Shown piece after piece: positions 1 through 64,000 of a stretch of 64,000 nt of DNA. The DNA is from Fibrobacter sp. UWB16 (GTDB lineage Bacteria > Fibrobacterota > Fibrobacteria > Fibrobacterales > Fibrobacteraceae): assembly GCF_900215325.1 (NCBI RefSeq), contig NZ_OCMS01000004.1, positions 1 to 64,000 on the forward strand, written 5' to 3'. Under the pieces are notes generated by a model. The model was given only the letters and a program-made list of their open reading frames with translations. It was not told the origin of the DNA and searched no databases. How positions within the stretch are numbered: position 1 is the first letter of the stretch; each line of letters begins with the position of its first letter. The position numbers were made by a program, and so were the translations under genes.

Positions 1-314
1 TATTTAGAGATTTGGTCAAAAATCACAGGATCACGTCCGGACTTGTGTTCTAGCAGAATTCCGACGAGAATCGGGGCGCCCGTCGAGACGTTCACGCGAA
101 ACGCGAGGTCCGCTTCGCCAGTGTCATCAACTTCTGAATAGGAATCTGGAATACGCATGAGCGTATCAAGATTGACCTGATTCAGGAAAGTGTCAATCTC
201 GTGATTTATTTTTCCCGCAAGTTCAAGCAAGAAGCGCGTGTGCGTTGTATCGGCAAATAGCCAGCGGAAGTATGCGTCGTGTTTTCGTTTAGTAACCTTG
301 TTTTCGTTTTCCAT
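1..314 (-). CDS. Rpn/YhgA-like PD-(D/E)XK nuclease, partial
   Basis: Only the first 104 residues are in the window; the gene runs off the left edge. The protein starts MENENKVTKRKHDAYFRWLF and continues with an EADLAFRV segment and ILLEHKSGRDP, which is the N-terminal pattern of the Rpn (recombination-promoting nuclease / putative transposase) family: HD-x-x-F, then D...R..., then the E-x-K/Q-S of the PD-(D/E)XK core. Rpn proteins are DNA endonucleases tied to RecA-independent recombination and mobile DNA. The ATG at 314 follows a weakly purine-rich stretch. The family call is from motif memory; the C-terminal half cannot be judged. Confidence 0.7.
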   Translation of the reverse strand, partial: MENENKVTKRKHDAYFRWLFADTTHTRFLLELAGKINHEIDTFLNQVNLDTLMRIPDSYSEVDDTGEADLAFRVNVSTGAPILVGILLEHKSGRDPVIFDQISK

Positions 315-626
315 TTATTCAGTGGAACCAGTTGTTTAAAGCGAGCTGGTACGCAATCTCATATAGCAAAGGATATAGAAAACGATCTAGCAAAAAAGTT
401 CTTGAAATCAATTTGCGTTATCAAGAACGGATGTGCTTAATTTAACAAACTCTTTTCGAGAAAACAAGAGATATTTTGTTTTTCGCTCATTTTGCAAACA
501 ATTGGTTGCATTTGCGATTTTTACAAATTAAAGGCAACATTTGACAGAAAAACAATTCGAATAACGCAAAAATCCTACCCGATTGGGTAAGATTTTTCAC
601 TTTGAGATAGTTGGCAATAAAAAGTT
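315..626. other. AT-rich intergenic stretch
   Basis: About 310 bases between the start of the Rpn-like gene and the end of nifH copy 1. Apart from the terminator hairpin near 568-597 I see no open frame with a credible start, no tRNA-like fold and no repeat. Confidence 0.6.
568..597 (-). terminator. Terminator hairpin after nifH copy 1
   Basis: Stem AATCcTACCC / GGGTAaGATT with loop gatt, flanked by A/T runs on both sides, so it can terminate nifH transcription (minus strand) and could work in both directions. Confidence 0.65.
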
Positions 627-1487
<861 letters not shown>

Positions 1488-1497
1488 TTAGGATTTT

Positions 1498-1514
1498 CCT
1501 ATAGAAGCGCTAGG
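1498..1514. promoter_or_regulatory. Candidate LysR-type operator at nifH copy 1
   Basis: Sequence CCTATAGAAGCGCTAGG, an imperfect inverted repeat (CCTA...TAGG) with T-N11-A spacing. It lies just downstream of the nifH -10 element, over the expected start of transcription. Closely related boxes lie at seven other sulfur/nitrogenase-like promoters in the window. Confidence 0.5.
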
Positions 1515-1522
1515 CAAGAACA

Positions 1523-1551
1523 AGTTTAGAATTTGCGTCTACCCTTTTCAA
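1523..1551 (-). promoter_or_regulatory. Sigma-70-type promoter of nifH copy 1
   Basis: On the minus strand TTGAAA (1546-1551), 17-bp spacer, TAAACT (1523-1528). The same arrangement, with TAAAAT, precedes nifH copy 2, and the surrounding bases are conserved although the rest of the intergenic regions differs. No GG-N10-GC sigma-54 element is seen. Confidence 0.6.
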
Positions 1552-1686
1552 TACTTTTTTAGCCCATTTCGTCACAATTATTCTTTTTCGCGCGTCGCTA
1601 TAAAAACTTTTTATAACCCCATTCAGCGGGAATCTATTGCACGCCCAGAAAAAACATTTTTTTTAATTTTCACCCCTTGTTTCATA

Positions 1687-1715
1687 TTGTCTTTCGCTAT
1701 ACCGCTTTTTAAATT
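1687..1715 (+). promoter_or_regulatory. Putative promoter of nifB operon
   Basis: TTGTCT (1687-1692), 17-bp spacer, TAAATT (1710-1715). The nifX promoter region has TTGCAT-17-TAAATT in the same relative place, with conserved flanks (CGCTTTTTAAATT). It would give a leader of roughly 160 nt. Confidence 0.45.
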
Positions 1716-1760
1716 TTTGCCCGTACTTCTTCGACAGGGAAGTAAAAGAATTAATCACAC

Positions 1761-1848
1761 TACAGAACGCTAGGCAAACCGTTCATCATCTTTCACATAA
1801 ACTAAATCGGTATTTACCGCTAGTTTAGCGCAAGGCTTTTATGCCTTG
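1761..1848 (+). promoter_or_regulatory. Conserved structured leader of nifB
   Basis: Begins with TACAGAACGCTAGG (1761-1774), followed by a hairpin at 1802-1828 (CTAAA, CGGTA / TACCG, TTTAG) and a second hairpin CAAGGC/GCCTTG at 1831-1848. The nifX leader (18511-18594) has the same box, a first hairpin with the same outer stem but a changed inner stem (CCGG/CCGG), and a second hairpin in the same place with an unrelated sequence. The preserved pairing suggests an RNA element or a regulator-binding site; it matches no riboswitch class I know. Confidence 0.5.
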
Positions 1849-1883
1849 TGTTTACCACGAATCTTTTGCCTTTGTGAGGTTTT

Positions 1884-2756
1884 ATGGCAATCGATCAAGA
1901 AACAGTTTTTAGAGAGCACCCCTGCTTTGGCGCATGCAAGAATCGTAAAGGGCGTATCCATTTGCCCGTCGCTCCGGGTTGTAACATCGAATGCCGTTTT
2001 TGCGACCGTCGCATCAACGAAGACGCACAAGTTCCAGGAAATACAAGTAAAGTTATCAAACCGGAAGAAGCATGTGGCTATATTCGCAAGGCTCTTGAAT
2101 TCGTACCGGATCTTACTACGGTGGGTATTGCTGGCCCTGGCGACACGCTCGCGACACCTTTTGCACTGGACACTTTCCGCCTCGTCAAAAAGGAATTTCC
2201 AAACCTGATTCGTTGCATGAGCACAAACGGACTTTTGCTGAACGACAAGGCAGACGAAGTCATTGACGTGGGCATCGATACGCTTACGGTCACGGTGAAC
2301 GCTGTTGACCCAGAAATCGAAGCAATGATCAATGCGAGAATTTTCTACCACGGCAAGACCTACACGGGCGTCGAAGCCGCTGAAATCTTGATCCACAACC
2401 AGCTGGAAGGCATTCGCAAGGTTGCAAAAAGCGGGACACTCGTGAAAGTGAATACGGTTCTTTGCCCAGGCATCAACGACAACCATATCGAAGATGTGGC
2501 CGCTACAGTCCGCGAAGCGGGAGCGATTATATACAACATCATTCCGCTGATTCCACAAAACGGATTCAAGGATCTTCCAGCCCCGACTCCGAAGGGACTC
2601 GCAATTGCACAGGAACAGGCCGGCGTATTTATCAATGTTTTCAAGCACTGCGCTCACTGCAGAGCAGATGCTGTTGGCGTTCCCGGCGTCTATGACGTTG
2701 GTTCACAAATCTACATGGATCGCATCCGTGTAAAGGAGACTTTCTCTCATGGCTAA
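1884..2756 (+). CDS. nifB: NifB radical SAM cofactor synthase
   Basis: Makes the [8Fe-9S-C] cluster (NifB-co) by radical SAM carbide insertion, the precursor of nitrogenase-type active-site clusters. 290 residues. HPCFGAC (Cys14, Cys18) and the radical SAM motif CNIECRFC (Cys33, Cys37, Cys40) are present, as are GIAGPGD, NTVLCPGIND and the C-terminal HCAHCRADAVG cluster motif. The C-terminal NifX domain found in many NifB proteins is absent; a separate NifX-like protein is encoded at 18629. It is the first gene of an operon with K1 and D1, overlapping K1 by 8 nt. Its presence means that at least one D/K pair here should carry a carbide-containing cluster rather than a simple Fe-S cluster. Confidence 0.93.
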   Translation: MAIDQETVFREHPCFGACKNRKGRIHLPVAPGCNIECRFCDRRINEDAQVPGNTSKVIKPEEACGYIRKALEFVPDLTTVGIAGPGDTLATPFALDTFRLVKKEFPNLIRCMSTNGLLLNDKADEVIDVGIDTLTVTVNAVDPEIEAMINARIFYHGKTYTGVEAAEILIHNQLEGIRKVAKSGTLVKVNTVLCPGINDNHIEDVAATVREAGAIIYNIIPLIPQNGFKDLPAPTPKGLAIAQEQAGVFINVFKHCAHCRADAVGVPGVYDVGSQIYMDRIRVKETFSHG

Positions 2757-4059
2757 AATATTGGATCAGGCGCGCTACAAATGCGCTTTGGCAGCAATGC
2801 AGACCGTGCAATCCATTCCTGGAGCAATTCCCGTTTTGCATTCCGGTCCGGGATGCGCATCCAAGCTAAACGATAACAACGGCACGAGCGGCAGATTCAG
2901 CCCCAACATTTACCCTTGCACAAGTATCAGCGAAAAAGAAGTCGTGTTTGGCGGTGCAGACAAGTTGCGTTCAACCATCAGCAACGCTCTCAAAATCATC
3001 GATGCCGACCTGTTCGTGGTTCTTTCCGGTTGCACAGGTGAAATCATTGGTGACGACATTCAAGAAGTCGCAGAAGAATTCGAAGATGCCGAAAAGCCTG
3101 TCATCTGGGCAAAGACGCCGGGATTCAAGGGCAACAACTACATCGGTCACGACTGGATTTTAAAGAGCATCTTTGAACAGTATGTGAGAAAGTTCAAGGG
3201 CGAAGCCCCGAAGGAAAAGGGACTCGTCAACTTATTCGCAGGCGTGCCACAGCAGGATCCGTATTGGCTTGGCAACTTGCGTGAACTCGAACGTCTTTTG
3301 CAGTCCATCGGTCTCAAGACGAATACGATTTTCGGTTTTGACCGCGGGCTTGAAAACTTGCAAAAGATTCCGACGGCAGAATACACGATTCTAGTTTCGC
3401 CGTGGGCAGGCCTCGAAAGCGCCCAGTATCTCGAAAAGGAATTCAAAATTCCGCTGTTGCACTACCCGATTTTGCCAATTGGCGCTGCTGAAACGACAAA
3501 GTTCCTCCGCACGGTCGCTGAATTCACGGGCGCTGACAAAGAACTCACGGAGTCCGTTATCCAGCAGAACGAAGCGCAGTTCTTCTACTACCTGGAACGT
3601 TACGCCGATACGATTCTCGAAAGCCGTATCGTGAGCAAGCGCTTTACCGTCGTGAGCGAAGCCCAGTACGTAATTGCCGTGACCAAGTTTCTCGTGAACG
3701 ACATGGGTCTTTTCCCGCAAAAGCTGTTCGTTACGGACGACACGCCGGAAGCATTCCGCGAAGAAGTCTCGCAAGAAACAAACACGCTGAATTACGACAT
3801 CAAAACAAAAGTCGAGTTCACCACGGACGGTTTCGACCTCCAGAATCAAATCCGCAAAATGGACTTTGGCGGCTCCCCGCTCATCATCGGTTCGAACTGG
3901 GAAAAGAAACTCGCCCACGAACTCAAGGGCCATTTCGTGAACATCAGCTATCCGATGATCGAAAAAATCGTCATCAACTCGCATGTGGCAGGTTATTCCG
4001 GCGGCCTTTACTTGTTGGAAGACATCTACTCTGCAGCACTTTCCATGCTGAAAATTTAA
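2749..4059 (+). CDS. Nitrogenase-like K-type subunit, set 1
   Basis: NifK/NifN-family subunit of 436 residues, shorter than classical NifK (about 520). Three cysteines fit the P-cluster positions of NifK: Cys12 (YKCALAAM), Cys36 (HSGPGC) and Cys95 (LSGCTGEIIGDD). NifN scaffold proteins usually lack the full set, so this is not a typical NifN. Start ATG lies in the end of nifB with AAGGAGA nine bases upstream. The order nifB-K-D is unusual (K before D). It pairs with the D-type protein downstream. Substrate is unknown; it could be a second reductase or an unusual maturation scaffold for the 14.4-17.4 kb pair. Confidence 0.85.
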   Translation: MAKILDQARYKCALAAMQTVQSIPGAIPVLHSGPGCASKLNDNNGTSGRFSPNIYPCTSISEKEVVFGGADKLRSTISNALKIIDADLFVVLSGCTGEIIGDDIQEVAEEFEDAEKPVIWAKTPGFKGNNYIGHDWILKSIFEQYVRKFKGEAPKEKGLVNLFAGVPQQDPYWLGNLRELERLLQSIGLKTNTIFGFDRGLENLQKIPTAEYTILVSPWAGLESAQYLEKEFKIPLLHYPILPIGAAETTKFLRTVAEFTGADKELTESVIQQNEAQFFYYLERYADTILESRIVSKRFTVVSEAQYVIAVTKFLVNDMGLFPQKLFVTDDTPEAFREEVSQETNTLNYDIKTKVEFTTDGFDLQNQIRKMDFGGSPLIIGSNWEKKLAHELKGHFVNISYPMIEKIVINSHVAGYSGGLYLLEDIYSAALSMLKI

Positions 4060-4069
4060 GGAGGATCTA

Positions 4070-5539
4070 ATGCCATTTAATTTTAAAAATGCAAACGTCG
4101 GTGTTCGCGAAAACCGTCTTGGATCCATTACTGGATTTTCGGGCGACTTGGAAACGCTCGCACACCGCTCACAGTGCGGTTCTGTCAAGAATCGCGAACG
4201 CTGCTTTAGCCAATCCAGTTCTTGCCTTTCGGGTTGCGCTTTGGACCAGCTCATCAGTATCCGCAATGTGGCTGTCGTCTATCACGCTCCAGCCGGTTGC
4301 GTTGCACTTGCACAAGGTGAAGATGTCAAATTCCGCCAACTCGCCGAACGCATTAACGAAAAGACAAATTCCGTTTACGTCTGCACGGACTTGAACGAAA
4401 ACGATACAGTCTTTGGCGCTATCGAAGCACTCCGCAAGGCAACGCAGTACACGTACGAAAAGTTCCACCCAGAAGCGATTTTCCTCTCGTCTTCTTGCGT
4501 ATCGGGCGTGATTGGCGAAGACGTTGACGGTCTCGCCGACGAACTCGCAGATGAATACGATATTCCAATTATTCCAATCCATTGCGAAGGTTTCAAGAGC
4601 CGCATTTGGGCTAGCGGTTTCGATATTGCAGACCACGCCGTTTTACAGGGAATCGTGAAACCGCCTGAGAAGAAGAACAACAAGATTATCTTCAAGAACT
4701 TCTTTGAAAGCGCACGTCCGCAAATTACGGAACTTTTCAAGGAAATCGGCGCAGAACCGCAATTCGTTTATTGTAACTCCACTGTCGAAGAACTTTCGCA
4801 CTTGAGCGAAGCCCAAGCAATGGTTTGCATTTGCGGTACGCTCGGCACCTACCTCGGCAACGCCCTCGAAGAAACTTACGGTGTACCGTATGTGCGTACG
4901 ATTAACCCGAACGGCATTACCGGTTTTGAAACTTGGTTCCGCGCCATCGGCAAAACGATTGGCAAGGAAGCCGAAGTAGAACGTTACATCGAGCGCCAGC
5001 GCGCCATTTACTTGCCGCAAATCGAAGAAGTCAAGAGGGAACTCAAGGGTCTTCGCGCCGTGATCGGTATGGGCCCGGGCTACACCTACGAAGTTTCGCG
5101 CGTATTGCAGGAACTCGGCATGGAAGTGGTTCACGGTCTTGCTTGGCATTATGACTACAAGTACGATAACGGCCAGATTCCGCCAGCACTCGAACATTTG
5201 CTGAAGACATCGCCAAAGGGGCTCAAGCTCACTGTGGCTGACCAACAAAACTACGAAGTGATGAGCGTATTGAACTATCACAAGCCGGACATTTACTTTA
5301 GCCGTCATCCAGGTTCAACCGTATGGGCCATCAAGCAGGGTTACGCAGCGCTCTTCGTCGCCGATGAATACATGATTTTCGGTTACGAAGGAACACTCAA
5401 CTTTGCCAAGAGCATCCTCGATACCATCAAGAATCGTAGCTTTGAAAAGAGTCTTGCCGCTCGAATCAAGTTACCCTATACCAAGTGGTGGTACGAACAA
5501 GATACAGACAAGTTCTTGAAGCCGGAAGGCGCAAGGTAA
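4070..5539 (+). CDS. Nitrogenase-like D-type subunit, set 1
   Basis: NifD/NifE-family subunit, 489 residues. Candidate P-cluster-type ligands are Cys52 or Cys56, Cys77 (HAPAGC) and Cys143 (SSSCVSGVIGED). Cys255 in CICGTLGTYL aligns with the FeMo-co ligand Cys275 of NifD. The region equivalent to the NifD His442 loop reads DEYMIFGYEG, so a His ligand is not evident, in contrast to the set 2 protein (DEHIPVGYEG). Start has a strong SD (AAGGAGGA) and an 11-bp gap after K1. The family is clear; whether it is a catalytic D or a NifE-like scaffold is not decided by sequence. Confidence 0.85.
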   Translation: MPFNFKNANVGVRENRLGSITGFSGDLETLAHRSQCGSVKNRERCFSQSSSCLSGCALDQLISIRNVAVVYHAPAGCVALAQGEDVKFRQLAERINEKTNSVYVCTDLNENDTVFGAIEALRKATQYTYEKFHPEAIFLSSSCVSGVIGEDVDGLADELADEYDIPIIPIHCEGFKSRIWASGFDIADHAVLQGIVKPPEKKNNKIIFKNFFESARPQITELFKEIGAEPQFVYCNSTVEELSHLSEAQAMVCICGTLGTYLGNALEETYGVPYVRTINPNGITGFETWFRAIGKTIGKEAEVERYIERQRAIYLPQIEEVKRELKGLRAVIGMGPGYTYEVSRVLQELGMEVVHGLAWHYDYKYDNGQIPPALEHLLKTSPKGLKLTVADQQNYEVMSVLNYHKPDIYFSRHPGSTVWAIKQGYAALFVADEYMIFGYEGTLNFAKSILDTIKNRSFEKSLAARIKLPYTKWWYEQDTDKFLKPEGAR

Positions 5540-5558
5540 ACATTTTTTTGACATGGTT

Positions 5559-5593
5559 TCTCCTGCGGGAATTTTTTCCGCAGGAGATTTTTT
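5559..5593 (+). terminator. Terminator after nifB-K1-D1
   Basis: Perfect 10-bp stem TCTCCTGCGG / CCGCAGGAGA followed by TTTTTT. Confidence 0.85.
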
Positions 5594-5697
5594 ATGCAAC
5601 CAATTTCAGCTGAGTTTCAAATTCAAAAAACGCAACAACAAAACGGCTATAGAAAATCATTATTGCCGGTTCAAGAAAAATAGTATAAAGAAATCTC

Positions 5698-5726
5698 TTG
5701 CCAAAACGAAAGGCTTTATCTAAATT
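5698..5726 (+). promoter_or_regulatory. Putative promoter of the mccBA leader
   Basis: TTGCCA (5698-5703), 17-bp spacer, TAAATT (5721-5726), about 30 bp upstream of the Cys leader peptide start. Confidence 0.45.
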
Positions 5727-5756
5727 AACCCACAAAAGAAATAGGATATAAAAAAA

Positions 5757-5819
5757 ATGAATTTTCCGTTCAATAGCTTAAATTTCGCTTGTTGTTGTCG
5801 ATGTCGGACGGGCATCTAG
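5757..5819 (+). CDS. Cysteine-rich leader peptide (attenuator)
   Basis: A 20-codon frame starting with ATG and ending TAG. The peptide ends ACCCRCRTGI: three consecutive TGT Cys codons at 5790-5798 and a fourth at 5802-5804. An AGGA about 10 bases upstream can act as SD. It sits directly before an intrinsic terminator (5846-5882) and upstream of mccB, whose product breaks cystathionine to cysteine. Cys is otherwise rare, so four Cys in five codons is a strong signal for ribosome-mediated attenuation controlled by charged tRNA-Cys. Evidence is positional and structural; translation is not demonstrated. Confidence 0.75.
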   Translation: MNFPFNSLNFACCCRCRTGI

Positions 5820-5882
5820 TTTTTAGGCTATTCTTTTAAACAGATTCCCGCTCGGTTTGATGTTCCGTAGCGGGATTTTTTT
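5807..5882 (+). promoter_or_regulatory. Cys attenuator: antiterminator/terminator pair
   Basis: Terminator: TCCCGCT (5846-5852) pairs with AGCGGGA (5869-5875), inner CGG/CCG, followed by seven T. Antiterminator: ACGGGCATC (5808-5816), the last codons of the leader peptide, can pair with GATGTTCCGT (5859-5868) in the terminator loop and 3' arm. A ribosome stalled at the Cys codons leaves 5808-5816 free and favours read-through; a ribosome reaching the stop codon covers it and lets the terminator form. Confidence 0.7.
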
Positions 5883-5908
5883 ATTCAAAACAAATTTTAA
5901 ACCAAAAA

Positions 5909-5924
5909 GGCGCTAGCATATAAT
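5909..5924 (+). promoter_or_regulatory. GCTAG half-box and -10 element before mccB
   Basis: GGCGCTAG followed two bases later by TATAAT (5919-5924), downstream of the attenuator and 24 bp before mccB. It resembles half of the box found at malY and nifH and may give a second, attenuator-independent promoter; no good -35 is seen. Confidence 0.35.
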
Positions 5925-5947
5925 AGCGTCATAGGAGATTATTACCT

Positions 5948-7108
5948 ATGTCAAACTTCAACAATATCGAAACAAAACTCATTCACGGCGGCATTGATGG
6001 CGACAAAACTACAGGAGCTGTAAACGTCCCTATCTACCAGACTTCCACCTACAAGCAGGCAGGCCTTGGTGAAAACACGGGTTGGGAATATTCCCGCACA
6101 GGGAACCCGACGCGCGCGGCATTGGAAGCGCTGATTGCAGAACTTGAAGGAGGAGTCGCAGGCTTTGCATTTGCAAGCGGCATGGCTGCAACAACAACCG
6201 TCCTTTCGCTTTTTAAGCAAGGAGACCGCATCATCATTTCGAGCAATGTCTATGGCGGCACTTTCCGCGTTTTGGACAAAGTTTTCAAGAATCTCGGCAT
6301 CAGTTATTCCATCGAAGACACGACCGATTTAAAATCGCTTGAATCCAAAATAACACCCGATGTGAAAGCGTTCTTTGTCGAAAGCCCTGCAAACCCGCTC
6401 TTGACGGTGACGGACTTGGCAGGCGTTGCCGCAATTGCCAAGAAGCACAACATTTTGACCATTGTCGATAACACATTTATGACGCCTTATTTGCAGCGTC
6501 CGATTGAATTGGGCGCCGACATCGTCGTACATTCTGCGACAAAGTATTTAGGCGGTCACAGCGACTTGGTGGCAGGGCTTGCTGTTGTCAATTCCAAGGA
6601 ACTCGCTGAAAGGCTGGCATTTACGCAGAACGCAACCGGTGCTGTACTCGGACCTTTTGATTCATTCCTCTTAATTCGCGGCATCAAGACGCTTGGCGTC
6701 CGCTTGGATCGCCATACTGAGAATGCCGAAACCATCGCAAAGTATCTCGAAAAGCACGAAGCCGTAAAGCACGTTTATTATCCGGGACTCCCGACAGCAC
6801 AAGGCTACGAAATCAACAAGAAACAGGCCAAGAACGGTGGCGCTATGATTTCGTTCGAACTTCGTGAAAATTACGATATCAAAAAATTCTTCAAAGCTCT
6901 AAAACTCGTTTCTCTTGCTGAAAGCTTGGGCGGCGTCGAAAGCCTCGTATGCCATCCAGCCACAATGACGCATGCATCTATCCCAAAGGAAATTCGCGAA
7001 AAAGTCGGCATCACTGACGGGCTCATTCGCTTATCCGTGGGCATTGAAAAAGTTGATGACATTATATCGGATGTAAACCAAGCCATCAACGCGGCACAAG
7101 CAATCTAA
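5948..7108 (+). CDS. mccB: Cystathionine gamma-lyase (MccB/YrhB type)
   Basis: PLP enzyme of the Cys/Met metabolism family, 386 residues. It splits cystathionine to cysteine (or homocysteine to H2S), the second step of reverse transsulfuration. The pattern LIHGGIDGDKTTGAVNVPIY, EYSRTGNPTR, and Lys199 in HSATKYLGGHSD (Schiff base) closely follow Bacillus MccB. It precedes mccA by 14 bp in the same operon and is placed behind the Cys attenuator, which fits a role in making cysteine. Cystathionine gamma-synthase or O-acetylhomoserine sulfhydrylase activity cannot be excluded in this family. SD AGGAG nine bases before the start. Confidence 0.85.
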   Translation: MSNFNNIETKLIHGGIDGDKTTGAVNVPIYQTSTYKQAGLGENTGWEYSRTGNPTRAALEALIAELEGGVAGFAFASGMAATTTVLSLFKQGDRIIISSNVYGGTFRVLDKVFKNLGISYSIEDTTDLKSLESKITPDVKAFFVESPANPLLTVTDLAGVAAIAKKHNILTIVDNTFMTPYLQRPIELGADIVVHSATKYLGGHSDLVAGLAVVNSKELAERLAFTQNATGAVLGPFDSFLLIRGIKTLGVRLDRHTENAETIAKYLEKHEAVKHVYYPGLPTAQGYEINKKQAKNGGAMISFELRENYDIKKFFKALKLVSLAESLGGVESLVCHPATMTHASIPKEIREKVGITDGLIRLSVGIEKVDDIISDVNQAINAAQAI

Positions 7109-7122
7109 ATGGAGAAATTTAT

Positions 7123-8034
7123 ATGCATTACTACGAATCCATGAAATCCCTGATTGGAAAAACACCGCTCGTAAAGCTTTCGCATGTTGGAGTCCCTGAA
7201 GGCGTAAACTTATTTGTAAAACTTGAATTGTGGAACCCTTCGGGCAGCGTAAAAGACCGCGCCGGCCTTTATATGGTCGAAGACGCGTTCGCCAAAGGGA
7301 CGCTCAAACCTGGCGGAACGATTATCGAAGCAACCGCAGGCAATACCGGACTTGGAATTGCATTTGCAGCATTGAACCGCGGTGTGCGAGTGATTTTTGT
7401 GGTGCCAACAAAATTTTCGCAAGAAAAGCAGACGCTTTTGCGTGCGCTTGGCGCAGAACTCATCAACACCCCGCGTGAAGAAGGCATGCTCGGCGCCGAA
7501 AAGAAAGCAGAAGAACTGCTGAAGCAAATTCCGGATTCCATTTCACTCCGGCAATTCCACAACATGGCAAATCCGCGGGCCCATTATGAAACGACAGGAC
7601 CTGAAATTTACGATGATCTCGATGGCAACGTCGATTATGTTGTTGCAGGCGCAGGAAGCGGCGGTACATTTAGCGGCATTCTCAAGGCACTCAAGGAACG
7701 CAACCCCAAAATCCAAGGTGTGCTCGCTGACCCTGTAGGCTCTACAATGGGCGGTGGCGAACATGGCGACTACAATATCGAAGGAATCGGAAACGATTTT
7801 ATTGCAGACACTATGGACATGTCGCTTGTGGACCGCGTCATCAAAATTAACGATGACGACGCTTTCGGTGGTTCCCGTGAACTCGCGCAAAAAGAGGGAA
7901 TTTTTGCGGGATCTTCTTCGGGCGGCGCTTTCGCAGCAGCCAAGAAACTGATTGCATCGGGCGCTCGCGGGAACATTGTCTTTGTAGCCCCAGACCGTGG
8001 CGATCGTTACTTCAGCAAAGGTTTATACAAATAA
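7123..8034 (+). CDS. mccA: O-acetylserine-dependent cystathionine beta-synthase (MccA type)
   Basis: Fold-type II PLP enzyme of the cysteine synthase family, 303 residues, Lys44 in NPSGSVKDRAG as the PLP lysine, TAGNTGLGIA and GAGSGGTFSG phosphate/substrate loops. It has the MccA-like EGIGNDFIADTMD segment rather than the typical CysK one. MccA condenses homocysteine with O-acetylserine to cystathionine, which MccB then cleaves. In Bacillus mccA-mccB sit with a SAM-dependent methyltransferase gene (yrrT), and here too a methyltransferase gene follows. A simple cysteine synthase is the alternative. Confidence 0.8.
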   Translation: MHYYESMKSLIGKTPLVKLSHVGVPEGVNLFVKLELWNPSGSVKDRAGLYMVEDAFAKGTLKPGGTIIEATAGNTGLGIAFAALNRGVRVIFVVPTKFSQEKQTLLRALGAELINTPREEGMLGAEKKAEELLKQIPDSISLRQFHNMANPRAHYETTGPEIYDDLDGNVDYVVAGAGSGGTFSGILKALKERNPKIQGVLADPVGSTMGGGEHGDYNIEGIGNDFIADTMDMSLVDRVIKINDDDAFGGSRELAQKEGIFAGSSSGGAFAAAKKLIASGARGNIVFVAPDRGDRYFSKGLYK

Positions 8035-8070
8035 CATAAAAATTCATCTTTAATTAGAGTGCACAAGTTT

Positions 8071-8940
8071 ATGATTAGCAAAACTGCGCTTTTATGCGCT
8101 CTTGCTCGTGCCGTACATACCCATGATAAAAATGAAAAAATTTTTGAAGACGAATTTGCACAGGATTTTGTGGGTTTGAAGGAATATCGCCACGCACGCA
8201 ATCTTGCAAGGCAGTTCCTTCCTGCAAAAAAGTCGAAGCCCAAAGATTACCCAGCTAAGGATTTTATTGACCAATACCTTCTCCCAATCATTCTTCCACG
8301 AAATCGATTTGCAGAAGACATTGTCGATGCCAAGCAAAAAACAGGAGACGTGCAATACGTTCTCTTGGGTGCGGGCCTAGATTCCTTTGCGCTTAGGAAC
8401 AAAAGTCAAAACGTCGATGTCTTTGAACTGGATCTGTACGAAACACAAGTTTTCAAAATCGAGCGGACGCGAGAACTTTTCACAAAGAGGCGTCCCAAAG
8501 TTCACTTTGTAGAAATCGATTTCAACAAGGATAGCATCATTAGCAGATTGGCAAACGCCGGTTTTAATCCGAAAAAACGCTCCGTCTTTTCGATTCTCGG
8601 CGTGTCCTACTACATTCCTATTGAAATCTTTTTCAAGACGATTGCGGAAATTTCTAAGATAGCAGCACCCAATAGTGCAATAGTATTCGATTACTACGAA
8701 AAAGAGCGGGACAGTGCGGACAGCACAACCAAAATCAGCCGCTTAAAACAAATAACAGCATCGTGCGGCGAGTGTATGGTTGACGGATACGATCCCGTTC
8801 AAGTTGACAATTTGGCCAGGAAATCGGGTATCCAATATTGTCACGACCTTTCTCCCAAAGATATCAACGATGCCTTTTTCAGCACATCAACTGGATTGTC
8901 CGCATTCGAGGGCGTTCATCTGATGTATTGCGGTTTGTAA
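8071..8940 (+). CDS. SAM-dependent methyltransferase, LCM-like
   Basis: About 289 residues. The SAM-binding motif VLLGAGLDSFALR, followed by FELDLYETQ and the acidic HFVEIDFNKD, matches the leucine-carboxyl-methyltransferase/O-methyltransferase group with the GxGLDT/S signature. Small-molecule substrate unknown. Downstream of mccBA, it could generate or consume S-methylated compounds, or link SAM recycling to reverse transsulfuration as YrrT is thought to do in Bacillus; that is inference. The start is uncertain: GTG at 8059 is also possible and neither has a strong SD. Confidence 0.7.
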   Translation: MISKTALLCALARAVHTHDKNEKIFEDEFAQDFVGLKEYRHARNLARQFLPAKKSKPKDYPAKDFIDQYLLPIILPRNRFAEDIVDAKQKTGDVQYVLLGAGLDSFALRNKSQNVDVFELDLYETQVFKIERTRELFTKRRPKVHFVEIDFNKDSIISRLANAGFNPKKRSVFSILGVSYYIPIEIFFKTIAEISKIAAPNSAIVFDYYEKERDSADSTTKISRLKQITASCGECMVDGYDPVQVDNLARKSGIQYCHDLSPKDINDAFFSTSTGLSAFEGVHLMYCGL

Positions 8941-9077
8941 AGCAAATCGTTAACAAGATAACTGACTGTTTTGTTATCGAGAAAGCCGATATTTCGCTAT
9001 TAAAAAAAAGTATTAGAAATAGACTTCACATGATTCTATTTTTACCTGGTCAAAATAAAATCGGGAAAGGTAAAGTC

Positions 9078-10082
9078 ATGTCTGAAGTCAAAATACTTGC
9101 TGCTAGAGATTTTTACAAGATTGATTTACAAAATTCAACTTTGCTTGATGTTCGCGAACCAAGCGAAGTTATTGTTCGACCTATAAATGGCGCAGTTCAA
9201 GTTCCATTCTTTGAACTTTCAAAAAAAGTAGATTCCATTCCCAAAGACAAACCCGTTTATGTGTTCTGTTCGACAGGTGACCGCTCCGAACAAGTTGCAG
9301 AAATTCTTGCCGACAGAGATTACGAAGTCTACAATCTCGAAGGCGGGCTAGAAGCCTTTTCTAAAGTTCACTTCGTTGATGCCAAAGGGGCAAAATGCCC
9401 CGGCCCCATCGTTCAAGTAGACGAGGCCATCAAAAGCGTTTCGCCTGGCGAAGAAGTGCAAATAGAAGCAACCGAAAAGGCTTTTTATTCGGACATACAA
9501 GTTTGGTGCCAACGCACCGGCAACGAGCTAAAATCGCTCACAGAAAGAGACAATATAATTTATGCGACCGTCGTAAAGCGCAACGCCCCCGTCGCCGAAA
9601 AGCGAGAATTTGAACACGGCAAAACATTTGTCGTATTCAGCGGGGATTTAGACAAAGCAATCGCTTCGTTCATTATGGCAAATGGCGCAGCCGCGATGGG
9701 CCGCCCAGTTACAATGTTCTTTACCTTTTGGGGTGTAAGCCTTTTACGCAGACCAGAAAAAGTACGCGTCAAAAAATCGCTTATCGGAAAAATGTTCAGC
9801 TTTATGCTGCCGCGAGGTTCCAAAAAGCTCGGACTTTCACGCATGAACTTTGGCGGTATCGGTGCAAAAATGATTCGCGCCGTGATGAAACAAAACGGAG
9901 TTTCTTCGCTCGAAGAACTGATTGAAAGCGCAAAGCAAAAAGGCGTAAAGTTCGTTGCATGCCAAATGTCGATGGAACTCATGGGAATTACCGCCGAAGA
10001 ATTGATTGACGGCGTGGAACTTGGTGGCGTCGCGACCATGCTCGGCTCTACTGAAAAATCCGACCTAACATACTTTATATAA
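9078..10082 (+). CDS. Rhodanese-TusA-DsrE triple-domain sulfur carrier
   Basis: 334 residues with three sulfur-handling domains in one chain. Rhodanese (about 1-95) has the persulfide cysteine Cys64 in FCSTGDRS. TusA-like (about 98-168) has the CPGP motif at 107-110 and a second Cys144. DsrE/F-like (about 183-334) has Cys295 in ACQMSMEL and a long basic insertion. Such proteins pass sulfane sulfur by persulfide relay, often as part of CoA-disulfide reductase-linked systems. The start was set to ATG 9078 because GGGAAAGG lies upstream; an in-frame extension would overlap the methyltransferase. It converges on the ssu operon. Confidence 0.85.
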   Translation: MSEVKILAARDFYKIDLQNSTLLDVREPSEVIVRPINGAVQVPFFELSKKVDSIPKDKPVYVFCSTGDRSEQVAEILADRDYEVYNLEGGLEAFSKVHFVDAKGAKCPGPIVQVDEAIKSVSPGEEVQIEATEKAFYSDIQVWCQRTGNELKSLTERDNIIYATVVKRNAPVAEKREFEHGKTFVVFSGDLDKAIASFIMANGAAAMGRPVTMFFTFWGVSLLRRPEKVRVKKSLIGKMFSFMLPRGSKKLGLSRMNFGGIGAKMIRAVMKQNGVSSLEELIESAKQKGVKFVACQMSMELMGITAEELIDGVELGGVATMLGSTEKSDLTYFI

Positions 10083-10093
10083 CACTCGTTGAC

Positions 10094-10858
10094 TTAATTC
10101 GCCTTCGTCCAGAATAGCACCTTGCGTTTTACAAATTCAAAAAATTCCATGATCGCAAGGACCACAATGCCAGTCCACAAAATTCCGGCAACCATGTTGG
10201 GGTAATCGGAATAGTCAGCGTAGAATTGCACAAAGTGTCCAAGGCCTGTATTTTCGCCGAAGAGTTCAGCAACGGTGAGCATGATGAACGAAAGTCCCAT
10301 GCCTACGGAAAGCCCGGAAAATATGGACGGAAGGCTTGCGACAAACGCAATTCGCCACAAGTATTCAAACTTGCCAATTCCAATAATGGCGGCATTTCGC
10401 CTGTACTTTTCAGGAATGTCCGCAGCACCCGCGGCGGTATTCAAGTAGATAGGCCAAAAGGCCGCAATGAAAATAATGAAAGTAGAGGACAAGTAAAATG
10501 TCGGCAAAATCGCAATGGCGTAAGGGATGTAAACGTTAGGCGGAATCGGAGCCGCGAATCGTGAAATGGGCTTTAGCATAGTACCCACCCAAGGGACAGA
10601 CCCCGAAACAATTCCGAGAGAGATTCCGACGACGGCAGCCGCGAAATAAGCAGGGACAAGTTTCAAAAGCGACGACCACGCACTGCGCAAAAGCTCCTCG
10701 CGAGAATTGAAAAGCGCCGTCAAAACCGCTTTTGGCGATGGGAACAAGTATTGGCTGCTCCATTCCGGGCCACTACTGATGAACGTCCAGATTCCAATCA
10801 AGAACAGAAGGAATAAAAATCCTGAAAATTTAGATAGATATTTCACAAAAATTCTCAT
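10094..10858 (-). CDS. SsuC/TauC-type ABC permease
   Basis: 254-residue inner-membrane permease of the nitrate/sulfonate/taurine family, with about six hydrophobic segments and the EAA-like loop around AAGAADIPEKYRRNAAIIG. Last gene of the minus-strand operon porin-SBP-ATPase-permease; its ATG overlaps the ATPase stop by 4 nt. Given the surrounding genes the imported solute is likely a sulfonate, sulfate ester or methylthio compound; the sequence alone does not say which. Confidence 0.85.
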   Translation of the reverse strand: MRIFVKYLSKFSGFLFLLFLIGIWTFISSGPEWSSQYLFPSPKAVLTALFNSREELLRSAWSSLLKLVPAYFAAAVVGISLGIVSGSVPWVGTMLKPISRFAAPIPPNVYIPYAIAILPTFYLSSTFIIFIAAFWPIYLNTAAGAADIPEKYRRNAAIIGIGKFEYLWRIAFVASLPSIFSGLSVGMGLSFIMLTVAELFGENTGLGHFVQFYADYSDYPNMVAGILWTGIVVLAIMEFFEFVKRKVLFWTKAN

Positions 10859-11670
10859 ATACTTGCGCCCTCCTGTACGGTATGCCCGAGTTTTTCAAGG
10901 ATGTCCTTGTGGTAAGCTTCTTCAATTTCAACGATTGTCTTTTGGACTTTTTCGTTGCGGAACCATTCGCTACGGCTCTTTTTCACTGGAAAATCCAAAG
11001 GAATATCTGCGATGATACGGCCTGGCGTCGATCCCAAAACGATAATTCGACTTCCGAGATAAACGGCCTCGCGAATGTCGTGCGTCACAAACAAAGTCGT
11101 AATTGCACGGTCTTTAGAGCCTCGGCAAAGCTCCAAAACCAAATCTTGAAGGCTTGCACGATTTACAGGATCAAGCGCACCAAAAGGTTCGTCCAAAAGA
11201 AGGGCATCTGCGCCAACGCTCAACGCTCTTGCAATGGCCCCGCGCTGACGCATACCGCCCGAAAGTTCAAAGGGATATTTATGAAGGCTCCCCGAAAGCC
11301 CTACCAAATTCAAGTATTCTTCTGCCAAATGTTTTGCAAAACTCCCCTTGACCTTTTTCGTCTTTTTAATGGCAAGAGAAACGTTCTGTAGAAGCGTAAG
11401 CCAAGGAAAAAGAGTGTAGTCCTGAAAAACTACGCTCCTTTCTGCGGAAGGCTTTTCAATTTCCTTCCCGTTCCAATAAACATGGCCTTCGCTTGGCTTT
11501 GTAAGGCCGGCGAGAAGATTCAGCAAAGTGGTCTTGCCACTTCCGCTTTCGCCTAATAGACATACAAACTCGCCTGGTTTGATTTTCAAGTTGATGTCTT
11601 TCAGGATGGGTTTGCCATCATAGGAAAAAACGAGATTAGTCGCTTCGAAACCACTTTGTATTTGAGTCAT
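10855..11670 (-). CDS. SsuB/TauB-type ABC ATPase
   Basis: 271 residues. Walker A LLGESGSGKTTLLN, Q-loop VVFQDYTLFPW, signature LSGGMRQRGAIARAL, Walker B ALLLDEPFGALD and H-loop FVTHDIREA are all intact. It drives the organosulfur importer with the permease and binding protein on either side, 9 bp after the binding-protein gene. Confidence 0.88.
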   Translation of the reverse strand: MTQIQSGFEATNLVFSYDGKPILKDINLKIKPGEFVCLLGESGSGKTTLLNLLAGLTKPSEGHVYWNGKEIEKPSAERSVVFQDYTLFPWLTLLQNVSLAIKKTKKVKGSFAKHLAEEYLNLVGLSGSLHKYPFELSGGMRQRGAIARALSVGADALLLDEPFGALDPVNRASLQDLVLELCRGSKDRAITTLFVTHDIREAVYLGSRIIVLGSTPGRIIADIPLDFPVKKSRSEWFRNEKVQKTIVEIEEAYHKDILEKLGHTVQEGASI

Positions 11671-11679
11671 TTTAGTTCC

Positions 11680-12708
11680 TTAATTTCTAGATAGGAAAAT
11701 CTTTTCGGCCTGCGCGTAGAATTCAGATTTGGGCTTTTGCTTGCGAAGTTCTGCAAGAGCGTCACGATAGTAGTTCGTGAGAACGTATTGAGAGACCTTC
11801 TTGTCGGACTTGATGAATTCGGCATCCTTCAAGAAATCCCAAAAGAATTCAACGCCTTTCACGTTCGGGTCGGTATCCTGCGTCACGTAACCGCTGTAGA
11901 AAGCCTTGTTGACGAGAGCCGTATCAAGCTTAATCCACTTTGCGATAATTTCAACGCTCTTCTTGTGATCGTTTGCGACAAGTTCTTCGGCTTCAATCAG
12001 CGACTTGACCAAGCGCTTGTAAATGTCGTCACGGCCTTCAAGTTTGCGGAGCGATGCAATGAGGCGGCAGCAAATATGACCGGGATTGATGTCCTTGCTG
12101 CGAAGCACCACGGAGAGACCCGCTTCTTCGGCACGGAGGTCGTGCGGTCCCCATGTAACGCCGGCATACACACTGCCGTTCTTTACCGCTTCGATAACTG
12201 CAGGCGGATTCTTGAGTTCTACAATAGTAACATCCTTACGCCAGTCAATACCTTCTTTTTTGAGGCCTCCGCGAACAATGGCATCCGCTGTTCCCAAACG
12301 GATTGTAGCGATTTTCTTTCCCTTGAGATCGCTCAGTTTTTTGACGGAGCCTGCATTTTCCTTGCGGGTAATCACAGCCTGGTCGCCACCCATGAGGCCG
12401 CCAATAACGCGAATATCAGCACCCTGCGAAACATGGATAAGCGGAGCGAGTGAGCCAAAAGCACCTGCATCGAGCTTTCCGGCACGAACGGCAGCAATGC
12501 CATCGCCAGAATTCGAGAATTCCACCAATTCTACGTCAAGGCCGTTCTTCTTGAAAATGCCCGCATCTTTTGCGATGAAGAATTTCCCCTGGCCCGTAGA
12601 AGAAAGGTAGCCGATGGAAAGCTTGTCAGCTGCGATTGTGGAAGTCACGCAGGCGAGAACGAACAGGAACGCCGATGCAATTCGAGTGTGTAATTTATTC
12701 TGAGTCAT
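11680..12708 (-). CDS. SsuA/TauA-type periplasmic binding protein
   Basis: About 342 residues with a signal peptide (ends near CVTSTIAADK). Domain pattern LSIGYLSSTGQGKFFIAKDAG, then VRAGKLDAGAFG and VTWGPHDLRAEEAG is the NMT1/SsuA-like binding fold. The start was placed at the second ATG (12708) because GGAG lies 8 bases upstream, and that SD overlaps the ATG at 12723. It captures the substrate delivered through the porin encoded just upstream. Confidence 0.85.
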   Translation of the reverse strand: MTQNKLHTRIASAFLFVLACVTSTIAADKLSIGYLSSTGQGKFFIAKDAGIFKKNGLDVELVEFSNSGDGIAAVRAGKLDAGAFGSLAPLIHVSQGADIRVIGGLMGGDQAVITRKENAGSVKKLSDLKGKKIATIRLGTADAIVRGGLKKEGIDWRKDVTIVELKNPPAVIEAVKNGSVYAGVTWGPHDLRAEEAGLSVVLRSKDINPGHICCRLIASLRKLEGRDDIYKRLVKSLIEAEELVANDHKKSVEIIAKWIKLDTALVNKAFYSGYVTQDTDPNVKGVEFFWDFLKDAEFIKSDKKVSQYVLTNYYRDALAELRKQKPKSEFYAQAEKIFLSRN

Positions 12709-12725
12709 TGTAGAATTCTCCATTG

Positions 12726-13937
12726 TTAGAAGGCGTAAGTTGCAGAAAGGTGATAACGATTCAGATCCGCTTCTTTTACCGTATTGGCGGTCAAGTAATC
12801 CGTTTGAACGTGAAGGTATTCGAATCCCAACGAGAATGCGTCTGTCAAATTGTAGGTCGTGTTGGCAAAGAACGAGAAGTTTTGTTCACGGCCACCGGCT
12901 TTTCTAATATCTTCACGTTTTAGCTTGTCAAGCCCGGCACCCACATTAAAGGCCAACTTTTGGATAAATTTGGCTTGCAAGGCAATCCATCCACCGTAAG
13001 CACCAATGCTTCTTACGCTTTCGGGGTCTTCAGTATTCGAAACCAGTCCGCGTCCAATACCGGCTGCGTATGTATCGAGATTGGCACCGACAAAATACTC
13101 ACCAAGGAAGGTAAAGTTGCTTGTGATGGGGAGAGTCAAATCAACGTTAAAAGACCATGAGGGAATATCCTTAGTATCACCAGTGGCGTCCAAGTCAACT
13201 TCTTCTTGGCCATAATGACCAGAAATACCTAAACCGAACTTTTTGTTTTCAACCCAAAGCGGAATGGCAATACCGATGCGTCCCTGAATGGTAGGAACGT
13301 CAGCATCGACACCGGTCTCTGAAGCAGAAGAAGTGTTGTACGGCTGCGTTTCGCCGATAGTGCGAACAAGAGCAACGGCAAAGTCTAAAGAGCCATTACC
13401 AACAGGAACTTTTTCGGTCAGTCGGAGTTGTGCTCTGCGAAGGCCCGGATCACCAGAGTTGTTAAGAACGCCAGCATTGAGCGTTGGAGTCACGAGGGGA
13501 GAAATCAAATCCCATGTCTGACCGCCCAAAATGGAGAAACCGGACTTGCCAAAAGAAATTTCGCCGTAACCATGACGGAGGCGTGGGACAGGCGCATTAC
13601 CGGAACCGCCGCCGTAGAAATCAACTTCGATTTTACCGTTCGCCTTGAAGAACGAAGTATCGCTACCGCTCGAAAGATTCAAACCGATTCGAGTGAGGTT
13701 CGGCGTGAAATGCCAGCCACCATCGTTTTTGTTGGCAATATCCGATTGAGCAGCAAAGTTTGCAAAGTTGCCATTATTGCTTTTAGAATCTTCGTAGGCG
13801 GCGTTCAAAGACGCAAAACCATAGAGTGTAGCACTTACGCCAGATTTCGTGGTAACAGCAATAGGTTCAGCAGCAATTGCAGTAATTGAAGACAAAAGAA
13901 CAATTTGAGCTATAGATTTTTTAATATTGAAATTCAT
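12726..13937 (-). CDS. Outer-membrane porin-like beta-barrel
   Basis: About 403 residues: signal peptide (MNFNIKKSIAQIVLLSSITA), then alternating amphipathic strands, TLYGFASLNAAYEDS near the N-terminus and the C-terminal end LSATYAF with a terminal aromatic, typical of an outer-membrane barrel. ATG 13937 is preceded by AGGAG. First gene of the operon with the SsuABC-like importer, so it is probably the outer-membrane entry pore for the same solute. A specific porin family name cannot be assigned with certainty. Confidence 0.75.
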   Translation of the reverse strand: MNFNIKKSIAQIVLLSSITAIAAEPIAVTTKSGVSATLYGFASLNAAYEDSKSNNGNFANFAAQSDIANKNDGGWHFTPNLTRIGLNLSSGSDTSFFKANGKIEVDFYGGGSGNAPVPRLRHGYGEISFGKSGFSILGGQTWDLISPLVTPTLNAGVLNNSGDPGLRRAQLRLTEKVPVGNGSLDFAVALVRTIGETQPYNTSSASETGVDADVPTIQGRIGIAIPLWVENKKFGLGISGHYGQEEVDLDATGDTKDIPSWSFNVDLTLPITSNFTFLGEYFVGANLDTYAAGIGRGLVSNTEDPESVRSIGAYGGWIALQAKFIQKLAFNVGAGLDKLKREDIRKAGGREQNFSFFANTTYNLTDAFSLGFEYLHVQTDYLTANTVKEADLNRYHLSATYAF

Positions 13938-14032
13938 GGAGAAACTCCTATTTTTTATGAGTTTAGTAACCACGCAGAGCAACATTCTGCGCACTTTTAA
14001 AATTGCCGATTAGCCTTTAAAAAGGCTTTGGC

Positions 14033-14065
14033 TTAGTTATTGGAGAATTTACAGCTACAACACAT
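14033..14065 (-). CDS. Possible Cys-rich leader peptide of porin/ssu operon
   Basis: Ten-codon frame encoding MCCSCKFSNN, with AGGA about 8 bases upstream, roughly 100 nt before the porin start. A hairpin AGCCTTT/AAAGGCT follows immediately and a second CGCAGA/TCTGCG follows later, but no clear U-tract is seen, so the mechanism would not be simple termination. It overlaps an operator-like box (14054-14070), so its Cys codons might be a by-product of that box. Three Cys in five codons, beside the mccB leader, makes it worth recording. Confidence 0.4.
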   Translation of the reverse strand: MCCSCKFSNN

Positions 14066-14070
14066 ATAGG
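14054..14070. promoter_or_regulatory. Candidate LysR-type box at porin/ssu operon
   Basis: GCTACAACACATATAGG, T-N11-A spacing, matching the box at the LysR gene (CCTACAATACGTATAGG) at 12 of 17 positions. Confidence 0.4.
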
Positions 14071-14298
14071 TATCCTCGTGTTGATTTGTGGAAGTTTCGG
14101 AACACAATGTTCTCGAATGCAACGCTTAAATTAGAAAAGAAAAAATGATTTGTAAAATACTTTATTTTTATCACACGATATAAGAAATTTATTTACATAT
14201 AAGATATAGTTATACAAAATAAATTCAAATAGCAGTAGCCTATACATATACAATAAATTCCCGTCAGAGTTTATCATACGAGCATTATAAAAAAGGAA

Positions 14299-14361
14299 AT
14301 GCCCGATCAAGTCGGGCATGACGTTCTCTTCTGTCACCCCGGCCACAGTGCCGGGGTCAAC
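14299..14361. repeat. Two dispersed palindromes (GTCAT/CCCGG type)
   Basis: ATGCCCGA/TCGGGCAT followed by GAC, then GTCACCCCGG/CCGGGGT. Members of a family present at more than ten places in the window. Confidence 0.75.
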
Positions 14362-14379
14362 TTTTTACGGCATTTTTTA

Positions 14380-15732
14380 TTATTTTCCGCCAACGGATGC
14401 GCTATAAATTTTTTCAAGCAAATTAAGCGCACCCTTATAACCAACGAAACTACGATTGATAATCAAAGTTTCGCTGGACGGAGGCGTAATTTCAAAGAAC
14501 AAAGCGCCCTTATCATTGGCAAGATTGATTTCCCAAGAAGAAGCAAGAATCAACGGCTTTCCAGAAGAGAAATCAACTTCCTTGATAGCTTTTTCAATCA
14601 AGTAGCCATCTTCTTCGAATTCCACTTCAACATCGACACCTTCGCTGATGTTATGGAAAGCATCTTCGATGGTCTTGCGGAATTTCTGCGGAGGATCGTC
14701 CGTGATAATCGCCTTGCGCGGAATAAGGCCGATTTGGTCGGCAAGGAACTTGGTGTAGGCAAGCGTGTAAGCGGAATCAGCGGTAATCGCAAATTCACTC
14801 GGCATACCGTACCAGTATTCAGCAAAGAATTCAGAGAAGTGTTCCAAATAGTAGTAATAAATACCATTTTCTTGTTCAATGAACTTTTCGCTCTGTTCCT
14901 TATCGATTCCGGCAAAATCAACAACTTTGCGGATAAATGCAGCAGTTGCTTCGGCACCGATTGGAATTTCAGGAATATGGAGGAACGGCTGACCATATTT
15001 TTTCTCAAGGTGTTCAGCATTTCTCACGCCGACCCACGGAGAGACCACCAAGTTAAACTGAGCTTCCGGAATGCGCAACCAATCCTTGACACCGTTATTT
15101 TCAGGTCCAAAGAGCACATTCACTTCAAAACCAGCGCCACGGAGAATACGGGCAAGTTCTTGGTAATCACCGCGCCAGTTCTGGTTGTAATACGGAACTT
15201 CGAACCAAAGATTGATAAGACCCTTCTTGCGTTCGCCCTTGTAATCGCCCACAAACTGATCGACAATGGCGTTTACCACTTCTTCGTGACCGAAAAGGTT
15301 ATTGCCCTTGAAGCCTGCGGTATCCACAGCCACAATCGGGTAACCCAAATCGCGATATTCATTCACCAAGCTGGGGACGTCATCACCAATGAGGCCGCCC
15401 ACGCAACCCGTGAGAACAACATAGAGGTCGCCATCGAAAACCTTGAGCGTTGACTTAATCAACTGATCCAAAGTCTTGATGCCGCCGAACACGATGTCGT
15501 TTTCGGTAGAGTTTGCACTCGGCATGTTACCAGCACCAGCGAAAATGCTGCCCTGGAAGCCGTTTTCAAAAGTGAGGAATGCGGTTTGCTTAAGCTGGCA
15601 ACCCGGAGAGCAGTTGGCTATAGGAACTGCACCCTTAATGCCGACAACCGTATTGGACGCACCGACTGCACAAGAATAGCGGGGGTCCGAAATAGAATTG
15701 CTTTTTTTCTTTGTTTTAAGTGCTTCTGACAT
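14380..15732 (-). CDS. Nitrogenase-like K-type subunit, set 2
   Basis: NifK-family subunit, 450 residues. Cys21 (YSCAVGAS), Cys45 (CSPGC, with Cys41 nearby) and Cys110 (LTGCVGGLIGDD) occupy the P-cluster positions. Third gene of the nifH2-D2-K2 operon, 17 bp after D2. Compared with set 1 it shares the short length and the same spacing between the first two cysteines (24 residues). It should bridge NifH2 and the D2 active site. Best guess is the K subunit of a Mar-type sulfur reductase; classical NifK is less likely because of length and surroundings. Confidence 0.88.
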   Translation of the reverse strand: MSEALKTKKKSNSISDPRYSCAVGASNTVVGIKGAVPIANCSPGCQLKQTAFLTFENGFQGSIFAGAGNMPSANSTENDIVFGGIKTLDQLIKSTLKVFDGDLYVVLTGCVGGLIGDDVPSLVNEYRDLGYPIVAVDTAGFKGNNLFGHEEVVNAIVDQFVGDYKGERKKGLINLWFEVPYYNQNWRGDYQELARILRGAGFEVNVLFGPENNGVKDWLRIPEAQFNLVVSPWVGVRNAEHLEKKYGQPFLHIPEIPIGAEATAAFIRKVVDFAGIDKEQSEKFIEQENGIYYYYLEHFSEFFAEYWYGMPSEFAITADSAYTLAYTKFLADQIGLIPRKAIITDDPPQKFRKTIEDAFHNISEGVDVEVEFEEDGYLIEKAIKEVDFSSGKPLILASSWEINLANDKGALFFEITPPSSETLIINRSFVGYKGALNLLEKIYSASVGGK

Positions 15733-15749
15733 TTTCGAAATCTCCCTTA

Positions 15750-17354
15750 TTATGCGTTTTCTGAATTAGATTCTTTGCCTTTGCTGAACTTGAGATTTCT
15801 CGGTTCAGGAAGGTCGTTAAGTGCTTCTGGGTGATGCGTCAAATAGAACGGATCGTCCTGAGCAAGCCACCAATCAGAATACGGGAGTTTCACATTACGC
15901 TTGAGAACTTGGTTAAACTTTGTACGTGAAAGAACGCCCTTGAGCATTTCACCAATGCGGAGGATACCTTCGTAGCCCACCGGAATATGTTCGTCGCCCA
16001 TGGTGAGGGTCGGGAATCCGAGGTGGCCCGCGACAGATGCAAGGCCCGGATGGCGAATGAGCAAGAAGTCCGTCTTGGCACGCTTCAAAAGTTGCGGAAG
16101 CTGGAAGGCGCGAGTCTTACTTACAGTATAGTGCGGAATGTCGCCGTAAGTTTCCACAAGTTCCTTCAAGGTGTCTTGATGCTTTCCTGCACCATCGTAA
16201 ATGGGGTCATGATGGAACACGAGAGCTGCATCGTGGCCTATTCCGAGTTCCGAAAGAACACTGATAAGGCCGTGAGCATAAGCAGAACCCGTCATTACGA
16301 TGCCGTTCTTGCCCTTGAAAAATTCGCGAAGTTCAGCGAGCTTCGGAGCAATACGCTTATGTTCACTTTCGATATATTCTTCAGCTTCTTTTTCTTTGCC
16401 AACAACTTTTGCAATAGCGCGGAGCCATTCGTCAGTGCCCTTAATGCCATACGGTTGCGGAGCATCGATTTGCGGAACGCCGAAGGATTCTTCAAGTGCG
16501 GTAGCCATGTAGCCACCCAAAGTATCGCAGAAGGTAGCGGTCGCGACAGCTTCAGAAGCCTGGCGGATTTCATCGAAAGATGCAGTATCCAAGAGGTAGT
16601 TGACGCGGAGCCCAAGCGGAGCAAGCATTTCAGAGAAATAGTCCGTTCCCCAAAGAGCAACAATATTGAGCAAGTCATTTTGCTTTTTGGTCGGATGGCG
16701 ATTCACGATTTGACGGAGAACGCCATGGAATGCAATGTCGAAGCCCGTGGACCAATGCTTGGAACGGAAGCCTTCGCAGTGCAGCGGAATTATAGGCACG
16801 CCAACTTCAGGTTCCATTTCTTCGGCGATGGAGTCAATATCTTCACCGATAATAGCGGTAGCGCAAGCCATGCCAATGAAAATAGCCTTGGGATTGAAAC
16901 GTTCCTTTGCATCACGAATCGTTTGACGAAGCTTTTCAGAAGCACCGAACACCATGTCCTGTTCTTTCAGGTTGGTGCTGATGTTCAAAGTATTCTGCAA
17001 AGGCTTGCCACGACGCTTAAGGCCCACATGCATAGAAAGGTTGAATTTGGAGTTTTCGCCGCTGCAGCCGATCGGAGAATGGTCAATCAAAGCGCAGTCC
17101 GTGAGGTTGCCCACCTGGCACTGGACAATAGCGTTGGAGCACATGGTTTCTTGGTTGAGCGGAGAGTGCAATTCGCAAAGCTTACAGCCGGTCCCCTTGC
17201 TTGCGCAGCCACCGTGCTTTTTTGCACTGCGTTCGTCGTAGGCAGATTCCTTGATCAAGTCGCTCGCCTTGCCGTCCCAACCGATAATGGTACCCAGTCG
17301 ATATTCGCGGTTTTCGACCGAGGTCATATTTAAATTAATGTTAGTTGATGCCAT
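15750..17354 (-). CDS. Nitrogenase-like D-type subunit, set 2
   Basis: NifD-family catalytic subunit, 534 residues. P-cluster-type cysteines are Cys72, Cys97 (HSPIGC) and Cys164 (GMACATAIIGED), and Cys276 in TFCDTLGGYM aligns with the active-site cluster ligand Cys275 of NifD. His in DEHIPVGYEG is a candidate second ligand. An extra cysteine group at 50, 57 and 60 (GGC...GCKLC) plus Cys79 and Cys87 lies ahead of the core and is not present in classical NifD. A strong SD (AGGAGG) precedes ATG. It is in the operon nifH2-D2-K2. Together with NifB this could form a reductase for C-S bonds; substrate is inference. Confidence 0.88.
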   Translation of the reverse strand: MASTNINLNMTSVENREYRLGTIIGWDGKASDLIKESAYDERSAKKHGGCASKGTGCKLCELHSPLNQETMCSNAIVQCQVGNLTDCALIDHSPIGCSGENSKFNLSMHVGLKRRGKPLQNTLNISTNLKEQDMVFGASEKLRQTIRDAKERFNPKAIFIGMACATAIIGEDIDSIAEEMEPEVGVPIIPLHCEGFRSKHWSTGFDIAFHGVLRQIVNRHPTKKQNDLLNIVALWGTDYFSEMLAPLGLRVNYLLDTASFDEIRQASEAVATATFCDTLGGYMATALEESFGVPQIDAPQPYGIKGTDEWLRAIAKVVGKEKEAEEYIESEHKRIAPKLAELREFFKGKNGIVMTGSAYAHGLISVLSELGIGHDAALVFHHDPIYDGAGKHQDTLKELVETYGDIPHYTVSKTRAFQLPQLLKRAKTDFLLIRHPGLASVAGHLGFPTLTMGDEHIPVGYEGILRIGEMLKGVLSRTKFNQVLKRNVKLPYSDWWLAQDDPFYLTHHPEALNDLPEPRNLKFSKGKESNSENA

Positions 17355-17380
17355 AGATTTTTACCTCCTGCCGGTTCTCG

Positions 17381-18250
<870 letters not shown>

Positions 18251-18253
18251 TTA

Positions 18254-18270
18254 CCTACAGAAACGCTAGG
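18254..18270. promoter_or_regulatory. Candidate LysR-type operator at nifH copy 2
   Basis: CCTACAGAAACGCTAGG, inverted repeat with T-N11-A, over the expected transcription start of nifH2, in the same place as at nifH1. Confidence 0.5.
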
Positions 18271-18278
18271 TTTGCGAA

Positions 18279-18307
18279 ATTTTAGAATTTGCGTCTACCC
18301 TTTTCAA
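18279..18307 (-). promoter_or_regulatory. Sigma-70-type promoter of nifH2 operon
   Basis: TTGAAA (18302-18307), 17-bp spacer, TAAAAT (18279-18284) on the minus strand; conserved with nifH copy 1. Confidence 0.6.
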
Positions 18308-18443
18308 TACTTTTTTAGCCCATTCCGTTCAAAAAAATCCAATTTACAACATTGCTATAGTTTCATCTTATCACCCAATTCATTTAGTTTCTATCGCAAT
18401 CAAGAAAATCGAACTTTATTTATTGTTCAAACAGGGTTTTATA

Positions 18444-18472
18444 TTGCATTTACCTATTACGCTTTTTAAATT
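18444..18472 (+). promoter_or_regulatory. Putative promoter of nifX operon
   Basis: TTGCAT (18444-18449), 17-bp spacer, TAAATT (18467-18472), parallel to the nifB promoter. Confidence 0.45.
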
Positions 18473-18510
18473 ATGCGGGACTTCGGAACAGAAGCAAAAA
18501 TTTAAAAGAA

Positions 18511-18594
18511 TACAGAACGCTAGGTAACCATTCTTTTATATAAACTAAACCGGTACGCCGGGAGTTTAGCCACGTAGAAAATTCATCTTCGTGG
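18511..18594 (+). promoter_or_regulatory. Conserved structured leader of nifX operon
   Basis: TACAGAACGCTAGG box (18511-18524), hairpin 18545-18569 (CTAAAC, CCGG / CCGG, GTTTAG) and hairpin CCACG/CGTGG at 18570-18594. Same layout as the nifB leader, with different inner stem bases that still pair. Confidence 0.5.
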
Positions 18595-18628
18595 TTCATT
18601 TTACATCTGCGTTAAGGAGGCTTTTTAC

Positions 18629-19039
18629 ATGGCTAAATACAAAGTAGCAGTTGCCACGAATGACGGAGTAAATGTCAACGTTCACTTTGGACACGCAGCC
18701 GCATTTGACATCTATGAAGTTGACGAAGCAAGCGGAAAATACGAGAAAGTCGAAGTCCGTTTAAAGCCGGAACATTGCGATGGTTCTTGCGGAGACGGCA
18801 CTTGTGGCCAGCGCGAAGTTCAGCATTCATCGATGTATGCAGCTGCCAAGAATCTAGCCGATTTAGATTACGTGCTTTGCGAACAGCTTGGTCCGCAAGC
18901 GATCCAGTCATTGGCCCGCTTCAATGTACGCGCATTCGATATCGCGCTCCCCATCAGCGAAGCCATTGCAAAAATCAACATTTACAGAAACAAAATCGCA
19001 GAACGCGCATTACGATTCAAATCAAATCACAACGACTAA
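18629..19039 (+). CDS. NifX/NafY-like cofactor-binding protein
   Basis: 136 residues of the dinitrogenase iron-molybdenum cofactor-binding family: MAKYKVAVATNDG and NVHFGHAAAFDIYEV are family hallmarks, with a His in HFGH as likely cluster contact. These proteins carry NifB-co or the finished cofactor between NifB and the D/K proteins. Residues 48-59 contain an unusual insertion EHCDGSCGDGTC (Cys50, Cys54, Cys59) that could bind an extra Fe-S cluster. It supplies the domain missing from the NifB here. SD AAGGAGG. Followed after one base by a GNAT gene. Confidence 0.85.
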   Translation: MAKYKVAVATNDGVNVNVHFGHAAAFDIYEVDEASGKYEKVEVRLKPEHCDGSCGDGTCGQREVQHSSMYAAAKNLADLDYVLCEQLGPQAIQSLARFNVRAFDIALPISEAIAKINIYRNKIAERALRFKSNHND

Positions 19040-19040
19040 A

Positions 19041-19541
19041 ATGAGTCTAAGCAAATTTACGATAAGAAAAGCAACGCTATCCGATTGCAATGCGATTGCC
19101 GCAGTGGAAGCAACATGCTTTCCGCCAGCAGAAGCTGCAAAACATGAAGATTTCCAAAAGCGTCTGGAACGCTATGCGGACTATTTTTTGCTGATGTTCG
19201 ATGGCGACAAGCTGATTTCATTCGTAGACGGATTTGTAACGGACATTCCCGATTTGAACGACAAAATGTACGAAGACGCCGGTATGCACAATCCAAACGG
19301 AGCATGGCAAATGATATTCGGAGTCAACACTATCCCCGAATACCGCCGTCAAGGTTGCGCAGAAAAGCTATTGAGATTATTCGTCCAAAACGCAAAAGCA
19401 GAAAGCAGACGTGGCGTTGTTCTCACTTGCAAAGAAAAGCTCGTACATTATTACGCCAAAATTGGTTTTATCGATGAAGGTATTTCGGCAGATTCGACTC
19501 ACGGAAACGTTGTCTGGAATCAAATGCGACTGACGTTTTAA
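19041..19541 (+). CDS. GNAT-family N-acetyltransferase
   Basis: 166 residues; begins FTIRKATLSDCNAIAAVEATCFPPAE and contains the acetyl-CoA motif IPEYRRQGCAEKLL, followed by VLTCKEKLVHYYAKIGF. The start ATG lies one base after the nifX stop, so the two are translationally linked, and cysK follows by 15 bp. In Bacillus, GNAT enzymes acetylate S-alkylcysteines in sulfur salvage (SnaB type); a similar role here is inference from context. Confidence 0.8.
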   Translation: MSLSKFTIRKATLSDCNAIAAVEATCFPPAEAAKHEDFQKRLERYADYFLLMFDGDKLISFVDGFVTDIPDLNDKMYEDAGMHNPNGAWQMIFGVNTIPEYRRQGCAEKLLRLFVQNAKAESRRGVVLTCKEKLVHYYAKIGFIDEGISADSTHGNVVWNQMRLTF

Positions 19542-19556
19542 CAAAGAGAGGTAAAC

Positions 19557-20543
19557 ATGTCACATATCCACCATTCTATTACAGAACTTATTGGGCATAC
19601 ACCGCTTCTTGAACTTCACAATTTCGAAAAGAACCACAACGCCCAAGGCCATATCTTGGCAAAGCTCGAATATTTCAACGCTACAGGTTCTGTCAAGGAT
19701 CGCGCCGCCCTCAGCATGATTGAAGCTGCCGAACGCGAAGGGAAACTGAAACCGGGTGGAGAAATCGTTGACCTCACGAGTGGTAACACTGGCATTGCTC
19801 TTGCCGCCATCGCAGCCGCAAAAGGGTACAAAGTCACTATTTTCTTTGAATCCGGCGGTTCCAAAGAACGCGTTCAAGTCATCAAGACTTATGGAGCGCA
19901 GCTTTTCGATTACAAAGATATTCCCGAATTGAAAAAAGCTCTTGAAGACGGCTCAATTTGCGACAACATCGTTATCGAGGCCATCACAAAGTACACCAAA
20001 GAACACAACGCATTTTTCATCAACCAATGCGAAAACGAAAACAATCCCCTAGCCCATTACAACACGACAGGCCCTGAAATCTGGGAAGATACCGATGGCA
20101 AAGTAGATTTTGTCGTTTCGATGGCAGGCACAGGCGGAACACTGAACGGGCTTTCAAAATATTTCCGCGAAAAGAATCCGAATGTTAAAATCATCGGTGT
20201 GCAAGCGACTCCGGACTCCCGCTATTTCACGCCAGAAGCCGAAAAGAATGGCGTTATTGACGGTGTCGCACCATTTGCAAACGTCGCAGAACCTCCTACG
20301 TTCTTGACGGATTCCTCAATTTACGATGAATACATCGAAGTTTCTACATTGCAAGCAAAAGCTGTAGCGCACGAACTTGCCGAACACGAAGGGCTTTTCC
20401 TGGGCACATCAAGTGCAGCAGGCGTTTACGCAGCCTCAATTGTCGCAGCGCGTCCTGAAAATAAAGACAAGAACATCATCGTTATTACAGCCGATAACGG
20501 GTTCAAATATCTTTCCACAAAAGTTTATGCTTTGAATAAGTAA
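19557..20543 (+). CDS. cysK: Cysteine synthase (O-acetylserine sulfhydrylase), copy 1
   Basis: 328 residues, PLP lysine Lys47 in ATGSVKDRA, LTSGNTGIAL and SMAGTGGTLNG loops. Makes cysteine from O-acetylserine and sulfide, or S-alkyl products from thiols. It is a close paralogue of the gene at 23927-24913, with the same length. Third gene of nifX-GNAT-cysK. Released sulfide or methanethiol from a nitrogenase-like reductase could be captured at this step (inference). Confidence 0.9.
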   Translation: MSHIHHSITELIGHTPLLELHNFEKNHNAQGHILAKLEYFNATGSVKDRAALSMIEAAEREGKLKPGGEIVDLTSGNTGIALAAIAAAKGYKVTIFFESGGSKERVQVIKTYGAQLFDYKDIPELKKALEDGSICDNIVIEAITKYTKEHNAFFINQCENENNPLAHYNTTGPEIWEDTDGKVDFVVSMAGTGGTLNGLSKYFREKNPNVKIIGVQATPDSRYFTPEAEKNGVIDGVAPFANVAEPPTFLTDSSIYDEYIEVSTLQAKAVAHELAEHEGLFLGTSSAAGVYAASIVAARPENKDKNIIVITADNGFKYLSTKVYALNK

Positions 20544-20565
20544 GACTCATCGCATAAAACTCCTA

Positions 20566-20602
20566 ATACTCCTTCTCGCTAATGCGGGAAGGAGTATTTT
20601 TA
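20566..20602 (+). terminator. Terminator after cysK copy 1
   Basis: Stem ATACTCCTTC / GAAGGAGTAT followed by TTTTTAT. Confidence 0.85.
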
Positions 20603-20718
20603 TAAGTTCCGATAACATAAATCAATACGTATAATTGCGAGCGATAGCACCCAATACTTAAACAAAATTAGAATAAAATAATTTTAAATTATTTTGTTTT
20701 TTCAATTGACAAAACTCT

Positions 20719-20746
20719 TTGACTGCGAAAAAGCGCTTTTTACCTT
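20719..20746 (+). promoter_or_regulatory. Putative promoter of OM barrel/binding protein 1
   Basis: TTGACT-16-TACCTT, conserved with the region upstream of binding protein 2 (TTGATT at 22768, TACCTT at 22790). About 50 bases of A/T-rich sequence with an inverted repeat (ATAATTT...AAATTAT) are also shared just upstream of each. Confidence 0.45.
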
Positions 20747-20787
20747 TAACCTGTCATTAAAAAACAAAACAAACAAGGAGTTTATCA

Positions 20788-21540
20788 ATGAATATCAATG
20801 CAAAAAAAATTATTTCCGTTATTGCCCTTACCACTGTCAGTTCATTTGCTGAATGGGATTATTACACTGTTCTCGACGAACATCAGGGTCAAGCACGAAT
20901 CAAGGCAAACTATTGGTACAACGGAGATTTCCATTCCACATCTTTTGACTTGAATGCCCGCTATACAGTCGTCAAAGGATTAGAATTGAGCCTCACCGGT
21001 CTCGGCTACCAGCTTTTTGCCGATCCGAATGACAAAACAAAAGAAGGTGACGGATTCAAGGACTTTAGCGTGGGTGCAAAATACGCATTCAATCCCAACT
21101 TCTCCGTTTTCTTAGACGCCAACATTCCCGCCGGAAAAAAAGAAATTTCCAGCCAGGAATTTAGCCTCAAGGGCGGTGTTCAATGGTTCTTGCCCATCTC
21201 CGAACAGTTCGGTATCGGTAATGAATTTGGCTTGACCGTTCCTTTCAAGCATGATGGAGTCCAACGCGGTCTCGTTGCTGATTATGGTTTTGAATTCTAT
21301 TATGCATTCAGCTCCGGTGTTACTCCGTTTACAGGCTTTGTATTTACGAGCCAGTTGACAGATTCAAAGAACGAAGACAAATCTGAATCCGGAACAGGAG
21401 CTTCCAACATTTCTTTCTGGGCCGGCATTTCTTACAACGTTAACAAGAACGTCAATCTGACGCTTTACACCGATGTTGAATACGCCGCACTTGGCGCTTA
21501 TCAATCCGGCTACATTTTCCAAACAACATTCAGCTTCTAA
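20788..21540 (+). CDS. Outer-membrane beta-barrel protein
   Basis: 250 residues with a signal peptide ending near SSFAEWDY, then regularly spaced amphipathic strands (RIKANYWYNGDFHST, FDLNARYTVVKGLELSLTG) and a C-terminus IFQTTFSF with terminal Phe, as needed for BAM insertion. Immediately upstream (16 bp) of an importer binding protein, so probably an outer-membrane pore for the same substrate. Family not recognised. Confidence 0.65.
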   Translation: MNINAKKIISVIALTTVSSFAEWDYYTVLDEHQGQARIKANYWYNGDFHSTSFDLNARYTVVKGLELSLTGLGYQLFADPNDKTKEGDGFKDFSVGAKYAFNPNFSVFLDANIPAGKKEISSQEFSLKGGVQWFLPISEQFGIGNEFGLTVPFKHDGVQRGLVADYGFEFYYAFSSGVTPFTGFVFTSQLTDSKNEDKSESGTGASNISFWAGISYNVNKNVNLTLYTDVEYAALGAYQSGYIFQTTFSF

Positions 21541-21556
21541 AAAGGAGGCCGCAATA

Positions 21557-22654
21557 ATGAATTTTAAACACCTCATTAGAACAACACTTATAAGCGCTCT
21601 GCTTTTCGGAGCAAGCGCTTTCGCCGAAATTAAAACAGTTCGAATCGCACATTACACAGGAGTGTTGTGCAGTGCTCCGGTTCATACCGCATGGCTCAAA
21701 GGATTTTTCGACGAAGAATTCAAAAAGATCGGGCAAAAATACGAAATGGTACCGATTGCCGAAGGTTCCGGTTCCGTCAATGACTTGATTGTCGCTGGGA
21801 AAGCGGACGCAGGTAATGAACTTCTCGCCACAGAACTTCAGCCTATCCAAAACGGACTCCCGATTATCTTTGTAACAGGCGTACACACAGGCTGCACCAA
21901 GTTCTACGTCACAAAGCAATCGACCATCAAAAAACTCAAGGACCTGAAAGGGCGCAAAAGCAAAATTGGCGTCATTGGATTGTCCGACAGTTCAATTATG
22001 ACATTCAAGCGAAAACTCCGTGACCTTGGTGTTGTCGCCGATGGCCCCGAAGCGGATATCGAATTCGTTGTCTATGGCGCAAGCGACTTGCCCTTGGCAC
22101 TCCAAAAGGGAGCCGTGGACATTATCGCCCTTCACGATCCGACCGCTACAACAGCCGAAGAAGAATACGGTTTCCGTAAGCTTCTGGACACCGCCACCGA
22201 TCCGAAATTTGCCGTAGAATACTGCTGCATCGCATTCGTAAGCCTCAAACTTTGGAAAGAAAATCCAGAAGGTGCAGCCGCATTCACACGTGCAGTCGCT
22301 CGCGGTTCCGCATTCATCAACGCTAACCCGCGTGAAGCAGCAAGACTCCAGCTTGCAAAGGACATCGTCCCCGGAAGCGAAGATTTCAACACCAAACTGC
22401 TTGAAAGCTACACCCACATTCCATCCCGCAAAGCAACGATTCGCACATTCAGAACCGTCGCCACGGAACTCCAAAAAACGGGCGTACTCAAGAAAAAGTT
22501 GAACATCGAAAAGTTCATCACAAGCCACTTTGCCAATTTTGCGTCTAAGGGGATTCACGTTCCTGACGGTTACAAGTACGATAAGGATACAGGCACATTT
22601 ACAGAAACGACCGAAGAACCGAAAACCTTAGCGAAAAATATCGTTGAAAACTAA
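21557..22654 (+). CDS. NitT/TauT-type binding protein 1, Cys-rich
   Basis: 365 residues; signal peptide ends near ASAFAEIK, then VRIAHYTGVLCSAPVHTAW and VAGKADAGNELLATELQ of the NMT1/SsuA-like fold. Four conserved cysteines in exported regions stand out: VLCSAP, HTGCTK and EYCC. Periplasmic binding proteins seldom keep that many, so a thiol, metal or cluster-bound ligand is possible. SD AAAGGAGG. It is a paralogue of the next gene. The permease and ATPase are encoded at 24983-26742. Confidence 0.8.
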   Translation: MNFKHLIRTTLISALLFGASAFAEIKTVRIAHYTGVLCSAPVHTAWLKGFFDEEFKKIGQKYEMVPIAEGSGSVNDLIVAGKADAGNELLATELQPIQNGLPIIFVTGVHTGCTKFYVTKQSTIKKLKDLKGRKSKIGVIGLSDSSIMTFKRKLRDLGVVADGPEADIEFVVYGASDLPLALQKGAVDIIALHDPTATTAEEEYGFRKLLDTATDPKFAVEYCCIAFVSLKLWKENPEGAAAFTRAVARGSAFINANPREAARLQLAKDIVPGSEDFNTKLLESYTHIPSRKATIRTFRTVATELQKTGVLKKKLNIEKFITSHFANFASKGIHVPDGYKYDKDTGTFTETTEEPKTLAKNIVEN

Positions 22655-22822
22655 AAAGTAGGAGCGCAACCAGGTTTATATAACCATAGCCTATAGCGCC
22701 CAATATACGAACAAAATTAGAACAAAGTATTTTTGAATTATTTTGTTTTTCCACCTTTAAAACATCTTTGATTTAGAAAAAGTGATTTATACCTTTTCAC
22801 AATCAAAAATAGGGAATTAAAA

Positions 22823-23911
22823 ATGAATTTACGAAGCATCATTAAGACTACGCTCATAAGCGCCCTCCTCCTCGGAACAAGCGCTTTTGCCGATTTCAAA
22901 CCAGTCCGAATCGCACACTATACTGGTGTGTTGTGTAGTGCCCCGGTTCATGTCGCTTGGCTCAAAGGTTACTTTGACGAGGAATTCAAAAAGATTGGTC
23001 AGAAATTCGAAATGGTTCCTGTTGATGCCGGAAAGAATTCTGTGAACGAGCTCATCGTCGCAGGCAAAGTCGATGCAGGGAACGACTTGCTCGCTACCGA
23101 ACTTCAGCCCATTCAAAACGGGCTCCCTATCGTCTTTGTCACCGGTGTTCATACGGGTTGCACCAAATATTACGTCACCAAGAAATCGACGATTCAAAAA
23201 TTGGAAGATTTGAAGGGACGTAAAACCAAGGTAGGCGTTATCGGTTTATCCGATAGTTCCGTGATGTCGTTCAGACGCAAACTCCGCGATTTGGGTATCG
23301 TCGCAGACGGCCCGGAAGCGGATGTCGAATTCATCGTCTATGGCGCAAGCGACTTGCCGATTGCCCTTGAAAAAGGCGCTGTTGACATTATCGCCCTTCA
23401 TGATCCAACCGCAGCAACCGCCGAAAAAGAATATGGCTTGCGCAAGTTGCTCGACACCGCAATCGATCCGAAATTTGCCGTAGAATACTGCTGCGTCGCA
23501 TTCGTGACACTCAAGCTCTGGAAGGAAAATCCGGAAGGTGCCGCTGCTTACACGCGCGCTGTCGCTCGCGGATCCGCATTCGTGAACAGCAATCCGCGCG
23601 AAGCCGCAAGACTCCAGCTCTCGAAGGATGTCGTTTCTGGCAGTGAAGAATTCAACGCCCAGTTGCTCGAAAGCTACGGTCACATTCCGTCCCGCAAGGC
23701 CGCGCTCCGCACGTTCAATATCGTCGCTGCAGAGCTTCAAAAGACGGGAGTCTTGAAGAAAAAATTGAACATCGAAAAGTTCGTCAAGAGTCACTTTGCT
23801 GACTTCGAATCAAAGGGTATCAAAATTCCGGATGGCTACTCCTATGATAAGGCCACCGATAAATTCACAGAAAATTTCGAAGAGCCGAAATCTCTTGTGA
23901 AAAACATTTAA
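22823..23911 (+). CDS. NitT/TauT-type binding protein 2, Cys-rich
   Basis: 362 residues, collinear with binding protein 1 over its whole length and retaining the same cysteines (VLCSAP, HTGCTK, EYCC). The two diverge mostly in VPIAEGSGSVND versus VPVDAGKNSVNE, a region likely near the ligand pocket, which hints at different specificity. Sixteen bp upstream of cysK copy 2. Its promoter region resembles that of the first copy, so the block barrel-SBP and SBP-cysK arose by local duplication. Confidence 0.82.
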   Translation: MNLRSIIKTTLISALLLGTSAFADFKPVRIAHYTGVLCSAPVHVAWLKGYFDEEFKKIGQKFEMVPVDAGKNSVNELIVAGKVDAGNDLLATELQPIQNGLPIVFVTGVHTGCTKYYVTKKSTIQKLEDLKGRKTKVGVIGLSDSSVMSFRRKLRDLGIVADGPEADVEFIVYGASDLPIALEKGAVDIIALHDPTAATAEKEYGLRKLLDTAIDPKFAVEYCCVAFVTLKLWKENPEGAAAYTRAVARGSAFVNSNPREAARLQLSKDVVSGSEEFNAQLLESYGHIPSRKAALRTFNIVAAELQKTGVLKKKLNIEKFVKSHFADFESKGIKIPDGYSYDKATDKFTENFEEPKSLVKNI

Positions 23912-23926
23912 AAAAGAGAGGTAACA

Positions 23927-24913
23927 ATGTCCAATATTCACCATTCCATTACCGAGCTCGTCGGTCACACTCCGCTGCTGGAGCTCCACAATTTTGAAAA
24001 GAATCACAATGCCAAGGGCCATATCCTGGCAAAACTCGAATACTTCAACCCGTCCGGCTCCGTGAAGGACCGCGCTGCCCTCAGAATGATTGAAGAAGCC
24101 GAACGCGAAGGCAAGCTCAAGCCGGGTGGAGAAATCGTTGAAATCACAAGCGGTAACACGGGCATCGGCCTTGCCGCTATCGCCGCTGCCAAGGGCTACA
24201 AACTCACCGTTTTCTTTGAACCGGGTGGTTCTGAAGAACGCGTACAAGTGATCAAGACCTATGGAGCAACGCTCCTCGGTTACGACGCCCTTCCGAACGT
24301 AAGCAAACTCCTGAAGGAAGGCTCCTTCTCTGTTGCCGTCTTGCTCTCCGACGTCCGCAAGTATGCCGAAGAACACAATGCATTCTTCATCAACCAGATT
24401 GAAAACGAAAACAACCCGCTCGCCCATTACTACACCACCGGTCCGGAAATCGTTGCCGATACGGATGGCAAGGTAGACTTTATCGTTTCCATGGCAGGCA
24501 CGGGCGGTACGCTCAATGGTCTTTCCAAGTACTTCCGCGAACACAATCCGAACGTGAAAATCGTCGGTGTGCAGGCCACTCCGGATTCCCGCTTCTTCAC
24601 CCCGGAAGCTGAAGAACATGGCGTGATCGATGGTGTTGCCCCGTTCGCAAACGTTCCGGAACCGCCTCCTCTGCTGAACGATTCTTCGATCTATGACGAA
24701 TACATTGAAGTCTCTACGCTCCAGGCTACAGGCGTTGCCCACGAACTTGCCGAACATGAAGGTCTCTTCCTCGGAACTTCTGGCGCAGCAGGCATCTACG
24801 CCGCATCCATCGTTGCCGCCCGCCCGGAAAACGAAGGTAAGAACGTTGTTGTCATTACTGCAGACAACGGCTTCAAATACCTTTCCACCAAAGTGTACGC
24901 ATTGAAGAAGTAA
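23927..24913 (+). CDS. cysK: Cysteine synthase, copy 2
   Basis: 328 residues, same length and motifs as the copy at 19557 (Lys47 in PSGSVKDRA, TSGNTGIGL, SMAGTGGTLNG). Codon use is more GC-rich than in copy 1, which suggests higher expression or a different age. A terminator-like hairpin follows it, ahead of the permease gene. Two or more cysK genes with different partners point to substrate or regulation differences. Confidence 0.9.
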   Translation: MSNIHHSITELVGHTPLLELHNFEKNHNAKGHILAKLEYFNPSGSVKDRAALRMIEEAEREGKLKPGGEIVEITSGNTGIGLAAIAAAKGYKLTVFFEPGGSEERVQVIKTYGATLLGYDALPNVSKLLKEGSFSVAVLLSDVRKYAEEHNAFFINQIENENNPLAHYYTTGPEIVADTDGKVDFIVSMAGTGGTLNGLSKYFREHNPNVKIVGVQATPDSRFFTPEAEEHGVIDGVAPFANVPEPPPLLNDSSIYDEYIEVSTLQATGVAHELAEHEGLFLGTSGAAGIYAASIVAARPENEGKNVVVITADNGFKYLSTKVYALKK

Positions 24914-24927
24914 GACTCATTGTGTAC

Positions 24928-24967
24928 AAGCTCCTTCCCGTGACCTCACAAGGGGAGGAGCTTTTTT
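24928..24967 (+). terminator. Terminator hairpin between cysK2 and permease
   Basis: Stem AAGCTCCTtCCC / GGGGAGGAGCTT followed by TTTTTT; 15 bp before the permease ATG with its SD AAGGAG, so it may reduce rather than stop transcription into the transporter genes. Confidence 0.7.
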
Positions 24968-24982
24968 ATTCAAGGAGTTTAA

Positions 24983-25945
24983 ATGAAGAATAAACTAATA
25001 AACACATTAAGAAGATTTTTACCCTTTTTAGGTGTTATTGTCGCACTTGCCATCCACTTACTTATTGAAGACAGCGACGAACACCCAGAAGCTGAAGAAG
25101 CTTACTACACCTGGATTTTGTATTTCTTTTTGGCCACTACATTCATCCTCGGCATCGTCTCCACCTTTGTCAAAAAATTGAAGAAAGGCCTGGAATATTC
25201 CGGTGCGTTTTGGGGAGGCGTCGGAATCGTCGTCGCCATCATTGACATTGTCATCGGAAAGCTCGCCCTCTTCCCCGTCTTGTTTTTCCCGAAATACGAC
25301 AACATTCTCGCCCAGTTTTTCGAAGGCTACGAAATCATCCTCAAGTGCATTTGGCACTCGACAAAACTTTTAGTCACAGGATTCCTCTACGGTGCCGGAT
25401 TCGGCTTTATCACAGGCGTTCTCCTTGGATTCAACAAAAAGTTCAATTATTGGATCAACCCTTACATCAAGCTGATAGGCCCAATTCCCGCAACAATCTG
25501 GATTCCGATTTCGTTGACAATTTTCCCGACAACTTTTGGCGCAAGCGTTTTTATCATCGCACTTTCCGTCTGGTTCTCGGTTGCGCTTATGACGAGCTCT
25601 GCAATACAGGCTGTCCCCAAAGCCTATTTTGAAGTTTCACGCACGCTCGGCGCAAGCAGCGCTTTCCAGATATTCCGAGTCGGCATCCCGGCCGCCATGC
25701 CCTCCATTTTCCTTGGCGTATTCTACGGCATCATCAGTGCATTCTTGGCGCTCATGACCGCAGAAATGTTCGGCGTCAAATACGGTATCGGCTGGTACAT
25801 CTCCTGGCAAAAGGCCATGCTCGTCTATAGCGGTGTTTACGCAGGAATCATCGTCATTGCAGTTTACTGCATGCTCATACTCACCCTGCTCTTTAAATTG
25901 CGCGATAAAATCTTGAATTGGCAAAAGGGAACTTTGAAATGGTAG
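24983..25945 (+). CDS. NitT/TauT-type ABC permease
   Basis: 320 residues, longer than typical SsuC (about 260): the first 90 residues add two or three hydrophobic segments (LGVIVALAIHLLI, YFFLATTFILGIVSTF) before the standard permease core with GPIPATIWIPISLTIFPTTFGAS and the EAA loop around FEVSRTLGASSAF. It works with the ATPase downstream (overlapping stop/start) and the two Cys-rich binding proteins. Confidence 0.83.
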   Translation: MKNKLINTLRRFLPFLGVIVALAIHLLIEDSDEHPEAEEAYYTWILYFFLATTFILGIVSTFVKKLKKGLEYSGAFWGGVGIVVAIIDIVIGKLALFPVLFFPKYDNILAQFFEGYEIILKCIWHSTKLLVTGFLYGAGFGFITGVLLGFNKKFNYWINPYIKLIGPIPATIWIPISLTIFPTTFGASVFIIALSVWFSVALMTSSAIQAVPKAYFEVSRTLGASSAFQIFRVGIPAAMPSIFLGVFYGIISAFLALMTAEMFGVKYGIGWYISWQKAMLVYSGVYAGIIVIAVYCMLILTLLFKLRDKILNWQKGTLKW

Positions 25946-26742
25946 CAGAAAATATCGAAAACGTAAAAGGCGCAATCCACATTGATAATCTTGTAAAGAC
26001 ATTTATCAGTAACGAAGGCGAAACCGTCGCCGCCTTGAATGGAGTCAATCTCGACATTCCCGCAGGCAGTTTCGTGAGCCTTATCGGTCCATCCGGCTGC
26101 GGAAAGACAACGCTCTTGAGGCAAATTGCAGGACTTGCCGAACCCACTTCGGGCGGCGTATTTGTCGATGGCAAAAAAATTACGAAGCCCGGTGCCGATC
26201 GCGGTTTTGCATTCCAGCAAGCAACACTTTTCCCATGGCTCAACATCCGCGACAACATTTCGCTTGGGCTCAGGGCCCGCCACGTGTACAAGGAACACAA
26301 GCAAGACGTTGACGAATTCATTGAAACGGTCGGGCTCAAGGGATTCGAAAAATCATACCCGCACGAACTTTCCGGCGGCATGAATCAGCGAGCAAGCCTT
26401 GCAAGAGCGCTTGTCGGCCACCCGGATATTCTCCTTTTGGACGAGCCCCTTGGTGCACTGGACGCTTTCACGCGCATGGCGATGCAAGACGAAATCCACC
26501 GCCTTTGGGAAAAGTACAAGACCACGATGGTGATGGTCACACACGATGTCGACGAAGCCCTTTACCTCAGTAATTACGTTGTAGTTATGAAGGCACGCCC
26601 GTCAAAAATCGAGCAGGTCATCAAAATCGAACTCCCGTTCCCGCGCGCACGAACACAGGACACGTTCATCCAATACCGCAAAAAGATTCTCGAACTGCTA
26701 AACTTTGCAGGAAAGATTCAGGAACCGGAATACTACTTGTAG
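25939..26742 (+). CDS. NitT/TauT-type ABC ATPase
   Basis: 267 residues. Walker A IGPSGCGKTTLLR, Q-loop AFQQATLFPW, signature LSGGMNQRASLARAL, Walker B ILLLDEPLGALD. The ATG (25939) overlaps the last codon and stop of the permease (ATGGTAG). Partner of the permease at 24983. Confidence 0.88.
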   Translation: MVAENIENVKGAIHIDNLVKTFISNEGETVAALNGVNLDIPAGSFVSLIGPSGCGKTTLLRQIAGLAEPTSGGVFVDGKKITKPGADRGFAFQQATLFPWLNIRDNISLGLRARHVYKEHKQDVDEFIETVGLKGFEKSYPHELSGGMNQRASLARALVGHPDILLLDEPLGALDAFTRMAMQDEIHRLWEKYKTTMVMVTHDVDEALYLSNYVVVMKARPSKIEQVIKIELPFPRARTQDTFIQYRKKILELLNFAGKIQEPEYYL

Positions 26743-26755
26743 CTATAATCAAAAT

Positions 26756-26811
26756 CTATAAAAGGTGCTAGAAATATAATATTGGACAAAAATATCAATT
26801 CCTTCTATATT
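26756..26811 (+). promoter_or_regulatory. malY promoter with upstream box
   Basis: Box CTATAAAAGGTGCTAG (26756-26771), then ten bases, then TTGGAC (26782-26787), 18-bp spacer, TATATT (26806-26811). The same order and spacing is found upstream of the DUF4418/ABC operon (29317-29373). A box placed just upstream of -35 fits an activator. Confidence 0.55.
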
Positions 26812-26864
26812 ATGTGCCGGCGTGAAAAGCCTACAACTGCAAAATTTTGCAAGGGAGACTCGCC

Positions 26865-28076
26865 ATGTCAGAAATTAAAGAACGAAATTTAGACTTTGAT
26901 ACCGTTATTGAGCGTCGCCATACCAACTCTATCAAATACGATTTTGCTATTGAACGCCGTGTTGTAAAGCCAGGTGAAGATCCATACAGTCTTCTCCCGC
27001 TTTGGGTTGCCGACATGGATTTCAAGACATCTTCGTTTATTCAAGACGAGTTGACCCGCGTTGCCGAATATGGAATCTTCGGTTACAGCGAACCCAAAGA
27101 AGACTACTACGAAGCTGTCAAAAATTTCTACCGCCGCCGACACCACTATGATATAGAAGACCGCAAATCGATTATCAAGATTCCCGGTGTGATGTTCGCG
27201 CTTGGCATGGCAATAAAAGCATTCACAAACGTTGGCGATGGAGTACTTATCCAGCAGCCAGTCTACATGCACTTTGTCGACGTCATCGAAGACAACGAAC
27301 GCAAAGTTGTCAGTAACGACCTCGTTTATGGCGAAGACGGTCGCTATCACATTGACTTTGAAGATTTCGAAAAGAAAATCGTCGAAAACAATATCAAGCT
27401 CTTTTTGCTTTGCAGCCCGCACAATCCCGTTTGCCGCGTCTGGACTCGCGAAGAACTTACACGCCTCGGAGAGATTTGCCTCAAGCATAATGTAATCGTC
27501 GTGAGCGATGAAATCCACAGCGATTTCGTCTTTGAAGGTACGCACACCGTATTCGCCTCCATAAGCGAAGAACTGGCCAACAAATCCATCATCGTCACGG
27601 CGCCAACAAAAACATTCAACTTGGCAGGCATCCAAATCGCACACGCCTTCATAAAGAATCCATCAATCCGTCGCGCGTTCCGCAAGCAAATCTTTGCCAC
27701 CGGTTATAGCCAAGTCAGCATCCAGGGAATCGTCTCGACGCAAGCCGCCTACAGCAAAGGTGAAGTCTGGCTCGACGCCCTCCTCAAGTACATCAAAGGC
27801 AACATTGAATTTACAGACAAATTTATTAAAGAAAATCTGAAAGGCGTCAAGCTTGCGCCAATGGAAGCGACTTACCTCGCATGGATAGACTTCAACGGGA
27901 CAGGACTTTCGCCAGACGAAATCCAAGATTGCGTCCGCAACAAGGCGCGACTGTGGCTCAACAACGGGATCTTTTTCGGGAACAACGGAGAAGGATTCCA
28001 GCGGCTTAACCTTGCTTGTCCACGAAGTATCCTGGTCGAGGCACTCGATAGACTAAAAGTTGCGTTCAATACATAG
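26865..28076 (+). CDS. malY: MalY/PatB-type cystathionine beta-lyase (C-S lyase)
   Basis: 403 residues, fold-type I PLP aminotransferase-like. LWVADMDFKT near 46-55, YGIFGYSEP, CSPHNPVCRVW, SDEIHSD and the PLP lysine Lys249 in APTKTFNLAG are the MalY/PatB signature. It cleaves cystathionine or S-alkylcysteines to thiol, pyruvate and ammonia. Start chosen at ATG 26865 with AAGGGAG upstream. Located between the importer and a LysR gene and preceded by the shared box, so it is likely part of the same sulfur-limitation response. Confidence 0.88.
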   Translation: MSEIKERNLDFDTVIERRHTNSIKYDFAIERRVVKPGEDPYSLLPLWVADMDFKTSSFIQDELTRVAEYGIFGYSEPKEDYYEAVKNFYRRRHHYDIEDRKSIIKIPGVMFALGMAIKAFTNVGDGVLIQQPVYMHFVDVIEDNERKVVSNDLVYGEDGRYHIDFEDFEKKIVENNIKLFLLCSPHNPVCRVWTREELTRLGEICLKHNVIVVSDEIHSDFVFEGTHTVFASISEELANKSIIVTAPTKTFNLAGIQIAHAFIKNPSIRRAFRKQIFATGYSQVSIQGIVSTQAAYSKGEVWLDALLKYIKGNIEFTDKFIKENLKGVKLAPMEATYLAWIDFNGTGLSPDEIQDCVRNKARLWLNNGIFFGNNGEGFQRLNLACPRSILVEALDRLKVAFNT

Positions 28077-28089
28077 GCTACGCACATCG

Positions 28090-28138
28090 AGAAGCTCCCA
28101 GGAAGCCTAGAATCCACCTGGGGGTTTCTTCTTTTTTT
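28090..28138 (+). terminator. Terminator after malY
   Basis: Stem GAAgCtCCCAGG / CCTGGGgGtTTC followed by a T-rich tract (cttttttt). Confidence 0.8.
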
Positions 28139-28144
28139 AATATT

Positions 28145-28161
28145 CCTACAATACGTATAGG
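28145..28161. promoter_or_regulatory. LysR-type autoregulatory box
   Basis: CCTACAATACGTATAGG, an almost perfect palindrome with T-N11-A, overlapping the -35 region that goes with TATATT at 28181-28186, upstream of the lysR gene. Position fits negative autoregulation. It shares CCTAyA...TAGG with the boxes at both nifH genes. Confidence 0.55.
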
Positions 28162-28219
28162 ATTCTTCTATTAAATTTCTTATATTTACCACGTAACTAT
28201 AAAGGGATATAAACAGAAC

Positions 28220-29164
28220 ATGACACTACAACAATTACGTTACGCCATCGGGATTGCAAAAGCAGGCTCCTTCAACAAGGCCGCCGAATCCTTGTTCATA
28301 TCCCAACCGTCTCTCACGACAGCCATCCGCGAGCTCGAAGATGAAATCGGCATCACCGTTTTCAACCGCACAAGCCGAGGCATCACGCTCACGCCCGAAG
28401 GCGAAGAATTCATCGCCCGCGCGAACGAGCTCTACAACCATTACGAGTCTGTTCTCGAACGCTACAGCAAGGAAGAACAGAAGAAGAAGCGTTTCGCCGT
28501 TTCGACACAGCACTATTCCTTCGCCGTCAAGTCCTTCGTGAACATGGCCAAAAAGTTCAACATCGATGATTACGAATTCGCCATCCGCGAAACAAAGACC
28601 AAAGAAGTCATCGATGACGTGACGAGCCTCCGCAGTGAAATCGGCATCATCTACTTGAGCGATTTCAACCGCAAGTACATCACGTATTTGCTCAAGGAAC
28701 ACGATCTCGTTTTCCAAAAGCTGATTGATTGCAAGGCTTACGCCTACATGTGGAAAAACAATCCACTCGCCAACAAGCCTTACGTGAACCTTGAAGACCT
28801 TTCGGATTACCCGTGCCTTTCTTTTGAACAGGGCGAAAGCGGTAACTATTACTTCGCCGAAGAAATCTTGAGTACAAACGAGTACCACAAAACCATTAAG
28901 GCAAACGACCGCGCCACAATGCTCAACTTGATGGTGGGTCTCAACGGTTACACGCTTTGTTCCGGCATCATTAGCGAAGAAATCAACGGTTCCGATTACG
29001 TCGCCGTGCCGTTCAAGGACGCGAAAGGCGAAGACGACCGCTCTATGGAAATCGGCTACATCACCAAAAAGAACTTTATGCTCAGCACCATCTGCCGCAT
29101 CTACATCCGCGAGATGGAAGAATATCTCAAGGCATACACCGCCGAGCACAATCCAAACGCCTAA
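28220..29164 (+). CDS. LysR-family transcriptional regulator
   Basis: 314 residues. The N-terminal winged HTH (MTLQQLRYAIGIAKAGSFNK, AAESLFISQPSLTTAIRELE) is canonical, followed by a co-inducer domain (LRSEIGIIYLSDFN, YPCLSFEQGESGNYYF). The gene is at the end of the sulfur island and is preceded by a palindrome related to boxes at the nitrogenase-like and sulfur genes. CysB/CysL-like regulation by a sulfur metabolite (e.g. O-acetylserine) is plausible; the mar cluster of Rhodospirillum is likewise reported to be under a LysR-type protein. Assignment as regulator of the whole island is inference. Confidence 0.88.
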   Translation: MTLQQLRYAIGIAKAGSFNKAAESLFISQPSLTTAIRELEDEIGITVFNRTSRGITLTPEGEEFIARANELYNHYESVLERYSKEEQKKKRFAVSTQHYSFAVKSFVNMAKKFNIDDYEFAIRETKTKEVIDDVTSLRSEIGIIYLSDFNRKYITYLLKEHDLVFQKLIDCKAYAYMWKNNPLANKPYVNLEDLSDYPCLSFEQGESGNYYFAEEILSTNEYHKTIKANDRATMLNLMVGLNGYTLCSGIISEEINGSDYVAVPFKDAKGEDDRSMEIGYITKKNFMLSTICRIYIREMEEYLKAYTAEHNPNA

Positions 29165-29189
29165 TCAAAGCGTACAAACTCACTGCATC

Positions 29190-29215
29190 ACGCCCATCAT
29201 CGATGGGCGTTTTTC
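29190..29215 (+). terminator. Terminator after lysR
   Basis: Stem ACGCCCATC / GATGGGCGT, loop atc, followed by TTTT. Confidence 0.85.
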
Positions 29216-29220
29216 ATTAC

Positions 29221-29292
29221 GTCATCCCGGCCAACCACTTTGTCATGCCCGCCACCTTGTCATCCCGGACTCCGTTCCGGGAGGGCATCACC
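29221..29292. repeat. Dispersed palindromes
   Basis: GTCATCCCGGCC, GTCATGCCCGCC and GTCATCCCGGACTCCGTTCC in tandem within 70 bases, downstream of the lysR terminator. Confidence 0.7.
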
Positions 29293-29316
29293 ATACACGT
29301 CTTGTTATAGTAAAAA

Positions 29317-29373
29317 CCTATATAACACGCTAGAAATAAAGTATTGGACAAACTCATATTCGCCTTCTATATT
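29317..29373 (+). promoter_or_regulatory. Promoter with box before DUF4418/ABC operon
   Basis: Box CCTATATAACACGCTAG (29317-29333), ten bases, TTGGAC (29344-29349), 18-bp spacer, TATATT (29368-29373). Same design as the malY promoter. Confidence 0.5.
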
Positions 29374-29413
29374 TGGCATCGAACAAAAACAAAAAGTCAT
29401 CTAGGAGGTCATT

Positions 29414-29842
29414 ATGAAACAAGGTATTTTATTCGGCGCAACAGCAATTGCATTTGGCGTTCTCGTTTCGCTACTTTCATTTGTTCTGCTTCCATTTTGC
29501 TCGGGTCATGGAGACATGATCATGCGCTGCCAAAAGACCTCTAGTGTTGACGGAATTATCGGCATTGTCATCGCGATTTTTGGTATTGCCTATATCGCGA
29601 TCCCGAAAGCACAAAAAGCATTATCGGCAGCAGTGATTGCAGGCGGTGTTTTTACAGCCCTTGTACCCGCCGTGATTGTAGGCGTTTGCGCAGCACCCCA
29701 CATGCATTGTCATTCCATTTCTTCACCGGTTTTGCAAATCACAGGAATCGTCATTGCGCTCGTTGGAATCGCCAACAGCATTTACTTATTGAATCGCAGT
29801 ATAACGCGACAGGAGACTTTAAATGAATCAAATCATACTTAG
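29414..29842 (+). CDS. DUF4418-like four-helix membrane protein
   Basis: 142 residues with four hydrophobic segments and two short loops rich in Cys/His: LPFCSGHGDMIMRCQ and CAAPHMHCHS. Those loops could bind a soft metal. It resembles DUF4418 proteins, which often accompany FtsX-type ABC transporters, as here. It overlaps the permease gene by 20 nt. Function unknown; sharing a promoter type with malY links it to the sulfur regulon. Confidence 0.6.
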   Translation: MKQGILFGATAIAFGVLVSLLSFVLLPFCSGHGDMIMRCQKTSSVDGIIGIVIAIFGIAYIAIPKAQKALSAAVIAGGVFTALVPAVIVGVCAAPHMHCHSISSPVLQITGIVIALVGIANSIYLLNRSITRQETLNESNHT

Positions 29843-31013
29843 AATTATTTATACAAACTTTTGGCGTCATCCGTTCCGAAGCATTGGACTTGTCATCTTA
29901 ACCGCAGTCGCTTCGGCAACACTTTTATCAAGCGCTCTTTTTTCTGAAAGTCTTGAAGCAGGCCTGGAGCAGCTCTCATCGCGCATGGGCGCAGACTTGC
30001 TCATCGTTCCATACGGCAGCGAAGCAAAAGACCAACCAGTTCTCTTGCAAGGAGAATTAAGCCATCGCACGCTCCCCCGAGAAATTCTCGAATTCACCCG
30101 AAAAACTCCAGGCATCAAAATTGCCACATCGCAATTTTATTTTTCCACGCTCGGATCTAGCTGCTGCGATAAAAAAGTCAACATCATCGGTTTCGATTCC
30201 AAGACCGATTTTACCATCAAGCCGTGGATTCGCAAAACATACAAGAAAGACTTTCCCATTGGTTCTGTAATCGCGGGTAGCGACATTCAAGTCGATGAAT
30301 CCGGGAAAATCAAGTTCTTCGATCAGGAATTTACTGTCGTAGCACACCTAGAACGCATGGGTAATAAGCTTGACCAAGCCATTTTTGCCGATGTCGGGAC
30401 CATCGAAATCTTGCAGAAAGCAGCGAAAGAAAAAGGTATCAACTTCATTTCCGAAGGCGAACCTTCCGCGATTCTTGCGAATCTCGAAAAAGGCGCAGAC
30501 TTTGAAAAAATATCGCAGACGCTTCACGAGAGATTCGACAACATCCACGTGATTCCGCGCAAGGATTTATTCGATAACGTCATCGCTACGGCAGGTTCTT
30601 TCAAGATTATCGTATGGGTTATCGCCGTATTTTTCTTGATTGTCTCCATCGCCGCCGTTTCAATAGCCTTCTCAATTTCTGCAAACGAGCGCAAGCGCGA
30701 ATTTGCAACACTCCGCGTCATCGGTTTCACGCAAAAGAGATTGGAACACATCGTTCTTGGCGAATCATTGCTCGCAACCATCATCGGCACTGTCGTAGGC
30801 GCGTTCATCAGCGTATTTGCAACGCTCTCGTTCCGCGTGTTCATTATCGACAGTTTATCCGTACCGTTCTTGCTTCCGAGCGCACTAACCATTTTTGCGA
30901 TTATCATCGTTGCAATATTCATTCCTACAATCACAGGCACAGGAGCCGCCTATCGAATAGCTAAACAAGTTGGCCGTCTAGATGTTTACTCGGCTTTAAA
31001 GGAGGAAACTTAA
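29823..31013 (+). CDS. FtsX/MacB-type ABC permease
   Basis: 396 residues: one N-terminal membrane segment (FRSIGLVILTAVASATLLSSA), a large extracytoplasmic domain with vicinal cysteines (GSSCCDKK), and three C-terminal segments in the FtsX domain. This class exports or extracts lipids, peptides or metals rather than importing nutrients. The stop overlaps the start of the ATPase by one base. Confidence 0.82.
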   Translation: MNQIILRIIYTNFWRHPFRSIGLVILTAVASATLLSSALFSESLEAGLEQLSSRMGADLLIVPYGSEAKDQPVLLQGELSHRTLPREILEFTRKTPGIKIATSQFYFSTLGSSCCDKKVNIIGFDSKTDFTIKPWIRKTYKKDFPIGSVIAGSDIQVDESGKIKFFDQEFTVVAHLERMGNKLDQAIFADVGTIEILQKAAKEKGINFISEGEPSAILANLEKGADFEKISQTLHERFDNIHVIPRKDLFDNVIATAGSFKIIVWVIAVFFLIVSIAAVSIAFSISANERKREFATLRVIGFTQKRLEHIVLGESLLATIIGTVVGAFISVFATLSFRVFIIDSLSVPFLLPSALTIFAIIIVAIFIPTITGTGAAYRIAKQVGRLDVYSALKEET

Positions 31014-31696
31014 TGATACTCAATGGTAACAACATTACAAAAGAATATACCCGACGCGGTGAAAAGTTCCCAGCCGTCAACAACGCCGATTTCTTCGCCT
31101 GGTCAGGCGATTACACGGTCATCTTCGGAGAATCCGGAAGCGGCAAGAGCACGCTTTTGAACGCCCTCGCAGGCATCAGCGCACCAACATCTGGTTGCAT
31201 CGCCATTGACGGACAACCGCTTTACACTTTGAATGACGAAGACCGTTCAAAGTTACGCAACGAGCGCATCGGCTACATCCCGCAAAATGCAGCCTGCTTG
31301 CCCGCATTCACCGTAACCGAAAACATCGAACTTGCCGCAAGCCTTTACAAGCGACGCATCGACAAGGAGCAAATCCAGAGCCTCCTCAAAAAGCTCGGCA
31401 TCGCTCATTTGGCAAACGAATACCCCGCCAACTTATCGGGTGGAGAATTGCGCCGAGTCGCCATCGCACGTGCTCTTGTCAACAATCCCGACTTGATTAT
31501 CGCCGATGAACCGACAAGCAATCTCGACGAAGATAATAGCCGCAAGGTTTTCAGCCTTTTCGGAAGGCTTGCAAAATCAGGCGCAGCAGTCATTGTTGCC
31601 ACGCACGACCGATCGGCATTTGGCTACAGCAATCGCACGTACCACATGAAATCGGGCACGCTCATCCCCGACATCGGAGAATACGGCAATCTCTAA
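31013..31696 (+). CDS. LolD/MacB-type ABC ATPase
   Basis: 227 residues. Walker A FGESGSGKSTLL, signature LSGGELRRVAIARAL, Walker B LIIADEPTSNLD. Forms a transporter with the FtsX-like permease and the DUF4418-like protein. Substrate not known. Confidence 0.87.
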   Translation: MILNGNNITKEYTRRGEKFPAVNNADFFAWSGDYTVIFGESGSGKSTLLNALAGISAPTSGCIAIDGQPLYTLNDEDRSKLRNERIGYIPQNAACLPAFTVTENIELAASLYKRRIDKEQIQSLLKKLGIAHLANEYPANLSGGELRRVAIARALVNNPDLIIADEPTSNLDEDNSRKVFSLFGRLAKSGAAVIVATHDRSAFGYSNRTYHMKSGTLIPDIGEYGNL

Positions 31697-31725
31697 AATT
31701 TCTAATTTTACAACGTCGTAAACCT

Positions 31726-31753
31726 GTCATGCCCGATTTAATCGGGCATCGCC
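31726..31753. repeat. Dispersed palindrome
   Basis: GTCATGCCCGATTTAATCGG followed by GCAT: same family as at 14299 and others, between the ABC ATPase and symporter genes. Confidence 0.7.
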
Positions 31754-31766
31754 TTTTCATGTCGAT

Positions 31767-33161
31767 ATGAAACTATTACTCATATACTTCTTTGTTCTCG
31801 GTTTCATCTGCATTCGAGACTTGTTCAAAGTCAAGAATTTTGACGATTATGTTGTTGCAGGTCGCAAGCAAAGCGCCCCATTCGTATTCATGAGCCTCAT
31901 GGCAACCGTCCTTGGGGCATCTGCAACGGTGGGCATTGCCGCACGTGCCGAGAGCATCGGTTTTGCCGCCTTTTGGTGGCTCGCCGTTGGAGCGATTGGG
32001 TTCTGGTTTCAAGCCGCATTTTTGAGCAAACCCGTTCACGATCTTGACGTGCGCACGCTTCCCGAAATTGCAGAAAAGACAGTCGGCAAAACAGGTCGAA
32101 AGCTTGTCGCTTTAATCATCGCCGTTTCGTGGATTGGAATTATCGCTGCACAATTTGCAGCCGTCGCAGGATTTATCGGGCTTGTGCTTGGTCACGATGC
32201 AGGGACGCAATCCGTATTGATTACCGCCGTGATTGTCATTGTCTACACGCTATTGGGCGGGCAGCTTTCTGTTGTCCGCACAGACGCTTTGCAATTTGGA
32301 ATTTTGACGCTCGGATTTTTTGCAGCTGCCGTTTATCTGTTCGGCGGATTCTCGGGAATCGAAAACGCCGCGCATTCCGCAAGTTTCGCCGCCAGCAGTT
32401 CGACCGTCAATAGCGCGGGACTCGCGACTTTCGGCAGCTTCAATCTCTTGAATGAAAAATTCGGCGCCAGCGATTTAGCCATTATGCTATTCACTATCGG
32501 CGGCGCTTATTTCCTTGGCCCCGACGTGATTTCCAGAAATCTCGTCGCCAAAGACGCCACATCGGCACGCAAAGCTGTTGTCGCCGGCAGTTTTGCCATT
32601 CTCGCCTTTAGCGTGATTATCGTTTTACTCGGCATGTGGGCCGCCACTTACGCCCCAGCTACAGCAGGCTCCGCCACGAATCCGCTGTTTCGCCTCGCCT
32701 CCGGCGTGCTCCCGCTCCCGCTTGCCGCCCTCCTTTCCGTTGGGCTTTTGTCGGCACTCCTTTCGTCGGCAGATACATGCCTTATCAATTCCGCCGCCAT
32801 TTTCGGGAGCGACATTCTGAACACGCGCCGCATTTCTGTTGTGCGCATTTCAGTCGTTGTCATCGGCATTATCGCCACCTATCTTGCACTCCAAGGGAAA
32901 GACATCATCGGGCTTTTGACAATGGCCTACTCCGTTTACACGCCAGGCATCGTTGCCCCACTCGCAGTCGCCATTATTGCGCACAAAGAGTTCAAAGTCA
33001 AGAAAACGCTCTGGTACGCAGGCGTGATTATCGGCGGGCTCTTCGGGCTCATCCCCGCAATTCTCGCCTCCACAGCAAAAATGCAAAGCCCCGCTTACTT
33101 GCCGCTTGTCGGGATTGCGATATCGCTTGTGTTCGCGCTAGCGAGCTTAAAGAAGAAATAA
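31767..33161 (+). CDS. Sodium:solute symporter (SSS family)
   Basis: 464 residues with about 13 hydrophobic segments. VVAGRKQSAPFVFMSLMATVLGASATVG and LLSALLSSADTCLINSA follow the SSS pattern (sodium site in the fifth and eighth core helices). Imports an organic solute with sodium; substrate cannot be inferred. No partner genes nearby. Confidence 0.83.
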   Translation: MKLLLIYFFVLGFICIRDLFKVKNFDDYVVAGRKQSAPFVFMSLMATVLGASATVGIAARAESIGFAAFWWLAVGAIGFWFQAAFLSKPVHDLDVRTLPEIAEKTVGKTGRKLVALIIAVSWIGIIAAQFAAVAGFIGLVLGHDAGTQSVLITAVIVIVYTLLGGQLSVVRTDALQFGILTLGFFAAAVYLFGGFSGIENAAHSASFAASSSTVNSAGLATFGSFNLLNEKFGASDLAIMLFTIGGAYFLGPDVISRNLVAKDATSARKAVVAGSFAILAFSVIIVLLGMWAATYAPATAGSATNPLFRLASGVLPLPLAALLSVGLLSALLSSADTCLINSAAIFGSDILNTRRISVVRISVVVIGIIATYLALQGKDIIGLLTMAYSVYTPGIVAPLAVAIIAHKEFKVKKTLWYAGVIIGGLFGLIPAILASTAKMQSPAYLPLVGIAISLVFALASLKKK

Positions 33162-33230
33162 TGGATCCGTCACGTCTCCGCCGTTCAGGATGACGAAGCG
33201 CGGCATTTTCTATCAAAATAATTATAGGGA

Positions 33231-33256
33231 GATGCCCGCTCAAGGCGGGCATGACA
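33231..33256. repeat. Dispersed palindrome
   Basis: GATGCCCGCTCAAGGCGGGC followed by ATGAC; the degenerate GTCAC...GATGAC at 33168-33194 is a second, weaker copy. Confidence 0.7.
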
Positions 33257-33257
33257 T

Positions 33258-33294
33258 AGAAAAAAGTCGCGAGGCATAAAACCCGCGACTTTTT
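33258..33294. terminator. Bidirectional terminator
   Basis: AAAAAAGTCGCG / CGCGACTTTTTT with loop of about 13 bases; serves the symporter gene and possibly read-through from glnN. Confidence 0.75.
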
Positions 33295-33408
33295 TCAATT
33301 TCATTCAAGCCATTAGCCAACAACCATTGACCAATGACTATTGACTACTGACTAATAAATAAATGTGCATATAGGCTTCCCACCTTCGACGGGAAGCCAT
33401 GCTTTTCA

Positions 33409-35526
33409 TTAGTAAATGAAAAGCATCTCGCGATACTTCGGCAGCGGCCAAAGTTCGTTCGGCACAATCTTTTCAAGGCCGTCCACTTCCTTGCGGAGAG
33501 CGGCAATCGCATCGACAATGCCTTCGTGGAGTCCACCGAGCGCCTTTTCCATGACGTCAATTGCGGCGAGCAAGCGGTTCATGCCTTCGCCGAGCGACTT
33601 GGCGTAACCGTCAAGACCTGGGAAGCCCTGGTTGAGAGCCATTTCGTTTGTCTTGAGCGCCTTAGAGTAAGCTTCGACAACGGCAGGCAAAATGATATTC
33701 TTCGCCATGTCGCGGGCGATTTCGCCTTCGATATGGATGCGCTTGTGGTAATCTTCCACATTCACTTCGTAACGGGAAACCATTTCGGCACGGTTCATCA
33801 CGCCATACTTTTCGAAGAGCGCAATGTTTTCATCCTTCGTCAAAGCCTTGAGCGCTTCCATAGAAGTGCGGATGTTTGGGAGACCACGCTTTTCAGCTTC
33901 CTTCACCCATTCTTCAGTGTAGCCGTTGCCATTGTAAAGAATGCGCTTGTGTTCCTTCACGATCTTTTGCAAAATCTTTTGCAAGCCCGTGTGGAAATTC
34001 TTGTCATCAAGCTTTTCGAGCTGTTCAGAGATCATGTCGAATGCTTCGGCGACAATCGTATTGAGGACAACGTTCGGTTCAGAGCAGCTCTGGCTAGAGC
34101 CCGGTGCACGGAATTCAAACTTGTTGCCCGTAAATGCAAACGGCGAAGTTCTGTTGCGGTCCGTAGCGTCACGCGGGAGCGGCGGGAGCGTATCGGAACC
34201 AAGTTTCATGGCACCAGCTTGCTTGCTGGACTTCGGCACGCCTTGTTCGAGCTGTTCAATCACATCCATGAGCTGATCGCCGAGGTAAATGGAGATGATT
34301 GCCGGAGGAGCTTCGTGAGCGCCAAGACGGTGGTCGTTACCTGCACCTGCGCAAGTCATGCGGAGCAAATCAGCATGCGTATCGACAGCGTACATGATGG
34401 CGCAAATGGCAGTGAGGAACACGGCATTCTGGTGCGGGTCCTTGCCCGGATTGAGCAAGTTGCCCTTGCCGTAAGAAAGACTCCAGTTGTTATGCTTGCC
34501 AGAACCGTTCACACCTGCAAACGGTTTTTCGTGCAACAGGCAAACGAGACCGTAGCGGTCCGCCACATTACGGAGCGTTTCCATCACAAGCATGTTGTGG
34601 TCGCAAGCAAGGTTCACTTCTTCAAAGAGCGGAGCAAGTTCGAACTGGGCCGGAGCCACTTCGTTATGGCGGGTCTTTGCCGGGATACCAAGCTTCCACA
34701 GTTCCTTTTCCACATCGTTCATAAAGTTCAAGATGCGGCTCGGGATGCTGCCAAAGTAATGGTCATTCATTTGTTGGTGCTTTGCAGGAGTAGCACCGAA
34801 AATCGTGCGACCGGCCTGATACAGGTCCGGGCGTTGCAGATAAAATCTCTTGTCGATGAGGAAGTATTCTTGTTCGGCGCCGAGCGTAACTGTTGTCTTT
34901 TTCGGACCAGCCTTAAAGCAAGTCATCAAGCGGCGAGTCGACTTGGAAAGAGCTTGCAAGCTGCGGAGGAGTGGAGTCTTCTTGTCGAGAGCTTCACCCG
35001 TGTAGCTGCAGAACGCGGTCGGGATGCAGAGTGTTGCACCATTGCCGTGACGCTTGATGAACGCCGGAGAAGTCGGGTCCCACGCGGTATAGCCGCGAGC
35101 CTCGAACGTAGAACGCAAACCACCACTCGGGAAGCTCGAAGCGTCCGGTTCGCCCACAATCAAATTCTTACCGCTGAAAGCCATAATGGCCTTGCCACCA
35201 GACGGTTCAATAAAGCTGTCGTGCTTTTCGGCCGTCGATCCCGTCAAAGGCTGGAACCAATGCGTAAAGTGCGTTGCGCCGCGATCCATTGCCCAGCGCT
35301 TCATCGCGTGAGCGACATCGCCAGCGATGCTCGGATCAAGAGCCACGCCCTCGTCGATCGTTGCGAGCAATTTTTCGCAAATATCCTTCGGGAGGTAGGT
35401 GCGCATGGCATCGGCATTGAAAACGTCTTCGCCATAGAAATCGACATTCGCCGGAGCGGCAGGCATCACAGCGCTCACCGGAGCAGTTGCGATATCGTAG
35501 ATGGCCTTATTACGACTATTGTTCAT
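33409..35526 (-). CDS. glnN: Glutamine synthetase type III
   Basis: 705 residues, the length of GSIII. The N-terminal GSIII domain (EDVFNADAMRTYLPKD), LGAEQEYFLID, the catalytic VNGSGKHNNWSLSYG, and NRTSPFAFTGNKFEFRAPGS with the glutamate flap are present. Makes glutamine from glutamate, ammonia and ATP in the cytoplasm; GSIII is the main form in many gut anaerobes. Divergent from a sigma-54 activator gene with paired palindromes between, hence probably nitrogen-controlled. A hairpin GGCTTCCC/GGGAAGCC follows the stop near 33374-33398. Confidence 0.95.
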   Translation of the reverse strand: MNNSRNKAIYDIATAPVSAVMPAAPANVDFYGEDVFNADAMRTYLPKDICEKLLATIDEGVALDPSIAGDVAHAMKRWAMDRGATHFTHWFQPLTGSTAEKHDSFIEPSGGKAIMAFSGKNLIVGEPDASSFPSGGLRSTFEARGYTAWDPTSPAFIKRHGNGATLCIPTAFCSYTGEALDKKTPLLRSLQALSKSTRRLMTCFKAGPKKTTVTLGAEQEYFLIDKRFYLQRPDLYQAGRTIFGATPAKHQQMNDHYFGSIPSRILNFMNDVEKELWKLGIPAKTRHNEVAPAQFELAPLFEEVNLACDHNMLVMETLRNVADRYGLVCLLHEKPFAGVNGSGKHNNWSLSYGKGNLLNPGKDPHQNAVFLTAICAIMYAVDTHADLLRMTCAGAGNDHRLGAHEAPPAIISIYLGDQLMDVIEQLEQGVPKSSKQAGAMKLGSDTLPPLPRDATDRNRTSPFAFTGNKFEFRAPGSSQSCSEPNVVLNTIVAEAFDMISEQLEKLDDKNFHTGLQKILQKIVKEHKRILYNGNGYTEEWVKEAEKRGLPNIRTSMEALKALTKDENIALFEKYGVMNRAEMVSRYEVNVEDYHKRIHIEGEIARDMAKNIILPAVVEAYSKALKTNEMALNQGFPGLDGYAKSLGEGMNRLLAAIDVMEKALGGLHEGIVDAIAALRKEVDGLEKIVPNELWPLPKYREMLFIY

Positions 35527-35554
35527 TTTTTACCCTTAATGTCTTCTCCGTCTT

Positions 35555-35582
35555 GTCATCCCGGACTTGTTCCGGGATCACC
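35555..35582. repeat. Dispersed palindrome in glnN 5' region
   Basis: GTCATCCCGGACTTGTTCCG followed by GGATCACC. It would be in the glnN leader if transcription starts in the palindrome pair upstream. Confidence 0.7.
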
Positions 35583-35671
35583 ATTTCAGAGATTTTTAAT
35601 TAACAGACTTAAAACTAGCAATGCTTTTACCCCTTTGCACCGTACAAAATCGCCTATTTTCGCCCTACTTC

Positions 35672-35716
35672 ATTACATTTTTGTAAAATTATATCACTTT
35701 ATTACATTTTTGTAAT
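35672..35716. promoter_or_regulatory. Pair of 16-bp palindromes between glnN and sigma-54 activator
   Basis: ATTACATTTTTGTAAA at 35672-35687 and the perfect ATTACATTTTTGTAAT at 35701-35716, 29 bp start to start. Typical of cooperative binding by a dimeric regulator in a shared intergenic region. I do not recognise the regulator; there is no good -24/-12 promoter toward glnN. Confidence 0.6.
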
Positions 35717-35764
35717 ACAAGAACGTAAATTATTACTATATTAAACACGTTCATCTCTCCTAGA

Positions 35765-35800
35765 GCTGCGTCGGGTCGCCTAAAAACGGCCCGATGCAGC
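35765..35800 (+). other. Leader hairpin of sigma-54 activator gene
   Basis: Stem GCTGCgTCGGG / CCCGAtGCAGC, 25 bases before the ATG, no U-tract. May be an RNA control element or mRNA stabiliser. Confidence 0.4.
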
Positions 35801-35824
35801 AACAGAGATTCCCCGAAAAGCAAA

Positions 35825-36964
35825 ATGGATATCGAAGCTCTTGAAAACACGACTTTCGCGGCCATAGTCGAGAAAATCCAAAAGGTTCGCAAGCGTGGCG
35901 AGCTTTTAGAGAGCATTCACGGGATTTTAAAAAAGAACTTTGAATCCGTCGAAATCCAGCACCAAATCGAATGCCAGAAAATCCGCAACGTCATTGAAGG
36001 CATTCCAGGCGAACTCATCGGGAACACGCGCGAAATGCGCGAAGTGAGCAAGCTCGTCCGCCAAATCGCCCCCACCGCCGCAACAGTCCTTATCCGCGGC
36101 AAGGCAGGCACCGGCAAAGAATACGTTGCCCGCAGCATTCACGAGCTTTCGGAACGCAAAAATTCCCCGTTCGTAGCGCTCAACTGCGATGCCCTCACCG
36201 AGGGTGCGAACTCTTTTGAAAGCGAACTTTTCGGTTTTGAACGCGGAGCATTCACAGGCGCCACCAACCGCCACATCGGCAAGGCAGAACAAGCAAACGG
36301 CGGCACGCTCTTTCTAGACGAAGTTGCCGACTTGCCGCTCCCCGCGCAAATCAAGCTTCTGCAATTTATTCAGGAACAAAGTTTCAAGCGTCTCGGCAGC
36401 AACATCGAGCAGCGCTGTAACGTGCGTCTCATCGCGAGCACCGGCAAGAATCTCGAAGCCATGATGCAACACGGCACGTTCCGCGAAGACCTTTATTACC
36501 GCCTGAACATTTTCCAGATTTCGCTCCCCGAACTCATCCAGCGCAAGACGGACATTTTACTTTTAGCGGACCATTTCATCGAAAAGATGAATTACAAATA
36601 TGGCAAGAAAATTTTGCGCTTAAGCTCACCCGCCATCGACATGCTCATGAGCTACCATTGGCCCGGTAACGTACGCGAACTCGAAAACTGCATCGAACAC
36701 GCATGCCTTGCGACAACAGACGTCTGTATCAACGCCTACGATTTGCCGCCCACGCTGCAAACCGACGTCACATCAGGAACGTCCGTACTCCCCGAAGGCA
36801 ACAGCCCTCTTGCCACGCTGATGGACAGCTACGAGCGCGAAATTCTGAGCGAAGCGCTCCGCCGTCATGACGGCAACATGAGCGCCGCCGGGCGCGACCT
36901 TTCCGTAAGCCCGCGCATGATGCTATACAAAATAAGGCGGCTAGGAATAGCCGCCTCGAATTAA
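35825..36964 (+). CDS. Sigma-54-dependent activator without receiver domain
   Basis: 379 residues. Short N-terminal region (1-60, no GAF or receiver), then AAA+ domain: Walker A GKAGTGKE (92-99), sigma-54 contact loop GAFTGA (141-146), Walker B GGTLFLDEVADL (159-170), arginine finger region FREDLYYRLN, and a C-terminal Fis-type helix-turn-helix (MSAAGRDLSVSPRMMLYKIRRLGI). Like NifA/NtrC in the core but lacking a sensor, so activity must be set by another protein or by expression level. Its position next to glnN suggests nitrogen control. A leader hairpin lies just upstream. Confidence 0.88.
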   Translation: MDIEALENTTFAAIVEKIQKVRKRGELLESIHGILKKNFESVEIQHQIECQKIRNVIEGIPGELIGNTREMREVSKLVRQIAPTAATVLIRGKAGTGKEYVARSIHELSERKNSPFVALNCDALTEGANSFESELFGFERGAFTGATNRHIGKAEQANGGTLFLDEVADLPLPAQIKLLQFIQEQSFKRLGSNIEQRCNVRLIASTGKNLEAMMQHGTFREDLYYRLNIFQISLPELIQRKTDILLLADHFIEKMNYKYGKKILRLSSPAIDMLMSYHWPGNVRELENCIEHACLATTDVCINAYDLPPTLQTDVTSGTSVLPEGNSPLATLMDSYEREILSEALRRHDGNMSAAGRDLSVSPRMMLYKIRRLGIAASN

Positions 36965-36970
36965 GCAAAT

Positions 36971-37000
36971 TGTCACCCCGACCATTGCGCCGGGGGCAGT
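36971..37000. repeat. Dispersed palindrome, degenerate
   Basis: GTCACCCCGACCATTGCGCC followed by GGGGG, between two convergent gene ends. Confidence 0.5.
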
Positions 37001-37006
37001 AACACA

Positions 37007-38254
37007 CTATCTCACAACAGTGATGCTATTCACCGGAAGAACATCCTTCGGCGACTTGAGCTTGCTCACCTTATCGTTTTTGTACACGTAAACGCCAGCA
37101 TTCTCGCCACGTTCACCAATGTAAAGCGTTCCCGTAGCATTGTCAAAGAAGAGCGAGCCTTCAACATCGCTTATACCAGAAACCGTCTTGACCGACTTTT
37201 TAGAAAGGTCAATCTTAAAAAGCGGCACATTTCCATTATAGTCTTTATAAGCAGTACCATAAGCATAGCCCTCAGCATCTACAACAAAGGAAACAAGACC
37301 CGAACTAAGAGTGCCGAATTTTTCGCCATCAATAAGAACGGACGACTTTTTCTTAGCCACGTCAACGACTTCAATACCGAAGACGTCGGATTCACCACTA
37401 TAATCACCAGTAGACCCAACATAAAGCATACCATTGGCAAAGCCCATAGCAGCCGGATTCTTCTTTGCAAGTCTGATCGTATCGAGGAATTCACCATCAT
37501 CAAGATTGTACATTGCGATGAGGCCCGGCACATCGTAAGAAGTAACCCAGCCTTCAGAAACATAGCGCTGGAACATAGCAAACAAGGTATCGTTTCTGAC
37601 TTCAAAATCAGCCAAATGCGGAGCATGGCCCTCCGTGTGCACAAGATTTTCAGTCTTAACAGTCTTTGTGACCTTACCATCCTTTATAGCAACTTTCACA
37701 AACTTGGCAGCGTCCTTCAAAGCAACCCAGACTTCCTTATCATTTGCCTTGACGACATCGCTCGGATTCGTGCCATCGCCCAACTTGACCTGCCACTTAG
37801 GCTTATTTTTCGCAGGATCCACCAACGCAAGGGCGCCCTTGCCACTTTCTACAACAAAGATGTTACCATCAACGCCAACAATCTTGGTATCCTGAGAGAA
37901 CTGAAGAGTGTCGTCAGAGATCTTACCATCCTTAACCCAACGGAGTTCACCAGCCGGGCTTGTCCAATCACTGAAGTACACATAGACAGAGCCTTCATCT
38001 GCACTTGAAGAAGAAGACGTTTCCTTACTGGAAGAAGACTTCGCAGAGCTTGAAGAAGATTTTACAGAGCTAGAAGAGGACTTGCCCTTGCTAGAGGAGG
38101 ATTTAGCCTTGCTGGAAGAAGATTTCGCTTTATCCACGCTTGACGAGCTAACGAGATCGATTTCGTCATCTTCAGCGGAAGTGGCGTTATCCGAGCAAGC
38201 CTGCATATAGAATGCAAAGGACGATGCCATAAGAAGAGAGAGGATTTTTTTCAT
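37007..38254 (-). CDS. Surface lipoprotein with Ser linker and propeller-like repeats (BtuG-like candidate)
   Basis: 415 residues: lipobox YMQAC, a poly-Ser/Lys linker (about 36-85, SSSSK repeats, typical of Fibrobacter surface proteins), then repeated beta-strand segments (GNIFVVESGKGALALVD, KEVWVALKDAAKFVKV, GMLYVGSTGDYSG, GTLYIGERGENAGVYVY) of a YncE-like beta-propeller. It is downstream of the riboswitch-controlled btuB (71 bp). In Bacteroides, BtuG is a propeller lipoprotein that captures B12 on BtuB. A parallel role here is inferred from fold pattern and operon, not from sequence identity. Confidence 0.65.
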   Translation of the reverse strand: MKKILSLLMASSFAFYMQACSDNATSAEDDEIDLVSSSSVDKAKSSSSKAKSSSSKGKSSSSSVKSSSSSAKSSSSKETSSSSSADEGSVYVYFSDWTSPAGELRWVKDGKISDDTLQFSQDTKIVGVDGNIFVVESGKGALALVDPAKNKPKWQVKLGDGTNPSDVVKANDKEVWVALKDAAKFVKVAIKDGKVTKTVKTENLVHTEGHAPHLADFEVRNDTLFAMFQRYVSEGWVTSYDVPGLIAMYNLDDGEFLDTIRLAKKNPAAMGFANGMLYVGSTGDYSGESDVFGIEVVDVAKKKSSVLIDGEKFGTLSSGLVSFVVDAEGYAYGTAYKDYNGNVPLFKIDLSKKSVKTVSGISDVEGSLFFDNATGTLYIGERGENAGVYVYKNDKVSKLKSPKDVLPVNSITVVR

Positions 38255-38325
38255 GGTTGTTCCTTTTTATGTTTTTCGCAGACGATGTGGATTACATGTT
38301 TTGCAAGCCCCATTCTGCGCGGGGT

Positions 38326-40410
38326 TTAAAACCCCTGTGTTAATGTTAATTTGTATTCTCGCCCAGGAGTTGGGAATGGAATATAGGGGTTTCTATACTT
38401 TTCATCCGTTAAATTTCGAAGAGCGAAAATAAGTCTAGTTTTAACAAATGGAGACCACCCAAGCGAAACATGATGCAAATCCACAGCAGGTTCCACAACA
38501 CGATTCGCACGGTCTTCAAAAATTTTGGTACGATATTCCGAAACCCAGGTCAAATCAAGATGATACGGTAAATCGAATCGTGCTTCGGCATAATATGAAC
38601 GCGCCGGTTCATTCGGAATTTTCTTCCCATTATAATAGTTTTCATTGCTTCGATCTTCCGCATTCTGGAACGTTGCACGCAAAATCACAGAAAGCCAATT
38701 TTTGGGTTTACTTTCCAATTCGGCCTCAAGCCCTCGAATATGGGATTTTCCAATATTTTTCGGTTTTACAAAGCCAGCATTCATTAACCAAAATATTCCA
38801 TTATCCACTCGCGTTTCAAAATACGTTGCACGAATAGCAGTATTGCTTTTGGGAACCATGTAATAGCCCCCCACTTCAAAACGCAGCGCAGATTCATCAA
38901 GAAGATCTGGATTCGAAAGCATTCCAGGATAAACGCCATATAGTTCCATCAACTGCGGCGTACGTACAAAACGTCCAAAGCTCAAGCTAAAGCCATACAG
39001 AGAACTAGGGGCATCATAACGCACAAAGCCACGCCCAGACCACGAAATATCACGATCTTTCGCCGTATTCAACGTCAACGATGTCGTCGGCTGTACGAAT
39101 TTTCCACCATAAAGATCATCCTTGACAATCAAAGCCGATGTTTCGCCACCAACAGAAAGATTCTTGATTAATTCATAAAACACATCAGCAGAAGCATTAG
39201 TAGAAACACGAGAAAGGTTCCATTTGGGCATCGTTCCGCGTTTCTCATAATAGGAGGCATCCATCGACAATCTCAAATTCGCTTCCAAGCGGTCGCCCGA
39301 ATAGTTCGCAACAACCTCAGGAACAAGGCTATACCCTGCCGCGCCATATTCCTGCAATCCAGAAGACGGATACCCGATATGATCCAGCGGGTAATATGAA
39401 TGCGACGTAGCCTTTTCAAACTTTCCCGTCAATGAAAATTCAAGCCATAGCCAGCCCAGCAACTGAGGCAATTCCGCACGATAAGCCATCTGTACAAAAT
39501 CACCCTTGTAACCCGCGACACTCGTCTGATAATCGTCGTGCCCTGGATTTCCACCATCCGAACGGCTAAAGTTAAGATTCAAAGTCGAAAAAACGCCATT
39601 TGCATGCAAAACGCGAGCCTTGAAAAGCCCCGAGTATTCTGTGAACTCGGCATTCCGGCGCGTATCCGTAAAATCGTCATCATGATTATACGGAGTTCCA
39701 TTATTGCTCTCAAATTCGTAATCGTTGTCGCTATGGCGTACCGACAAAGACGCACTTACCGAGGCGCTATCCGTCAAGCGAGAAAGCAACTGCATCGAAG
39801 CCTCCCACGTGTTGTGGCTGCCGTAACTTAAAAGCACACGACCCGACTTCTTTTCTTCAGGCTTGAGCACAGCTTCGGCAGGCTTCGAACCTTTCGTGAT
39901 AAAGTTGATGGCACCGCCAATGCCGCGACCACCAAACTTCGCCGGCACACGGTCCTTGTAGACTTCAATCTTTTCAATCTGATTCAAGTCAATCGAACCA
40001 AAATCAACCGCACCGCCCGAGGCATCGTTCAGCGGAATGCCGTCCATGCAAACGACAATGTTTTTTGCCGAGACACCGCGAATGCTCACGGTCTGGAAAC
40101 TCCCGACACCGCCCTGGCGCGTGTACTGCACGCCCGGGAGTGCCGCCAAGACTTCCGCTGCCGAAAGCGAACGGCCTTCCCACGCTTCGGGCAAAACCTC
40201 GGCATAACTCGAAGACGCCTGCAAAGGCTTTTCAACACTCGTCGTCTCGTAAACAGAGGACTCGCCTAAATCTTGAATAAACTCTTCGGAAAAACTAGAA
40301 ACGCTCGCAAGCAGTACGGCCGCGCACACGCGAACGCCCAAGAGACTGCGACTGCACGCAGTCAAACACCCACGCAAACGCGTGGCTATGCAAAGCGATG
40401 TCTTTCGCAC
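38326..40410 (-). CDS. btuB: TonB-dependent receptor, cobalamin (BtuB)
   Basis: 694 residues. Plug domain from about 70 (VLAALPGVQYTRQGGVGSF, VSIRGVSAKNIVVCMDGIPL, FGGRGIGGAINFI), then a 22-strand-type barrel ending with KLTLTQGF. The cobalamin riboswitch directly upstream identifies the ligand. Translation start is unclear: GTG at 40410 gives a long, Cys-containing leader before the signal peptide core VCAAVLLASVSSF, and an in-frame TTG further in is possible. It takes B12 across the outer membrane with TonB energy. Confidence 0.88.
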   Translation of the reverse strand: MRKTSLCIATRLRGCLTACSRSLLGVRVCAAVLLASVSSFSEEFIQDLGESSVYETTSVEKPLQASSSYAEVLPEAWEGRSLSAAEVLAALPGVQYTRQGGVGSFQTVSIRGVSAKNIVVCMDGIPLNDASGGAVDFGSIDLNQIEKIEVYKDRVPAKFGGRGIGGAINFITKGSKPAEAVLKPEEKKSGRVLLSYGSHNTWEASMQLLSRLTDSASVSASLSVRHSDNDYEFESNNGTPYNHDDDFTDTRRNAEFTEYSGLFKARVLHANGVFSTLNLNFSRSDGGNPGHDDYQTSVAGYKGDFVQMAYRAELPQLLGWLWLEFSLTGKFEKATSHSYYPLDHIGYPSSGLQEYGAAGYSLVPEVVANYSGDRLEANLRLSMDASYYEKRGTMPKWNLSRVSTNASADVFYELIKNLSVGGETSALIVKDDLYGGKFVQPTTSLTLNTAKDRDISWSGRGFVRYDAPSSLYGFSLSFGRFVRTPQLMELYGVYPGMLSNPDLLDESALRFEVGGYYMVPKSNTAIRATYFETRVDNGIFWLMNAGFVKPKNIGKSHIRGLEAELESKPKNWLSVILRATFQNAEDRSNENYYNGKKIPNEPARSYYAEARFDLPYHLDLTWVSEYRTKIFEDRANRVVEPAVDLHHVSLGWSPFVKTRLIFALRNLTDEKYRNPYIPFPTPGREYKLTLTQGF

Positions 40411-40444
40411 CGTTTAACAACCCGTGGCGCAAAGCGCCCGTTGT
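40411..40444 (-). promoter_or_regulatory. Expression-platform hairpin of B12 riboswitch
   Basis: ACAAC...GGCGC / GCGCC...GTTGT at 40417-40444, immediately before the GTG start; it could sequester the ribosome site when cobalamin is bound. Confidence 0.5.
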
Positions 40445-40605
40445 GCCTTACAGTTCTTCTGACTCGGGGATCACTCTACTTCCAGCCCCTTCACACCCAC
40501 CTTGCGGCAAGCATTGGTTTATGCTGGTTTCGTCCTCCCTTACAGCGGCGAGACCGTTCCCGGCTTTCACGGGATTCTCTTATATCGAATCAGCGGTGAC
40601 ACGAT
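40440..40605 (-). ncRNA. Cobalamin riboswitch
   Basis: Read on the minus strand the region contains, in order, AATCCCGTGAAAGCCGGGAA, GGTCTCGCCGCTGTAAGGG, ACGAAACCAGC, a central stem with AAACCAATGCTTGCCGCAAG, GTGTGAAGGGGCTGGAAGTA, GAGTGATCCCCGAGTCAGAA and GAACTGT. These are the conserved core pieces (GCCACTGTAA-like segment and B12 box GAGTCAGAAGA) of AdoCbl riboswitches. It precedes btuB. Confidence 0.93.
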
Positions 40606-40664
40606 ACAGCGTTTTACCGCATAAGGCATTACCTATGAAAAATATAGTAAACAATTCGGGGCAT

Positions 40665-40704
40665 TGTCATCCCCCGTCATGCCCGTCACCGAACGGGCAT
40701 CTCC
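40665..40704. repeat. Dispersed palindrome
   Basis: GTCATCCCCC followed by GTCATGCCCGTCACCGAACG and GGCAT; located between the riboswitch and the EamA gene. Confidence 0.6.
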
Positions 40705-40717
40705 CTTTCATGAAATC

Positions 40718-41647
40718 TTACATTCGCGGTTTCCACTCCGCAAGAACCATGCCCGCAACAATGGCGACAGCACCCGCGATCGCGACCGACGTGATACGCT
40801 CCCCAAGAGCAATCACCGCTGTAATAATCGTCACGAGCGGAATTGCGTATATGTAATTGCTTGCGAGCACCGTTCCAATTTGCTTCAGTACCATATTCCA
40901 TATCAGGTACCCAAACAACGACGAGAACACCGTAAGGCAAAGGAAGTTGAGCGACACGACCGGTTCTGCAAAGTTCTGCCACGGGACTCCAAGGAAATGC
41001 CCAGCGCCGGCCTCGTTTGGAGCAATCGCGGTTTCGCCAAGCATAATGATTATTGACGAGAGCGCGCCATAGAAAAACATCTTTCGCGTTATAAAAAGCG
41101 TAGAGTATTTTTCATTGAGCGGACGCACAATCAAGGAATAAATCGTCCACATGCATGCCGAACTGAACGCGAGCAAATCGCCCACCGGCGAAAGTTTTAG
41201 AATAAACTTTCCATTCAGCACCACAAGCACCATGCCGATAAACGTAATCACACACCCGAGAATCTGTCGCTTACAAAGGCGTTCGCTTTTGTAAATGAGC
41301 CCGCCAAAAATCATCGTCAAAAGCGGATTCGTACAGACAATCAACGAGACATTGCTCGATGGAGAAATCGAGAGCGCTGTATTCTCCGCCCAAAAGTAAA
41401 GCGTGCAACCCGTGAGCCCGCACAAGCACAAAATCAGTTCGTGCTTCCAGTTTTCACAACGGAATTGTTTATGCGTCATCGCGAGCAGCAGCAAGTACGT
41501 CACCGTAAAGCGCAACGTGAAAATCTGCACCGCCGAGAAGCCGTGATTCAAGAGCACCTTCGTGCTCACAAAACTCGTGCCCCAAAACGCAATCGTCCCA
41601 ATCGCAAGGGCGTGCCAAAAAGCGAGACTGTTACGGGTCGGTTTCAT
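40718..41647 (-). CDS. EamA/DMT-family transporter
   Basis: About 309 residues and ten hydrophobic segments in two five-helix repeats: FWGTSFVSTKVLLNHG starts the first EamA domain and VFSSLFGYLIWNMVLKQIG lies in the second. Usually exports amino acids or metabolites. Start taken at the ATG at 41647 (GGCGGTG upstream); a TTG nine bases earlier is possible. No functional partner nearby. Confidence 0.85.
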   Translation of the reverse strand: MKPTRNSLAFWHALAIGTIAFWGTSFVSTKVLLNHGFSAVQIFTLRFTVTYLLLLAMTHKQFRCENWKHELILCLCGLTGCTLYFWAENTALSISPSSNVSLIVCTNPLLTMIFGGLIYKSERLCKRQILGCVITFIGMVLVVLNGKFILKLSPVGDLLAFSSACMWTIYSLIVRPLNEKYSTLFITRKMFFYGALSSIIIMLGETAIAPNEAGAGHFLGVPWQNFAEPVVSLNFLCLTVFSSLFGYLIWNMVLKQIGTVLASNYIYAIPLVTIITAVIALGERITSVAIAGAVAIVAGMVLAEWKPRM

Positions 41648-41665
41648 CACCGCCAAAGATAAAAA

Positions 41666-41696
41666 AAATCAGCCCACAAAAATATGGACTGATTTT
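41666..41696 (-). terminator. Terminator after small basic protein gene
   Basis: AAAATCAGcCC / GGaCTGATTTT with A/T runs on both sides, between the basic protein gene and EamA gene, both on the minus strand. Confidence 0.7.
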
Positions 41697-41716
41697 GTTC
41701 ATTAAGGAAGAAAAAC

Positions 41717-42025
41717 TTACTTAGCCTTCTTAGCGAGTCTTTCACCAGCTCTAAGATTCGTAGCGACAATCTTTTTAAGTTCAGCGGCGCCCTTTTCGAA
41801 TCTTTCACCACCATTCCAGCCACGCGGGAACTTCTTCATAGAAGTTTTGAGCTCGGTCAATTGCTTGATCATATCATCGACAACGAGGTCACCGGCTTCG
41901 CCGCCCCATCTACGAACCTTGGCAGGCTTCGTAGCCACAACAGCCTTCTTCACTTCAGCGGCCTTGACGGTCTTCTTGGCAACAACGGTTTTCTTTGTAG
42001 CGACAGCTTTCTTTGCAGTAGCCAT
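41717..42025 (-). CDS. Small Lys/Ala-rich, histone H1-like protein
   Basis: 102 residues. Residues 1-36 are Lys/Ala/Val repeats (MATAKKAVATKKTVVAKKTV), the C-terminal part (VRRWGGEAGDLVVDDMIKQL... FPRGWNGGERFEK...NLRAGERLAKKAK) is a predicted amphipathic, basic helix pair. Likely binds nucleic acid nonspecifically. SD AAGGAG. It is 28 bp downstream of a radical SAM/SPASM gene in the same direction; it could be an unrelated chromatin-type protein or, less likely, the substrate of that enzyme. Confidence 0.7.
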   Translation of the reverse strand: MATAKKAVATKKTVVAKKTVKAAEVKKAVVATKPAKVRRWGGEAGDLVVDDMIKQLTELKTSMKKFPRGWNGGERFEKGAAELKKIVATNLRAGERLAKKAK

Positions 42026-42053
42026 TTTTTTCTCCTTGGTTATTTGTTATGTG

Positions 42054-43166
42054 TTAAAAAAGTTCTCCGAGTTCTTGTCTTTTAGCCAAGGCCTCGTCGC
42101 AAATCGCAGCCAAAATGCGTTCGTGCGTACACACCTCAGGCGAAACCTTGTAAACAGAGCCCGTCGTATAAAAAGCATTGCAACCACACTCATGCGCAGA
42201 GCACCTGTATCGAATGGCGCACCCATCGCATTCTGGCTTATCGTGTTTCAGATAATTGCGCAGATCCTTTGCAACAGCCCCGTTAAACAGCTTGTTTTTA
42301 CTATCAAAAACAGAACCTAGTTTATATTTTGCATCTTCGGCGCTAGTGATAAAGCGGCTGCACGGGAACACTTGCCCATTTGCCGAAATTCCAAGGCCGC
42401 CTTTAAAAATAAAGCAGGAATATTCCTTTTGCCTCACGTCCAGCAATCTAAAGGAGATTTTATCCTGAATCGTGCCCAAATAAAAATCTTTTTCTTGCTT
42501 TCTGTACTTGAGCCACAAAAGCGCCATTTTCTGGTATTCATACGCAAGGGCGTCAAAATCCTCGCCCGTCCACTTGCCATCGAAATCAACAGCAGTCGTC
42601 ACGCTTTTAAAGCCCTGGTCAAAAAGCCACTCCACAGCACGGCTAAGACCACGCACATGTTTGCGCGTCACCACCGAAATCACAGAAGTACGCATCTGCG
42701 TAAGGAATGGAATATTCGGCGAAATCAGCTTGAAACAGCCCTTGCCATCCACGGTGCGCCTTGAAATATTGTGTTTCCTTTCAGGGCCATCCAAAGAAAG
42801 GAATATCTTGAAATTTTCCTTTTTCAGGAACTTGCAAATTTCATCGGTCAACAGCGTTCCATTTGTATTGACATGGAAGCCATACTGGAAATCTTCGGGG
42901 AATCTGCTACGATTCTCTTTTACAAACTTTTTAACAAAGCGCACCGACCAGCGGATTGCATCCATGCGCAAAAGGGGTTCGCCCCCAAAAAAGGTTATAT
43001 TAAAAAAGCTCTGCTTTTGATCAATCGTTCTTTCAAGCGCCAAACGCAGTGACGCTTCTAGAATTTCGTCACTCATATCTATCTTGCGATCGATCTGACT
43101 ATCCTTATAATAGCAATAACTACAGCGAAGGTTGCACCGTTCTGTTAAGCTCAACAATAAATTCAT
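42054..43166 (-). CDS. Radical SAM/SPASM peptide-modifying enzyme
   Basis: 370 residues. Radical SAM CxxxCxxC in ERCNLRCSYCYYK (first 20 residues), FFGGEPLL, NTNGTLLTDE, and a C-terminal SPASM cysteine set (FPCSRF, KPECDGCAIRYRCSAHECGC) for auxiliary clusters. The layout fits anaerobic sulfatase-maturase-like or RiPP-modifying enzymes. No sulfatase or recognisable peptide precursor is next to it, only the small basic protein downstream. Substrate unknown. Confidence 0.85.
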   Translation of the reverse strand: MNLLLSLTERCNLRCSYCYYKDSQIDRKIDMSDEILEASLRLALERTIDQKQSFFNITFFGGEPLLRMDAIRWSVRFVKKFVKENRSRFPEDFQYGFHVNTNGTLLTDEICKFLKKENFKIFLSLDGPERKHNISRRTVDGKGCFKLISPNIPFLTQMRTSVISVVTRKHVRGLSRAVEWLFDQGFKSVTTAVDFDGKWTGEDFDALAYEYQKMALLWLKYRKQEKDFYLGTIQDKISFRLLDVRQKEYSCFIFKGGLGISANGQVFPCSRFITSAEDAKYKLGSVFDSKNKLFNGAVAKDLRNYLKHDKPECDGCAIRYRCSAHECGCNAFYTTGSVYKVSPEVCTHERILAAICDEALAKRQELGELF

Positions 43167-43415
43167 ACCAAAAATTTATAATAAAATTATATCAACAATA
43201 TAATACAATTAAATTCACAAAAATGTAAAATTAATTTATTACATATAGTGCAAAAACAACAAAGATATAGTTTAAAACTATTACTAATTATAATTTTTCC
43301 CTAATTTCGACCATATTTTCGTATTTTCGCGTACGAATCCGAATCTTTTCACTAGGCCGAGCTATAGAAACTAACTATATTACAAGCTATAAAAAATTTA
43401 TAAAGGATTCTAAAA

Positions 43416-44693
43416 ATGTCTAAAATCGAAACTCTTTGCATTCAGGGCGGTTGGCAGCCGAAAAACGGCGAACCGCGCGTCCTCCCCATCTACCAGAGCA
43501 CCACGTTCAAGTACGAAACGACCAACGACATGGCCGACTTGTTCGACCTGAAGGCTTCCGGCTACTTCTACACCCGTCTGCAGAACCCGACGAACGACGC
43601 CGTCGCTAACAAGATTGCCGCTCTCGAAGGCGGTGTCGCAGCCATGCTCACGAGTTCCGGTCAGGCCGCAAACTTCTACGCCGTTTTCAACATCTGCGAA
43701 TCCGGCGACCACTTCATCAGCACTTCCGCTATTTACGGTGGTACGAGCAACCTCTTCTCCGTCACGATGAAGAAGCTCGGCATCGAATGCACGTTCGTGG
43801 ACCAGGACGCCTCTGACGAAGAAATCGAAAAGGCTTTCCGCCCGAACACCAAGTGCGTCTTCGGCGAAACCGTCGCAAACCCGGCAGGCAAGGTCTTGGA
43901 CCTCAAGCGCTTTGCTGATCTCGCCCACAAGCACGGCGTTCCGATGATTGTCGACAACACCTTCCCGACCCCGATTCTCTGCCGTCCGATTGAATTCGGC
44001 GTTGACATCGTGACCCACTCCACGACCAAGTACATGGACGGTCACGCCATGGCTGTGGGTGGCTGCATTGTGGACAGCGGCAACTTCGACTGGGAAGCAA
44101 ACCACGACCGTTTCAAGGGCCTCACCGAACCGGATCCGAGCTACCACGGCCTCGCCTATACGAAGGCTTTCGGCAAGGGCGCTTACATCACGAAGGCAAC
44201 CGCACAGCTCATGCGCGACTTCGGTTCTATCCAGTCTCCGCAGAACGCATTCCTTCTGAACGTCGGTCTCGAAACGTTGCACCTCCGCATGCCGCGTCAC
44301 TGTGAAAACGCTCTCGCCTGCGCCAAGTTCCTCAAGAACCACCCGAAGGTCGCTTGGGTCAACTACGCTGGTCTCGAAGGCGACAAGTACTATGAACTCG
44401 CCCAGAAGCAGTTCAAGGGCGGCCTCCCGTGCGGCGTTCTCACGTTCGGCATCAAGGGCGGTCGTGAAAAGTCCATCCAGTTCATGGACAGCCTCAAGAT
44501 GATCTGCATCGTGACCCACGTGGCCGACGCCCGCAGCTGCGTGCTGCACCCGGCAAGCCACACGCACCGTCAGCTCACCGACGAACAGCTCATCGAAGCA
44601 GGCGTTGCACCGGACCTCATCCGCTTCAGCGTCGGTATCGAAAATGTCGAAGACATTATCGCCGACCTCACGCAGGCACTTGAAAAAGTGTAA
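43416..44693 (+). CDS. metY: O-acetylhomoserine sulfhydrylase
   Basis: 425 residues, PLP lysine Lys205 in HSTTKYMDGH, ETLCIQGGWQP at the start and SYHGLAYTKAFGKGAYITK insertion, which are typical of MetY rather than MetB/MetC. It makes homocysteine from O-acetylhomoserine and sulfide, or methionine when methanethiol is supplied. The latter is how Mar-type pathways capture methanethiol, so this gene may complete the island 14 kb away. Strong GC-rich codon bias suggests high expression. Own terminator. Confidence 0.9.
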   Translation: MSKIETLCIQGGWQPKNGEPRVLPIYQSTTFKYETTNDMADLFDLKASGYFYTRLQNPTNDAVANKIAALEGGVAAMLTSSGQAANFYAVFNICESGDHFISTSAIYGGTSNLFSVTMKKLGIECTFVDQDASDEEIEKAFRPNTKCVFGETVANPAGKVLDLKRFADLAHKHGVPMIVDNTFPTPILCRPIEFGVDIVTHSTTKYMDGHAMAVGGCIVDSGNFDWEANHDRFKGLTEPDPSYHGLAYTKAFGKGAYITKATAQLMRDFGSIQSPQNAFLLNVGLETLHLRMPRHCENALACAKFLKNHPKVAWVNYAGLEGDKYYELAQKQFKGGLPCGVLTFGIKGGREKSIQFMDSLKMICIVTHVADARSCVLHPASHTHRQLTDEQLIEAGVAPDLIRFSVGIENVEDIIADLTQALEKV

Positions 44694-44732
44694 TCTGCAA
44701 CTGAGAAATCTGCGATTTCACAAGTAAATTCT

Positions 44733-44765
44733 GCACGGCACCGCAAAAACGGTGCCGTGTTTTTT
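44733..44765 (+). terminator. Terminator after metY
   Basis: GCACGGCACCG / CGGTGCCGTGT with loop caaaaa, then TTTTT. Confidence 0.9.
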
Positions 44766-44785
44766 ATGACATTCCAAGTGTTTTT

Positions 44786-44813
44786 GTCACCCCGGATTTA
44801 TTCCGGGGTCACC
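44786..44813. repeat. Dispersed palindrome
   Basis: GTCACCCCGGATTTATTCCG followed by GGGTCACC; nearly perfect. Confidence 0.75.
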
Positions 44814-44880
44814 ATTTTTATATAGCCACACCCCGCGTATATGCCTATATTTGGAGCACCTCAAAAAGAAGGATATAACA

Positions 44881-45879
44881 ATGCTTAATTTAATAAAGGC
44901 TGTTAGCCGCTTTTTATCGACATACACATCGCTTTTCGTCATCGCATGTGCAGTCATCGCATTTTTCATCCCCACGCTTTTTGGCTGGGTTCACGGCAAC
45001 ACAAGCTCGATTATTCTCGGCATCATCATGCTCAGCATGGGCCTCACCATTACCATGGACGATGTTCGCAACTTGATGAAACGCCCGGCCGACATTTTCC
45101 TCGGCGCCGTCGCGCAATACACCATCATGCCGCTCGTTGCATTCACGCTCACGAAGCTCTTTGGACTTGACCCGTATTTGGCCATCGGCATCATTCTCGT
45201 CGGTTGCTGCCCAGGCGGCGTTTCAAGCAATGTCATGAGCTTTTTGGCTAAAGGCGACGTGACATACTCCGTAAGCATGACCATGGCAAGCACGCTTCTC
45301 GCTCCGCTCATGACTCCGCTTTTGGTCCTTTGGCTTGCTGACACGAGCATCGAGGTAAACGCTGTCGGCATGTTCCTCAATATCCTTTACGTAACGATTT
45401 TCCCGATTCTCATCGGCTTCACCTGTAACTACTTCTTCGGCAAGCGCGCAGGCTTCAAGGAATTTCAATCGAACATGCCCGCTGTAAGCGTCATTGGCCT
45501 CGCATTAATCGTCGGTGGCGTCATCGTGACCGTGCGTCCGCAGCTTTTCGCAAACGGCATGGGACTCATCGCGCTCATTCTCGCGGTGGTATTCTTGCAT
45601 AACGGTCTCGGTTACGTGCTCGGCTACAGTGTCGGTCGTTTGTTCAAATTCAACACTGCCAAGAAGCGCACCATCTCCATTGAAGTCGGCGTGCAGAACG
45701 CAGGCATGGCAACAGTCCTCGCCGGCGCATTCTTCGCCAACCCGGAGAATCTCGCCCTCCACCCGGAAGCCGCCCTCTGCGTTGTGCCATGCGCTATCAG
45801 CTGCGCCTACCATTCCATCAGTGGCACAATCCTCGCCGGCATCTACGCCCACATGGACAAGAAGAAAGCCCAAACTTAA
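44881..45879 (+). CDS. BASS-family sodium symporter
   Basis: 332 residues, about ten hydrophobic segments; LSMGLTITMDDVRNLMKRPADI, GCCPGGVSSNVMSFLAKGD and EVGVQNAGMATVLA match the bile acid:sodium symporter family. In bacteria these carry 2-keto acids, pantoate or similar organic anions. Start at ATG 44881 after AAGGATATAAC. Substrate unknown. Confidence 0.85.
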   Translation: MLNLIKAVSRFLSTYTSLFVIACAVIAFFIPTLFGWVHGNTSSIILGIIMLSMGLTITMDDVRNLMKRPADIFLGAVAQYTIMPLVAFTLTKLFGLDPYLAIGIILVGCCPGGVSSNVMSFLAKGDVTYSVSMTMASTLLAPLMTPLLVLWLADTSIEVNAVGMFLNILYVTIFPILIGFTCNYFFGKRAGFKEFQSNMPAVSVIGLALIVGGVIVTVRPQLFANGMGLIALILAVVFLHNGLGYVLGYSVGRLFKFNTAKKRTISIEVGVQNAGMATVLAGAFFANPENLALHPEAALCVVPCAISCAYHSISGTILAGIYAHMDKKKAQT

Positions 45880-45894
45880 TAAATAATCATTTGA

Positions 45895-45925
45895 AAAGGG
45901 CGGCCCTTTCGAGCCGCCCTTTGTT
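45895..45925. terminator. Terminator between convergent genes
   Basis: AAAGGGCGGC / GCCGCCCTTT, loop cctttcga, usable in both directions. Confidence 0.8.
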
Positions 45926-46004
45926 ATGACCAGGAAAACCAAAATAACTGTTATCGCGCCGCGCGCATCTTGACTTACATTCAATCGCGCATCTCGCCAA
46001 CGCT

Positions 46005-47669
46005 TTAAGAGATTAGCAGTATCGCGAGCACTTGCCCACTCAAGATTCTCAGTAACATCGTAAGCGGGTAAACAGATGCGTAACCAACGTTCGTTGCTTC
46101 GGAATTGCTGAGTCCGTTTGCGAACGCAAGAGCCGGAGGGTCTGTCGTTGCACCTGCAAGCACACCGCAAAGCGAGAGGTAATTGACCTTGAACACCGCC
46201 TTGCCAACAATCGCTACAATCATCAGCGGGAAGAACGTGATAATTGCCGAGAGCGCCATGTAGTAGAATCCGTCGCCGTTCAAAAGCACATCGAAGAACT
46301 TGATACCGGCATTGAGGCCCACGCAGCTGAGGAATATCGTAATGCCGAGTTCACGCAGCATGAGGTTTGCGCTGTTCGCCATGAAGAAGTTGAGCGGGCC
46401 AATCTTACGTTTACGGCTTAGGATAATCGCGACAATCAGCGGACCGCCAGCAAGGCCGAGCTTGAGTGGGGTCGGCATGCCAGGAATCGCAAGCGGGATG
46501 CTTCCGACAATCACGCCAAGGAAAATGCCGAGGAATGCGGGGAGAATTTCCGGATGGTCAAGCGCCGTGAGCGAGTCACCCAGTTCCTTTGCTGCAGCGG
46601 CAATGCTTTCCGGCGTACCGACGACGAGCAACTTATCTGCAAATTTCACGCGGATATCGAGGCGACCGGTGAACTTGAATCCGCCACGCGTCACGCGGCT
46701 CACGGTCACACCAAAGCGGTCGTTGAGCGCAAGCTGCTGAATGCTCTTGCCAAGAATTTTCTTGTTCGTCACGAGAATCGTCTTGACCGCCAAATTTGAC
46801 TTCTGGAGCGTAATCGGGTTTTCTTGCTTTTCGCCAATAATCTTCTGCAAACTCTCAATCGCGTCCGGCATACCGACGACATGCACCAAGTCATGGAGCT
46901 CAAGCGTCATATCGCCCTTCGGCATGTTAATCACCTGATCGCGAGCATGGCGCGTCACCACAGCACCCGAAGAGATGAGCCCCGGAATGTCCTTGATCTT
47001 GCAGCCCACAAGATTTACGTTATCTACACGGAGCGTGCAAGAGACAATTTCCTTGGACTGTTCTGCAATTTCTTTCTGGTATTCTGCGGCAGCGACTTCC
47101 GGCTTTTGCCTAAAGAACAAGCGCACAAGAATCATCACAAGAATAATGCCAATCACGCCGAACGGGTAAGCCACCGCATAGCCAACGCCCGTGAGTGAAG
47201 CATCCACGCCAGCCGCCGTCAGAGCAGAATTCGCAGCACCGAGCGACGGGGTGTTCGTCACGGCACCGCAAAGCATACCAATCAGCACCGGCACGTTATC
47301 GTGCATGTTCGTCGTGAAGTAAATAAGAACGGTAGCAAGTACACCCAGGAGGACAATGCTCACCGCAAGAATGTTGAGCACCAGACCGTGTCGCTTTATG
47401 GAGTCAATAAAGCCCGGGCCTACTTGCATACCGATTGTATAGACAAAGAGAATGAGGCCAAATTCCTGCATAAAATGAAGAACGCTGGGCTCGATTCGCA
47501 TTCCGATATGACCGAGAAGGATTCCTACGAAAAGAGCGCCAGCTCCCCCAAGGCTCACGCCTTTCACCTTGACCTTGCCCAGCATGATGCCGATGGCAGC
47601 CGTCAAGGATAGCGCGAGTACTTGTTGCCCTACAGAGGGCTTTGCAAACAGGTCAATTAGCCAGTCCAT
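46005..47669 (-). CDS. YidE/YbjL (AspT-type) transporter with TrkA-C domains
   Basis: About 554 residues: two membrane halves of five to six segments (first IGIMLGKVKVKGVSLGGAGALFVGILLGHIG; second GLAGGPLIVAIILSRKRKIGP) separated by two RCK/TrkA-C domains (IVSCTLRVDN..., ...VKTILVTNKKILGKSI). This is the aspartate:alanine antiporter/YidE duplication family. Start at ATG 47669 with GAAGGTG upstream. Exchanged solute unknown. Confidence 0.85.
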   Translation of the reverse strand: MDWLIDLFAKPSVGQQVLALSLTAAIGIMLGKVKVKGVSLGGAGALFVGILLGHIGMRIEPSVLHFMQEFGLILFVYTIGMQVGPGFIDSIKRHGLVLNILAVSIVLLGVLATVLIYFTTNMHDNVPVLIGMLCGAVTNTPSLGAANSALTAAGVDASLTGVGYAVAYPFGVIGIILVMILVRLFFRQKPEVAAAEYQKEIAEQSKEIVSCTLRVDNVNLVGCKIKDIPGLISSGAVVTRHARDQVINMPKGDMTLELHDLVHVVGMPDAIESLQKIIGEKQENPITLQKSNLAVKTILVTNKKILGKSIQQLALNDRFGVTVSRVTRGGFKFTGRLDIRVKFADKLLVVGTPESIAAAAKELGDSLTALDHPEILPAFLGIFLGVIVGSIPLAIPGMPTPLKLGLAGGPLIVAIILSRKRKIGPLNFFMANSANLMLRELGITIFLSCVGLNAGIKFFDVLLNGDGFYYMALSAIITFFPLMIVAIVGKAVFKVNYLSLCGVLAGATTDPPALAFANGLSNSEATNVGYASVYPLTMLLRILSGQVLAILLIS

Positions 47670-47875
47670 TTTATACACCTTCTTTTTTTCGCACCCAAAT
47701 GTAGCATAGGAGATTAATAATGACTAATAGATTATTCATATTAGATTAATAACGAAAAATGATAGATAACGCATTTGCGCAATTTGCGCCCCTCCAGTTG
47801 CTAGTATTAATATAATTTTATCGCGCTACAAAAGGCAAACAAAAAGGTCTACCCCTTACAGATTCTCGGCAAAAA

Positions 47876-48970
47876 CTACTCCAGATACACTACTTCGCCC
47901 ATTTGCGGCATAAGCACAAGCTTTCCTGATTCCTGAGCGGCGCGTTTTGCGTTTTCGAGCGGTTCGAAATAAGAATGATAAGCCAAGCAGAACTTGGAAT
48001 GATGAACCGTCATGTATCGATTGGCATTCAAGTCCTGCATTTCTTTACTGAGCTGTTCAGGCAAGGCATGAATTTGGTTCCAATCTTCATTGTACTGACC
48101 GTTTTCGAGAATGGCGAGGTCGATATCTGCAAATTTTTCACCAATCTTCTTGAAATGCTTGCCGTAACCGCTATCACCACCAATCCAAACAGTGCGTTTC
48201 GGAGTATTGAACACAAACGAGGACCACAGCGACTTATTCGGCCTTATCCCACGCCCCGAAAAATGTCTAGCAGGTGTCAATGTCACCACAAACTTTGCAT
48301 CCTCAGCCGCTTCCAAGTCAACAGTTTCCCACCAATCAAGTTCCACGAGTTTTTCGACAGGGTAACCCCAGTATTCAAAATGTTCACCCACGCCAAGTCC
48401 CGTCACCACACGCTTTACGCGCGGTTCGAGTTCCTTCACGGCCTGATAATCCAGATGATCCCAGTGGTCGTGCGAAATCACCAGGTAATCGATATCCGGC
48501 ATGTCGACAGGCTTGTAAACGTCTGTTCCCTTGAACATCTTGTTCACAAAGCTTACTGGCGAGCCCTGATAAAACACGGGATCCACAAGGATCTTTTTCC
48601 CGGACAAGTTCATCAGATACGAAGAATGTCCGAACCAGACAATCCAATCACGGTCCTGCGGTAGCGATTTTAAGTCCGTCTTGACAACCGTCAGCGCTGT
48701 ATCGGGAACGGTTTGCGACCTTTTGCCGAATAAAAACTCAAACGTCGTTTCAAACAAGTTCTTATCGCCCGTCATCGTGACTGTATTTTCGTCATTCACG
48801 AACTTCTGGCCATCGTAATGCAGCGACCGCTTAATGCGTTCAAGGCGTTTACCTTGCGGAATACGCCCAAATTTTGCCTGGTTCAGGAACAGCACGCCAA
48901 CGGTTCCCAGAATAAAAAGGGTCGAAAGTGCGATAATCATAATTTTCTTTTTCTTCGTTAATTTTTTCAC
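47876..48970 (-). CDS. Metallo-beta-lactamase-fold lipid/lactone hydrolase
   Basis: 364 residues, N-terminal membrane anchor (IMIIALSTLFILGTVGVLFL). Metal ligands HDHWDH, then TPARHFSGRG and GGDSGYGKHF, then HHSKFCLAYH: the UlaG/NAPE-phospholipase D-like group. Starts with GTG two bases after the stop of a MerR relic, so both were probably once one operon. Substrate not known; anchored to the periplasmic side. Confidence 0.8.
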   Translation of the reverse strand: MKKLTKKKKIMIIALSTLFILGTVGVLFLNQAKFGRIPQGKRLERIKRSLHYDGQKFVNDENTVTMTGDKNLFETTFEFLFGKRSQTVPDTALTVVKTDLKSLPQDRDWIVWFGHSSYLMNLSGKKILVDPVFYQGSPVSFVNKMFKGTDVYKPVDMPDIDYLVISHDHWDHLDYQAVKELEPRVKRVVTGLGVGEHFEYWGYPVEKLVELDWWETVDLEAAEDAKFVVTLTPARHFSGRGIRPNKSLWSSFVFNTPKRTVWIGGDSGYGKHFKKIGEKFADIDLAILENGQYNEDWNQIHALPEQLSKEMQDLNANRYMTVHHSKFCLAYHSYFEPLENAKRAAQESGKLVLMPQMGEVVYLE

Positions 48971-48972
48971 GT

Positions 48973-49161
48973 CTAGCCTGTTACCTTGTCAAAATCGTCC
49001 GGTGATTCGAACAGTTTTTTCTTGATTTGAAGCCCCGAATCCTTGAGGCATTCAATCATCGTCAACCATTGCAAATCCATATCGGAATAGGCTCGCATTC
49101 CGGATTTATTCTTTTGCACAATCGTTCTGCGCGGTATTGCCCATAGCCATTCATCCTTGGT
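48973..49161 (-). pseudogene. MerR-family regulator relic
   Basis: An open frame without a start codon reads TKDEWLWAIPRRTIVQKNKS then GMRAYSDMDLQWLTMIECLK and DSGLQIKKKLFESP before TAG. The middle part is the MerR wing (G-x-R-x-Y/F-x-x-x-D-L-x-W-L-x-x-I-x-C-L-x-x-S/T-G). The HTH start and most of the C-terminal domain are missing. A typical MerR operator with 19-bp spacer lies just upstream (49178-49208). Confidence 0.65.
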
Positions 49162-49177
49162 TTAGATGTTCTCTAAA

Positions 49178-49208
49178 AATATAACATCTAGAGTTAGCTC
49201 TAGGTCAA
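49178..49208 (-). promoter_or_regulatory. MerR-type promoter/operator
   Basis: Minus strand: TTGACC, 19-bp spacer holding the dyad CTAGAGcTAaCTCTAG, TATATT. A 19-bp spacer with central palindrome is the hallmark of MerR-controlled promoters. Confidence 0.65.
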
Positions 49209-49315
49209 GGTATTTTTTGAAAAAATTTGCGCTTAGAAAAATTTTCTCTTGCCGTCCACACATTTTCGTTCATTACTATATTATACTGCAACAAGTTTTT
49301 TTCGGGCGGGTAGAC

Positions 49316-49864
49316 ATGCCAGAAGAGATGATTGACATTTTGAACAGCGACGGCACTCCAGCGGGGTATTCCCGCGGAAGGACAGAGGTCCATGCGAAAG
49401 GCCTTTGGCACCGCACCGTACACATTTGGGCATTCGATAAGAACGGTCGAATCGTTTTCCAGCAGAGGAGCCACCTCAAGGAGAACAACCCGAACTTGCT
49501 CGACACCAGTTGCGCAGGGCACATCACCGCAGGCGACAACAGCCGAAACGCAGCCATCCGCGAGCTCAGCGAAGAAATGGGCGTCCACAAGCGCCCCGAA
49601 GACCTGGAATACCTTTTCGAAGCGACTCACGAGAACGTTTTGAACAACAAAACGTATTTCGATAACGAATACTATGACACGTACAAAATAACGCTATCCG
49701 ACGACGAAGCCGCGCATCTCGTCCCGCAGCCGGGAGAGGTCGACGAATTCATCTGGATGACCCCAGCCGAATTTTTGGAAGAACTAGCGAAGCTGCCCGA
49801 AAAATTCGTAAGCCATCCCAAGGATTACGATTGGATCCGTTCCCTGCTGGATAAACAAAAATAA
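49316..49864 (+). CDS. Nudix hydrolase
   Basis: 182 residues. Nudix box GHITAGDNSRNAAIRELSEE then MGV, i.e. G-x5-(E replaced by D)-x7-REL-x-EE-x-G-V. The N-terminal part (EEMIDILNSDGTPAGYSRGR...GLWHRTVHIWAFD) is like the IDI-type/YfcD Nudix group. Hydrolyses nucleoside diphosphate-linked compounds; exact substrate unknown. Start at ATG 49316; earlier in-frame codons lie in the AT-rich promoter region. Confidence 0.85.
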   Translation: MPEEMIDILNSDGTPAGYSRGRTEVHAKGLWHRTVHIWAFDKNGRIVFQQRSHLKENNPNLLDTSCAGHITAGDNSRNAAIRELSEEMGVHKRPEDLEYLFEATHENVLNNKTYFDNEYYDTYKITLSDDEAAHLVPQPGEVDEFIWMTPAEFLEELAKLPEKFVSHPKDYDWIRSLLDKQK

Positions 49865-49952
49865 GCATTAAGTAGGGAAAACCAGTCCACAATTTTTATA
49901 GCTTTATAAAATTGGGATTGCATTAACAAATTCGTCTACGAGGGATGACGCC

Positions 49953-50819
49953 ATGAAGTACAAAAACACAGCCATTGTTGTCGAGGGCGGCGGTTTACGC
50001 GGGTCGTATGCCGGCGGAGTTCTTGACGTGCTCGCCGACAAAGAAATCAAGTTTGGCGGGGCCTGTGGCACATCGGCAGGCGCCACGCACCTGTGCAGTT
50101 TTCTCTCAGGACAAATCGGGCGCAACTTCCGCGTCGATACCGTGCACTCCAAGAGCCCGCGCTACATGAGCTTCAGGAACCTGCTTTTTACAGGCGACTA
50201 CTTTGCTTTTGACTATTGCTACAAGCAAATTCCGTACAAAATCGACCCGTTTGAATTTGACAAGTTTGCAGCCCAGTGCCAAGAGACCGAATTCCGCGTC
50301 TGCATGACAGACGTTGAAACCGGCCTTGCCGAATATCCGCGCATTTTGGACTACCGTAACGAAGACGACATGAACCGCATCCGCGCTTCGGCCAGCCTCC
50401 CGATTTTAAGCAAAATCGTCAAGATCCACGGGAAAAAGTTCCTGGATGGCGGCGTTGCCGACAGCATCCCGTTCGAGCCTATGTTCAAAAGCGGTTTTGA
50501 ACGCGCGGTCGTAATCCTCACACGTCCGCTCGGTTACCGCAAAAAGATCAACAAGGCTCTCCCGCTGGTGAAACTGGCCTTCCGTCATTACCCGAAATTC
50601 GTCGAAGCGGTCGCCACACGCCATATCCGCTACAACCAGGCGCTCGACAAGCTCGCAAAACTCGAATCTGAGGGCAAAGTCTTCATCTACCGCCCAAGCC
50701 GTCTCATCAAAATTTCGGACATCGAGAGCAACAAGAAGAAAATTGCGGAACTTTACGAGCTCGGCAAGGAAGACGCGCACAACAAAATGCCGGAATTGCT
50801 GAAATTTTTAGAGGGATAG
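49953..50819 (+). CDS. Patatin-like phospholipase
   Basis: 288 residues. Oxyanion motif EGGGLRG (11-17), nucleophile Ser41 in GTSAGATH, catalytic Asp in FLDGGVADSIPF. Bacterial YjjU/RssA-like group; lipid acyl hydrolase, likely cytoplasmic or membrane-associated. SD is a weak AGGGATGA. Confidence 0.87.
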   Translation: MKYKNTAIVVEGGGLRGSYAGGVLDVLADKEIKFGGACGTSAGATHLCSFLSGQIGRNFRVDTVHSKSPRYMSFRNLLFTGDYFAFDYCYKQIPYKIDPFEFDKFAAQCQETEFRVCMTDVETGLAEYPRILDYRNEDDMNRIRASASLPILSKIVKIHGKKFLDGGVADSIPFEPMFKSGFERAVVILTRPLGYRKKINKALPLVKLAFRHYPKFVEAVATRHIRYNQALDKLAKLESEGKVFIYRPSRLIKISDIESNKKKIAELYELGKEDAHNKMPELLKFLEG

Positions 50820-50821
50820 TC

Positions 50822-50852
50822 ACTGGATCCCTCGACTTCGCTCGGGATGACA
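50822..50852. repeat. Dispersed palindrome, variant
   Basis: GGATCCCTCGACTTCGCTCG followed by GGATGACAC; shares the GATGAC end of the family but with a different arm. Confidence 0.5.
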
Positions 50853-50981
50853 CTTCTGAAAAGCCCGTTTTTTCGCGAAAAAACGGCAATTTACAACGCT
50901 CGTTGAAAATTTTACAACGCGAAGCCCATTTTCTCAACACGTTTTCGCAACACGGCCCTATAATAATATAGATTATAGGGT

Positions 50982-51848
50982 ATGCCTGAAGTATTAGACT
51001 ACCTGGAATACCGCGAGTACCTCAAGGACTGGTTTGTCGAGACCAAAAAAGACAACCCGTTCACCTCGTACCGCTATCTCGGCCAGAAAACCGGCGTGGA
51101 CCCGGCCTGGCTTGTTCGAGTTTTCCAAAAAGAAGGCCATCTGAACGAGAGCACCCTGCCCGTGTTCATCAGGATTTGCGGCCTAGACGATCGAAGGGCA
51201 GAATATTTCAAGACCCTTTACAGGTTCAACAAGACCAAAGCAAAGCAGACGCTCTCCGAGCTTTACTACAAGCTCCTGGAACTCCGTTCCCTTGAAACGC
51301 GCGTGCTTTCGGAACCGGAACTCGCCTACTTTGGCAGCTGGGCATGTGCAGCTCTCCGCGCCCTCATCGGCATCACGAAGGACACCAGCGATATTGCTAG
51401 CCTCGGCAAGCATTTGAACCCGCCCATTTCGCAGGATGACGCCCGCAACGCGCTCGGCATCTTGAAGCAGCTTGGGCTCGTCGTCCCGGACGGTACCGGC
51501 GGCTGGAACATCACCGACCAGATTATCAGTACTGGCGGCGAAGTCAAGAGTTCTGCAGTCCGCAGTTTCCACAGACACACAATGGAACTTGCGCAGGAAT
51601 CGCTCGACCGTCACAAGCCCGAAGAACGCGACATTTCGAGCGTGGTATTCACCGCTGATGAATCCGACCTGCCCGAAATCAAGCACAAGATTGAAGAATT
51701 CCGTCGTGGGCTTTTGCAATTTGCCCGCAAGAGCGAACGCGCCGACCGCGTTTACGCACTGAACATTGCCATGTACCCCCTCTCCGACAAGGTAGCCGAC
51801 CCGGCAACAGGCCCTACCTCGCCCGAAAACAAAGGAGGTGCAAAATGA
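50982..51848 (+). CDS. TIGR02147-family regulator-like protein
   Basis: 288 residues. LDYLEYREYLKDWFVETKKDNPFTSYRYLGQKTG, a helix-turn-helix-like N-terminus, and the middle LSEPELAYFGSWACAALRAL are characteristic of TIGR02147, a paralogous family prominent in Fibrobacter. Members are thought to regulate the lipoprotein gene that follows. Here the stop overlaps the lipoprotein ATG (ATGA), with AAAGGAGGTG inside its last codons. The DNA target is not known. Confidence 0.85.
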   Translation: MPEVLDYLEYREYLKDWFVETKKDNPFTSYRYLGQKTGVDPAWLVRVFQKEGHLNESTLPVFIRICGLDDRRAEYFKTLYRFNKTKAKQTLSELYYKLLELRSLETRVLSEPELAYFGSWACAALRALIGITKDTSDIASLGKHLNPPISQDDARNALGILKQLGLVVPDGTGGWNITDQIISTGGEVKSSAVRSFHRHTMELAQESLDRHKPEERDISSVVFTADESDLPEIKHKIEEFRRGLLQFARKSERADRVYALNIAMYPLSDKVADPATGPTSPENKGGAK

Positions 51849-53164
51849 TTTTCAAAAAGAAATTATATATTAAGGGTATGGACTTGAAGCAGAACAACAA
51901 CAGACGCTTGATTTCGCTGATTGCACCGCTTGCAATCGGGTTCTCGCTTTGCGCCTGCGGTGGTTCTGAAGTTGCAGGCGGCGGCCCGAGCGGTACAGAA
52001 GCCGGTAACGCCATCACTGCACAGATTCTTATCGCAAATGCACCTGCGGCAAACGCACGCGTCAAGCTCGTCGAGCACAACAGCCTCGACGGTCAAGGCT
52101 ATACGGCTACCGCAGACTCAAACGGCTTTGTTTCTATCGAAAACGTCGCCATTGGCAACTACACGATGGAAGCCTCCCTTGATGAATCCGCACTTGCGCT
52201 CCAGCTCCCTGTGGATGTCAAGGATACCGTAAGCGACGTTGCACTCGGCCAGCAGAACTTGCAGAAGTCAGTCTTTATCGGCGGTTCAATTGCCGACTTT
52301 ATTGGCAACACGGACGAAAGCATAAAGAACATGAACGGCTTTGTCAAGTTCCGCGGTCTCGACCATTCAGCAGCCATCACAAATGGCAAGTTTGAAATCT
52401 TCGGTCTCCCAGCAGGTCATCTAAACATGGTGATTATCCCGACAGAAACCGCCGACACGGTGAAGGTCTCTGTTGAAACTGATGCAGGCGATTCCGTCAC
52501 GACACTCAAGCCGCAGGATTCCATTCCTCCGACTCCGGTTTCGAAAAACGAAAGACTCCTCATCGACGACTTTGAAGATGGTGACAACTTCCATATTTAT
52601 GTACCGGAAAACATAATGGGTTACTCCGGCTATTACTGGCTGTTGCTCACGACGACACTTGCCAACACAATTCCATTTATCGCTGTTGACACCATTAACG
52701 TATATCCAGAAATTCCCCAGGATCTCAAGGGAAAACATCCATTCATTGCAGTCATCCAAGACGACAATGAAGGCGGCAAAGAAGTCAACGTCAAATTCGA
52801 TTTCCCAGAAACATCCATCGGAGAAACCGCGCCTTTTGCATTCATAAAGCTGTATTTCAAAGGCATGTACACGACTACCGATTTGAGCATGGTTGATTCT
52901 GTCGCGTTTGACGCTTGGGGTTCAGGAAATGCTGAAATCCAGATTTTGGACGAAGCCAACGGCGTGACATTAACGGCATACCCGATCACGCTTCCAAAAA
53001 GCAAGGCTAAGCTCCAGTACGCTTGGGCAGACCTTTTGCCAAACGAAGAAGACCGCAAAAAGGTCTCATCGTTCTCAATCGTGTTCCACGACGACGGAGA
53101 ACTCCACTTAGATAACTTTGAGCTCATCGGGCAAGACCTGCTGGACATCTGGAAGCAGGAATAA
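51845..53164 (+). CDS. Lipoprotein with carboxypeptidase-regulatory-like and carbohydrate-binding-like domains
   Basis: 439 residues. Lipobox SLCAC; after a GTEAGNAI motif (seen with TIGR02147 partners) comes a CarboxypepD_reg-like beta-sandwich (about 57-125, TAQILIANAPAANARVKLVE...), a linker with TPVSKNE, and from about 240 a jelly-roll-like domain beginning LLIDDFEDGDNFHIY that resembles galactose-binding/CBM folds. Probably cell-surface. Translationally coupled to the regulator gene upstream and to trmB (TAATG). Confidence 0.75.
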   Translation: MIFKKKLYIKGMDLKQNNNRRLISLIAPLAIGFSLCACGGSEVAGGGPSGTEAGNAITAQILIANAPAANARVKLVEHNSLDGQGYTATADSNGFVSIENVAIGNYTMEASLDESALALQLPVDVKDTVSDVALGQQNLQKSVFIGGSIADFIGNTDESIKNMNGFVKFRGLDHSAAITNGKFEIFGLPAGHLNMVIIPTETADTVKVSVETDAGDSVTTLKPQDSIPPTPVSKNERLLIDDFEDGDNFHIYVPENIMGYSGYYWLLLTTTLANTIPFIAVDTINVYPEIPQDLKGKHPFIAVIQDDNEGGKEVNVKFDFPETSIGETAPFAFIKLYFKGMYTTTDLSMVDSVAFDAWGSGNAEIQILDEANGVTLTAYPITLPKSKAKLQYAWADLLPNEEDRKKVSSFSIVFHDDGELHLDNFELIGQDLLDIWKQE

Positions 53165-54084
53165 TGCCGGGCGCAAATTCAGTTACATCGAATCAAGAGA
53201 CTCTGCACAAAGATCTTGAAAAAGTTGTCCGCAAATACGCGCGGACAACTTTTTTGCGTCCTATCGCAGACCACACGCGAAAAGCATTTGCACAAGTCGA
53301 AGAATTCGTACGGAAGTTCTACGAAACTGCTGAAAAAGGTGATCCCGGAACGGAGTCCGGGATGACAAATGAAAAGAAGAAAGGTGACCCCGTCCCGGCA
53401 CAAGGCCGGGATGACATGGTGTCCGGGGTGACAAATGCAATACGCGATGGCGCCCCCGGTGCAAATGCGGAGACTGCGCCGGTCGCCGTAATTCTAGATT
53501 CCGGTTGCGGAACAGGCGAAAGTACAATCCACATCGCTCGCCGCTTTCCGGGCATTCCCGTCATCGGGATAGACAAGTCCTGCGCCCGCCTAAACAAAGC
53601 CGGCAACCCATCGCAAACGGCGGGCGAAGACGTTCCCGCAAATGCATTCTGGATTCGCGCCGAGCTTCTGGACTTTTGGCGACTCGCATTAGAACACGTG
53701 AAATCGGGCAAGTGGACCATTCCGTACCATGCTGTGTATTACCCGAACCCGTGGCCAAAGCAGAGCGAGGCCACGAGACGTTTCCACATGCACCCGATTT
53801 TCCCGACGCTCCTTGCGCTCGGTGAGACGATTGAACTTCGCACGAACTGGGAAATCTACGCCCGGGAATTTGCCGAAGCTGCGAGAATTGTCTACGACGA
53901 AGCCGCTAAAGGAGATTCCGCCCCGGAACAAGTCCGGGGTGACAAGGAGGCCGGAATAACAGATGCAGCGGGAATGACAATTAAGTGCGAAAGTTTTGAT
54001 CCCGAGAAACCGGAAACAGCATTCGAGCGTAAATACAAAGAAGCCCGCCAAAAACTATGGCGGGTAACGGTATCGCACTTCTAA
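53164..54084 (+). CDS. trmB: tRNA (guanine-N7) methyltransferase with palindromic insertions
   Basis: 306 residues against about 210-240 for usual TrmB. SAM motif ILDSGCGTGEST (109-120), the TrmB signature YYPNPWPKQSEATRRFHMHP and C-terminal TAFERKYKE are intact. Two extra segments, residues about 57-104 and 246-270, are encoded by in-frame copies of the GTCAT/CCCGG palindromes, giving peptides such as KGDPGTESGMT, GDPVPAQGRDD and KGDSAPEQVRGD. They lie between core elements, likely on the surface, so function may be kept. Methylates G46 of tRNAs. Confidence 0.85.
   Translation: MPGANSVTSNQETLHKDLEKVVRKYARTTFLRPIADHTRKAFAQVEEFVRKFYETAEKGDPGTESGMTNEKKKGDPVPAQGRDDMVSGVTNAIRDGAPGANAETAPVAVILDSGCGTGESTIHIARRFPGIPVIGIDKSCARLNKAGNPSQTAGEDVPANAFWIRAELLDFWRLALEHVKSGKWTIPYHAVYYPNPWPKQSEATRRFHMHPIFPTLLALGETIELRTNWEIYAREFAEAARIVYDEAAKGDSAPEQVRGDKEAGITDAAGMTIKCESFDPEKPETAFERKYKEARQKLWRVTVSHF
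53338..53432. repeat. Palindromic elements inside trmB (N-terminal block)
   Basis: GGTGATCCCGGAACGGAGTC then CGGGATGAC, followed by GGTGACCCCGTCCCGGCACA then AGGCCGGGATGAC and GTCCGGGGTGAC; at least two units, in frame, no stop codon. Confidence 0.8.
53919..53943. repeat. Palindromic element inside trmB (C-terminal block)
   Basis: CGCCCCGGAACAAGTCCGGG then GTGAC, in frame; further degenerate units follow to about 53980. Confidence 0.75.
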
Positions 54085-54098
54085 ATTGCGAGAAAGGC

Positions 54099-54124
54099 GA
54101 TGCCGGAACGGAGTCCGGCATGAC
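54099..54124. repeat. Dispersed palindrome after trmB
   Basis: GATGCCGGAACGGAGTCCGG then CATGAC, 14 bp after the trmB stop. Confidence 0.7.
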
Positions 54125-54155
54125 AGCGCGACAGCTTCCGGCTTCCTACTTCCTA

Positions 54156-55370
54156 CTACTTACGGTCCTTCATCCAGTTGGCGATGAACTTCAGATTGCG
54201 CGTAAAGCGTACATCCATTCCAGCACCGGGCACTACAATAAATTCCGTAAGGCCGTACTTGTCGCCCTTGCTGCCCCAGTCGTACGTATAACCTAAGCGC
54301 GTCCACGGGCGTGCATCCGGTCCCGTGTAAATCTTGGATGCTCGAGCGTCAAACCAGTTCTTGAACCACATCATGCGTTCCGAAATTTCGGCATCATTGC
54401 TGAGTTCGCCTTCAAACGCCGTGCGCATATCGTAAGCCTTCACGTCGGGCACATATGCAGGGCGCATCAAGTCATCCGGTTTCACCCACAAGAACGCCAT
54501 ATGCGTCGCCTTGGAAGTTCTCGGTTCGCCAAACAGCTGTTTGAATCGCAAATCCCAGTTGCGAACGCTATCCTTGCGGTCCTGGAACCACAACAACAGT
54601 TCCTTCTCGTTTACGACCCACACAACGCTATCCGACTTGACAAATTCGCCATCCTTATAAGTCTCGGGATCCGATGTGAGCGTTACCACGAGGAGTTTAG
54701 ACTTATCGGCATTCCATGTGACCTTGTCGCTGTAATCATCAAGCGTCACGACCGTGAATTTTTCTTCTTCAAGAGCCTCAGAAGCATCCTTGACGGCATT
54801 TGCATATTTCACATCCAGAACGGAATCGCGATTGACCATCGAGATTTTTTGGCCCTTGTTATCACGGATTTCGCAATACGGAATGCTGTCGGTATTCACT
54901 GCCACCTCAGCCTTCGCGAACTGTTCACTCAAGATGTCGCCATTGTAAGTAAACAGCGTATCGCCTTCCATAAACGAGACAACGACCTTGCAGAATCCCT
55001 TTTCCGGAATCACAACTGACGTCGGGAAGCGTTCATTCCCTGCCCCTGTCGTATCGAGCTGCATCTTGTTTTCGTTTTCGCCACAAGTGTAATTGTATTC
55101 CGTAAGTGTAGCCACACCAGGCTTCATTTCGCTGAAGAACACATTTTCCTGTTCGCTGCTAAAGGCGGGCTTTACAATAATGGACTTGCCGCCAAGAACC
55201 ATTGTATGCGGAATACCTTCGCCACAATAATAGGCAGGCTGGCGGAACACGCCAATAATACCCGTCTTACCCTGAAAATTTTCAGCCTTGGAGACGTTGT
55301 CGCCTCTCGTAAATGCGCAACCAAGCAAAGCAAGAGCAAATGCGCTCCCCAATAGACAAATGTTCTTCAT
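54156..55370 (-). CDS. Lipoprotein of unknown function
   Basis: About 404 residues; lipobox ALLGC near residue 18. No family recognised. It contains a pair of Cys near the N-terminal part (AYYCGEGIP, NYTCGENE), an acidic middle and a C-terminal segment rich in Trp/Tyr (RPWTRLGYTYDWGSKGDKYG). ATG 55370 was preferred over 55382 because GAGG lies eight bases upstream. Possibly surface-exposed, as many Fibrobacter lipoproteins. Confidence 0.6.
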   Translation of the reverse strand: MKNICLLGSAFALALLGCAFTRGDNVSKAENFQGKTGIIGVFRQPAYYCGEGIPHTMVLGGKSIIVKPAFSSEQENVFFSEMKPGVATLTEYNYTCGENENKMQLDTTGAGNERFPTSVVIPEKGFCKVVVSFMEGDTLFTYNGDILSEQFAKAEVAVNTDSIPYCEIRDNKGQKISMVNRDSVLDVKYANAVKDASEALEEEKFTVVTLDDYSDKVTWNADKSKLLVVTLTSDPETYKDGEFVKSDSVVWVVNEKELLLWFQDRKDSVRNWDLRFKQLFGEPRTSKATHMAFLWVKPDDLMRPAYVPDVKAYDMRTAFEGELSNDAEISERMMWFKNWFDARASKIYTGPDARPWTRLGYTYDWGSKGDKYGLTEFIVVPGAGMDVRFTRNLKFIANWMKDRK

Positions 55371-55431
55371 CCGATTCCTCATCCTAGTTAACTATTCAAA
55401 ATATAGTTAACTCCAATTTTTTGCCGATTTA

Positions 55432-57120
55432 TTATGGCAAACTCTTGACTCGTTTTGCAAACAGTAGCTGTCCATTCAAGTCAAGTCGCACATAGGCGGG
55501 GCGATTCACCCCAGAAATATCGACAGATGCAGACGATTCAACAAACGAATGCATCCCGAGCATGTTCCCGATGGCATCGTAAAAACGGAGCGTCTTTTTG
55601 CCCGGCATGGGGACTTCGACATTCAGCATTCCATGCGCAACATGCATTTGCATTCCAGGCACCAAGCGATGACCGAGCACCCCGACACTTCCTAATGAAG
55701 ACGAACTCGAGAATACGACTGAGGAACTCGAAATCGATGACGAGCTTGGCAATGTTTCAGAAGAGCTCGATAAAGCCTCGGAACTGGACGAAGCGATATC
55801 AGGGCACTTATCCAAAATTTTAGAACGATTCACCGTAAAGCAGACGCGGTCATTCCCGTCAAAGACAAAGTTGAAGACACCTTCTATCCCGGCCTTGCCG
55901 CTTTTATTCACAAAGCTGAAATTGGAAAAATATTCTTGGTTTTTATTAAGAACCGCACGTACTTCGGCTCGTTGATGGGCCGCATTCTTGTTCGGATTGT
56001 TAGACGCAAAAGCGTTTTCATCATAATCGAAATACCAGATAAAAACTCCATTTTTACCTTGTTGACCACTGTAATACGACTTCTCTATTTTCGAATCAAA
56101 GCCCACAGCCGGGCGATACTCGATAAGGTAAAACTCATTCGGGTGATTTGGATTCGACACCGCATAAGCCTGCATTCCCGAAATATTTTTCAGTTCATAG
56201 ATGCTGTCGCTATTCTCAATTTCAATAGGCTTAAGCCAGCCCATCGATTCGCGTTCAAACGCAGAAAATACCGGCGGATAATTTCCATCCCCGTTATAGC
56301 AGCCAAGTGACATCACATCATAAGGCAAGGGGCCTAGTGTCGCATAACCATTTTCATCAGCACTATACAAATCATAAAGACCTATCACGTGGCTAAACTC
56401 GTGGACATAGGAGCCCAACATATCGACATCTTTTGAATTTGTTGAACTGGACTTTCCCTTAGCTTTCTGTGCGACAAACGCATAATCATTAAAACGGTAG
56501 CCATTCTTTGAATAAATTTTATTAGCACTATAACGTAGTGAAAATGCATGATTAAAGAAACCGTCACAGCTTTTTTCAGCATCATCCTTGAATAACGGAT
56601 GCAATATCATAAAAGGGATTGTACTTTCGTATTTATCTGCGCGGGATTTGAAATCATTGCGTTCCACGAGCAAATCTAGCGCTGGCAAAATGAAAGAAGC
56701 ATCACTTTGATAGCTACTAAAATTATTTGAAAGTGTTATGGGGTAAATATCAAACGTCGGCTTAAACTGTCCAGCAGAACTTGAAATAAAGTAATCTCTT
56801 ACGCTGCCATAATAGCCGTTTTCACGAAAGCCCTCTTCATTGAACATCCGAAATACAAATGCGGAGTCAATAGACTTGTAATCAGCAGTCGATACAAGCA
56901 GCACAGGAAAATAGCGTTCACCCGAAGAAAACGATACAGTACTGATACTGGAGCGGATTCTAGACAATCCCTCAGGAACCGAAGACTGGAGCATTTCTTC
57001 GGTGTAGATGATTTTTTTCACCTTCATATTTTCCGAAGGGTTAGCCCACGCCAAAGACGCAGAGAACACACAAGCCCCAAACAGGCTCACCCCAAATACC
57101 GAACGATCAAACCAACTCAT
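55432..57120 (-). CDS. Secreted M6-like zinc metalloprotease
   Basis: 562 residues: signal peptide (VSLFGACVFSASLAWA), protease domain with zinc site HEFSHVIGLYD (HExxHxxGxxD) and downstream Met-turn-like YDVMSLGCY, then a poly-Ser linker (SSSSEALSSSSETLPSSSS) and a C-terminal domain of about 70 residues ending LLFAKRVKSLP that looks like a secretion/sorting domain (Por/T9SS-type) used by Fibrobacter exoproteins. Probably an extracellular or surface protease. Confidence 0.82.
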   Translation of the reverse strand: MSWFDRSVFGVSLFGACVFSASLAWANPSENMKVKKIIYTEEMLQSSVPEGLSRIRSSISTVSFSSGERYFPVLLVSTADYKSIDSAFVFRMFNEEGFRENGYYGSVRDYFISSSAGQFKPTFDIYPITLSNNFSSYQSDASFILPALDLLVERNDFKSRADKYESTIPFMILHPLFKDDAEKSCDGFFNHAFSLRYSANKIYSKNGYRFNDYAFVAQKAKGKSSSTNSKDVDMLGSYVHEFSHVIGLYDLYSADENGYATLGPLPYDVMSLGCYNGDGNYPPVFSAFERESMGWLKPIEIENSDSIYELKNISGMQAYAVSNPNHPNEFYLIEYRPAVGFDSKIEKSYYSGQQGKNGVFIWYFDYDENAFASNNPNKNAAHQRAEVRAVLNKNQEYFSNFSFVNKSGKAGIEGVFNFVFDGNDRVCFTVNRSKILDKCPDIASSSSEALSSSSETLPSSSSISSSSVVFSSSSSLGSVGVLGHRLVPGMQMHVAHGMLNVEVPMPGKKTLRFYDAIGNMLGMHSFVESSASVDISGVNRPAYVRLDLNGQLLFAKRVKSLP

Positions 57121-57154
57121 AGTGAGAATATAAATATAAATTCGTCAAAAAGGA

Positions 57155-57220
57155 GATGCCCCATCAAGTGGGGCATGACATTTTGCACAAGGAGAAGCCC
57201 GCTCGGCGGCGGGCATGACA
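57155..57220. repeat. Two dispersed palindromes
   Basis: GATGCCCCATCAAGTGGGGC then ATGACA, and GCCCGCTCGGCGGCGGGCAT then GACA, in the gap upstream of hisE. The remaining gap to 57372 shows no gene; a further GC-rich inverted repeat (GGCCACGGGCCACGGCC) lies near 57260. Confidence 0.7.
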
Positions 57221-57372
57221 AATCAACGTTTTTTCCAAGCATTTTCACTAAAAGCGTCGGCCACGGGCCACGGCCGCATGACGTACATTTTTGCGTTCAA
57301 AAAGCAGAGCTTCACAAGCGAAGCTAATTAAAATTTTTATCTTTGGGCGTGTAAAACTAAAGAGGTCTAATT

Positions 57373-57633
57373 ATGACGTTTGAAGAAATGTACGCACTGG
57401 CCTGCCAGCGCAAGAAAGACATGCCGGAAGGCAAGGGCACCACGGAACTCTTCAAGAAGGGTCCGCATGGCATCGGCAAGAAGCTCGTCGAAGAAGCCGC
57501 CGAAAGCTGGATGGCCGCTCGCTTTGAATCGCGCGACGCCCAGTGCCTCGAACTTTCTCAAGTGCTCTACTATGTTGCCGTCATGATGGCAGAAAAAGGT
57601 CTCACCCTCGAAGAAGTGTACGCAAAACTATGA
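57373..57633 (+). CDS. hisE: Phosphoribosyl-ATP pyrophosphohydrolase
   Basis: 86 residues, stand-alone HisE. KKLVEEAAESWMAA is the MazG-like catalytic helix with EEA..E and the second helix LSQVLYYVAVMMAEKGLTLEEV. Second step of histidine synthesis. ATGA overlap with hisG. SD AGAGG. Confidence 0.88.
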   Translation: MTFEEMYALACQRKKDMPEGKGTTELFKKGPHGIGKKLVEEAAESWMAARFESRDAQCLELSQVLYYVAVMMAEKGLTLEEVYAKL

Positions 57634-58469
57634 TTAAGGTAGCTCTCCCGAACAAGGGCATGCTTTTTGAACCGACCCAGGAACTCCTCAAGGCCTGCGG
57701 TTACAAGGCATCCAAGCCCTACAAGACTTTGACCCAGATCGATTCCAAGAACGGCATCGAATTCTTCTTCCTGCGTCCAAGCGACATCCCGATGTACGTG
57801 GGTCGCGGTATCATCGACGCAGGCATCACGGGTATCGACTTCAACGCCGAAGCCAAGAGCCCGGCAGTGAAGGTTTTGGACTTGCCCTTTGGCGCATCCA
57901 AGCTCTGCGCTGCAGTCCCGAACGAAAGCCCGATCCAGAGCCTTGCCGAACTGAAGGACGCCACCATCGCGACAAGTTTCCCGAACATCGTGGAAGGCTA
58001 CTACAAGAAGAAGATGGACTTCGTGGTGCTCGAAGGCGCCGTCGAAATTTCCGTGAGCCTCGGTGTCGCAAACGCCATCGTGGACGTTGTCGAAACGGGT
58101 ACAACGCTCAAGCAGGCCGGTCTCCGTATTATCGGCGAACCGCTCTTCCGCTCTAATGCGGCCATTTTCTGCAACCCGCAGAAGACAGAACTCGAAGAAG
58201 TCAACACGCTCATCCGCCGCATCCAGGGCAAGCTCGTCGCCCAGACGTACATGATGATCGAGTACGACTGCCCCTCCGAACTTCTCTCTAAGGCTTGCGA
58301 AATGACTCCGGGTCTCGACGCCCCGACAGTGACGAAGCTCCACGGTCGTGAATGGTACTCCGTGAAGGCCATGGTGCCGCGCGAAGAAGCCAACGCCATC
58401 ATGGACAAGCTCTGGGACGCAGGCGCCCGTAGCATCCTCCTGTTCGGCATCGAAAGCGCACGTATCTAA
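57630..58469 (+). CDS. hisG: ATP phosphoribosyltransferase (long form)
   Basis: 279 residues, long form with the C-terminal ACT-like regulatory domain (from about 205, EVNTLIRRIQGKLVAQTYMMIEYDCP), so no HisZ is needed. VALPNKGMLFEP at the start, DAGITGIDFN and the PRPP loop DVVETGTTLKQAG are typical. First step of histidine synthesis, feedback-inhibited by histidine. Only hisE and hisG are here; the rest of the pathway is elsewhere. Confidence 0.92.
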   Translation: MIKVALPNKGMLFEPTQELLKACGYKASKPYKTLTQIDSKNGIEFFFLRPSDIPMYVGRGIIDAGITGIDFNAEAKSPAVKVLDLPFGASKLCAAVPNESPIQSLAELKDATIATSFPNIVEGYYKKKMDFVVLEGAVEISVSLGVANAIVDVVETGTTLKQAGLRIIGEPLFRSNAAIFCNPQKTELEEVNTLIRRIQGKLVAQTYMMIEYDCPSELLSKACEMTPGLDAPTVTKLHGREWYSVKAMVPREEANAIMDKLWDAGARSILLFGIESARI

Positions 58470-59332
58470 TGCAATCTCTCGCTTACTTGGCACGTCAACC
58501 AATTCTTGACCGAGATGGAAACATCTTCGCGTATGAATTGCTATTCCGAGACTCGCCAAGTAGCGATACCGCAATAATCGCAAGCGACTTGCAGGCGACC
58601 GCCCAGGTGCTCGAGAACATCTTGAACAGCATCGGGCTTACACGCCTCGTCGGTGAAAGTAAGGCGTTCATCAACTGCAGTCGCGAGATTCTCCTCGACA
58701 ACTTATTCGGGCTTTTAAACCCCGACCGCTTCGTCCTCGAAATTCTCGAAGACGTCGCTGTAGACGAGAACCTCATCCGCGCCATTCAGCGCCACAAGTC
58801 TCTCGGCTTTGAACTTGCTCTCGATGACTTTATCATGAGCGACGAATACATCCGCCGTTTTGAGCCATTGTTCGAACATGTCTCTTACGTGAAGATGGAC
58901 CTGGTCGACAACTCGCCTGAGGACATCGAGAAAGCATCGCAGTTCTTCAAGGCAAGAAATATCAAGCTGCTCGCCGAAAAAGTCGAAGACGAACCGACAT
59001 ACAAACGTTGCAAAGACATCGGCTACGATTACTTCCAGGGATTCTATTTTGCAAAACCCGAAATCGTAACAGGCCAAAAGATCGACGCAACATCTGCCGC
59101 CATCCTAGAAATCATCAAGCTCTTGCGCACACGCCCGACGCTCGAAGTCCTCTGCGATGAATTCGACAAGCACCCGGACATTTCGGCGAACCTTTTGCAG
59201 TTCGTGAATTCTGACGTGCGCAACAAGCCCGTCATCGAAAGCGTCAAAGGCGCCATCGTCTGGGTGGGCATGAAGCACATCCAGGAATGGCTCACGATCA
59301 TGCTGTACGCGCATTTGGACTCCCGCTCATGA
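58469..59332 (+). CDS. EAL-HDOD (YuxH-like) protein, truncated HDOD
   Basis: 287 residues against about 400 for YuxH-type proteins. EAL-like domain 1-200: AYELLFRDSP replaces EAL, LALDDFIMSD and VKMDLVDN follow the fold, but key metal-binding acidic residues of active phosphodiesterases are not obvious, so probably degenerate. The HDOD domain begins about 205 (LLRTRPTLEVLCDEFDKHPD) and ends after about 80 residues where recR starts (ATGA overlap). Possibly a shortened signalling protein still folded, or damaged by fusion of the operon. Confidence 0.78.
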   Translation: MQSLAYLARQPILDRDGNIFAYELLFRDSPSSDTAIIASDLQATAQVLENILNSIGLTRLVGESKAFINCSREILLDNLFGLLNPDRFVLEILEDVAVDENLIRAIQRHKSLGFELALDDFIMSDEYIRRFEPLFEHVSYVKMDLVDNSPEDIEKASQFFKARNIKLLAEKVEDEPTYKRCKDIGYDYFQGFYFAKPEIVTGQKIDATSAAILEIIKLLRTRPTLEVLCDEFDKHPDISANLLQFVNSDVRNKPVIESVKGAIVWVGMKHIQEWLTIMLYAHLDSRS

Positions 59333-59925
59333 ACGTAGAACCGCAAAGCCTAGAAAACCTGATTTCTGAATTCGCCTCCCTCCCGGGAATTGGCCTGAAG
59401 ACGGCACGCCGCCTCGCCTACCACATGCTTTCGCGCAAGAAAGGCGATGTCGAACGCTTTGCCGATAGCTTAATGCAGGCCGCCGAAAAGGTCCACCCGT
59501 GCCCGCGCTGCCACGCCTTCACCGACGAAGACATCTGCCCCACATGCAGGGCCCGCGAAGGCGCCAAGTCCATTTGCGTTGTCGAAAAGAATTCGGACAT
59601 TCTGCCGTTCGAACGTTCGTCTGTCCATAAAGGCCTTTACTTTGTCCTCGGCGGTGTGATTTCCCCGCTCGACGGCATCGGCCCCGAAGCGCTCCACCTG
59701 CCGCAACTCGTGGAACGCATCAAAGCAGAAAACATCGAAGAGCTGGTCCTTGCACTCGGTTCTAGCCCCGAAGCCGACAGCACAGCACTCATGATCGACC
59801 GCATGCTCGCCGGCGTCAACGTCAAACGCACCCGCCTTGCCCGCGGCATCCCGATGGGCAGCGACCTGGAATTCATCGACGAAGTTACCATGCTTCGCGC
59901 ATTCGAAGGGAGAGTTTCCTTATGA
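59329..59925 (+). CDS. recR: Recombination protein RecR
   Basis: 198 residues. HhH LPGIGLKTARRLAYH, zinc finger CPRC...CPTC (Cys57/60 region), Toprim domain ICVVEKNSDILPFE and VLALGSSPEADSTALMI. Loads RecA with RecFO in gap repair. ATGA overlaps with both neighbours. Confidence 0.95.
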   Translation: MNVEPQSLENLISEFASLPGIGLKTARRLAYHMLSRKKGDVERFADSLMQAAEKVHPCPRCHAFTDEDICPTCRAREGAKSICVVEKNSDILPFERSSVHKGLYFVLGGVISPLDGIGPEALHLPQLVERIKAENIEELVLALGSSPEADSTALMIDRMLAGVNVKRTRLARGIPMGSDLEFIDEVTMLRAFEGRVSL

Positions 59926-60575
59926 GTACAAAAGAAAAAGTCGTCCACCAGGCCCCCGTCGAAGTTGGCGGTTACACTGTCCGTTCGGCAAAGTTTGTCA
60001 AGGCCGCCGTGAACCTCAAGGGTCTCCCCGAAGAACATCTCCCGCAAATTGCCTTCCTCGGACGCTCCAATGTGGGCAAGTCCTCGCTCATGAACACCCT
60101 CATGGGCCAGAAAAAGCTCGTGAAAATCAGTTCGACCCCCGGAAAAACGCGCGAATTGAATTTTTTCAAAGTCAATGACGAATTTTTTCTTGTAGATTTA
60201 CCAGGTGTAGGGTTCGCTAAAGTCAACAATGCAAAGCGCGACCAGATGTCCGACTTTATCCGAGAATACGTCGAGAAGTGCAAGGACCTCAAGGGACTTA
60301 TCTACCTCGTAGATATCCGCCACGGAGGAACGCCCATCGACATCGAGACAGTCGAAAGCATCCGCGCCACGGGCTGCCCCGTGTTGGTTGTCGCTAGCAA
60401 GCGAGACAAGGTGAACCAATCCGAACTCGCCAAGGGGCTCCGCGACATCCAGCAGCGCCTGGACCTCGACCAAAAGCCACTTTGCGTCAGTTCACTCAAA
60501 AAAACCGGGCTCGATGAACTCTGGACCGAAATCCTAGAGGCAATACATAGCGATAATGGAAAAGACGCGACTTAA
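59922..60575 (+). CDS. engB: GTPase EngB/YsxC (YihA)
   Basis: 217 residues. G1 GRSNVGKSS, G2 STPGKTREL, G3 DLPGVGFAK, and G4 ASKRDK (TKxD variant). Essential GTPase for large-subunit ribosome assembly. Overlaps recR by 4 nt and mlaE by 20 nt. Confidence 0.92.
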   Translation: MSTKEKVVHQAPVEVGGYTVRSAKFVKAAVNLKGLPEEHLPQIAFLGRSNVGKSSLMNTLMGQKKLVKISSTPGKTRELNFFKVNDEFFLVDLPGVGFAKVNNAKRDQMSDFIREYVEKCKDLKGLIYLVDIRHGGTPIDIETVESIRATGCPVLVVASKRDKVNQSELAKGLRDIQQRLDLDQKPLCVSSLKKTGLDELWTEILEAIHSDNGKDAT

Positions 60576-61434
60576 AAACTGGCAAAAGATGACTCCCGTC
60601 GGGCGTTTATTCCACACGCTCGGGATATTCATCTTGAAAACAAGAATGGGGCAGCTCATAGCCCTGTTTCTCCGCACAGTAGCGTCCCTTTTCGACAAAA
60701 GCCACAACTTCAAGAGCGACTCCCGCAACATCATCTTGCAGACGTTCTTCACCGGTGTCGAAATTTTTCCGCCGCTCTTTGCCGTCGCTACGTTGTTCGG
60801 AACCGTCGTCATTATCTACCTATTCTCCCTCATGGACAAGATGGGCTTTTCAAATAACATCGGCACCCTCATCGTGGTGATCATCATCCGCGAACTGAGT
60901 CCCATCTTCACAGCGTTCCTCATCGCAGGCCGTACAGGCTCCTCGCTGACCACGTACATCGGCAGCATGGTTATCAATTCCGAAGTAGACGCTCTTGCGA
61001 CCATGGGCATCAACCCCATCCGTTACCTTGTCATGCCTAGCGTAATTGGTGGTACTATCGCAATGATCATCATGAATATCATCTTTAGTACAAGCGCTAT
61101 CGGAGCAGGATTCCTCCTTACGAAGGGAATCATTTTCATTACCGGAAACGCCCCCAACGTGCAAATTACCTGGAGCTACCTCTCTACAGAAATTATCAAG
61201 GCGCTCACCAAACCGGACTTTGTCTTTGCGATTGTGAAGCCCCTTATCTTTGGCATCATCATTACAATCAACGCATGCTACCAAGCACTGAACATCAAGC
61301 GAGATATTCGCCAAGTTCCCAAGGCAACATCCCGCTCTGTCATCATGTCCTTCCTCTACATCGTTTTTGCCGACGCCTTATTCTTGATGTACTTCGTTAA
61401 AGACTACATGCAGAACCTTTCAGCAATTATCTAA
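60556..61434 (+). CDS. MlaE-type ABC permease
   Basis: 292 residues with five to six membrane segments; VIIIRELSPIFTAFLIAGRTGSSLTTYIGSM and EVDALATMGINPIRYLVMPSVIGG are the MlaE/permease signature. Phospholipid or hydrophobic compound transport between membranes. Paired with the ATPase one base downstream. No MlaD-type (MCE) gene follows, which is unusual; pyrC comes next. Confidence 0.88.
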   Translation: MEKTRLKNWQKMTPVGRLFHTLGIFILKTRMGQLIALFLRTVASLFDKSHNFKSDSRNIILQTFFTGVEIFPPLFAVATLFGTVVIIYLFSLMDKMGFSNNIGTLIVVIIIRELSPIFTAFLIAGRTGSSLTTYIGSMVINSEVDALATMGINPIRYLVMPSVIGGTIAMIIMNIIFSTSAIGAGFLLTKGIIFITGNAPNVQITWSYLSTEIIKALTKPDFVFAIVKPLIFGIIITINACYQALNIKRDIRQVPKATSRSVIMSFLYIVFADALFLMYFVKDYMQNLSAII

Positions 61435-61435
61435 T

Positions 61436-62269
61436 ATGCTAGACGAAGCCCTCAGACTTGAAGATATTTACCTTTCGACAAACGAACTCTCGGGAACGAT
61501 GTTTTCGATTCCGAGGGCTGTCGGCTATTTTGAGAATATAAAGGCAAGCAATAGCAGTGACGATTACCAGCTCATCGCAGGGGCAAACCTCACGCTAAAA
61601 CTCGGCGAGACAATTTGCATCGGCGGGCCCTCTGGCAAAGGCAAAAGCGCTATCCTCCGCATGATTGCAGGGCTTGCACGCCCGCTCAAGGGGCATATCT
61701 ACTACTTTGGCGAATACATCCCGGCAGAACGCCTCACCGCACTCGAAGTGGCCAAGCGCCAAGTCGGTTTTGTGCTACAGAACGCCGCCCTGATATCTAA
61801 CTTGAGAGTTATCGACAACATTGCGCTCCCGCTTCGCTACCACAAGATGGGCACCGATGAAGAAATCACCAAGAAAGTCAACATGGCCATGGACTTGATG
61901 CGCGTACGCAACTTCGCGAAGATGTTCCCGCACGAGCTCAGCGTGGGCATGCAAAAGCGTGTCGCCATCGCTCGTTCCTGGGCCATGGACCCGAAGCTTT
62001 TGCTCATGGACGAACCGACCGCAGGGCTTGACAACTACAACCGTCGAAACCTCTTGCCGTTGATTGACAACATGCGAACGATGTTCAAGACGTCCATCAT
62101 CATCGTCACGCACGACCTCATGATTGCCAAGGAACTGGACTGCAACCTCGTATTCTTGCACCAGAAAAAGCTCACCGAGCCGCACTCCTTTGACTACTGG
62201 CTCCATTCGGATAGCGAAATTTCGAAGGACCAGTTCCGCGACCTTCAATCCGTTTCACCCAATACTTAA
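61436..62269 (+). CDS. MlaF-type ABC ATPase
   Basis: 277 residues. Walker A GGPSGKGKSAILR, variant signature ELSVGMQKRVAIARS (LSVGM instead of LSGGQ, as in MlaF relatives), Walker B LLLMDEPTAGLD. A 50-residue N-terminal extension precedes the domain. Works with MlaE-type permease. Confidence 0.86.
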   Translation: MLDEALRLEDIYLSTNELSGTMFSIPRAVGYFENIKASNSSDDYQLIAGANLTLKLGETICIGGPSGKGKSAILRMIAGLARPLKGHIYYFGEYIPAERLTALEVAKRQVGFVLQNAALISNLRVIDNIALPLRYHKMGTDEEITKKVNMAMDLMRVRNFAKMFPHELSVGMQKRVAIARSWAMDPKLLLMDEPTAGLDNYNRRNLLPLIDNMRTMFKTSIIIVTHDLMIAKELDCNLVFLHQKKLTEPHSFDYWLHSDSEISKDQFRDLQSVSPNT

Positions 62270-62277
62270 TTACAGTT

Positions 62278-63279
62278 ATGTTCCTTCCATTACCAGACGA
62301 TTTTCATGCGCACTTGCGCCAGGGCGAACTCATGCCCGGTTATGTCCGCGATCTCGTAGCCCAGTTTGGCCGCGCCATCATCATGCCGAATACCGTACCC
62401 GCGATGACAAGCGCAAAAGCGATTGCAGACTACAAAAAACAGATTCTCGAAGCCGCCGCCCCGGTGCGCCCGGACTTTGAACCACTCATGACATTCAAGC
62501 TGAACCCGAACTACACGGAACAGGACTTGAACGACATGATGGCCGTAGGCGTTGTCGCAGGCAAGTACTACCCCGCAGGCGTGACGACCAACAGTGCAGA
62601 CGGCATCAGCGATTTCGAAGCCGTTTTCCCGGTTGTCGCGATGATGGAAAAGCTCGGCCTTGTACTTTGTGTACACGGCGAAGAGCCAGGTGAATTCTGC
62701 CTGGACCGCGAACCCGCCTTTATCAAGCGCGTCGAAACGCTCGCCGAAAAGTTCCCGAAGCTCCGCATCGTGTTCGAGCACCTGAGCAGCGCAAAGTCTG
62801 TGGAAGCCGTGAAGCGACTCCCCGCAAACGTCGCCGCCACATTTACGGTACACCACCTGATGATGACTCTCGACGATATCGTCGGCGATGCACTGCGCCC
62901 GCACCACTTCTGCAAGCCTTTACCAAAGCGCCCCGAAGACCGCAAGGCCATCCGCGAAGCCGCCTTCAGCGGAAACCCGAAGTTCTTCCTCGGTACCGAT
63001 TCCGCCCCGCACCAGCAGGGCAAAAAGGAATGCCCGTGCGGCGCCGCTGGCGTTTACAGCGCACCGGTCGCCATCCCGCTTTTGGTACAGGAATTTGACC
63101 GCGCAGGCGCCCTCGACAAGCTCCCAAACTTTATCGCAGGATTCGGTGCAGACTTTTACCACCTCCCGCGCACGACAAAGCAAATCGAAGTTGTCAAGGA
63201 ATCGTGGACTGTCCCAGCCGTTGTAAATGGCGTTGTACCGCTCGCCGCCGGGCAGACGCTCGAATGGAAACTTAAATAA
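62278..63279 (+). CDS. pyrC: Dihydroorotase, class II
   Basis: 333 residues. Metal site DDFHAHLRQG at the N-terminus, the carboxylated lysine segment KYYPAGVTTNS, VCVHGEEP, FEHLSSAKS, TVHHLMMTL and GTDSAPH follow PyrC. Third pyrimidine step. The MSP of the neighbours is unrelated, so operon membership is by proximity (8 bp). Confidence 0.93.
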   Translation: MFLPLPDDFHAHLRQGELMPGYVRDLVAQFGRAIIMPNTVPAMTSAKAIADYKKQILEAAAPVRPDFEPLMTFKLNPNYTEQDLNDMMAVGVVAGKYYPAGVTTNSADGISDFEAVFPVVAMMEKLGLVLCVHGEEPGEFCLDREPAFIKRVETLAEKFPKLRIVFEHLSSAKSVEAVKRLPANVAATFTVHHLMMTLDDIVGDALRPHHFCKPLPKRPEDRKAIREAAFSGNPKFFLGTDSAPHQQGKKECPCGAAGVYSAPVAIPLLVQEFDRAGALDKLPNFIAGFGADFYHLPRTTKQIEVVKESWTVPAVVNGVVPLAAGQTLEWKLK

Positions 63280-63326
63280 CGTTTTGGGCCTTCATTTTAC
63301 AATAAAACGCCCAAATTTCATACAAA

Positions 63327-63354
63327 AATTCGCTGTAAAAGGCGAATTTTTTTT
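63327..63354 (+). terminator. Terminator after pyrC
   Basis: AAATTCGC / GCGAATTT stem with loop tgtaaaag, then TTTTTTT. Confidence 0.8.
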
Positions 63355-63447
63355 GTACAAATAAAAAAAAATTACCTCTTTAGCTTTTTTTACTTATATT
63401 AAAAAGCGATCCAAGGATTATACCACTTTTCAATCGGAGGTTTTATA

Positions 63448-64000
63448 ATGAATCTGGTAAAAACAATTGGTCGTATTCTTCCGGTAGCCCTCTCGCTCTC
63501 TGTCCTCGTTGCTTGCGGCGATAAGAAAACAGAAAAGCCTGCTCCAGTAAAGCAGCCCGAACCGGTCAAGGTTGAAGCTCCGGCTCCTGAAGAACCGGCA
63601 CCATTCGACTTCTCCAAGATTTCTGCCGTCAAGGGCTCCTCTCAGGAATTCCTGACCGAAAATGCCGCCGTTGCCGCATTCTTGAACGATGCTTTCGCCA
63701 AGGTTGAAAATGGCCAGGCCACTTCAATCGAATTCCCGAATGTCAGCGGTCTCTTTGAACTCGCTAGCGCAGAACTCAGCAGCGAAGGCCGTGCCGTTAT
63801 CGCAACGTTCGGCTCTAAGCTCGCTCAGACCAACATGGACGCATCTGTGCTCGTCGAAGGCTACACCTGCGACCTCGGCTCTGTCGCTTACAACGACGAA
63901 CTTTCTCAGCGCCGTGCAGAAACGGCCAAGGCTGAGCTCTCCAAGTACATCCCGTCTTCCAAGATCACTGCTAAGTGGTATGGCAAGCGCTTGTTCAAGA
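63448..64000 (+). CDS. OmpA-type lipoprotein, partial
   Basis: Runs off the right edge after 184 codons. Signal/lipobox LSVLVACGDKK, a Pro/Glu/Lys linker, and from about 90 an OmpA-like peptidoglycan-binding domain (FELASAELSSEGRAVIATFG, VLVEGYTCDLGSVAYNDELS, RRAETAKAELSK). SD CGGAGG. Pal-like anchor protein, incomplete here. Confidence 0.85.
   Translation, partial: MNLVKTIGRILPVALSLSVLVACGDKKTEKPAPVKQPEPVKVEAPAPEEPAPFDFSKISAVKGSSQEFLTENAAVAAFLNDAFAKVENGQATSIEFPNVSGLFELASAELSSEGRAVIATFGSKLAQTNMDASVLVEGYTCDLGSVAYNDELSQRRAETAKAELSKYIPSSKITAKWYGKRLFK

Follow-up and report, generated by a model that had tools for sequence, protein, structure and literature searches.

The mccB-mccA-methyltransferase operon of Fibrobacter, which serves the methionine-to-cysteine route (reverse transsulfuration), is very probably under ribosome-mediated transcription attenuation with charged tRNA-Cys as the signal. 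In the window, the 64-kb stretch of DNA that was analysed, the three-gene operon (MccB-type lyase, MccA-type synthase, LCM-family methyltransferase) is preceded on the plus strand by a leader ORF (5757-5819) and a strong intrinsic terminator (5846-5882), and the leader region lies between a nitrogenase-like gene on its 5′ side and the mccB-type gene starting at 5948. These elements bear out the original prediction of a 20-codon leader with Cys-Cys-Cys-Arg-Cys followed by a U-tract terminator, and both conservation and folding support ribosome-mediated attenuation by Cys-tRNA at mccBA as the best reading of the region.

The classical trp, his, leu, phe and thr attenuators of enterobacteria combine a leader peptide, mutually exclusive 1:2, 2:3 and 3:4 hairpins and a U-tract terminator. 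The Fibrobacter element resembles them in layout and differs in the amino acid sensed, in its host phylum and in the genes it precedes. It contains what is expected of a trp-type attenuator, namely a run of Cys codons in a short ORF with a Shine-Dalgarno sequence, a U-tract intrinsic terminator between this ORF and the first structural gene, an exclusive antiterminator that in silico becomes available when a ribosome occupies the control codons and is covered when it has reached the stop codon, a predicted promoter upstream of the leader, and downstream genes that at family level supply the sensed amino acid. With ample Cys-tRNA, the ribosome would reach the leader stop codon (5817) and cover the antiterminator strand, so that 5846-5855 would pair with 5865-5875 and transcription would end in the U tract (5876-5882). 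When Cys-tRNA is scarce, the ribosome would stall at the tandem Cys codons, leaving 5804-5817 free to capture the terminator 5′ arm before the 3′ arm is made, and RNA polymerase would continue into mccB.

The leader ORF encodes MNFPFNSLNFACCCRCRTGI in 20 codons, with a TAG stop at 5817 and the Shine-Dalgarno sequence AGGA at about 5743-5746; its Cys codons start at 5790, 5793, 5796 and 5802. In 20,000 first-order Markov random versions of the intergenic region, no ORF 12-26 codons long combined CCC with four or more Cys, and the combination of CC with three or more Cys occurred in 0.14%. Elsewhere in the window, no second Cys leader ORF followed by a terminator was found.

Folding of the leader RNA yielded mutually exclusive structures that depend on the position of the ribosome. 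The terminator hairpin (5846-5875) has the arms CCCGCTCGG/CCGTAGCGGG and a tail of seven T (U7, 5876-5882). In the antiterminator (5804-5855), 5804-5817 pairs with 5842-5855 and takes in the terminator 5′ arm (5804-5807/5852-5855, 5809-5812/5847-5850, 5814-5817/5842-5845), with 5819-5822/5838-5841 as a further helix. The stall models assumed a ribosome footprint that ends at A-site +12 and a transcript extending as far as the terminator 3′ arm. With the ribosome at the first Cys codon, the window sequence folded best into the antiterminator (-16.4 kcal/mol), and stalls at the second and third gave -15.0 and -14.1 kcal/mol. A stall at the fourth Cys codon gave only -4.9 kcal/mol and left the terminator arm free, while at the stop codon upstream pairing was lost and the terminator folded (-17.2). 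Of the stall region originally proposed (5790-5804), the part that stands as the likely sensor is the tandem at 5790-5798, where a stall leaves the antiterminator strand free; only these codons can act as sensor, because a stall at 5802 would cover that strand. The same behaviour was observed across the 47 distinct leaders: 6-9 of the nine terminator 5′-arm bases were paired upstream with a stall at the first tandem Cys (mean -20.8 kcal/mol), compared with 0-5 of nine once the ribosome had reached the stop codon (mean -3.8 kcal/mol).

In the full leader without a ribosome, a 1:2 hairpin GATGTC/GGCATC (5800-5805/5811-5816) forms beside the terminator. It could hide the antiterminator strand unless a ribosome is stalled, and termination should then be the default in the absence of translation; this default is not certain, because the antiterminator also folds in the ribosome-free partial transcript. 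Since the terminator is favoured over the antiterminator at equilibrium (window sequence), the model needs co-transcriptional kinetic capture. The antiterminator helix proposed originally, ACGGGCATC (5808-5816) with GATGTTCCGT (5859-5868, terminator loop and 3′ arm), could form at -11.2 compared with -16.4 kcal/mol for the conserved helix. We rejected this pairing because it is weaker and not conserved: close relatives have TATG or TACG in place of its GATG element, which is lacking elsewhere.

The distribution of the element was determined by protein and covariance-model searches and subsequent reading of the DNA upstream of the matches. By our own count, leader and terminator are present at 52 of 53 orthologous mccB loci in Fibrobacter, the exception being a single orthologue (L134 in genome G093); the element is missing at the mccB genes of other genera whose upstream DNA was examined. 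The covariance model R1 recovered 51 strong copies in 80 genomes of the genus and one copy in another genus of the family (G156), and it missed the divergent copies L022 and L135. Weak model matches outside the family (G060, G119) and in other genera (G147, G153, G142, G158) were rejected, being without a credible Cys leader. Across 84,980 species genomes searched, the core pattern was confined to Fibrobacter-derived contigs, barring one contig labelled Clostridiales, whereas the tandem-Cys pattern alone was uninformative genome-wide (53 matches versus 25 for the reversed control). The exceptional contig (L145, LVAV01000030.1), part of a Clostridiales-labelled MAG, carries a Fibrobacter leader and mccBA with a Fibrobacter-like mccB and is probably mis-binned. 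Against Rfam 15, the leader region gave no match at the gathering score and nothing meaningful at a relaxed threshold, and a plasmid search found no similar DNA. The predicted attenuator, Fibrobacter-specific and of known type, is phylogenetically well supported.

Conservation of the leader Cys codons had been named as a test of the original prediction; these codons are kept in all related leaders, and the Cys-Cys tandem occurs in 47/47 distinct ones. The peptides' N-termini are unrelated between lineages (MNFPFNSLNFA, MTQKMMDM, MTTNFANM, MIQVFANM, MFYSKKIQ, MTPFFKTI), the Cys codons alternate between TGT (184) and TGC (24), and the CC tandem lies 15-30 nt 5′ of the antiterminator core. With respect to the conserved RNA strand, which is kept beyond it, the stop codon occupies one of three positions: it lies 5′ of still-conserved sequence in L121 and in leaders of the L015, L092 and L022 types. 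Because the position of the stop varies and the sequence past it is conserved, the tail RCRTGI or RCRAGD is kept as RNA and not as peptide. The fourth Cys codon (UGU, 5802) is better explained by an RNA-sequence constraint than by a sensor function.

These features also bear on whether the nascent peptide itself is the sensor. A Cys-rich peptide might use its thiols to detect a metal such as copper or zinc, or the redox state, and the operon would then answer that signal instead of Cys-tRNA, a reading we regard as very unlikely. A uORF from Bordetella that responds to copper is reportedly Cys-rich. The description of this copper-responsive uORF offers a precedent (PMC9426467), and CCC-R-C does look like a ligand cluster. 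However, the spacing of the Cys residues varies among leaders (CCC, CCWS, CCCCWS, CC-SV-CC), the last Cys is RNA-constrained and falls beyond the stop codon in L121, the position of the CC codons with respect to the antiterminator agrees with A-site stalling, and the downstream genes are cysteine-supply enzymes, all of which argue against sensing by the peptide.

Covariation in homologous leaders, another test named in the original prediction, was clear for one of the two structures. Every copy of the element has a U-tract intrinsic terminator, and its stem pairs covary (0/500 shuffles reached the observed score). In the genus alignment, covariation of the antiterminator was not clearly above shuffles (57/500 reached the observed value), and it is weak because the core is nearly invariant. 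Of the 53 aligned copies, most keep the core pairing itself in either of two registers, and 48/53 form 8-9 of nine pairs. In L092-L094 the register is switched as a set, GAACGAGC with GCTCGTTC, keeping 8/8 pairs, and L022 and L135 carry a re-paired variant, ACGGGCG/CGCCCGT; at the level of sequence comparison, both changes support the predicted antiterminator. In percent paired, the antiterminator far exceeded slid controls (86% compared with 27-55%). In a pairing-energy test the strands paired better than shuffled strands (mean z -2.0), and permuted partners equalled the observed pairing energy in 67/5000 cases.

The terminator is equally relevant to the suggestion that leader translation is coupled to Rho or to mccB translation initiation, with the hairpin serving only for processing or as terminator of the upstream unit. 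While mycobacterial Cys uORFs do act at translation and without terminators (PMC1262725, PMC9031893), the presence of a strong intrinsic terminator with covarying stem pairs in every copy makes such coupling very unlikely for Fibrobacter. The upstream operon also has its own terminator (5559-5587, plus strand, 13-bp stem) behind the nitrogenase-like gene, which insulates the leader region, and mccB starts about 65 nt past the U tract with its own Shine-Dalgarno sequence.

The original prediction would also have been called into question by a transcript starting downstream of the leader; instead, a sigma-70-type promoter, TTGCCA-17-TAAATT, is predicted upstream of it (5698-5726, plus strand), with conserved -35 and -10 boxes in the alignment of relatives, most of which have TTGACA-17-TATATT. 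A promoter scan also gave TTTAAA-17-TATAAT 3′ of the terminator (5896-5924, plus strand, 10/12 matches), but the idea that mccB is transcribed from there, behind a chance ORF and an ordinary intergenic terminator, is hardly tenable given the 52/53 conserved loci, the 0/20,000 simulated sequences and the altered TATAAT in close relatives that keep the upstream promoter. A basal bypass of the attenuator is a possible role for this non-conserved site.

Several further motifs were observed around the leader. The motif AATAGTATA (5679-5687, plus strand) is nearly invariant in 23 aligned relatives and has a single copy in the window; across the upstream regions L001-L023, the near-invariant motif AAAAATAGTATAA lies at this place, 5′ of the -35 box. 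It is probably an activator or regulator site and looks like one for a transcription activator that would add a further layer of control to the attenuator. Where the leader transcript begins (about 5731-5746), and likewise in L002-L021, there is an inverted repeat, CCTAY-N(8-12)-RTAGG, as in TTTCCTATC..GATAGGAAA of L007; it might act as an operator or form a small hairpin. The window's own copy is imperfect; the repeat shows compensatory variation among copies and shares positions with both the expected start and the Shine-Dalgarno sequence of the leader. Between terminator and mccB lies the short palindrome GGCGCTAGCATATAATAGCGTC (5911-5938), in place of which relatives have other GGCGC/GCGCC palindromes.

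The three downstream genes, all on the plus strand, were assigned putatively and at family level. The mccB-type gene (5948-7108) encodes a PLP enzyme of the cystathionine gamma-lyase/synthase family (PF01053; best NCBIfam models PRK06176 and PRK07671, below cut-offs), and the mccA-type gene (7123-8034) a cystathionine beta-synthase/cysteine synthase (PF00291; cysKM TIGR01136 just below cut-off). Judged by their sequences, both families fit cysteine supply. The probable third gene of the operon (8074-8940) encodes an LCM-family SAM-dependent methyltransferase (TIGR00027 above cut-off, PF04072). In two genomes the element stands directly 5′ of the methyltransferase gene and mccBA is lacking: G156 (L091) has the leader and then the methyltransferase alone, and on contig C257 of G089 (L093) the leader comes before the first mccB codons, which are fused to the methyltransferase. 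In several genomes, the methyltransferase is placed behind a sulfonate-type ABC permease gene instead. The odds are about even that the attenuator, confined to Fibrobacteraceae, is also a portable switch that was moved or trimmed to stand before the LCM-family methyltransferase in two lineages, which would place this enzyme in cysteine or sulfur salvage.

Other genes of sulfur metabolism were found nearby. Behind the methyltransferase, the gene at 9057-10082 encodes a sulfur-transfer protein that joins three domains, rhodanese, TusA and DsrE2, in a single chain. A nitrogenase-like cluster at 627-5539 (NifH-like, NifB-like radical SAM and two NifDK/NifE-like subunits) adjoins the sulfur genes, and a sulfonate-type ABC transporter is located near it at 10094-12723; the gene content of the cluster is similar to that of the methylthio-alkane reductase marBHDK, an enzyme that would supply the same sulfur pool. 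At 19557-20543 and 23927-24913, 4.4 kb apart, lie two cysteine-synthase-like genes that closely resemble each other, and a third relative starts in L093. No Cys leader was detected in the upstream regions of the two further cysteine-synthase-like genes of the window, nor in those checked for cysS, two cysE-like genes and two cysK genes. A cobalamin riboswitch (Rfam RF00174, 80 bits) is present on the minus strand at 40432-40641.

Among known systems, the closest relatives are a cysS motif of Rhodobacterales and the polycysteine uORFs of mycobacteria. The uORFC-8-2 motif 5′ of cysS in Rhodobacterales was predicted by comparison only (PMC8632094). Like the Fibrobacter element, it comprises tandem Cys codons in a short uORF, two stems and a U-tract terminator at the end, and ribosome-mediated attenuation by uncharged tRNA-Cys was proposed for it (PMC8632094). 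That motif precedes a cysteinyl-tRNA synthetase gene in alphaproteobacteria and uses mostly UGC, whereas the Fibrobacter element precedes mccBA or the methyltransferase and uses mostly UGU; its position 5′ of mccB, the lack of a related Rfam match and a cysS without such a leader set it apart from uORFC-8-2. Polycysteine uORFs were also predicted in mycobacterial cys operons (PMC1262725), and according to later reports they were tested, respond to cysteine and act by translational attenuation, being leaderless and having no intrinsic terminator (PMC9031893, PMC13236596). The Fibrobacter leader shares with them a Cys-codon run in a short ORF 5′ of cysteine genes and, as proposed here, the response to cysteine, but differs from them in having an intrinsic terminator. 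The clostridial ubiG-mccB-mccA operon is under a Cys-specific T-box (PMC2940859). As proposed for Fibrobacter, it combines a methyltransferase with mccBA and premature termination governed by tRNA-Cys charging; in the T-box the tRNA binds the RNA directly and there is no leader peptide, while in Fibrobacter the ribosome would read the codons, and the leader region has no Rfam T-box match.

Cys-specific trp-type attenuators with a full terminator and antiterminator are rarely described, our literature search giving one predicted case (cysS, Rhodobacterales). In view of this case and the tested mycobacterial translational one, the original statement that cysteine attenuators are far less documented than others was somewhat too generous on novelty. 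The wiring of the attenuator is classical, and the cysteine version appears to be undescribed in the phylum of Fibrobacter; the literature search turned up no description of a Fibrobacter attenuator.

The element is conserved across a major rumen genus and is without a match in Rfam 15. Together with the clostridial T-box, it offers a clean comparison of two RNA sensors that follow one logic at the same kind of operon. It also ties an uncharacterised methyltransferase to cysteine metabolism, and it leads to the prediction that Fibrobacter would open its methionine-to-cysteine route when Cys-tRNA is short.
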